Positions 1-26,661 of a stretch of DNA of 26,661 nucleotides are shown piece by piece (positions within the stretch are counted from its first letter, which is position 1; each line of letters opens with the position of its first letter). The position numbers and the translations under genes are program-made. The notes under the pieces are model-generated. The model saw only the letters and a list, made by a program, of their open reading frames with translations. It did not search any database and was not told the origin of the DNA. This DNA is from a virus: the IMG/VR virus record IMGVR_UViG_3300051212_000851, positions 1 through 26,661 of that record; one strand, written 5' to 3'.

Positions 1-126
1 CACCACAGGTAGTCAAGGCACCACAGGTAGTCAAGGCACCACAGGTAGTCAAGGCACCACAGGTAGTCAAGGCACCACAGGTAGTCAAGGCACCACAGGT
101 AGTCAAGGCACCACAGGATTTCAAGG
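1..126 (+). repeat. 18-bp tandem repeat encoding collagen-like hexapeptides
   Basis: Six perfect copies of an 18-bp unit (CACCACAGGTAGTCAAGG) start at bases 1, 19, 37, 55, 73 and 91. A seventh, degenerate copy occupies 109-126. Each unit encodes two Gly-X-Y triplets (GTT GSQ). The array reaches the window edge, so its true copy number is unknown. Perfect identity at the DNA level suggests recent expansion by slippage or recombination. Confidence 0.97.
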
Positions 127-751
127 AAATGCTGCCAACGTACAAGGTTTCCAAGGTTTTCAAGGATTTGTAGGTAATCAAGGCAGTACTGGACCCACAG
201 GACCTATTACAGGAGTCACAGCAGGAAGCTATCTAACAGGCGGAGGAAGTAGTGGTACAGTAACATTGAATGTAGATGCTACATCAGCTAATACTGCTAG
301 TAAAGTGGTAGCTCGTGATGGTAGTGGTAACTTCAGTTGCGGAGTAATGACGGGAACAGCCACAGCAGCAAGATATAGTGACTTGGCAGAAAACTATGTT
401 GCTGATAATGCCTATGAACCAGGCACAGTATTAATGATTGGTGGAGAATATGAAGTTACCCTTGCTATTAATGAAACAACAAGACTAGCAGGTGTGATAA
501 GTACAGCACCAGCACACTTGATGAATAGCGATTGCGCTGGTGAACACGTAGTAGCTATTGCTCTACAAGGACGAGTTCCTTGTAAGATACGTGGATCAGC
601 GCTTAAGGGTGATATGTTGATCAGTGCGGGTGATGGTTATGCTAAATCAGTAGGCACTAATGAACCAAAACTAGGACAGGTAATAGGTAAAGCATTGGAA
701 AATTTTAACGGAGACGAAGGTGTAATTGAAGTAATGGTAGGCAGGTTATAA
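2..751 (+). CDS. Tail-fibre protein with collagen-like repeat, 5'-truncated
   Basis: The reading frame is open from the left edge, so the gene begins outside the window. The visible N-terminal part is a collagen-like Gly-X-Y run (GTTGSQ repeated), followed by irregular GFQ/GNQ/GPTGP triplets to about base 215. A Gly/Ser/Thr-rich linker follows, then a globular C-terminal domain of about 150 residues that begins near DGSGNFSCG and contains SDLAENYVADNAYEPGTV. Similar SDLAE-Y-EPGT domains occur at the C-termini of structural proteins of T4-like marine phages. Collagen triplets in phage fibres form trimeric shafts. The stop codon overlaps the next ATG (TAATG), so translation is probably coupled to the next fibre gene. 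Role as a fibre or whisker is inferred; the receptor is unknown. Confidence 0.8.
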   Translation, partial: TTGSQGTTGSQGTTGSQGTTGSQGTTGSQGTTGSQGTTGFQGNAANVQGFQGFQGFVGNQGSTGPTGPITGVTAGSYLTGGGSSGTVTLNVDATSANTASKVVARDGSGNFSCGVMTGTATAARYSDLAENYVADNAYEPGTVLMIGGEYEVTLAINETTRLAGVISTAPAHLMNSDCAGEHVVAIALQGRVPCKIRGSALKGDMLISAGDGYAKSVGTNEPKLGQVIGKALENFNGDEGVIEVMVGRL

Positions 752-3700
752 TGGCAATAAATTGCGTAGGTGGTTTACCATCAAACATAGAAGGTTATCA
801 AATACAAGGTGCCCAAGGAATACAGGGTATACAAGGCGCACAGGGTACACAAGGGTTACAAGGGCTTAAAGGACCAACAGGATTACCTGCTCCTTCCTCA
901 ACCTATACACCAATTGGATCAGCACCAACTAGAACTGCTAATGGTAATGTAGCATTTGATCCTGTATCAGGTGGTAGTTACAGTTGGTCTGATATTGAAG
1001 TTGATTATAGTGCTCACATAGATGAAGTTATAAATCAATTACATAGATTGAATGATACACATTGGTCTATTAAAGAGTTAATGGAAGTTCTAGTAACACA
1101 AGTTACACAAATCAGAACTGATCAAGACATAATGGCTCAACAGCAAACATTAATGGCCATACATCAAGCTAATATGGATGTCAGCTTAGCCAGTATCAGA
1201 GATAATCATGACCTAATACGCATTGTACAAGAACATATGCGTAAGTTAGCTGATACTACAGGTATCACCACAAGAAGTCCATATGACTATTTGTATACCT
1301 ATAGTGCTGTTCGTGGATTAGAAATAGACGGAATCAGTGTAGGACAAGCAATTAATACATTTAATGGCCTACCGGCACAAACATTGGCCAGCCCACCACC
1401 AAGTCAAACACCTCCACCAGCCAGTCAATTAATGTGGAAAGGTATTTGGGATGAAACAAAGACCTATATGAAGGACGATATTGTTTTTCATAGTGGTAAA
1501 GCATATACAGCAGTAAGGAAGAATGTAGGTTCTCCACCAGATGATAATAAGATATGGAAATCTGTTGTGGATATGGATGTTATCAAGTCTGAAGAACCAA
1601 AAGAAGTTTGGAAAGGAACATGGAACAAAGTTACTAATTATCCTGCTGGTAGTATTGTAATTTTCAAGGATGGATTAGACGAAGAACACGTAAACAGTCT
1701 AAATGATCTATTGAATAGCACTGCCGCATCTACAATTTATAAGGCATATGATAATATTCCTGCCTTTATCACATCCAATATCAAGCCCACTGATCCACCT
1801 GACGCAGCAGGACATCGTTGTTGGCTCCCAGTAGATTATGAGGAAGAAGCATTTGACGAATGTGCTACAAGTGAAGTCAAAGGTATTCAAATTGTCAGCA
1901 TGTCTGGTGATTTCACTTGTCCGGATAATAGCTTAGGTAAATTACAAATTGATGCTCCTGTAGTAGTTAGGAAAATATGCTACAAGATTGATGACTTTGT
2001 ACAAATGTACAAGGGAACTTATTCTACAAGCGTATATAAGGCCAGAGCAGAAGAAATTATACCTTTGTATACTGGTAATAATGAATATACTACTAGTGGT
2101 GGGGATACTCGTTATGCTATAGCACGTAATCCAGATCACGCAGGCTTGGGCTATTGGACTACACTGAGCTTACAGCAAGGTTGGTCAGCCTCTAGTACAG
2201 AATTAGTAACAGCGTTTTTTAGTTCTTTAGATTCAATACCTAATTATACAAGACATTTGACAGCAGAAAAATCATTTGATACTACTGGTAATGGTTGTGG
2301 CTTTTACGCTGATCCTGATAATTGGAGCGCAGGTAATAGTCAAACATTTAATTGGACCAGTAGAACTGTTCCTAATACTGTAGGTGTAGGACATCCAGCT
2401 TGGGGTCCTAAGATGTTTGAGTACGCTATATGGGACGCTCCTAATGTGTATAATCCTATATGGAGACCGATCAGTGGAAATGATGGTGTACATAATATAG
2501 GAATTAACAAAACAATAAAAATTAGTATATTGGGTGGGCCTCCTAATACAGTGGTACAAATAGCTAAATCAGCCAATGTGAATAACTTCTTTGGTACAGG
2601 CTATGTCGCAGGAACAGTATTGAGTGGAACTATAACTTTAGACAGTGAAGGTAAGTTTGAGGATGCTACACAGTTTTATCCTATCATAGGAGTAGCAAGT
2701 TATACAGCAACATTTGATAGCACAAAAACTGTGCTCAATGGATATACTAGAACATATACTGTAAATGTTTTTGAAAGTTATCAAGAGCCACAAATACCTA
2801 GTGATCCTAAAAATTCCAGTTATGACCTTGTAAAACAACTTAATGTTGGTTACGAATTTAGCAGAGAAACTGTAATTAATTTCCCATTTGATGCTACGTA
2901 TATCTTCCAAGGTTGGGTTGATAATTGGGGTAAAGTCACATTAGATGGTGAAACTGTTTTAGATTTTAACAACAACTTTTTAGTAACTAGTGAACCAGCA
3001 TTGAAAGCGGTTCCTGTCAAAAAGGGAAATCATGTTATAAAATTATTTGCCATAAACTATGGGCCACAAACAGAGGGTAATCCAGGTGGTATAGGATTGA
3101 GTATTAGTAGTGGTGGTATAGGGAAAATTATTGATCATCCTTCAATTAAAACCTATAAGATTAAAACTACAAATGGAACCAGTAATTTTAGGTTAGTAAA
3201 TTTAAATGGATCTGACATATCCACCATTCCTGGATCAGCAGATGGTTATATTTTTAATTTAGAAAAAGTAGAACCCAATGCCAACACCACAGAGGTTGAG
3301 TTTAAAGGATGTTGGGAAGATTGTACCATATATGAAGTTCATCAAATGGTATTACATAATGAAAAAACTTGGGTAGCAACAAAAACTAATACAGGAAATG
3401 AACCTAACGAAAACAGCAGATATTGGCGTACAATAACTACCGAAGAGGCTGCTTTTATTGATGATCCTCCAACATGGAAAGGTGCTTGGAACGATGAAAC
3501 AACCTATGTTAAACATAGTATTGTAAGTTTCAAAGATGAGTCTTGGATCTGTAATAAGCTAGTAAGCAGTGTTCCAACTCCTCCACCACCAGATGAGACT
3601 CCTAATGATTGGAAGATTGTAGATGATGATGGAATACGTTGTCAAATGCCATTCCAAGAGTATGTAGAACCTCCAGTAACACCAGTAGAAGAAGATACTA

Positions 3701-4461
3701 CCTTAACTTATAAAGGAACATACAGTGCTGATGAAATTTATCAGCCTTTTGATGTAGTTGACACTATTACAGATGACTTAATATTTTTTGATCCGCCCAG
3801 AATACCTAGATATGAGGATATTGAAAGTATTTTAATAGATGAGGAAATGCCTACTGTACCATCTTATGATGAGCTAATACCTTATGAAATAGGGGATATT
3901 GTATTATTTGATCCAGAGGATAGCACACCATTATCTTATTATATAGCGGGTAGACCAATTCTGCCAAATATTGCTAACAGCCCATCAAACAATCCTACAG
4001 CATGGATAAGACTAATTCCTGAATTATTGCCAGTTGGCGAAACATATGATCCTAACGATGTTGTTCCTCGAGATGATAAGTTGTATATGGCTACAATACC
4101 TACTACTGATCCTCCACCTGGAACAGGTGAGCCACCTGTATTAGGATGGGTAGAAATATTACCTACCGGAATAAAAAATCCAGAGCCATATACTGATCCA
4201 AATAATCCTGATCCAAATAATCTAAGTCCCTTATGGAAGGATATATCAGAATATACTGCGGGTCCAGCTGTGAATTTTGTAGGTCCCTGGGATTGGCGTA
4301 CATATTATAGCGCTAATGATGTAGTCCTATTCTGTAACATATTATACAAGGCTGTGGCCCCGTCAATTGGAGCAGTACCTCCCTATAATATTACTGAGAT
4401 AGCAGATACTACATATTCTGAAGTAAAATGGATCAAACTTGAAATCGTTATAGGAACCTAA
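751..4461 (+). CDS. Large tail-fibre/adhesin with collagen-like segment and W-x-G-x-W carbohydrate-binding-like repeats
   Basis: A 1236-residue structural protein. Residues ~20-45 form a short collagen-like stretch (GIQGAQGTQGLQ). Residues ~80-170 look helical and coiled-coil prone. A recurring module, W-K-G-x-W-x(5)-Y-x(5)-I/V with a following aromatic-rich strand, appears near residues 228, 285, 849, 907, 985 and 1175. It resembles the carbohydrate-binding family 5/12 (chitin-binding type) fold seen in phage fibres. Residues ~690-790 (FQGWVDNWGKVTLDG, then KKGNHVIKLFAINYG) resemble a PA14-type sugar-binding beta-sandwich. Proline-rich linkers separate the modules. It overlaps the preceding fibre gene by one base and is followed after one base by the PAAR gene, as in tail or baseplate operons. 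Binding of host surface glycan is inferred from the modules. Confidence 0.8.
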   Translation: MAINCVGGLPSNIEGYQIQGAQGIQGIQGAQGTQGLQGLKGPTGLPAPSSTYTPIGSAPTRTANGNVAFDPVSGGSYSWSDIEVDYSAHIDEVINQLHRLNDTHWSIKELMEVLVTQVTQIRTDQDIMAQQQTLMAIHQANMDVSLASIRDNHDLIRIVQEHMRKLADTTGITTRSPYDYLYTYSAVRGLEIDGISVGQAINTFNGLPAQTLASPPPSQTPPPASQLMWKGIWDETKTYMKDDIVFHSGKAYTAVRKNVGSPPDDNKIWKSVVDMDVIKSEEPKEVWKGTWNKVTNYPAGSIVIFKDGLDEEHVNSLNDLLNSTAASTIYKAYDNIPAFITSNIKPTDPPDAAGHRCWLPVDYEEEAFDECATSEVKGIQIVSMSGDFTCPDNSLGKLQIDAPVVVRKICYKIDDFVQMYKGTYSTSVYKARAEEIIPLYTGNNEYTTSGGDTRYAIARNPDHAGLGYWTTLSLQQGWSASSTELVTAFFSSLDSIPNYTRHLTAEKSFDTTGNGCGFYADPDNWSAGNSQTFNWTSRTVPNTVGVGHPAWGPKMFEYAIWDAPNVYNPIWRPISGNDGVHNIGINKTIKISILGGPPNTVVQIAKSANVNNFFGTGYVAGTVLSGTITLDSEGKFEDATQFYPIIGVASYTATFDSTKTVLNGYTRTYTVNVFESYQEPQIPSDPKNSSYDLVKQLNVGYEFSRETVINFPFDATYIFQGWVDNWGKVTLDGETVLDFNNNFLVTSEPALKAVPVKKGNHVIKLFAINYGPQTEGNPGGIGLSISSGGIGKIIDHPSIKTYKIKTTNGTSNFRLVNLNGSDISTIPGSADGYIFNLEKVEPNANTTEVEFKGCWEDCTIYEVHQMVLHNEKTWVATKTNTGNEPNENSRYWRTITTEEAAFIDDPPTWKGAWNDETTYVKHSIVSFKDESWICNKLVSSVPTPPPPDETPNDWKIVDDDGIRCQMPFQEYVEPPVTPVEEDTTLTYKGTYSADEIYQPFDVVDTITDDLIFFDPPRIPRYEDIESILIDEEMPTVPSYDELIPYEIGDIVLFDPEDSTPLSYYIAGRPILPNIANSPSNNPTAWIRLIPELLPVGETYDPNDVVPRDDKLYMATIPTTDPPPGTGEPPVLGWVEILPTGIKNPEPYTDPNNPDPNNLSPLWKDISEYTAGPAVNFVGPWDWRTYYSANDVVLFCNILYKAVAPSIGAVPPYNITEIADTTYSEVKWIKLEIVIGT

Positions 4462-4462
4462 T

Positions 4463-4768
4463 ATGCCAGCGTGTAGTAGAAAAAATGGGGTAGATAGAAT
4501 AAGCACTAATCATTCTTGTACTCCCATTACTGTGACAAACGAAGGTAGTAACAATGTTTTTGTTAATAATATAGGTGCGGTTAGACTTGGCGATAAAGAA
4601 AAGTCTCATACTGTAAGAAAAGGAAAACATTGTCCACTACATGCTTTACCATTGACCAAAGCCAGTAGCACTGTTTTTGTTAATAATCGAGGTATGGGAA
4701 GAGTAGGTGACAGATATGTGTCCGAAGTACTGATATCAGGTAGTCCTAATGTTTTTGCGGGGGGTTAG
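4463..4768 (+). CDS. PAAR-domain spike-tip protein
   Basis: A 101-residue protein with the repeated PAAR-type pattern. It starts PACSRKNGVD, has NHSC and GKHCPLH Cys/His positions, and has two S/N-x-VFVNN strands each followed by R-x-GD (AVRLGDKEK and MGRVGDRYV). It ends SPNVFAGG. In this family (T4 gp5.4, type VI secretion PAAR proteins) the protein forms a small metal-binding cone capping the VgrG or gp5 spike that pierces the host outer membrane. Zn binding by the Cys/His residues is expected from the family. The length is normal for a single-domain PAAR. Its place directly after two fibre genes fits a tail assignment. Confidence 0.85.
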   Translation: MPACSRKNGVDRISTNHSCTPITVTNEGSNNVFVNNIGAVRLGDKEKSHTVRKGKHCPLHALPLTKASSTVFVNNRGMGRVGDRYVSEVLISGSPNVFAGG

Positions 4769-4778
4769 AACAAAACCT

Positions 4779-4786
4779 AGTAAATA
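4779..4786 (+). promoter_or_regulatory. Late-promoter-like AGTAAATA
   Basis: The octamer matches 6 of 8 positions of the T4 late -10 element TATAAATA. It ends 24 bases before the ATG at 4811, leaving room for a short leader with an AGGA ribosome site. The gap after the PAAR gene is otherwise empty. Confidence 0.5.
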
Positions 4787-4810
4787 ACATATATACACAT
4801 AGGATATGTT

Positions 4811-6298
4811 ATGTACGATAAACCAGCTGTAAATTGTTCAGTTTATACCGGCGTTAAAGAATTATTAGAACTTAGACTTAGATACTTATATGATAGATTT
4901 GATCTTTTTATCATAGCAGAAGCAGATTACACACTTTCAGGAAACCCCAAACCATTAACCTTAGAACAAGACCTTGTTAGTTTAGGTATTCCTATAGATA
5001 AGGTACAAATTGTACAGGTAAGGAAACACGATTTACCAAAGTTTGGTGAAACTGTAGAAGAAAGATATGATTGGCTATTTGACTGTATGCGTAAGCATAT
5101 ACCTCAAAATAGCATTGTATTTGTAAACTATGAAGATGAAATTCCCAACTACGGTTTTGTAGATTACTATCGTAGTATAAGCTATAATAGTCCTGTACAT
5201 AATATTAGATTACCCCTAGCACATCTAAGCGGACATAGTGCTTGGCAACTACAGGCAGTGAGTGGGGAAATGGTACAAAATCGTCAAGGCTATGTTTGCC
5301 GTAGCGAACACTTTACCATTTATAGTTTGAGTGACTTTCGTAGAGAAAAAACACGAGATGGCAAGTGGACTTGGGTCGATTTCCCTGGAATGTATTTACA
5401 GGATAATAACGAAATACAAGATGCGGGATGGAAGTTCCAGTGGATGGGAAAGCGTGAAGATAAGTGGAAGATATACGCAGATAGCCACTTTTACAGTGAA
5501 CATAGCGCATTAGGACATGAACTACGTAAAAATTATATGGAAACATTTGTGCCTACAGATATGGGTCAAGATCCTGTAGCAGTACGTGATCATCACCTCA
5601 AGCCATACAATATAGATAAACTTCCGCCTATAGTTAGAGATACTGATAAGTTTAGAGATTTTTTCTTACCTACATTAGAGGGTGTTCATCAGGCATTGAT
5701 ATTCAGTTTTCCGCAAATGAACGGTATTACTATGGGGGCCAAGAAAAAGCCAAGATTATGGATTGTTGAGGATTTTTATGATGATCCAGCTAGTGTACGT
5801 GAATTCGCACTGAATCAAACTTATTACGATGATCCTGGGTTTATTGGAAAACGTACTAGACAGCAGTTTTTCTTTCCAGGGATGAAAGAGAAGTTTGAAC
5901 AGATTATGGGTATGCGTATTACCAATTGGGAAAGTCATGGAATGAATGGACGTTTTCAGCATAATGTAGCAGGTGAAAGTATTACATGGCATACTGATTT
6001 TCAAAAGTTTGCCGGGTTAATATATCTCACGCCAGATGCTCCATACAGCGCAGGCACTAGAATGGCAGCATATAAACCAAACCGTGTGCGTCATTGTAGT
6101 GATCCACGTATTATGGACTGTTTTAATCAAATCACTTTCTTAGATGGTACACTATATGAGGATGTTGATGTAGTGGGTAATGTGTATAATCGTTTGGTTA
6201 TCTATGATGGCGGACTTATTCATGCTGCCAAAGAGTATTTTGGCTATAATAAAGATAATAGTAGATTATGGCATATGTTCTTCTTCGATGCTGAATAG
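4811..6298 (+). CDS. Fusion: GT17-like glycosyltransferase plus 2OG-Fe(II) oxygenase-like domain
   Basis: A 495-residue two-domain protein. The N-terminal part (about residues 1-270) resembles glycosyltransferase family 17: ELLELRLRYLYDRFD followed by FIIAEADYTLSGNPKPL. The C-terminal part (about 310-495) resembles the DUF6445/2OG-Fe(II) dioxygenase group. It has an iron-ligand pair His394-x-Asp396 (WHTDF), a distal His471 (GGLIHAAKEYFG) and a downstream SRLW that could supply the oxoglutarate-binding Arg. The cofactors are inferred from these motifs. The substrate is unknown; glycosylation or hydroxylation of virion proteins or of the cell surface is possible, given the neighbouring fibre genes. 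The ATG at 4811 has an upstream AGGA and a late-promoter motif. The domain assignment is from motifs only. Confidence 0.7.
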   Translation: MYDKPAVNCSVYTGVKELLELRLRYLYDRFDLFIIAEADYTLSGNPKPLTLEQDLVSLGIPIDKVQIVQVRKHDLPKFGETVEERYDWLFDCMRKHIPQNSIVFVNYEDEIPNYGFVDYYRSISYNSPVHNIRLPLAHLSGHSAWQLQAVSGEMVQNRQGYVCRSEHFTIYSLSDFRREKTRDGKWTWVDFPGMYLQDNNEIQDAGWKFQWMGKREDKWKIYADSHFYSEHSALGHELRKNYMETFVPTDMGQDPVAVRDHHLKPYNIDKLPPIVRDTDKFRDFFLPTLEGVHQALIFSFPQMNGITMGAKKKPRLWIVEDFYDDPASVREFALNQTYYDDPGFIGKRTRQQFFFPGMKEKFEQIMGMRITNWESHGMNGRFQHNVAGESITWHTDFQKFAGLIYLTPDAPYSAGTRMAAYKPNRVRHCSDPRIMDCFNQITFLDGTLYEDVDVVGNVYNRLVIYDGGLIHAAKEYFGYNKDNSRLWHMFFFDAE

Positions 6299-6307
6299 TC
6301 GTTTTCA

Positions 6308-6336
6308 TTGACTAAAGTATAGAATACTGCTAAATT
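6308..6336 (+). promoter_or_regulatory. Possible sigma70 promoter (TTGACT-17-TAAATT)
   Basis: TTGACT at 6308-6313 and TAAATT at 6331-6336 are separated by exactly 17 bases, upstream of the histone-like gene. The -10 is weak (4 of 6), so this is tentative. Confidence 0.4.
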
Positions 6337-6354
6337 AATAGTAAGGAGAATTAT

Positions 6355-6564
6355 ATGGATCAAAATAGATTTGACGATTTCAAAAAACTAGTAGATGGTA
6401 TGCAGGGTGACTTTGACAAGTTCTATGTAAAGGGTAATGGTGCCGCAGGTACTAGAGTACGTAAGCATTTACAGGAATTGGCAAAATTATGTAAAGAAGT
6501 ACGTAATGATGTTACTGCTGTAAAAAATGCTAGAAAAGAGGCGGATAAGTCAACGAAATCCTAG
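6355..6564 (+). CDS. Histone H1-like (Hc1-type) DNA-binding protein
   Basis: A 69-residue basic helical protein. The segment DKFYVKGNGAAGTRVRKHLQEL resembles the conserved N-terminal region of bacterial Hc1 histone H1-like proteins, where a helical domain precedes a Lys/Ala-rich tail. Here the tail is short (KNARKEADKSTKS). Family members bind DNA non-specifically and condense nucleoids. A phage copy could compact phage or host DNA. A strong AAGGAG ribosome site lies 7 bases before the ATG. It stands alone between the glycosyltransferase fusion and a separate secreted-protein gene. Confidence 0.7.
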   Translation: MDQNRFDDFKKLVDGMQGDFDKFYVKGNGAAGTRVRKHLQELAKLCKEVRNDVTAVKNARKEADKSTKS

Positions 6565-6571
6565 GTAAATA
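6564..6571 (+). promoter_or_regulatory. Late-promoter-like GGTAAATA
   Basis: The motif carries the TAAATA core and ends 27 bases before the ATG at 6599, with an AAGGAG ribosome site in between. Confidence 0.45.
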
Positions 6572-6598
6572 CGTTTATATACTTACAAGGAGTAAGTT

Positions 6599-6949
6599 AT
6601 GAAAACATTAATAGCCGCAGTAGTATTAGTAGCCAGTTCAGCAGCACTAGCAGGTCCTTATCATGGACATAGGCACCATCATCACAGACATTGGCATAGT
6701 CCACCTGCCCATCATTGGGTAGCACCTTTGATCATTGGTGGTGTAGTTGGTGCTGCTATTGCTAGTAATCGAGCAGAAGCACAGCCACAAATTATCATGC
6801 AGCATCAACCAGCCCCTGTAGTCACATATAATTATGAGAATGTACCAAATTTAGTATGTCCAGCAGGTACTCAACTCATTGAAGAAAAGGGTTGGTATAA
6901 GGACCAAATGGGTAGAGCAATTTATGGTACAATCTACGGATGTAAGTAA
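6599..6949 (+). CDS. His-rich secreted protein
   Basis: A 116-residue protein with a clear signal peptide (MKTLIAAVVLVASSAALA, cleavage before GPYHG). A His cluster (HGHRHHHHRHWHSPPAHHW, about residues 22-40) could bind Ni, Zn or Cu. It is followed by a Gly/Ala/Ile hydrophobic stretch (PLIIGGVVGAAIAS, ~43-56). The C-terminal domain has two Cys residues (LVCPAGTQLIEEKGWY and the terminal YGCK), possibly a disulfide. Similar His-rich small periplasmic proteins are known in proteobacteria; I do not recognise the exact family. The export signal is seen, the metal binding is inferred. Confidence 0.75.
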   Translation: MKTLIAAVVLVASSAALAGPYHGHRHHHHRHWHSPPAHHWVAPLIIGGVVGAAIASNRAEAQPQIIMQHQPAPVVTYNYENVPNLVCPAGTQLIEEKGWYKDQMGRAIYGTIYGCK

Positions 6950-7115
6950 GTCTATACCAACAGATATAGTAACACCAGAAGAGGATGAGGCCTGGAGCCT
7001 TTTCCTCCGAAAGTATGAAACCCTAAAATTGCCACCTGTACAAACACAAAAAACAGACATAGAAGAGGAGATTTATAGCGATGGCTTATTCGGAAAAAGT
7101 GTTAGATCACTATGA
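6879..7115 (+). CDS. Possible small acidic protein without an ATG start
   Basis: Between the His-rich protein and IscU one frame is open and reads like protein (SIPTDIVTPEEDEAWSLFLRKYETLKLPP), but it has no ATG. The only usual start is a TTG at 6879, which would overlap the upstream gene by 71 bases, and there is no clear ribosome site. It runs 35 bases into iscU. It may be a real coupled gene with an unusual start, or a decayed gene. Function unknown. Confidence 0.3.
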   Translation: MKKRVGIRTKWVEQFMVQSTDVSKSIPTDIVTPEEDEAWSLFLRKYETLKLPPVQTQKTDIEEEIYSDGLFGKSVRSL

Positions 7116-7473
7116 GAACCCACGCAACGTAGGTTCATTCAATAAAGATGAAGAAGGAGTAGGTACTGGTATGGTTGGCGCTCCGGCTTGTGGTGATGTA
7201 ATGAAATTACAAATTAAGGTAGACAATGAAACAGGAATTATCACAGATGCGAAATTCAAAACGTATGGCTGCGGCTCAGCGATCGCAAGTTCATCACTCG
7301 TTACGGAATGGGTCAAGGGTAAGACGTTGGATGAGGCGGGATTTATTAAGAATACTCAAATCGCCGAACATCTTGCACTCCCCCCAGTTAAAATACATTG
7401 CTCGATTCTTGCTGAAGACGCTATCAAAGCCGCAATAAAAGATTACCAATTAAAGCATAATCCTGTCAACTAA
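7081..7473 (+). CDS. iscU: IscU Fe-S cluster assembly scaffold
   Basis: A 130-residue protein of normal IscU length. All cluster ligands are visible: Cys37 and Asp39 in PACGD, Cys64 in YGCGSA, and Cys107 in KIHCSILAED. The LPPVK motif (residues 100-104), which Hsp70-type chaperones (HscA) bind during cluster transfer, is intact. IscU receives sulfur from IscS and iron, builds [2Fe-2S] clusters in the cytoplasm and passes them on. No IscS, HscB or HscA is visible, so it would rely on the host ones, or on the phage DnaK encoded at 14385. A GAGGAG site lies 12 bases before the ATG, a long spacing. A terminator follows. IscU is common in bacteria but unusual in a phage. Confidence 0.95.
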   Translation: MAYSEKVLDHYENPRNVGSFNKDEEGVGTGMVGAPACGDVMKLQIKVDNETGIITDAKFKTYGCGSAIASSSLVTEWVKGKTLDEAGFIKNTQIAEHLALPPVKIHCSILAEDAIKAAIKDYQLKHNPVN

Positions 7474-7500
7474 AATCAGGATTAAGGCGTTAATAGTAAT

Positions 7501-7528
7501 GTAGCAGTAAATAATGCTACTATTTTTT
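7501..7528 (+). terminator. Intrinsic terminator after iscU
   Basis: GTAGCA (7501-7506) pairs with TGCTAC (7515-7520) around an 8-base loop, followed by TATTTTTT. The loop (7507-7514) with the preceding A also contains AGTAAATA, a late-promoter-like core that could serve the next gene, so the element may have a double role. Confidence 0.65.
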
Positions 7529-7544
7529 AAAAGAGGAAACTTAA

Positions 7545-7718
7545 ATGAAAACATTGATCGCAATTATCACTACTGCTTTCGCAGTAACCGCTTTAGCACA
7601 AACCGCTGCTCCTGCCGCAACAGCAACCGCTCCTGCCGCTGCTAAGAAAGAGGAAGCAAAGCCTGCTGCTAAGCCTGAAGCAAAGAAAGAGGAAAAGAAA
7701 GCAGAAGCAAAGAAGTAA
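7545..7718 (+). CDS. Small Ala/Lys/Glu-rich secreted protein
   Basis: A 57-residue protein, shorter than a typical ORF cut-off. The signal peptide MKTLIAIITTAFAVTALA ends at an ALA-Q site. The mature part is low complexity (PAAAKKEEAKPAAK, ending KKAEAKK), highly charged and probably disordered. Proteins of this design are common in Burkholderiales genomes with no known function. An AGAGGA ribosome site is 7 bases upstream. The MKTLI start is shared with the genes at 6599 and 7960, suggesting duplicated signal peptides. Confidence 0.75.
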   Translation: MKTLIAIITTAFAVTALAQTAAPAATATAPAAAKKEEAKPAAKPEAKKEEKKAEAKK

Positions 7719-7930
7719 TAGTAGTTCGACGTAACCATAAACCAGCACAGCCTAAACAGGATTTTGAAGACACAGATTTTATAGTTGTAGAAGATGACAT
7801 AGTTCCTAATAAAAATAGAATTAGAGTCGTCACTGAAACACAGACACTTTCATATCGAGTTAGGTTAAGGTTATGGTTAAGTCGACAATTAGCATTATGG
7901 AAATTTGATGCTACATATGGAAGGGCCTAA
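7679..7930 (+). pseudogene. ATG-less open frame, possible gene remnant
   Basis: This stretch between two secreted-protein genes is open for 84 codons with a protein-like composition (DFEDTDFIVVEDDIVPNKNRIR, then basic/hydrophobic YRVRLRLWLSRQLALW), but it has no ATG, GTG, TTG or CTG start near its beginning. It ends within the terminator stem at 7919. It lies in the -1 frame relative to the upstream gene. Options are a rare start codon, frameshifting or decay. Confidence 0.3.
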
Positions 7931-7944
7931 GGGCCTTTCCTTTT
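7919..7944 (+). terminator. Intrinsic terminator
   Basis: GGAAGGGCC (7919-7927) pairs with GGCCTTTCC (7932-7940), with one G-U, around TAAG, followed by TTTT. It separates the secreted-protein region from the lipoprotein gene. Confidence 0.75.
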
Positions 7945-7959
7945 ACAGACGGAGTTATT

Positions 7960-8127
7960 ATGAAAACTTTAATTACATTTTTAGTCACTGCTTTATTAGC
8001 AGTAAATTTGGCTGCTTGTAGTAAAAAAGAAGAAGCCAAACCAGCTGAAGCAGCATCTCCTGCCGTCGCACCAGCACCCGCTGAAGCACCTAAGGCAGAA
8101 GAGCCCAAAGCAGAGGAAAAGAAGTAA
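7960..8127 (+). CDS. Small Ala/Pro/Glu-rich lipoprotein
   Basis: A 55-residue protein with a lipoprotein signal: MKTLITFLVTALLAVNLAAC, lipobox LAAC with Cys20 as the lipidation site. The mature part (SKKEEAKPAEAASPAV... ending KAEEKK) is disordered and charged, much like the mature part of the gene at 7545. The two look like paralogues, one soluble and one lipidated. Terminators lie on both sides, so it is probably transcribed alone. GGAG is 6 bases upstream of the ATG. Function unknown. Confidence 0.8.
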   Translation: MKTLITFLVTALLAVNLAACSKKEEAKPAEAASPAVAPAPAEAPKAEEPKAEEKK

Positions 8128-8131
8128 TAAT

Positions 8132-8152
8132 AGGGCCTTAGGGCCCTTTTTT
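8132..8152 (+). terminator. Intrinsic terminator after the small lipoprotein
   Basis: GGGCC (8133-8137) pairs with GGCCC (8142-8146) around TTAG, with a closing A-T pair, followed by a run of six T. Confidence 0.85.
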
Positions 8153-8160
8153 ATTAAATA
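8153..8160 (+). promoter_or_regulatory. Late-promoter-like ATTAAATA next to the iscA start
   Basis: The TAAATA core ends 5 bases before the ATG at 8166, and there is no ribosome site between. If active, the transcript would begin at or near the ATG. Confidence 0.35.
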
Positions 8161-8165
8161 TTATT

Positions 8166-8492
8166 ATGATCACACTAACAGAAACTGCCGCAGAACGTGT
8201 TAAGTCCAACTTGGCTAAACGTGGTAGGGGTTTGGGCATACGTGTAGGAGTAAAAACTACAGGATGTAGTGGTCTAGCCTATGTATTAGAATATGTGGAT
8301 AACCCAACATTAACTAGAGATCAATTTGTCTATGATAGTTACGGTGTCAAAGTTTATGTAGATGGCAAAAGCCTTGTGTATGTTGATGGGTTAGAGATGG
8401 ATTGGGTCAAGCAAGGGCTCAACGAAGGATTTGAATTTCGCAATCCTAACGAGAAAAATCGTTGTGGATGCGGAGAAAGTTTTAATGTCTAA
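8166..8492 (+). CDS. iscA: IscA/HesB A-type Fe-S carrier
   Basis: A 108-residue A-type carrier of normal length. The three family cysteines are present: Cys34 in TTGCSG and Cys100/Cys102 in RCGCGESF. The central LEYVDNP and [18 protein letters not shown] segments also match the fold. A-type carriers hold and deliver Fe-S clusters or iron to client proteins. HesB/IscA genes are known in T4-like cyanophages and pelagiphages. It lies 0.7 kb from the phage iscU but is separated by terminators, so it is not in the same transcript. The ATG has no visible Shine-Dalgarno. The next gene overlaps by 8 bases. Confidence 0.93.
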
Positions 8493-8823
8493 ACACTGGA
8501 GTATACTAGATACTAAAACTTGGATAGCCCATGTGGAAAATCGTATTGAAGATATGGATTATTATCTCAATCAAACCGTAAACTACTGCGAAGCCAACAA
8601 TATAATCAACAATGAAACAGTATTTACCCTAAGTTTTCTTACCATATTATGGGTAGCATATATGCGTGAGGAGCCCATAACACGCAGGGAGATTTTTGAG
8701 TTACTCTGTATTAAAGATTGGGAGAATTTACCCGATGCCCCCGTAGAATTAGGGGAAAAACTAGCAGATTTTGAACTCAAGGACATATTAGATCTGGTAA
8801 GTAAACAAATGCCAGCGTTATAA
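8485..8823 (+). CDS. Unknown protein coupled to IscA
   Basis: A 112-residue acidic, mostly helical protein starting [13 protein letters not shown]. This ATG is preferred over an in-frame upstream start at 8431 because it gives a modest 8-base overlap with iscA. A hydrophobic helix ([16 protein letters not shown]) is followed by [13 protein letters not shown], then a Leu/Asp-rich C-terminus. I recognise no family. Coupling to iscA could mean a joint role, but this is weak. Confidence 0.65.
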
Positions 8824-8833
8824 CCGCTTTTAG

Positions 8834-8862
8834 TTGACATTTCGTTACAGTTCCACTACAAT
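8834..8862 (+). promoter_or_regulatory. Strong sigma70 promoter (TTGACA-17-TACAAT)
   Basis: A perfect -35 at 8834-8839, a 17-base spacer and TACAAT at 8857-8862 lie 25 bases before the ATG at 8887. The host vegetative polymerase should use it, suggesting early expression. An AATAAATA overlaps at 8860-8867, so late transcription from the same place is also possible. Confidence 0.8.
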
Positions 8863-8886
8863 AAATAAAATACTATAGGAGGTACC

Positions 8887-9033
8887 ATGTACAAGTACAA
8901 ACTTTGGGTTCGTATCAATGAATATCAAACAGCACACACCATAGTCTATGCGGAAAATGACTATGCTGCCAAAATGCTGGGTGAAGCACAATATGGTGTG
9001 GGCAATGTATTGAACTATACAAGGGAAGACTAA
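8887..9033 (+). CDS. Small unknown protein
   Basis: A 48-residue protein (MYKYKLWVRINEYQTAHT, then VYAENDYAAKMLGEAQYG) with a beta-alpha-beta pattern typical of small phage proteins. An AGGAGG ribosome site is 5 bases upstream and a strong sigma70 promoter precedes it. Its stop overlaps the next ATG (TAATG), so the two are translated together. Function unknown. Confidence 0.75.
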   Translation: MYKYKLWVRINEYQTAHTIVYAENDYAAKMLGEAQYGVGNVLNYTRED

Positions 9034-9428
9034 TGAGTATGCATCTTGAAGGACCGTGGCTCAGTACTACAGGCAAGCGTAAGGGTAAAGTAAAATTCCG
9101 TAACGCTGATGAGGCACGTAAGGCAAGGGAACTTGAGGAAGATTGGAAAAATCTCCAAAAGAAGTGGGGCATAGAGCAGGAGCAACGTAAGCAAACTCGT
9201 GCTATGAAAACCCCTACATATCAGCCACCCAAACTGAACTATCGTGGAATTGATGCTCCACGTATTCCCAGCCTAAATAACGGTGTAGACAGTGCCAGTG
9301 CCACTAAGGCAGAGGCTAAGGTTTATACCGGCACTAAGATTAAAGGAATAGGGACCATGCATAAGAGTAATGCTGTGCCAATCTTCAGCGATGATGAGGC
9401 ACGAGATATTGCTCACATGCGTAGATAG
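9033..9428 (+). CDS. Unknown basic protein
   Basis: A 131-residue, Lys/Arg-rich protein. An N-terminal block (GPWLSTTGKRKGKVKFRNADEARKA) leads into a charged helix (ARELEEDWKNLQKKWGIEQEQRK), then a Pro/Tyr-rich linker and a C-terminal segment (SNAVPIFSDDEARDIAHMRR). Similar small proteins occur in T4-like marine phages, but no function is known to me. It is probably early, from the promoter at 8834. Confidence 0.75.
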   Translation: MSMHLEGPWLSTTGKRKGKVKFRNADEARKARELEEDWKNLQKKWGIEQEQRKQTRAMKTPTYQPPKLNYRGIDAPRIPSLNNGVDSASATKAEAKVYTGTKIKGIGTMHKSNAVPIFSDDEARDIAHMRR

Positions 9429-9459
9429 CCTTTAATTATCCAGCGTAAAGGAGAAAAAA

Positions 9460-9999
9460 ATGATACGCATTGTTAAAATGCTACTAGTTCTAATTGCCTT
9501 GATAGGTTTAGGATGGGTAGGTTATAAAGTAGTAATGTTTAAACTGGATGAAAACAAAGAGATCAATATCAAAATGAGTTCTTTGAAACATACTCCAGTT
9601 GAAAGTATGACTAGGCAGTTAGAGTGTCTTGCTCGTAATGTTTACCATGAAGCAGGTAGTGAGCCATTTGAAGGCAAAGTAGCAGTAGCACAGGTCACAT
9701 TGAACAGAGCCAACAGCGGCGTATTCCCATCAGACCTATGTAAAGTAGTTTACCAAAAAAACTTAGTCTATGAGAAAGTACTTTGCCAATTTAGTTGGTA
9801 TTGTACTAATCCTGCTCGAAATAAACCAGTTCATGCTGAAGCCTACAAAGAAAGCGAAAAGGTAGCTAGAATGGTCATGCTCGAAGGGTTCAAACTACCC
9901 AGTTTAACCGAAGCCATGTACTTCCATGCCAAATATGTAAATCCAGGATGGAAGCGTGAAAGAGTAGCAGTAATAGGTCAACATATTTTTTACAAGTAG
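9460..9999 (+). CDS. SleB/CwlJ-type cell wall hydrolase with N-terminal anchor
   Basis: A 179-residue protein. Residues ~5-27 form a membrane segment (signal-anchor). Residues ~54-179 match the SleB/CwlJ hydrolase_2 domain: LECLARNVYHEAGSEPFEGKV with probable catalytic Glu64, then VAQVTLNRANSGVFPSDLC, CQFSWYC, and YFHAKYVNPGW near the end. These enzymes cut the glycan strand of peptidoglycan. In a phage the likely role is lysis, with the anchor giving a SAR-like or periplasmic endolysin. The next gene encodes a small multi-pass membrane protein, as expected for a holin neighbour. AAGGAG precedes the ATG. Confidence 0.85.
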   Translation: MIRIVKMLLVLIALIGLGWVGYKVVMFKLDENKEINIKMSSLKHTPVESMTRQLECLARNVYHEAGSEPFEGKVAVAQVTLNRANSGVFPSDLCKVVYQKNLVYEKVLCQFSWYCTNPARNKPVHAEAYKESEKVARMVMLEGFKLPSLTEAMYFHAKYVNPGWKRERVAVIGQHIFYK

Positions 10000-10007
10000 G
10001 AATCTAA

Positions 10008-10325
10008 ATGGAAAAACTCAAACCAATTATCAATATCAAAGAACTTTTTGATAATTTAGCCGAAAATATTGGGCATCTTAGTGCCGAAACATTGGCTTGG
10101 ATAGCCGTAGTTCTTATCCATATGGCCACAGTACCTACTCTAATTGCAATACTAACTGGATTGACCGAAAAGATGCCTCCAGTAGATTTGGTTGGCCTAG
10201 TTTGGTTAGGCCTGTTCATGTTCTTTCTCCGAAGTGTGATTGCTAGGGATTTACTCAATATCATTACAATTGGGTTTGGTTTCTTTATTCAAGCAACACT
10301 TATGGGATTGATCATTTTTAAATAA
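10008..10325 (+). CDS. Multi-pass membrane protein, holin candidate
   Basis: A 105-residue hydrophobic protein with about three membrane helices (roughly 27-50, 60-77 and 82-103), a charged N-terminus and a very short C-terminal tail. It follows the SleB-type hydrolase by 8 bases, with GTAGGA before the ATG. Size, topology and position fit a holin, but no diagnostic motif exists and marine T4-like phages carry many small membrane proteins of unknown role. Confidence 0.55.
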   Translation: MEKLKPIINIKELFDNLAENIGHLSAETLAWIAVVLIHMATVPTLIAILTGLTEKMPPVDLVGLVWLGLFMFFLRSVIARDLLNIITIGFGFFIQATLMGLIIFK

Positions 10326-10334
10326 CCAAAATCA

Positions 10335-10363
10335 CTGACAGCTCATATGAACGGTTGTATAAT
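10335..10363 (+). promoter_or_regulatory. Strong sigma70 promoter (CTGACA-17-TATAAT)
   Basis: CTGACA (10335-10340), a 17-base spacer and a consensus TATAAT (10358-10363) lie 43 bases before the ATG at 10407. It would drive the operon of small membrane and lipoproteins. Confidence 0.8.
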
Positions 10364-10406
10364 ATGAACTGTAGTAAATGTTTTCAACCCACACACGGAG
10401 TATGTA

Positions 10407-10535
10407 ATGACTAAGTTTTTGGTAGGATTTGTTTCAGGCATTGTAGTAGCCACAATTGGTTTTAGCGGTGTAGCCAGTCTTGGTGACAAAGGCGTGGATA
10501 AGATTAAGGAAGTATCACGTGAGGCCGCAAAATGA
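10407..10535 (+). CDS. Small single-pass membrane protein
   Basis: A 42-residue protein with one hydrophobic helix (LVGFVSGIVVATIGFSGVASL) and a charged C-terminus (KGVDKIKEVSREAAK). An ATG five bases earlier is followed at once by a stop, so 10407 is chosen; CGGAG lies upstream. The stop overlaps the next ATG (ATGA). Function unknown; an accessory to the lipoproteins that follow is possible. Confidence 0.7.
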   Translation: MTKFLVGFVSGIVVATIGFSGVASLGDKGVDKIKEVSREAAK

Positions 10536-10999
10536 AAAAATTACTATTAATTCCAGCATTTGCCGTTTTGGCTGCTTGTTCAGGCATGGAGAAAGTACCT
10601 GAGCGTAGTTCATACGCACAACCAAGTTGGTATGCCAAATGCGCCCAAGAAGGTCGTGAAGGTTGGTTTTGGATGGCCAAGGATTATGTCTATGCTTGTG
10701 GTGCTGGCGAGAGTATTTTTGCTCAGGCCGCAGAAGAACAGATGTATGCCATTGCCCTTAACAACTTTGCCAAACGTATTAATGGCCGTGTTAATAGCGA
10801 AACAAGCATTGAAATGACTGATAAGAAGCGTACAACTCGTACTAGTATCAGTTACAAGGTCAGTGACACTACTGTAGTAGATCATGTTCAAAAGGAACAA
10901 GGTCGTTTTACTATGGGAGGCAAGCATTATACTTTCGTACGATTAAAAATGCGTAAAGAAGTATTTGACCGTTTGATCCAAGAAAATCGTGACCGATGA
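10532..10999 (+). CDS. Lipoprotein, LPP20-like
   Basis: A 155-residue lipoprotein with signal MKKLLLIPAFAVLAAC (lipobox LAAC, Cys16). The mature part starts near SWYAKCAQEGREGWFW, has an alpha/beta pattern with AAEEQMYAIALNNFAKRI, and ends in VRLKMRKEVFDRLIQE. This is reminiscent of the LPP20/LpoB-type lipoprotein fold found in bacterial outer membranes. It belongs to an operon of envelope proteins under the promoter at 10335 and overlaps the next gene by four bases. The family call is weak, the lipidation signal strong. Confidence 0.75.
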   Translation: MKKLLLIPAFAVLAACSGMEKVPERSSYAQPSWYAKCAQEGREGWFWMAKDYVYACGAGESIFAQAAEEQMYAIALNNFAKRINGRVNSETSIEMTDKKRTTRTSISYKVSDTTVVDHVQKEQGRFTMGGKHYTFVRLKMRKEVFDRLIQENRDR

Positions 11000-11334
11000 G
11001 ATCTATTCAACTAGGCCTAGCAGTCTTAGGTGTAGTATATTTGGCAGGGTGCGCCAGTGCCCCTCCAAAGACAGCACGTCAATTCTGCTATACAAGCAAG
11101 GATATCACTGTCAAGAATGGTGAGCGAGTAGATAGTACCACACAGGTTCGTTGTAACGATGATCCTATTGAAACTATTCCTACAGCTCGTATGGGTATTA
11201 GCCCAAAATGTTTTGAGAATCCATATCGTCATCAACTGCCCAATGGGCGTATTGTACAAGGAATGAATTATGTTTGCCAAAAGCGGGATGGTAGTTGGGA
11301 AATTATTGACGGTCGCGGTATTAACAGTAGGTAG
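10996..11334 (+). CDS. Lipoprotein of unknown function
   Basis: A 112-residue lipoprotein with signal MRSIQLGLAVLGVVYLAGC (lipobox LAGC, Cys19). The mature part has four Cys (RQFCYTS, VRCNDD, PKCFENPY, YVCQKRDG), suggesting disulfides. The end (MNYVCQKRDGSWEIIDG) resembles the closing strand of Rickettsia 17-kDa-antigen-like domains. No ribosome site is evident; the start overlaps the upstream gene, so translation is probably coupled. Confidence 0.75.
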   Translation: MRSIQLGLAVLGVVYLAGCASAPPKTARQFCYTSKDITVKNGERVDSTTQVRCNDDPIETIPTARMGISPKCFENPYRHQLPNGRIVQGMNYVCQKRDGSWEIIDGRGINSR

Positions 11335-11668
11335 TACAGCTCACGCTCAAATAAGAATGAGCGAAAGTATGTACAAACTTTATAATGCCATTGTAAAAAT
11401 GACCGATGGGTTAACCACAGATGACAGGCGCAAATATGAACAGGCTGTTTATACGGCATTGGCAAATCTTGACAATGGTGAATTCGTTAGGTGGTACAGT
11501 GATGACAGTTATAATCACGGCATTGTTGAAGTTGTAGCCACTGCTAAGTTAAGTGGTCAAACATGTAGACGTATATATACTACTGTGATTACTGAAAAGT
11601 CTAAAACCGCTGAGGAACGTTGGGCTTGTTATAACGAAAGTACAAAGTTATGGGAGTTCTTCAAATAA
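11288..11668 (+). CDS. Secreted 17-kDa-antigen-like protein
   Basis: The ATG at 11288 gives a 126-residue protein with a good signal peptide (MVVGKLLTVAVLTVGSTAHA, then Q); an upstream non-ATG start at 11270 would extend it by only six residues. It overlaps the preceding gene by 47 bases in another frame. The mature C-terminal part (LSGQTCRRIYTTV followed by ERWACYNESTKLWEF) has the paired-Cys strand pattern of the 17-kDa surface antigen/outer-membrane lipoprotein fold, but it lacks a lipobox, so it is probably periplasmic. Role unknown. Confidence 0.7.
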   Translation: MVVGKLLTVAVLTVGSTAHAQIRMSESMYKLYNAIVKMTDGLTTDDRRKYEQAVYTALANLDNGEFVRWYSDDSYNHGIVEVVATAKLSGQTCRRIYTTVITEKSKTAEERWACYNESTKLWEFFK

Positions 11669-11671
11669 ATA
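11664..11671 (+). promoter_or_regulatory. Late-promoter-like AATAAATA next to a start codon
   Basis: The motif ends 4 bases before the ATG at 11676 and there is no ribosome site between, so a late transcript would be leaderless or nearly so. Confidence 0.4.
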
Positions 11672-11675
11672 CTTT

Positions 11676-13151
11676 ATGGTTCTAGCATTCTTAACATTTT
11701 TCACAGGGATAGCAATTTCAACAATTGCTATCTATTATTCAGTTCTCGGCCTCGCTAGTATATTCAGTGCGGCTGCTCTTAGTGTCATTATAATGGGCAC
11801 CGTATTAGAAATTAGTAAACTAGTCACTGCTTGGTGGCTTAAGGCTAATTGGTATAGAACACCTTGGACTCTAAAAGGCTATCTAACTATAGCAGTTATA
11901 ACACTAATGTTAATAACCAGTATGGGTATATTTGGTTATCTTAGTAAAGCACATAGTGATCAAAACCTAGTTGGTGGCGACGTACAGGCCAAGTTAAGCC
12001 TTATTGACGAAAAAATCAAAATAGCAAGAGAGAACATAGAGGGTAGTAGAGCACAATTAAAGCAAATGGATGCGGCTGTTGATCAAGTAATGAGTCGTAG
12101 CACTACAGAACAAGGTGCAGATCGTAGTAACCAAATACGTCGTAGTCAGGCCAAGGATAGAGAAAGACTATTCAAAGAGATTGAGGCAGAACAGCGTAAG
12201 ATCACAGCATTAAATGAAGAGGCGGCTCCAATACGGGCTGAAGTACGTAAGGTAGAAGCTGAAGTTGGTCCTATCAAATATATCGCTGCTCTAATCTACG
12301 GTGATAATCCAGATAATAATCTACTAGAGAAGGCTGTAGTTTGGGTAATTTTAACCATTGTATTTGTATTTGACCCATTGGCTGTATTATTATTATTAGC
12401 AAGTCAAATGAGTTTCCAATGGGCCTTTGCCGAACGTAAAGGTGATACTAGTATATTAGCCAAAATCAAAGAGGAAATGCGTCCTAAAGGTCCTGAAGAA
12501 ACGCCAAAAGAAGAACCCAAATACGAACCTGATGATGGGCCGTTAACTGACAAGCAAATTGAACAAATACAGGAAACTGCTCCTAAACCTGTTGAACCAA
12601 TAGTTAAACAAACTTATCTTCAAACCCCTGGTTACTTTTTCAAATGGAAACCTATGAAAGTAGATCCCATAAAGGAAGAGCCAAAACCAGAACCTGAGAT
12701 CGTATCAGCACCTTATCAAGTTTCAGAACCTATTGTAACAGTAGATTCTACTGAAGTAAAAGTTGATACTCCATCACAGGGCTTAGAACAAGAAGAAATT
12801 AAAAAAAATGTAGATAAAGTTTTTGAAACTCCACCAGTGGTTGCTATTCTTGATCCAGTACCTGTTCAGAATCAAGTAGCTAAACCAGAGGAAGATGAAT
12901 TAGATCTTTCAAAAAAAAAAGTAGCAGCTAATGAAGAAGAAAAAATAATTCTGGTGGATGAAGAAAATGATTATATCAACAAACTTAAAAAACGTGAAAA
13001 AAAATTGATGAAGGCTTGGAAAGATGCACATCCAGATGACACTATCAAACAACAACTTAAACTAAAAAAAATGGGTCTAATAGATCGTTTACCTTGGCAA
13101 GTTGATGAACTAGAAAAAATAAGAGCTCAAAATGAACTTAGGAAAAATTAA
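11676..13151 (+). CDS. Membrane protein with coiled coil and long acidic/Pro-rich tail
   Basis: A 491-residue protein. Membrane helices lie near residues 1-20, 24-50 and 67-90. A coiled-coil, charged segment (about 105-210, LIDEKIKIARENIEGSRAQL) precedes another helix (~218-243, WVILTIVFVFDPLAVLLLLAS). The remaining ~240 residues are hydrophilic and rich in Pro, Glu and Lys, ending in a Lys-rich helical part (KKREKKLMKAWKDAHPDD). Proteins with this N-terminal membrane/coiled-coil layout occur in T4-like marine phages as unknown membrane proteins. It overlaps the next gene by 20 bases, forming an operon with it and bS21. Confidence 0.75.
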   Translation: MVLAFLTFFTGIAISTIAIYYSVLGLASIFSAAALSVIIMGTVLEISKLVTAWWLKANWYRTPWTLKGYLTIAVITLMLITSMGIFGYLSKAHSDQNLVGGDVQAKLSLIDEKIKIARENIEGSRAQLKQMDAAVDQVMSRSTTEQGADRSNQIRRSQAKDRERLFKEIEAEQRKITALNEEAAPIRAEVRKVEAEVGPIKYIAALIYGDNPDNNLLEKAVVWVILTIVFVFDPLAVLLLLASQMSFQWAFAERKGDTSILAKIKEEMRPKGPEETPKEEPKYEPDDGPLTDKQIEQIQETAPKPVEPIVKQTYLQTPGYFFKWKPMKVDPIKEEPKPEPEIVSAPYQVSEPIVTVDSTEVKVDTPSQGLEQEEIKKNVDKVFETPPVVAILDPVPVQNQVAKPEEDELDLSKKKVAANEEEKIILVDEENDYINKLKKREKKLMKAWKDAHPDDTIKQQLKLKKMGLIDRLPWQVDELEKIRAQNELRKN

Positions 13152-13539
13152 TGTAATAACACCACCGGATAAAATGTTTAACCAAAGTCCCAGCATACTT
13201 TTGGTTAAACCAACAAATGAAACTAAAGAAGGATTTCAAAAATACATTTGCCAAATTATAGAAGAGCTTAATGTTTTTGTTTTCGATGAAAATGAAACTG
13301 ATATTGATTGGTTATTAAGCGTACATAATTATGCTGATGTTACTATTATTGATATAGACAATTGTGATCTTATTACAAGAAGTTTTGTAACCTTTATGAT
13401 ATCACAATCAGATACATACTATATTACAAAGGATGAACTGACTCCTTATAGTTTAATAAGTAATAGTAGAATATATGATTTAGATAGTATCCCATTTTTT
13501 AAGAGAACAGATATTTCAGAAGAAGGTGAAGATGAATAA
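13132..13539 (+). CDS. Unknown acidic protein
   Basis: A 135-residue protein with an alternating strand-helix pattern (PSILLVKPTNETKEGF, VFVFDENETDIDWLLS, VTIIDIDNCDLITRSFVTFM), like a small Rossmann-type or TIR/receiver-like fold, but no catalytic motif is recognised. It overlaps both neighbours (20 bases upstream, 8 bases with the bS21 gene), so it is translationally coupled within the operon. Confidence 0.7.
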   Translation: MNLGKINVITPPDKMFNQSPSILLVKPTNETKEGFQKYICQIIEELNVFVFDENETDIDWLLSVHNYADVTIIDIDNCDLITRSFVTFMISQSDTYYITKDELTPYSLISNSRIYDLDSIPFFKRTDISEEGEDE

Positions 13540-13759
13540 TTTTAATGGCAGAAAAGTAATTTTACGTGAAGATGAAGATATTAATAGAGCATTACGCAAG
13601 TTCAAAAAGAAAGTAGAGGATAGTGGTATATTGGATGATCTACGTAAAAAAGAATTTTTTGAAAAACCCACTACCGAACGCAAACGCAAACACGGTGCCG
13701 CAGTAAACAGATATAGAAAGAAATTAGAAAAAGAAAGATTACCAACTAAGCTTTACTAA
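13532..13759 (+). CDS. rpsU: Ribosomal protein bS21
   Basis: A 75-residue protein matching bS21 almost end to end: VILREDEDINRALRKFKKKVEDSG, then LRKKEFFEKPTTERKRKHGAAV, ending in PTKLY like cellular bS21 ending in RLY. The ATG at 13532 is chosen over a GTG at 13526 because AAGG sits 5 bases upstream. bS21 binds the 30S platform next to the anti-Shine-Dalgarno and helps initiation. Phage bS21 genes are known, including in pelagiphages, and may replace the host protein to favour phage mRNAs. The downstream gene appears to make a leaderless mRNA, and several others may, which makes this functionally interesting. Confidence 0.95.
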   Translation: MNNFNGRKVILREDEDINRALRKFKKKVEDSGILDDLRKKEFFEKPTTERKRKHGAAVNRYRKKLEKERLPTKLY

Positions 13760-13780
13760 TCTCTAAAACCCTAATATAAT
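13752..13780 (+). promoter_or_regulatory. Sigma70 promoter giving a leaderless mRNA
   Basis: TTTACT (13752-13757), a 17-base spacer and a consensus TATAAT (13775-13780) place the expected start of transcription at about 13786-13788, on the ATG at 13787. There is no ribosome site. Part of the promoter lies in the end of the bS21 gene. Confidence 0.7.
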
Positions 13781-13786
13781 ACACAC

Positions 13787-14317
13787 ATGGCTAAACACTT
13801 AATGGTTGATTTGGAGACCTTGGCGACCACACCTAATGCTGCTATACTCAGTATTGGTGCGGTGACCTTTGACCCAAACTCCTCAAATATATACAACGAT
13901 TTTTACTACAGAGTAGAACTAGAAAGCTTTGACGGATTGGATAGTTACATTGATGATGGTACTATTGAATGGTGGAGCAAACAAGATCCTGCTGTACAAG
14001 AAGAAGCATTTAATCCAGAAGGTAGAGTAGATGTTAGAGATGTATTAGAAGATTTCTACAAGTTCTGTATGGGTGCTACTCATTTTTGGAGTCATGGCAG
14101 CACATTTGATATCATCATTTTAGAACACTATTTTAGACAGTTGGGTAAACCATACCCTTGGAACTTTTGGCAGGTCAGAGACACACGTACATTGTTTGAT
14201 TTAGGCTATGATCCAGAAATGCCTCAGGCCAATAAACATCATGCTTTAGAAGATGCTGTTCGTCAGGCCATAGGAGTACAAAATATGTTTAAAAAACTGG
14301 GTAGAAAATTTGATTGA
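13787..14317 (+). CDS. DEDDh 3'-5' exonuclease, DexA/Rv2179c-like
   Basis: A 176-residue nuclease of the RNase-T/DexA superfamily. The metal ligands are visible: Asp8 and Glu10 (VDLET), Asp108 (STFDIIIL), and His151/Asp156 (HHALEDAVRQ), the last closely resembling the DexA C-terminal motif. WWSKQDP and FWSHG are typical of the Rv2179c-like/DUF5051 group, which includes exoribonucleases, so DNA or RNA as substrate cannot be settled. In T4-like phages DexA degrades DNA ends. The promoter at 13752 suggests a leaderless transcript. Confidence 0.85.
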   Translation: MAKHLMVDLETLATTPNAAILSIGAVTFDPNSSNIYNDFYYRVELESFDGLDSYIDDGTIEWWSKQDPAVQEEAFNPEGRVDVRDVLEDFYKFCMGATHFWSHGSTFDIIILEHYFRQLGKPYPWNFWQVRDTRTLFDLGYDPEMPQANKHHALEDAVRQAIGVQNMFKKLGRKFD

Positions 14318-14319
14318 TG

Positions 14320-14327
14320 TATAAATA
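14320..14327 (+). promoter_or_regulatory. Late promoter TATAAATA upstream of dnaK
   Basis: An exact T4-type late -10 sequence, 57 bases before the dnaK ATG. The expected leader matches that of hsp20. Confidence 0.7.
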
Positions 14328-14330
14328 CAT

Positions 14331-14384
14331 TTGGTGCTTTATATAAGACCATTTAATTCTTGCTTAATTTAAGGAGATAACAAT
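14331..14384 (+). promoter_or_regulatory. Structured 5' leader of dnaK, shared with hsp20
   Basis: A hairpin, GGT(g)CTT (14333-14339) with AAGACC (14345-14350), loop TATAT, precedes TTAATTCTTGCTTAA and an AAGGAG ribosome site. CTTA/TAAG and UCUU/AAGGA pairings could partly mask the ribosome site. The hsp20 leader at 16281 has the same layout and near-identical sequence around CTTGCTTAA and the ribosome site. An RNA-level control such as a thermosensor is an inference. Confidence 0.45.
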
Positions 14385-16262
14385 ATGAGTAAGGTAATCG
14401 GTATCGATCTCGGTACTACTAATAGTTGCGTCGCCATTATAGAAGGCGGCAATTCCCGTGTAATAGAAAACAGCGAAGGCGCACGTACTACACCCAGTAT
14501 TGTAGCCTACACAGATGATGAAATCCTTGTAGGTGCCAGTGCTAAACGACAAGCTGTTACAAATCCAAAAAATACAGTATATGCAGCCAAACGCCTAATC
14601 GGACGTAGGTTTAAAGAAGAGACTGTACAAAAAGATTTAAATTTAATGCCCTATGAAATTTTTGAAAGCACAAAGGGTGATGCTTGGATTAGAGCTCAAG
14701 GTAAAGAATTAGCTCCTCCACAAATATCAGCAGAAGTATTACGTAAAATGAAAAAAACTGCTGAGGATTATTTGGGCTATGAAGTTACACAAGCCGTAAT
14801 CACGGTTCCAGCATATTTTAATGATAGTCAACGTCAAGCTACAAAAGACGCAGGCAAAATTGCAGGTCTTGAAGTATTGCGTATTATCAACGAACCTACT
14901 GCGGCAGCATTGGCCTATGGTGTTGATAAGACAGATAAAAAAGATCGTAAAGTAGCCGTATATGATTTAGGCGGCGGTACTTTTGATATTAGTATTATTG
15001 AAATTGCCAATCTAGATGGTGATAAACAGATCGAAGTATTAAGTACTAACGGTGATACGTTCTTAGGTGGTGAGGATTTTGATCAACGTATTATGGACTA
15101 CTTGGTTGATACCTTTAAGATGGATCAGGGGATTGATCTTACTAAAGATGTATTGGCTCTACAACGTCTTAAAGAGGCAGCTGAAAAGGCTAAAATTGAA
15201 CTCAGTAGCAGTGCTCAAACAGACATTAATCTACCATATGTTACTGCTGATGCCAGTGGGCCAAAACATATGAACTTAAAGTTAACTCGTGCTAAACTAG
15301 AAAGTCTAGTAGATGACTTGATTGAGCGTAGTATTGCTCCATGTCGTACTGCTATGAAAGATGCTAATGTAACACCAGCAGATATTGACGAAATTATTCT
15401 TGTTGGTGGTATGACACGTATGCCTAAAGTACAAGAGGCAGTTGAAAAGCTATTTGGTAAAACACCACGTAAGGATGTAAACCCAGATGAAGCAGTAGCA
15501 GTAGGTGCCGCAGTGCAAGGTGCAGTATTAAGTGGTGAACGTAATGATGTATTACTACTTGATGTTACTCCACTAAGTTTAGGTATTGAAACATTGGGCG
15601 GTGTAATGACCAAGATCATCCAAAAGAATACTACAATCCCAACAAAGGCCAGTCAATCATTCAGTACTGCTGATGATAATCAACCCGCAGTAACTATTAA
15701 AGTATTCCAAGGTGAACGTGAATTTGTTAGGGATAATAAATTACTTGGTGAATTTAATTTGGAAGGTATTCAGCCTCAGCCTAGAGGCGTGCCACAAATT
15801 GAAGTAACCTTTGACATTGATGCAAATGGTATTATGAAGATCAGTGCTAAGGATAAGACTACAGGTAAAGAGAACAAGATCACAATCAAGAGTGATAGTG
15901 GACTTAGCAAGGATCAAATTGAAAAGATGATTCGTGAAGCCGAAGCAAATGCTGAGGAAGATCGTAAACAGCGTGAAATTGTTGACTTGCGTAACCAAGT
16001 TGACACACAGATCTATCAGATCCGCAAGGATTTGAAAGAGGTTGACTCAACGCTAACTCAAGCTGAAAAGGATAATGTTGAAGCAGCCATAGCCAGTGTA
16101 TTGACCGAATTAGCCACAGGCAATAAGGAAATAATCACACAAAAGATCAGTGATCTAGCAGTGGCAGCACAAGTTATCTATAAGGCTAAAGAAAGCCAAA
16201 GTCAACAAACTGATAAGGACGTTACTGACGTAGACTTTAAGGAAGTTAAAGACGCGGCATAA
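14385..16262 (+). CDS. dnaK: DnaK (Hsp70) chaperone
   Basis: A complete 625-residue Hsp70, close to the usual 640. The ATPase domain has [13 protein letters not shown], the phosphate-2 motif [14 protein letters not shown] and the adenosine motif [16 protein letters not shown]. The linker is [15 protein letters not shown], followed by the substrate domain and a helical lid, ending in [14 protein letters not shown], a normal DnaK tail. DnaK refolds or holds proteins with DnaJ and GrpE; neither is seen here, so host co-chaperones would be used. The codon style matches neighbouring phage genes, arguing against a very recent acquisition. It has a late promoter and a ribosome site (AAGGAGA) in a leader resembling that of hsp20. 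Likely roles are capsid or tail folding or support of the phage IscU. Confidence 0.97.
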
Positions 16263-16268
16263 TGTGCT

Positions 16269-16276
16269 TATAAATA
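16269..16276 (+). promoter_or_regulatory. Late promoter TATAAATA upstream of hsp20
   Basis: An exact TATAAATA seven bases after the dnaK stop and 58 bases before the hsp20 ATG, mirroring the distance before dnaK. Confidence 0.7.
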
Positions 16277-16279
16277 GTC

Positions 16280-16334
16280 AAGTGGTGCTCGGGTGAGGCC
16301 ACTTTTAATCTTGCTTAACTAAGGAGAAATTGAA
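16280..16334 (+). promoter_or_regulatory. Structured 5' leader of hsp20, similar to the dnaK leader
   Basis: AAGTGG (16280-16285) pairs with CCACTT (16299-16304), with an inner CTC/GAG stem and GGGT loop. The inner stem is CTT/AAG in the dnaK leader, a compensating change. TTAATCTTGCTTAACTAAGGAGA follows in both with few differences. The hairpin is also followed by TTTT, so it could act as a weak terminator for dnaK. Confidence 0.45.
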
Positions 16335-16775
16335 ATGACACAAACACAATTAACTAGAATGGACACAGCGGCTTTAAATAGAGCGCTTATCGGTTTTGAT
16401 CGTATTTTTAATACTATGGAGCGTACTTACGCTAATAGTGTTAATAACAACTACCCACCTTTTAACATCGAACGCAGAGGCGATACCTATACAATCACTG
16501 TAGCTATCGCAGGCTTTGAGCGTGAGGAGATTGATGTCAGTGTGGATCAAGACCAACTCATTATTACAGGACAAAAGAAACCTGTAGTAAATGATGATGA
16601 GCTTGAAACACTATATAGAGGTTTAGCTCTACGTAATTTTGAACGTACATTTGCCTTATCAGAGCATATGGAAGTCAAAAGTGCTGAAATCAAAAACGGT
16701 CTACTGACCATTGTAGTAGAAAGAATCGTTCCTGAAGCATTATTGCCAAGAAAGATTCAAATTAAGGAAGCCTAA
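16335..16775 (+). CDS. Small heat shock protein (Hsp20/IbpA type)
   Basis: A 146-residue alpha-crystallin-domain protein. An IbpA-like N-terminus (LIGFDRIFNTMERTYANSVN, then YPPFNIER) precedes the conserved domain (YTITVAIAGFEREEIDVSVDQDQLIITGQK, GLALRNFERTFAL, and AEIKNGLLTIVVER). A short tail carries the LPRKIQIKE anchor motif. Small Hsps hold unfolding proteins for DnaK to recover. Hsp20 genes are common in T4-like cyanophages and pelagiphages, usually near structural genes. It sits between dnaK and clpS, with its own late promoter. Confidence 0.95.
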   Translation: MTQTQLTRMDTAALNRALIGFDRIFNTMERTYANSVNNNYPPFNIERRGDTYTITVAIAGFEREEIDVSVDQDQLIITGQKKPVVNDDELETLYRGLALRNFERTFALSEHMEVKSAEIKNGLLTIVVERIVPEALLPRKIQIKEA

Positions 16776-16780
16776 CAATC

Positions 16781-16800
16781 AGGGGGACTTAGTTCCCCCT
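16781..16800 (+). terminator. Strong hairpin between hsp20 and clpS
   Basis: AGGGGGA (16781-16787) pairs with TCCCCCT (16794-16800) around CTTAGT. No T-run follows, so it may stabilise the hsp20 mRNA end or attenuate transcription rather than end it. Confidence 0.5.
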
Positions 16801-16817
16801 ACTACACGGAGGCCAAA

Positions 16818-17135
16818 ATGGCTGTTGATACAGAAATCACTACTGATATTAAATTAGACGAAAAAGTTAAACAGAATATTAAAGAGCCAAAAAAATGGCA
16901 TGTTGTATTTTTAAATGATGACCATACTCCAATGGAGTTTGTAATCAGTGTATTAATTGAAATTTTTCATCATAGTAACGAAACTGCGACTAATATTACA
17001 CTCCAAATTCATGAGTCTGGATCTGGGATCGCAGGTACATATAGTTTTGAGATCGCGGAAATTAAAGCAGTGGAAACTACTAACTTAGCAAGGGCTAATG
17101 GATTTCCGTTACAGATCAAACTGGAGGAAGAATGA
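16818..17135 (+). CDS. clpS: ClpS protease adaptor
   Basis: A 105-residue protein with the ClpS core: WHVVFLNDDHTPMEFVISVL near residues 29-48, the His-containing HHSNETATNITLQIHESGSGIAGTYSFEIAEIKA section and a C-terminal FPLQIKLEEE strand. The N-terminal extension (about 25 residues) is the part that reaches the ClpA pore in family members. ClpS brings N-degron substrates to ClpAP and lowers ClpAP use of SsrA-tagged proteins. A phage copy alongside a phage tmRNA could redirect host proteolysis. It starts an overlapping clpS-heme oxygenase-bilin reductase run; ACGGAGG precedes its ATG. Confidence 0.95.
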   Translation: MAVDTEITTDIKLDEKVKQNIKEPKKWHVVFLNDDHTPMEFVISVLIEIFHHSNETATNITLQIHESGSGIAGTYSFEIAEIKAVETTNLARANGFPLQIKLEEE

Positions 17136-17680
17136 GTTTAAGAGAGATTACTAAGGATCTACATCACGAAGCAGAAACAACTAAGTTTGCCAAAATGTTA
17201 TTGAGTGGCAAAATCAGTAAAGAAGATTATGCTAATTATTTGTATCAACTATTGCCTATTTACGGACCAATTGAATTTGGTAATCGTATGTTAGGACATT
17301 TTGCTAACATACAGGGTATTGAAAGATTACCGGCAATTTATCAAGATTTTATGGAATTAGCTGGTCCAGATCACAAGTTTACTTGGCTACCACAGACCCT
17401 AGCCTATCATGACTATTTGGTCCAACTAACCAATGACCTTGATCGTAGGCACTTGCTCAAAGCACACTTGTATTGTCGCCACATGGGTGACCTAAATGGT
17501 GGCTTGATCATTAAGAAGCAGGTAGCACACATCAGCAAGGGTAAGTTTTATGAGTTTGAAAATCCTGATCAACTTAAAGTAGCAATCAGATCCGAACTAA
17601 CAGATGATTTAGGTGATGAAGCTCGTGTGGCCTTTGAATGGGCCATTAAGATGATGAGGGATTTATATAATGGAGAGTAA
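17132..17680 (+). CDS. hemO: Heme oxygenase
   Basis: A 182-residue soluble heme oxygenase. LREITKDLHHEAE carries the proximal heme ligand (His11 by alignment with the TKELH motif), and the distal-helix motif MGDLNGG lies at residues 118-124 with ACC-like GGLIIKK following. It opens heme to biliverdin, iron and CO using electrons from ferredoxin or another reductase. Its ATG overlaps clpS by four bases and its stop overlaps the bilin reductase by 11, giving a coupled two-step pathway heme to biliverdin to reduced bilin. The released iron could also feed the phage Fe-S genes. Phage heme oxygenases are known from cyanophages and from the oceanic-phage PcyX pairs. Confidence 0.92.
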   Translation: MSLREITKDLHHEAETTKFAKMLLSGKISKEDYANYLYQLLPIYGPIEFGNRMLGHFANIQGIERLPAIYQDFMELAGPDHKFTWLPQTLAYHDYLVQLTNDLDRRHLLKAHLYCRHMGDLNGGLIIKKQVAHISKGKFYEFENPDQLKVAIRSELTDDLGDEARVAFEWAIKMMRDLYNGE

Positions 17681-18350
17681 AGTTTGGGATAGTCTAATTA
17701 ATGTACAGCATTTATTAGAAGACAATTTCACTCGAACTGGCACAGAAGTATTTGAAGAAGGCATGGATAGGTTCAATCAACCAGGTTGGGTCAATCGTGT
17801 CTGGAGCAGCGATAGTTATCGTCGTGCTCACGTAGATGTAGTAGATGCCAGAGAAAAGAAAGGTTTGTGGATGATGCATTGTTGCGTATTTCCACATACA
17901 CATAACCCAGCTCCCATATTTGGTTTTGACGTAATAGCCGGTAAGAATAAAATCACCGGCTGTTTTTATGACTTTAGCCCAACTACCAGAAGAGATCATC
18001 CCATGTTAGAGTGGTTTGAGCATGAAGTCAATAAGATGGAGTGGCGTAAGGAAAGAGCACTTCCAGATTGGGCACAACGTATATTCAGTAAGAGTATGGT
18101 GGCTGCTGGAAATGTCCAGGACGAACACGAACTAAATCAAATCTTTAGCATGGCTCGTACTGGTGTTGAACACTATCTCGCCAATGTAGGTGAAACTAAT
18201 GGACAAGGGGATAGTAGAGAAGCACAGAATTTCTACGCACACAACCAAAAAATGAACCCACATACACCTAAAGTGATGACCAGTTTGGGATTAAATGAGG
18301 AGGATGTTAGGGTATTCATCCAGGAGTGTTTGTTCCCAGAGCTACGCTAA
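17670..18350 (+). CDS. pcyX: Ferredoxin-dependent bilin reductase, PcyX/PcyA-like
   Basis: A 226-residue FDBR-family protein. PcyA active-site residues are conserved with exact 17-residue spacing: His70 (MMHCCVFP) and Asp87 (IFGFDVIAG), equivalent to PcyA His88 and Asp105. YDFSP follows at 100-104. Near the C-terminus is FYAHNQKMNPHTPKVM, where the usual NDKT of PcyA reads NPHT. FDBRs reduce biliverdin stepwise with ferredoxin electrons; PcyX from oceanic phages makes phycoerythrobilin in a four-electron reduction (Ledermann and colleagues, 2016). The product here is not decided by sequence alone. A heterotrophic host would have no phycobilisome, so the purpose of the pigment is open. It overlaps the heme oxygenase gene by 11 bases. 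Confidence 0.88.
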   Translation: MESKVWDSLINVQHLLEDNFTRTGTEVFEEGMDRFNQPGWVNRVWSSDSYRRAHVDVVDAREKKGLWMMHCCVFPHTHNPAPIFGFDVIAGKNKITGCFYDFSPTTRRDHPMLEWFEHEVNKMEWRKERALPDWAQRIFSKSMVAAGNVQDEHELNQIFSMARTGVEHYLANVGETNGQGDSREAQNFYAHNQKMNPHTPKVMTSLGLNEEDVRVFIQECLFPELR

Positions 18351-18353
18351 ATA
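18346..18353 (+). promoter_or_regulatory. Late-promoter-like GCTAAATA next to a start codon
   Basis: It ends 7 bases before the ATG at 18361, overlapping the end of the bilin reductase gene, with no ribosome site between. A leaderless late mRNA is implied. Confidence 0.45.
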
Positions 18354-18360
18354 CTTGACT

Positions 18361-19788
18361 ATGCGAGCACGAGAATTTATTTATGAAAGTACAGGAAAAA
18401 ATCTAACTATTACTACGCTGATAGGAAGAATAGGAAGACCTGATAAATTTGCCGATGCTATAAAGACTCCAGGAACTACTTGGAAAACCGCTTCCGGTGA
18501 GGTGGTAGAATTAGATCCTAGTCAAGCTGAAGATGTAAGAAAATTTCTTAACCAACAAGCAGAACTACAGAAACAAGGGCAACCAACTCAGCAGGGCAGC
18601 TTGACATTAAAACTTAAAGGTGACGGAACTATACCTAGTGGTTCTCTAGTTAAAGATGCTAAACTTACAGGTGGTGGTGCCCAAGAAAAAGAAAAAGTAG
18701 GCAAAGAGATACAGCCAAGTTCATTTTGGGGCATGAAAAATATTCCTAAAGAACTACAGCCTAATATACAGGGCGATGTACCTAATACACAGGCTTTTAT
18801 TGACGCGGGTGGATTTCCAGCAGGGGAGTTATTCGAAAGGTTAACAAATAATCCTAAACTTCAACAAATGAATCCTAAGCTGGCCTCTGCGATAGTAAAT
18901 GCCGCAAATGAAGTAGAGAATGGACGAAACCCCAGTGTACCAGCAGACCTAAATCCAACTGAAGTTGCTGCTTTTCGTGATTATGCAATGGAATACCTTG
19001 GTATATTGAGTTTGATCAAAGGGGTCGTAGATTTTCCAGAAAGTGAACAATTTTACAAACATTTAAATAAATTAGGTGCCACTGATCTATCTGATCTAAT
19101 ACTTTATTGGCCACAAGATGTAAGTAACCCTCTAGCAGATAGTATGGCTTTAACTTCAGGGGAAACTGGAAAAAGTATTGCTATAAGTAGTAAAGCAGGG
19201 GAAACTGGTAAAGGTGCTGCCCCAAGCTTAGATGGATTAGAAATTCCAGACTATATAAGAAAAGGCCGTAGAGCATCTACCTATAAAGAAGTGCTTGAAT
19301 TCCTTGATGTTGCTCAAAGTTCTAGTGGTTTGTTACAACCTTTTGAACTGGCTAATCTTCTTATCCCAAATGGAGACATGCCTATAGCTGAACAAGTAGG
19401 ACAATTTGATATAGACGCAATTTATTCCTATTATAAGCTAAAAAATGATCCGAATAGAGATGAGGCCTTAGGTGTTTATTTTGATTTAGTCAGTCAATAT
19501 GAACAAGGTAGAAAAAAGACAGCTAGTGGTAATTTACTTGAAAAATTAAGATATTATGTAGCTAGTGAACTACAAGAAGCTGTTAACGAAAAAAACGCAT
19601 TACCTAATTTTCAAAGTGCTATATTAGAAATTTTAGGATATAATTTTATCCAACTTAATACAAAGAAACAGGGTAATGAATTTGTAACGAAGGTAAATTG
19701 GCCTGCTAAAATTAGGGGTAAAATTACTTTAGAAAACAAGTATGGCGCTACAGAAACTGGTGCTAAACTTTGTTGGAAGTTATGGTAA
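18361..19788 (+). CDS. Unknown protein with capsid-targeting-like N-terminus
   Basis: A 475-residue protein. The ATG at 18361 is chosen over one at 18295 because the latter lies inside pcyX and the motif MRAREFIYEST begins here. MxxxEFIxE resembles the capsid-targeting sequence of T4 internal proteins (for example IPIII, MKTYQEFIAEA). The protein is Gln/Lys-rich to residue ~120, then helical, with a duplicated SGETGK / AGETGK segment. I recognise no enzyme motif. An internal virion or co-injected protein is an inference from the N-terminus and late promoter. Confidence 0.65.
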   Translation: MRAREFIYESTGKNLTITTLIGRIGRPDKFADAIKTPGTTWKTASGEVVELDPSQAEDVRKFLNQQAELQKQGQPTQQGSLTLKLKGDGTIPSGSLVKDAKLTGGGAQEKEKVGKEIQPSSFWGMKNIPKELQPNIQGDVPNTQAFIDAGGFPAGELFERLTNNPKLQQMNPKLASAIVNAANEVENGRNPSVPADLNPTEVAAFRDYAMEYLGILSLIKGVVDFPESEQFYKHLNKLGATDLSDLILYWPQDVSNPLADSMALTSGETGKSIAISSKAGETGKGAAPSLDGLEIPDYIRKGRRASTYKEVLEFLDVAQSSSGLLQPFELANLLIPNGDMPIAEQVGQFDIDAIYSYYKLKNDPNRDEALGVYFDLVSQYEQGRKKTASGNLLEKLRYYVASELQEAVNEKNALPNFQSAILEILGYNFIQLNTKKQGNEFVTKVNWPAKIRGKITLENKYGATETGAKLCWKLW

Positions 19789-19811
19789 ATCCCACAAACA
19801 GGAGCAGTACA

Positions 19812-19949
19812 ATGAACCAGTTATTAGATATGCAAGTAAAATTTTTCCTACTTTTTTGGTACCTGCCCTACTTCATAATGGGCGATATGGATGCTTGGCA
19901 AAAGATGGGTATTACCATGAACGGTATAAAACCCATGTGTAAGCAATAA
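19812..19949 (+). CDS. Small membrane protein
   Basis: A 45-residue protein with one hydrophobic helix (VKFFLLFWYLPYFIMG) and a short tail ending MCKQ. AGGAG lies 8 bases before the ATG. It follows the previous gene by 23 bases, and its stop abuts the end of the converging minus-strand gene with no gap. Function unknown. Confidence 0.6.
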   Translation: MNQLLDMQVKFFLLFWYLPYFIMGDMDAWQKMGITMNGIKPMCKQ

Positions 19950-20258
19950 CTACTTTCCCTGTACTAGATCAGCAGAAAATACATTACCTACACCCACGTC
20001 GATAACACATGCCTTGGTTTTTCCACTTTGTAGTATGGTCCAAGTATTATGCTCTTTGCTGATCCAAAGACTCATTACACTTTTGGGATCTTCAATATCT
20101 CCGTACCATACGGGATTTTCACCCGCACGTTGTAGTTCAGCAAATATGGCCTTGGCATCACCGCAACTGACTTTTTTGTTTATAGTATCTAAAGGAACGT
20201 TTTGTTGAGCCAATACTACTCCGGGTAGTAATAAGAGGCCCGCTAGTAGTAGTTTCAT
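19950..20258 (-). CDS. Small secreted protein
   Basis: The ATG at 20258 is preferred (GGAG 6 bases upstream and a signal peptide MKLLLAGLLLLPGVVLA starting there); the open frame extends 7 codons further. The 102-residue protein has a mature part with two Cys (KVSCGDAK and TKACVID), probably a disulfide, and the segment SLWISKEHNTWTILQSGKTKACV, a fold similar to small periplasmic proteins of proteobacteria. Function unknown. Confidence 0.75.
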   Translation of the reverse strand: MKLLLAGLLLLPGVVLAQQNVPLDTINKKVSCGDAKAIFAELQRAGENPVWYGDIEDPKSVMSLWISKEHNTWTILQSGKTKACVIDVGVGNVFSADLVQGK

Positions 20259-20282
20259 ATTGACTCCTAAGGCCCCCATTTA

Positions 20283-20350
20283 CAACAAAGGGGTAGCGAA
20301 TCCCTTGTTGAGGCTCGGGGGTGAGCCACATAACCCTAACGGTCCTAGGG
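20283..20350 (-). other. Three consecutive hairpins between minus-strand genes
   Basis: Between the two minus-strand genes are three stems: CAACAA(A)GGG with CCCTTGTTG (20283-20310), GGCTC with GAGCC (20312-20327) and CCCTA with TAGGG (20334-20350). No T-run follows any on either strand. This could be a processing site, a leader structure for the secreted protein or a small RNA. Confidence 0.45.
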
Positions 20351-20354
20351 CATG

Positions 20355-20924
20355 TTACTCGTATTTATTGTCGGTGGGATAGAACCTGGTAATACTTCGC
20401 CATAGGTCACTATTTGGGCTACAACTATCTGTACAATTCAAATGTAAATATATACCACTCATCCTTTCTTCAAAAGCCTTGAGCACTTTGGGGCTATAGA
20501 TATAGACAAATTTGGCCTGTGAATGTATAGCACGATCCACAGCAGCATAATCCACCGTAGTCTCATAGGTTTGTTGTGCTAGGACATTGGGTTCTACGCT
20601 AAAGTCTCTTTTATAAGTATCACCGTGTAGCCAAGTTATGGGTTCATCAGGTAGTACAACATCACGAGCACGATCAGCCAAACGTGTTACCGTATATCCA
20701 TCCATTCTTAATTGACTTTCTGTTACAGGGCCTATACAATAAATTTTTTTATTGCGTAGGGTTCCCTCATAGTAGTAGACAGCATTAGAGTGTGTAATAA
20801 ATACGCTATCAGTTTGTATAGGACAAACGCTTAATACGCTGTTTACCCTCAAACAAGGAATCCAAATAGAGTATTCATTTGGTAGTTTAGGTTCATTAAT
20901 CTGTGTAAAAATCTGTATGACCAT
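20355..20924 (-). CDS. Uroporphyrinogen-III synthase-like (HemD-like) protein
   Basis: A 189-residue protein with the two-lobe pattern of HemD: DSVFITHSNAV (like the TSxNAV strand-turn), KKIYCIGPVTESQLRMDGYTV (like the K-x-x-VGxxTAxxL-x-x-G core motif), ITWLHGDTYKRDF, then ETTVDYAAVDRAI and FVYIYSPKVLKAFEE (like the second SPxxV-x-x-F motif). HemD closes and inverts hydroxymethylbilane to uroporphyrinogen III. It is shorter than usual (about 250), so activity is uncertain and it may be a divergent relative. If active it would raise flux to heme for the phage heme oxygenase. A CTTAAATA late motif ends 6 bases before the ATG on the minus strand, with no ribosome site. Confidence 0.5.
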   Translation of the reverse strand: MVIQIFTQINEPKLPNEYSIWIPCLRVNSVLSVCPIQTDSVFITHSNAVYYYEGTLRNKKIYCIGPVTESQLRMDGYTVTRLADRARDVVLPDEPITWLHGDTYKRDFSVEPNVLAQQTYETTVDYAAVDRAIHSQAKFVYIYSPKVLKAFEERMSGIYLHLNCTDSCSPNSDLWRSITRFYPTDNKYE

Positions 20925-20930
20925 GTTATG

Positions 20931-20938
20931 TATTTAAG
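20931..20938 (-). promoter_or_regulatory. Late-promoter-like CTTAAATA next to a start codon
   Basis: On the minus strand it ends 6 bases before the ATG at 20924, with no ribosome site. Confidence 0.35.
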
Positions 20939-21061
20939 AAGATTAAATAAATTTGTAGCAAAAAGGGGGAATATAATTCCTTCGGCTGAGTACAGAAGCA
21001 ACTTCATAAAGGCTCTGCGAAGTAGTACAAATAGTAGAATACAAAACGCTCTACTCTACAA

Positions 21062-21160
21062 ATGAAATATGTAGGCATTTTAATCTTAATTTTTGGGCTT
21101 AGTTTATTATTGATTCCGGCAATAGGTATTATTGTCGGGATTTTAAAAAAGTTATTATGA
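21062..21160 (+). CDS. Tiny membrane peptide
   Basis: A 32-residue, nearly all-hydrophobic peptide (MKYVGILILIFGLSLLLIP...) with a KKLL tail. It overlaps the next gene by ATGA. Its size and hydrophobicity recall small phage membrane peptides; function unknown. The preceding gap (20925-21061) holds the late motif of the minus-strand gene and no other clear signal. Confidence 0.5.
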   Translation: MKYVGILILIFGLSLLLIPAIGIIVGILKKLL

Positions 21161-21333
21161 ACATACGTAAAGTTGCTGATCGAGCAGGAATAGAATTAAC
21201 TGAAGAAGTAGAATTTTTTGCTGAATTATTAGCAGAAGAGTGTGCTGAAATAGCAGAAAGTGCTTGGGCTGTAAATCTTCCAGCAGGACCTATTATACGT
21301 AGGCATTTTAATCTAGTAGAGCCTAAACGGTAA
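21157..21333 (+). CDS. Small acidic protein
   Basis: A 58-residue protein (MNIRKVADRAGIELTEEVEFF, AEECAEIAESAW) with a strongly acidic helix and a basic C-terminus (PIIRRHFNLVEPKR). Translationally coupled to the tiny membrane peptide. No family recognised. Confidence 0.6.
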   Translation: MNIRKVADRAGIELTEEVEFFAELLAEECAEIAESAWAVNLPAGPIIRRHFNLVEPKR

Positions 21334-21340
21334 GTGTAAA

Positions 21341-21348
21341 AATAAATA
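21341..21348 (+). promoter_or_regulatory. Late-promoter-like AATAAATA next to a start codon
   Basis: It ends 4 bases before the ATG at 21353, followed by CTAG and no ribosome site. Confidence 0.45.
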
Positions 21349-21352
21349 CTAG

Positions 21353-22105
21353 ATGCGATTCCGAGAAATCATCAAAGAACTTTTAGACCCTAAACTAGCC
21401 ATAGATCTTGAATGGGCAGAGGGTAGTGACTATATTGCTGCCAGAGGTAATGTCACAGTGACAGATCCTGATGGCTTTGGCGGTGAATATGGCAACGAAC
21501 AAGAAGTAGAACTAGAAGTAGAATTTGGGGAATTTCCACATAGAAATCGTAAAGAATACGAAGTTCAATTTAAAGTAGGCGATAGTTATGCTATTACAGG
21601 TGGTGGCAACGCTAGTGTTATTTTTGCCACTGTTATACAGGCCTGTAAAGATTTCGTGGAAATGTATAACCCAGATAGATTATTCTTCACAGCAAAAGAG
21701 CAGTCCAGAGCAAGAATGTACGACACCATAACTAAACGTGTGGCCAAGCAGGTAGGATGGCACGTTATACCATTTGATGAAATACAAAAAGATCCATTGT
21801 ATAGGAATAATAGTGATAATGGGTTCGTGTTTGTCATAGGGAAAGGTGCTGCACCTGAAAAATGGTCTAGTGCTCAACAGCCACAACACGGTAGTTTTAT
21901 GCCTATTTTCTATGTATATAATGTAGATAAAGATACACCTACTGTGGCAGTTAAGGTTAGGGCTCCAAATAGAGAGACTGCTATTACACACGCCATGAAA
22001 ATAGAACCCAGTTTTAAAGATTTGGATTCAATGCAGATACACGCCTTGAGCAGCCTACCCAAGCGTGAAGTCACTGATGTAATAGATGGGGGCACAGCAA
22101 AATAA
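21353..22105 (+). CDS. Unknown protein with capsid-targeting-like N-terminus
   Basis: A 250-residue protein starting MRFREIIKELLDPK, similar to the MRAREFIYE start of the gene at 18361. The middle (about 45-125) alternates strands and helices, including FKVGDSYAITGGGNASVIFATVIQAC and NPDRLFFTAKEQSRARMYD. The latter resembles the core of small phage proteins with an acetyltransferase-like look, though no CoA motif is clear. The C-terminus has an all-beta/alpha section (PTVAVKVRAPNRETAITHA). Role unknown; a virion-packaged protein is possible. Confidence 0.6.
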   Translation: MRFREIIKELLDPKLAIDLEWAEGSDYIAARGNVTVTDPDGFGGEYGNEQEVELEVEFGEFPHRNRKEYEVQFKVGDSYAITGGGNASVIFATVIQACKDFVEMYNPDRLFFTAKEQSRARMYDTITKRVAKQVGWHVIPFDEIQKDPLYRNNSDNGFVFVIGKGAAPEKWSSAQQPQHGSFMPIFYVYNVDKDTPTVAVKVRAPNRETAITHAMKIEPSFKDLDSMQIHALSSLPKREVTDVIDGGTAK

Positions 22106-22119
22106 TATACTCAAAAAAG

Positions 22120-22148
22120 TTGACATTCTGTTAGACTTTTATTATTAT
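22120..22148 (+). promoter_or_regulatory. Sigma70 promoter of the tmRNA gene (TTGACA-17-TATTAT)
   Basis: A consensus -35 (22120-22125), a 17-base spacer and TATTAT (22143-22148) place the transcript start near 22155, just before the predicted acceptor piece. Early, host-polymerase expression is expected. Confidence 0.8.
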
Positions 22149-22154
22149 AAAGAT

Positions 22155-22408
22155 TATTGTTGTATGAAGGAAATTGAAGAACGAACAAGACCCCGGTTCG
22201 AATCCGGGCATCTCCAAAACAGGGGGGATGAATTGGTATCGATTGGCGTATGATAGAGGACTGGACAACACGAAAGGCGAAGGACGTTATCCTAGCAAAC
22301 TAAATAATCGCAAACGACGATTACTTTGGAGAAATTCGCCTAGCAGCGTAAACTCCACGGGGTTGGTAACCTTGTAACTAAATAACCAGTGGGGCATTTT
22401 GCCCCACT
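22155..22408 (+). ncRNA. ssrA: Circularly permuted (two-piece) tmRNA
   Basis: The 3' half of a tmRNA precedes its 5' half. Acceptor piece: T stem CCCGG/CCGGG (22192-22208) with loop TTCGAAT, then CATCTCC and discriminator A22216. A 7-base spacer (22217-22223) follows. Coding piece: GGGGATG (22224-22230) pairs with CATCTCC, including the G3-U70 wobble recognised by alanyl-tRNA synthetase, followed by the conserved AATTGGTATCGATTGG D-region. The tag frame opens at GCA 22310 and reads ANDDYFGEIRLAA, stop TAA 22349. CCA is not encoded. TGTTGT (22158-22163) could pair with ACAACA (22265-22270) to join the pieces. The RNA rescues stalled ribosomes and marks the products for ClpXP/ClpAP. It has its own promoter and terminator hairpin. 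Confidence 0.93.
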
Positions 22409-22412
22409 TATT
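22388..22412 (+). terminator. Terminator hairpin after tmRNA
   Basis: AGTGGGGCA (22388-22396) pairs perfectly with TGCCCCACT (22400-22408) around TTT. The following TATT is a weak U-tract, but the 9-bp GC-rich stem is strong. Confidence 0.75.
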
Positions 22413-22425
22413 CGTTTGAGTTTAT

Positions 22426-23040
22426 ATGAGTTACACAAATATATTTTTAGATATCTATAATACAAATTATTGGCGGGATCAGGAAAGTCGAAGTGGCACA
22501 GGCTCTAGTGTGGCAATGACACGTAGGCTAATAGAAAATTTACCCAATATATTCAACGAATTTCAAATAACCAGCGTACTAGATTTACCCTGTGGGGATT
22601 TTAATTGGATGCGTCTAGTACCATTATTAGGTATAGATTATACTGGAGCAGATTTAGTTACAGAAATTATAAAAGATAATCAAATCAAATATCCAGATGT
22701 TAATTTTATAGAACTAGACATTATAGATGGTGCTATACCATATGCTGATCTTGTTTTTATAAGAGATTGCCTAGTACATTTCCCCAATGATCTAGTATTC
22801 AAAAGCCTATACAATATATGTTTAAGTGATTGTAAATACGTATTGACTACCACATTCCCAGAGCACGTAAATACTTATGATATAGAAATGGGTAAGTGGC
22901 GTCCGTTGAATCTTGAAGCGGCCCCATTTAACTTGCCTAAACCAAAATTCATTATAAATGAGGGTTTAGTGGGTGACGCATACGATAAGAGTATGGCGTT
23001 GTGGACCGTTGAAGATATTAAGAATAGCCTAATAAACTAG
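22426..23040 (+). CDS. Class I SAM-dependent methyltransferase
   Basis: A 204-residue methyltransferase. The SAM-binding loop is VLDLPCGDFNWM (about residues 51-62), followed by YTGADLVTEII (motif II with acidic D) and NFIELDII, then ADLVFIRDCLVHFP, where the post-motif region would contact substrate. The target is not evident; DNA, sugar or small-molecule methylation are all possible. Similar enzymes occur in T4-like marine phages. It follows the tmRNA terminator. Confidence 0.8.
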   Translation: MSYTNIFLDIYNTNYWRDQESRSGTGSSVAMTRRLIENLPNIFNEFQITSVLDLPCGDFNWMRLVPLLGIDYTGADLVTEIIKDNQIKYPDVNFIELDIIDGAIPYADLVFIRDCLVHFPNDLVFKSLYNICLSDCKYVLTTTFPEHVNTYDIEMGKWRPLNLEAAPFNLPKPKFIINEGLVGDAYDKSMALWTVEDIKNSLIN

Positions 23041-23068
23041 CAGTTAATGACAAAAATTCGCTCGTTTT

Positions 23069-23090
23069 AGTTGCTCTTTAGGGCAACTTT
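23069..23090 (+). terminator. Hairpin after the methyltransferase
   Basis: AGTTGC (23069-23074) pairs with GCAACT (23083-23088) around TCTTTAGG, followed by TT. The T-run is short, so termination is probable but weak. Confidence 0.5.
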
Positions 23091-23139
23091 GCTATATATT
23101 ATACGTTATCAAGACGTACAGATTTTATAAGGATAAATT

Positions 23140-24045
23140 ATGACAGTAAGAATTACAGTGACAGATAAGGCAGTAAACGCAACCTACCAAGATGTATCAG
23201 GAGTGATTGGTGGTGGCGGAGCAGGCACAGGTGCCGAATTTGATGTAGTAAAAACTAATGGTGTATACGCAGTAACTTTGGATGAAGAAGGTTCAGGTTA
23301 TGTAGCAGGTGATACCATTACTATTGCTGGTGCGAATTTAGGCGGTGCTACACCCGCAAACAATTTAATCGTAACAGTTGGTACAGTAGGATTAGGTGGT
23401 AAAATTGCTACCTTTGGTACTGTTGGTACTGGTCGTAAGGGTGATGGTAATATTGACATCTTAGTTGATGTCGAGGGTGATCCATTAGACATCGACACTT
23501 ACACATTCACAGGCGACAGCACAGATTATACACTGACCTATGATGATGGTGATATTATTGCTACCAGCAATTTAGCCACTAACTTAACTTTTACCCTACA
23601 CGATCACGAGCGTGTGGCTTTTGATGACAAACATCTAGCCTTCGACACCGTGGATAGTGACTTGGGTGAAATCATAGCCCTAATGACCGCTGCTCTTGGT
23701 CAGGGAGATGTTACACCAGAATATATTGGTGCCGGCATGTATCTAAGAGAAGAGCTTGGTTGGAGTATTAAAGATATTGCAGCCAAAATTCTAACCAGCG
23801 ATGAATACCTTGCTGATGCAGGGGATGCCAAAAACACAACTTTTGCCAAACACGTTTGGAAAAATACTTTTGGCGTAGATGGCACATACGATGAGATTGC
23901 CGCAGTAGTAGAGGTAATCGAAAAATATGGATATTCACAAGCTGATGTTTTGATGGTTGCTGCCGATAGAACAGAATTACTCAATCAAATCAATCTAGTA
24001 GGCTTACAGACTACTGGTGTTGAGTATGTTCCATTTGGTGGTTAA
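23140..24045 (+). CDS. Structural protein with DUF4214-like C-terminus
   Basis: A 301-residue acidic protein. Residues 1-150 are beta-rich and Gly/Thr/Asp-rich (for example DEEGSGYVAGDTITIAGANLGG), like phage fibre or RTX-type surface domains. Residues ~185-285 are helical (GAGMYLREELGWSIKDIAAKIL, SDEYLADAGD, FAKHVWKNTFGVDGTYDEIAAVV, YSQADVLMVAADRTELLNQI), the pattern of the DUF4214 domain often attached to calcium-binding surface proteins. AAGGATAAATT precedes the ATG. A virion surface protein is likely. Confidence 0.65.
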   Translation: MTVRITVTDKAVNATYQDVSGVIGGGGAGTGAEFDVVKTNGVYAVTLDEEGSGYVAGDTITIAGANLGGATPANNLIVTVGTVGLGGKIATFGTVGTGRKGDGNIDILVDVEGDPLDIDTYTFTGDSTDYTLTYDDGDIIATSNLATNLTFTLHDHERVAFDDKHLAFDTVDSDLGEIIALMTAALGQGDVTPEYIGAGMYLREELGWSIKDIAAKILTSDEYLADAGDAKNTTFAKHVWKNTFGVDGTYDEIAAVVEVIEKYGYSQADVLMVAADRTELLNQINLVGLQTTGVEYVPFGG

Positions 24046-24065
24046 TTTTAATTAAAGGAAATTTT

Positions 24066-24941
24066 ATGAAGAAAACTATTCTTGCAGTAGCATTAATGGC
24101 CGTTGCCGGTGCTGTACAGGCACAGGTAACAATGAGTGGTAAAGTAGGCGCTTATGCCGATCGTACAGAAGTTGGATCACGTAGCGCAACTACAGTAGCC
24201 ACAGAACCAACTAACAATATCAATATCACAGCAGTAGAAAAAGTTGGTACAATGACTGCTCGTGCTGTTATCGAGACTAGCATCGGTGATAATACATTTG
24301 GTACACCAGGCACACGTCTTGGTGATCGTCAAATGACTGTAGGTATTGATACTGGTATGGCTGGTTTAGCATTTGGTCGTAACACACACGGCCTATTCAA
24401 TACTATCGCAGGCAGTGATGTATTCGGTGCTGTATATGGCTCATTAGTAGGTGACGTACATAACCTACGTGGCCTACGCTTAAGTGACAGTGCTTTTGTT
24501 ACACTAACTCCAGCCAAAGGTATGGGTTTCGGTGTAGATCGCACTCAGGGCCTAGCACAAGAAGTCACCGTACTCAGTGGTCACGGTAAGGTTGGTCCAG
24601 CACACATTAGCGTAGCACGTTATGATGCGGGCCGTGAAGAAAGTACCGTTATCGCCGCAACTACAACTTTAGGTGGTATTAACCTAACCTACAGTCACAG
24701 TGATAACAAGGGTGCTTACGCACACAAAGGTGACCTATTTGGTGCCTCACGTAAGATTGGTAATATGACTGCCAAAGCCAGTTATGGTCGTACCAATCGT
24801 GACGTAGATGCCTATGCCATTGGTGTAGATTACCATATGAGCAAGCGTACAGATTTGGTAGTAGCATATCGTAGCGTAGATGCTAAGGTAGCAGCCAATG
24901 ATGTAAGCCAAGTTGGTTTTGGAATCGTACATCGTTTCTAA
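24066..24941 (+). CDS. Gram-negative (betaproteobacterial-type) porin
   Basis: A 291-residue outer-membrane beta-barrel. The signal peptide MKKTILAVALMAVAGAVQA is cut before QVTMSGKVGAYADR, the start of Burkholderiales porins. Amphipathic strands recur (VEKVGTMTARAVIETSIG, TVGIDTGMAGLAFGRNTHGLF, LTYSHSDNKGAYAHKGD) and it ends VSQVGFGIVHRF with the terminal Phe needed for BAM insertion. It is shorter than the usual ~350-400, so loops may be trimmed. A phage porin is unusual: it could change permeability, act in superinfection exclusion or replace a host porin. Terminated by a strong hairpin. Confidence 0.85.
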   Translation: MKKTILAVALMAVAGAVQAQVTMSGKVGAYADRTEVGSRSATTVATEPTNNINITAVEKVGTMTARAVIETSIGDNTFGTPGTRLGDRQMTVGIDTGMAGLAFGRNTHGLFNTIAGSDVFGAVYGSLVGDVHNLRGLRLSDSAFVTLTPAKGMGFGVDRTQGLAQEVTVLSGHGKVGPAHISVARYDAGREESTVIAATTTLGGINLTYSHSDNKGAYAHKGDLFGASRKIGNMTAKASYGRTNRDVDAYAIGVDYHMSKRTDLVVAYRSVDAKVAANDVSQVGFGIVHRF

Positions 24942-24956
24942 TCTAACAGAATGGTT

Positions 24957-24983
24957 AAAAAGGGACTTTAGGGTCCCTTTTTT
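24957..24983 (+). terminator. Strong intrinsic terminator after the porin
   Basis: AAAAAGGGAC (24957-24966) pairs with GTCCCTTTTT (24973-24982) around TTTAGG and is followed by T; the A-run makes it work on both strands. Confidence 0.9.
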
Positions 24984-24997
24984 ATTCACCGTTTTAG

Positions 24998-25026
24998 TAG
25001 ACAAAAATAAATAGATTTTGTACAAT
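24998..25026 (+). promoter_or_regulatory. Sigma70 promoter overlapped by palindrome
   Basis: TAGACA (24998-25003), a 17-base spacer and TACAAT (25021-25026). An AATAAATA late motif lies at 25006-25013 within the spacer. The -10 is part of the palindrome at 25020-25034. Confidence 0.65.
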
Positions 25027-25034
25027 ATTTGTAC
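25020..25034. promoter_or_regulatory. Perfect inverted repeat, operator candidate
   Basis: GTACAA-TAT-TTGTAC is a perfect 6-bp inverted repeat with a 3-bp centre, lying on the -10 of the promoter for the gene at 25060. The position suits a repressor operator; a transcribed hairpin is the alternative. Confidence 0.5.
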
Positions 25035-25059
25035 TATACAAACTCACAGAGGATTAAAA

Positions 25060-25422
25060 ATGTTTGGATTAATTAAATTTATTATTGCTTTATATAAGGC
25101 AGGATTAGAGTTACTAGACCCAAACCGAAACGAACTCAGACACGCACCCATAAGTATTAGGTATATTGCTAGTATTCTACTGGCCTGTTTTTGGTGTTTG
25201 GCTTTTGGATTATGGGCCGGTGAATTATACTACATTGGTTTCAATATGATTGGTCATATTGCTGTTGTTAGTATGGCATTTGGAACTTGGGCAGTATTTC
25301 AGTATGTAAAATACAGATACAAGCCAAGAAATGAATACGAAATTCTTCGTGATCCTAACAGACAACCCAAATGTTATGAACTAACAGATGAAGAAAGAAT
25401 GAAGGCCGCTACTCAAAATTAG
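25060..25422 (+). CDS. Membrane protein of unknown function
   Basis: A 120-residue protein from the ATG at 25060 (AGAGGA 7 bases upstream; an upstream TTG at 25018 lies inside the palindrome region and is rejected). Two or three membrane segments (LIKFIIALYKAGLELL, ASILLACFWCLAFGLWAG and the HIAVVSMAFGTWAVFQYV helix) are followed by a charged cytoplasmic tail. No family recognised. Confidence 0.75.
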   Translation: MFGLIKFIIALYKAGLELLDPNRNELRHAPISIRYIASILLACFWCLAFGLWAGELYYIGFNMIGHIAVVSMAFGTWAVFQYVKYRYKPRNEYEILRDPNRQPKCYELTDEERMKAATQN

Positions 25423-25424
25423 AC

Positions 25425-25453
25425 TTGACAACATTCTTTAAATATCGTATAAT
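25425..25453 (+). promoter_or_regulatory. Perfect-consensus sigma70 promoter (TTGACA-17-TATAAT)
   Basis: TTGACA (25425-25430), a 17-base spacer and TATAAT (25448-25453), both exact, 30 bases before the ATG at 25484. It should be very strong for the host polymerase. Confidence 0.85.
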
Positions 25454-25483
25454 AATTACTTATTAATACACTTGGAGTCATAA

Positions 25484-26002
25484 ATGATCACCCTAAAACA
25501 GTTTATGGAAGTAGTTGATTATCGTATCACCGAGGGTAGTGACTATCTTTGGCGTTGTTTTGGTGACAATGCCTATTCTTTGACCAGTTGGAATGAAGAT
25601 TACGAAGGGCACAGCCTAAACATTGTTTTTGATACCAAAACTCAAGAAGTCTATATGGCTGAAGTATGTGACTATGCTCGTAGTCGTGCCTACAGATTGA
25701 TCAACCCTGACCACCGTGATGCCTACAAGGCGTATGCTCGTAAGCATAATGAACAGTATGCTAACCAGGCTTGGGATGATGTTGATTTTATTGATTTAGA
25801 AACTACAGAGGATTTTATGTCTAAGAGTCGTGCTATTGTAGAAGATCGTGACTATGACCTTCGTGTTCAAGTCCCATTAGAGTTGGAGGATGACGAGTTA
25901 TTCAAATTGATGACGTTAGCACACGAACGTGACATCACGCTCAACCAAATGGTAGAACAAATTCTACGTGAAGTGATTGAGCGTGAAGGTGTAAAAATTT
26001 AA
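25484..26002 (+). CDS. Conserved phage protein with a ribbon-helix-helix-like C-terminus
   Basis: A 172-residue protein. The N-terminal ~100 residues (TLKQFMEVVDYRITEGSDY, YSLTSWNEDYEGHSLNIVFD, DYARSRAYRLINPDHRDAY) belong to a type seen in T4-like marine phages. The C-terminus (about 130-170, LRVQVPLELEDDELFKLM, ERDITLNQMVEQILREVIE) has the strand-helix-helix layout of Arc/MetJ regulators. It sits under the window's best sigma70 promoter with TTGGAG before the ATG, so an early DNA-binding regulator is plausible but unproven. It overlaps the converging fibre gene by four bases. Confidence 0.75.
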   Translation: MITLKQFMEVVDYRITEGSDYLWRCFGDNAYSLTSWNEDYEGHSLNIVFDTKTQEVYMAEVCDYARSRAYRLINPDHRDAYKAYARKHNEQYANQAWDDVDFIDLETTEDFMSKSRAIVEDRDYDLRVQVPLELEDDELFKLMTLAHERDITLNQMVEQILREVIEREGVKI

Positions 26003-26625
26003 ATTAACCACCATCCACCTGCTCTAAACACGCAGGCTACGCATTGATAAGGAACGCCTATAACATAGGTGTTCTTTTTATCAATTTGTTCTCCAAACTG
26101 AGGCTGAATGGTAATCTTACCACTGCCCTGACCATATTCATCCTTAATATAATACACTCTACCTGGTACACCTTGTGGTAATGTGATGGTTACAGCACTG
26201 GCACTATTGACCCCAATGTATTCATCATCTGCTGTGGCTGTATAACTTGTGGTTGTTCCATACACAGATATTAGGTCAGCGCCTGTAGCACTAACTGTAA
26301 TATTACCAGTGCTTTGAGTGATATCAATACCAGGTCCTGCTGTAAGACTTAATACGCCTGTATTACGCACATTAAAACTTACTGAGGGTCCTGTAGTTAC
26401 TAGACTATTGATATCTATACCATCTTGTGCTGTTGGGGTAACTGAAGTGATTACTCGATTATCACCATCATATACTTCAATACTATCCACTTTATTAAAG
26501 ATAACATCAGCATCTGGACCAACGTCCTGCTCCAAACTAATAATACCATCAGCAACTTCGATAAAGTTGCCAATTCTTACTACTCCATAATCTGTTTTAC
26601 TTGTACCTTCGCTCAAATAACTCAT
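25999..26625 (-). CDS. Tail-fibre-type structural protein
   Basis: The ATG at 26625 has AAGGGG 5 bases upstream and is preferred to a GTG two codons earlier. The 208-residue protein is Asp/Thr/Gly-rich beta sequence: RIGNFIEVADGIISLEQDVGPDADVIFNKV, VLSLTAGPGIDITQSTGNITVSATG, and a C-terminal receptor-like domain (DEYIGVNSASAVTITLPQGVPGRVYYIKDEYG ending GGWWLI). The GPGIDI-x-GNITVS and SAVTITLP patterns are typical of phage fibre tips. Transcription runs leftward, opposite to the neighbours. The remaining bases to the right edge hold its upstream region. Confidence 0.75.
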   Translation of the reverse strand: MSYLSEGTSKTDYGVVRIGNFIEVADGIISLEQDVGPDADVIFNKVDSIEVYDGDNRVITSVTPTAQDGIDINSLVTTGPSVSFNVRNTGVLSLTAGPGIDITQSTGNITVSATGADLISVYGTTTSYTATADDEYIGVNSASAVTITLPQGVPGRVYYIKDEYGQGSGKITIQPQFGEQIDKKNTYVIGVPYQCVACVFRAGGWWLI

Positions 26626-26661
26626 CGTCACCCCTTATTAATAAAATATTGATCCAAATTG

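Follow-up and report, generated by a model that had tools for sequence, protein, structure and literature searches.

The window analysed here, the whole 26,661 bases of an IMG/VR virus record (a linear fragment), very probably carries a functional phage gene for a two-piece tmRNA, judging from its sequence and its relatives. The complete, circularly permuted gene was located by covariance models and by sequence at 22156-22408 on the plus strand. Read 5' to 3', it consists of promoter-like -35 and -10 elements, the acceptor half, 7 nt, the coding half with the tag ANDDYFGEIRLAA, and a terminator. A first-pass annotation had proposed a phage-encoded, circularly permuted tmRNA, and each feature that it named lies where it had placed it. 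The covariance-model search that it suggested gave a match to RF04321 (tmRNA_permuted) at 22158-22351 (115.1 bits, E 4e-22, full-length model 1-213) and one to RF01850 (beta_tmRNA) at 22107-22410 (101.6 bits, E 4e-30). These scores exceed the curated cut-offs of 47 and 84 bits, respectively, and both matches are far beyond chance. The RF01850 score identifies the gene as beta-type; the copy in a second, closely related phage contig (L009) scores 97.0 bits. ARAGORN did not report the tmRNA gene in the window, and a BLASTN search of the tmRNA against 50,697 phage records gave no match. The minimum free energy fold of the whole transcript has a z-score of -2.0 and differs from the model fold. A 67-codon frame that overlaps the tmRNA (22174-22377) was taken as chance.

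All parts of the gene lie on the plus strand. The host-type promoter of the first-pass annotation is confirmed as a promoter-like element: a sigma-70-type arrangement at 22120-22148, with TTGACA (22120-22125), a 17-nt spacer and TATTAT (22143-22148), agrees with the consensus at 11/12 positions. Six sites in the window score at least 11/12, counting both strands, and one of them stands just 5' of the tmRNA on the correct strand. The acceptor half (22156-22216) is defined by the RF04321 match, the sequence and covarying pairs. It comprises the 5' strand of an outer inter-piece helix (22158-22163, whose partner is 22265-22270 in the coding half), the T arm (22192-22208), the acceptor 3' strand CATCTCC (22209-22215) and A73 (22216). 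CCA is absent from the gene after A73, a point missing from the first-pass annotation; according to the tmRNA database paper (PMC11915505), not every tmRNA gene has CCA at this position. The intervening segment AAACAGG (22217-22223), which is expected to be removed, is identical in L009. We considered whether a 7-nt gap is unique and rejected this, since bacteria and other viral contigs have gaps of 6-10 nt; in genomes of Prochlorococcus and of Rhodocyclaceae/Accumulibacter, the acceptor stem is followed by 6-10 nt.

The coding half, delimited by both model matches, runs from the acceptor 5' strand GGGGATG (22224-22230) to the tag stop at 22351. The ends of the two halves, of which the acceptor half is encoded first, form 7/7 pairs of the acceptor stem. 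The alanine-identity pair G3-U70 is present as G22226-U22213, intact as the first-pass annotation had claimed, and the T arm has a TTCGANT loop. Also as claimed, the tag is in frame and ends in LAA: ANDDYFGEIRLAA (22310-22348), 13 residues with a hydrophobic LAA-type end, is followed by TAA (22349-22351). Its resume codon is GCA, preceded by TAATC. The 3' part of the coding half (22352-22387) aligns where the beta_tmRNA model has its last structured region, and an intrinsic-terminator-like hairpin of 9 pairs follows at 22388-22408.

L009 has nearly the same tmRNA. Between 22157 and 22395, 238/239 bases are identical (99.6%), and the single difference, GCA to GCG at 22345 in tag codon 12, is synonymous. 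The eight neighbouring genes are 77-94% identical (5242/5895 bases in total), significantly less than the tmRNA (Fisher p 6e-11, or 4e-5 against the adjacent methyltransferase gene alone). The identity starts and stops at the ends of the tmRNA. The DNA 5' of the gene is non-homologous in L009, yet TATAAT stands there in place of TATTAT, and the terminator loop differs (ATTTT in one contig, TTCG in the other) while the stem is intact in both. Selection acting on the RNA, and not on the DNA segment as such, would produce this pattern, though recent exchange may contribute. Indeed, the tmRNA could be real and its near-identity to L009 merely the product of a very recent cassette exchange, so that conservation would say little about selection; the genes 5' of the cassette differ between the two phages and the cassette is missing from other relatives, as such an exchange would have it. 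We nevertheless consider this unlikely as the full account, because the identity ends at the RNA ends, the differing terminator loop sits on a stem that still pairs, and a wider phage set shows independent covariation. When the tRNA-like domains of 71 distinct phage sequences are aligned, many two-sided, compensatory changes are seen in the acceptor stem, the T stem and P2, and G3-U70 is invariant (71/71). The window carries A-U, A-U where 69 others have U-A and G-C; its upper P2 pairs less well than that of its relatives in the register of this alignment.

A functional two-piece tmRNA gene would imply the following course of events. Host RNA polymerase would make the precursor early in infection, RNase P would cut it at 22223/22224, 3' processing would trim it after A73, and the host CCA-adding enzyme would supply the CCA missing from the gene. 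The two pieces would remain paired and receive alanine. Aided by SmpB and EF-Tu of the host, the RNA could then enter ribosomes that have stalled on broken mRNA, expected to be plentiful in infection, add AANDDYFGEIRLAA and free the ribosome. The LAA end would direct the product to ClpXP or ClpAP. No SmpB gene was found in 50 related tmRNA-bearing contigs, and the host protein is presumably used for this reason.

A possible functional partner is encoded on the contig itself, namely the adaptor ClpS (16818-17135, plus strand, PF02617, 1.1e-28), preceded on the same strand by DnaK and Hsp20 chaperone genes (14385-16775; PF00012, 5e-259, and PF00011, 4e-16). ClpS inhibits degradation of ssrA-tagged proteins by ClpAP and promotes that of N-end substrates; the phage protein could shift the traffic of tagged product to ClpXP or ClpAP. 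Counted irrespective of kinship, ClpS occurs in 16/50 tmRNA-bearing viral contigs versus 3/38 contigs picked by methyltransferase, and a permuted tmRNA in 15/34 contigs picked by ClpS versus 1/16 picked by methyltransferase. Counted in this way, the co-occurrence on phage contigs is suggestive only. We found no literature joining phage tmRNA and ClpS. Other genes on the contig include a putative bilin-making pair, heme oxygenase (PF01126) adjoining a ferredoxin-dependent bilin reductase (PF05996), at 17132-18350; iron-sulphur assembly genes of the IscU (PF01592) and IscA (PF01521) kinds at 7081-7473 and 8166-8492; and a Gram-negative porin (PF13609) with a leader-like N-terminus at 24066-24941, whose protein is 74-92% identical in relatives.

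The RNA might also be charged and enter ribosomes chiefly as a competitor, its main benefit being to displace the host tmRNA and tag and so alter proteolysis of nascent chains, rather than rescue. The tmRNA of phage DS6A, which has no coding frame, is reported to inhibit the endogenous tmRNA in E. coli (PMC11915505); ClpS, able to change the substrates of ClpAP, is on the contig, and tags vary widely among the relatives. However, mere competition would not call for the intact tag frame, resume context and stop that we find here, with a synonymous change as the only one, and the tag of the window resembles a bacterial one. We regard competition as the main role as improbable.

Not all close relatives have the gene. 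The two that come nearest after L009 keep the gene order of the window but lack the tmRNA gene: L157, and a contig of 399,796 bases whose L156 region is 81% identical over 5.5 kb. In L156, only about 116 bases take the place of 1,480 in the window (20941-22420), a segment that holds a small ORF, a gene at 21353-22105 and the tmRNA. The permuted tmRNA model had no match in the entire 399,796-base record. The tmRNA is thus dispensable, as two close relatives do without it, and the comparison suggests that it comes and goes within a small cassette. This absence, the ARAGORN miss, the lack of an encoded CCA and the weaker pairing of upper P2 count against a functional gene. A short membrane-peptide ORF lies at the cassette edge (about 21060-21160) and is also found in the cassette-less L156 and L157 (about 9870-9975). 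Relatives picked by the methyltransferase that adjoins the tmRNA are mostly without tmRNA.

The first-pass annotation had also proposed capture from a betaproteobacterial or alphaproteobacterial source. The betaproteobacterial type stands, by the RF01850 match; recent capture does not agree with the tree. In a midpoint-rooted FastTree tree of the tRNA-like domain, built from a short alignment with a limited bacterial sample, the window and L009 fall inside a group of 114 sequences, almost all phage (support 0.84), and the window is 1.1 from the nearest sampled bacterial beta-type gene and 0.55 from the nearest other phage group. The closeness to a bacterial permuted tmRNA that would mark recent capture of a host ssrA gene was not found. 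Because the bacterial beta-type genes lie about twice as far away as the nearest phage genes, this phylogeny is best read as placing the tmRNA of the window in a beta-type phage lineage, not as showing a fresh host capture. That it is a functionless piece of host DNA, or the remnant of an integration event at a host tmRNA gene, is very improbable: tmRNA genes are frequent integration sites (PMC11915505), and the gene is absent from close relatives, but it is entire, has its own control elements, is kept at 99.6% while its neighbours drift, and belongs to a separate phage lineage of more than 100 sequences.

The first-pass annotation knew of no well-described permuted phage tmRNA, which is incorrect: a 2022 study (PMC9004378) counted 133 distinct tmRNAs in 402 phages, predicted 53 of them to be two-piece and described the Methylophilales phage Melnitz. 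The window is a new example of the permuted phage tmRNAs reported then. Like those of Melnitz and the other two-piece phages, its tmRNA is phage-encoded, permuted and tagged, and follows a predicted early promoter. The Melnitz tmRNA belongs to the alphaproteobacterial type and is associated with a glutamine riboswitch, whereas ours is beta-type and an Rfam search of the window reported no riboswitch. With the betaproteobacterial permuted tmRNAs (RF01850) it shares gene order, tRNA-like domain, P2 helix and 3' part. It differs from these bacterial genes in its RF04321 score (115 bits, compared with 123-176 in 14 genes of the group that are clearly permuted), its 13-residue tag and the lack of CCA in the gene. 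A beta-type, permuted phage tmRNA is also present, unannotated, in the cultured Xanthomonas jumbo phage XacN1 (AP018399.1; L610, 2500-2799, RF04321 123.2 bits). This one has the tag ANANTFDYALAA, a longer gap, and several tRNAs and a GOLLD RNA nearby, the latter at 3839-4252 of L610, about 1 kb from the tmRNA in a stretch without annotated genes.

The tag of the window resembles ANDSFYGESRLAA of Burkholderiales-group bacteria, with which it shares the pattern AND-x-aromatic-aromatic-G-E-x-R-L-A-A. A search with the tag pattern in 399 bacterial genomes (order of a betaproteobacterial reference) found six tags, all ANDSFYGESRLAA, and the 5/5 genes examined are standard one-piece tmRNAs. Bacteria with a similar tag might have been expected to carry their gene in permuted form; this was not borne out, as the matching tags are in one-piece genes. 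Since the ANDSFYGESRLAA genes examined are unpermuted, the permuted phage gene bears a tag of the kind that some bacteria of this group make from a one-piece gene. Seven relatives (L405, L411, L429, L439, L449, L459 and L462) have the tags ANDAFYGEDRLAA or ANDAFYGEERLAA.

What would surprise a specialist is the large, little-described lineage behind the window, with its long tags and genes in the gap. A viral scan with the coding-half motif alone gave at least 120 viral stretches, and 64 distinct genes were parsed among the matches listed. In these 64, the gap (A73 included) is 24 to 272 nt long, with a median of 76, and starts with ACCA in 58; the tags are 10-31 residues long. Ten of the 64 genes parsed among the matches listed have a start codon in the 5' part of the gap, preceded by a Shine-Dalgarno-like or purine-rich stretch and opening a frame that spans 21 codons or more and closes within the gap. 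Many more came from a second scan that targeted such frames. Among them is L433, where the tmRNA (28-539, minus strand, 136 bits) encloses a thioredoxin gene of 84 codons with a Shine-Dalgarno sequence (PF00085, 4e-21); its stop lies one base before the acceptor stem, as do those of many gap ORFs. Nine contigs (L351, L391, L408, L482, L503, L518, L549, L582 and L596) encode one family of membrane peptides of roughly 23 residues in the gap. With mostly silent substitutions (pS 0.49, pN 0.20), this family looks to be under purifying selection. Predicted base pairing joins its ribosome-binding site to the ORF end, and in many gap-ORF relatives the gap ends are predicted to pair with each other, which would put the ribosome-binding site in a stem. 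L364/L365 have a 478-nt gap with two ORFs, and the gap of L359 contains a tRNA-Arg (ccg) gene (1693-1767, minus strand). The gap of L363 is similar to that of L359; ARAGORN called no tRNA in it. The gap of the window holds no gene.

PMC11915505, which lists 79 phage sequences among 97,179, describes one permuted tmRNA whose intervening sequence contains a tRNA-Ala gene and calls it unique; the available text does not mention protein genes in tmRNA gaps. It resembles the relatives of the window phage in having a gene in the gap. It is a single case, however, whereas the phage relatives also hold protein genes and the gap of the window is empty. Tags of 23-31 residues occur in L349, L352, L356, L366, L407, L541 and others, for example AKSAFKFYEVDVAVNDSKFALAA and ANADTFDFSAMSFTGNTVRGAANESRFALAA, and many long tags have an extra N-terminal segment before an NDxxFALAA-like end. 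We tentatively propose, with slightly less than even confidence, that freshwater-type phages including this one have a long-standing two-piece tmRNA lineage, in which the gap offers room for genes and the tag changes freely, and which with phage ClpS and chaperones may steer protein quality control in infection.

A phage with its own ribosome-rescue RNA is a means of finding out how trans-translation serves a virus; the same question was raised for Melnitz. This locus provides a sharp test case, with the gene present or absent in close relatives, a tag like that of bacterial one-piece tmRNAs, and ClpS on the same contig; ClpS and tmRNA in one phage make their interplay testable. The relatives widen what a permuted tmRNA gene can contain, and their tmRNA precursor also looks like an mRNA.
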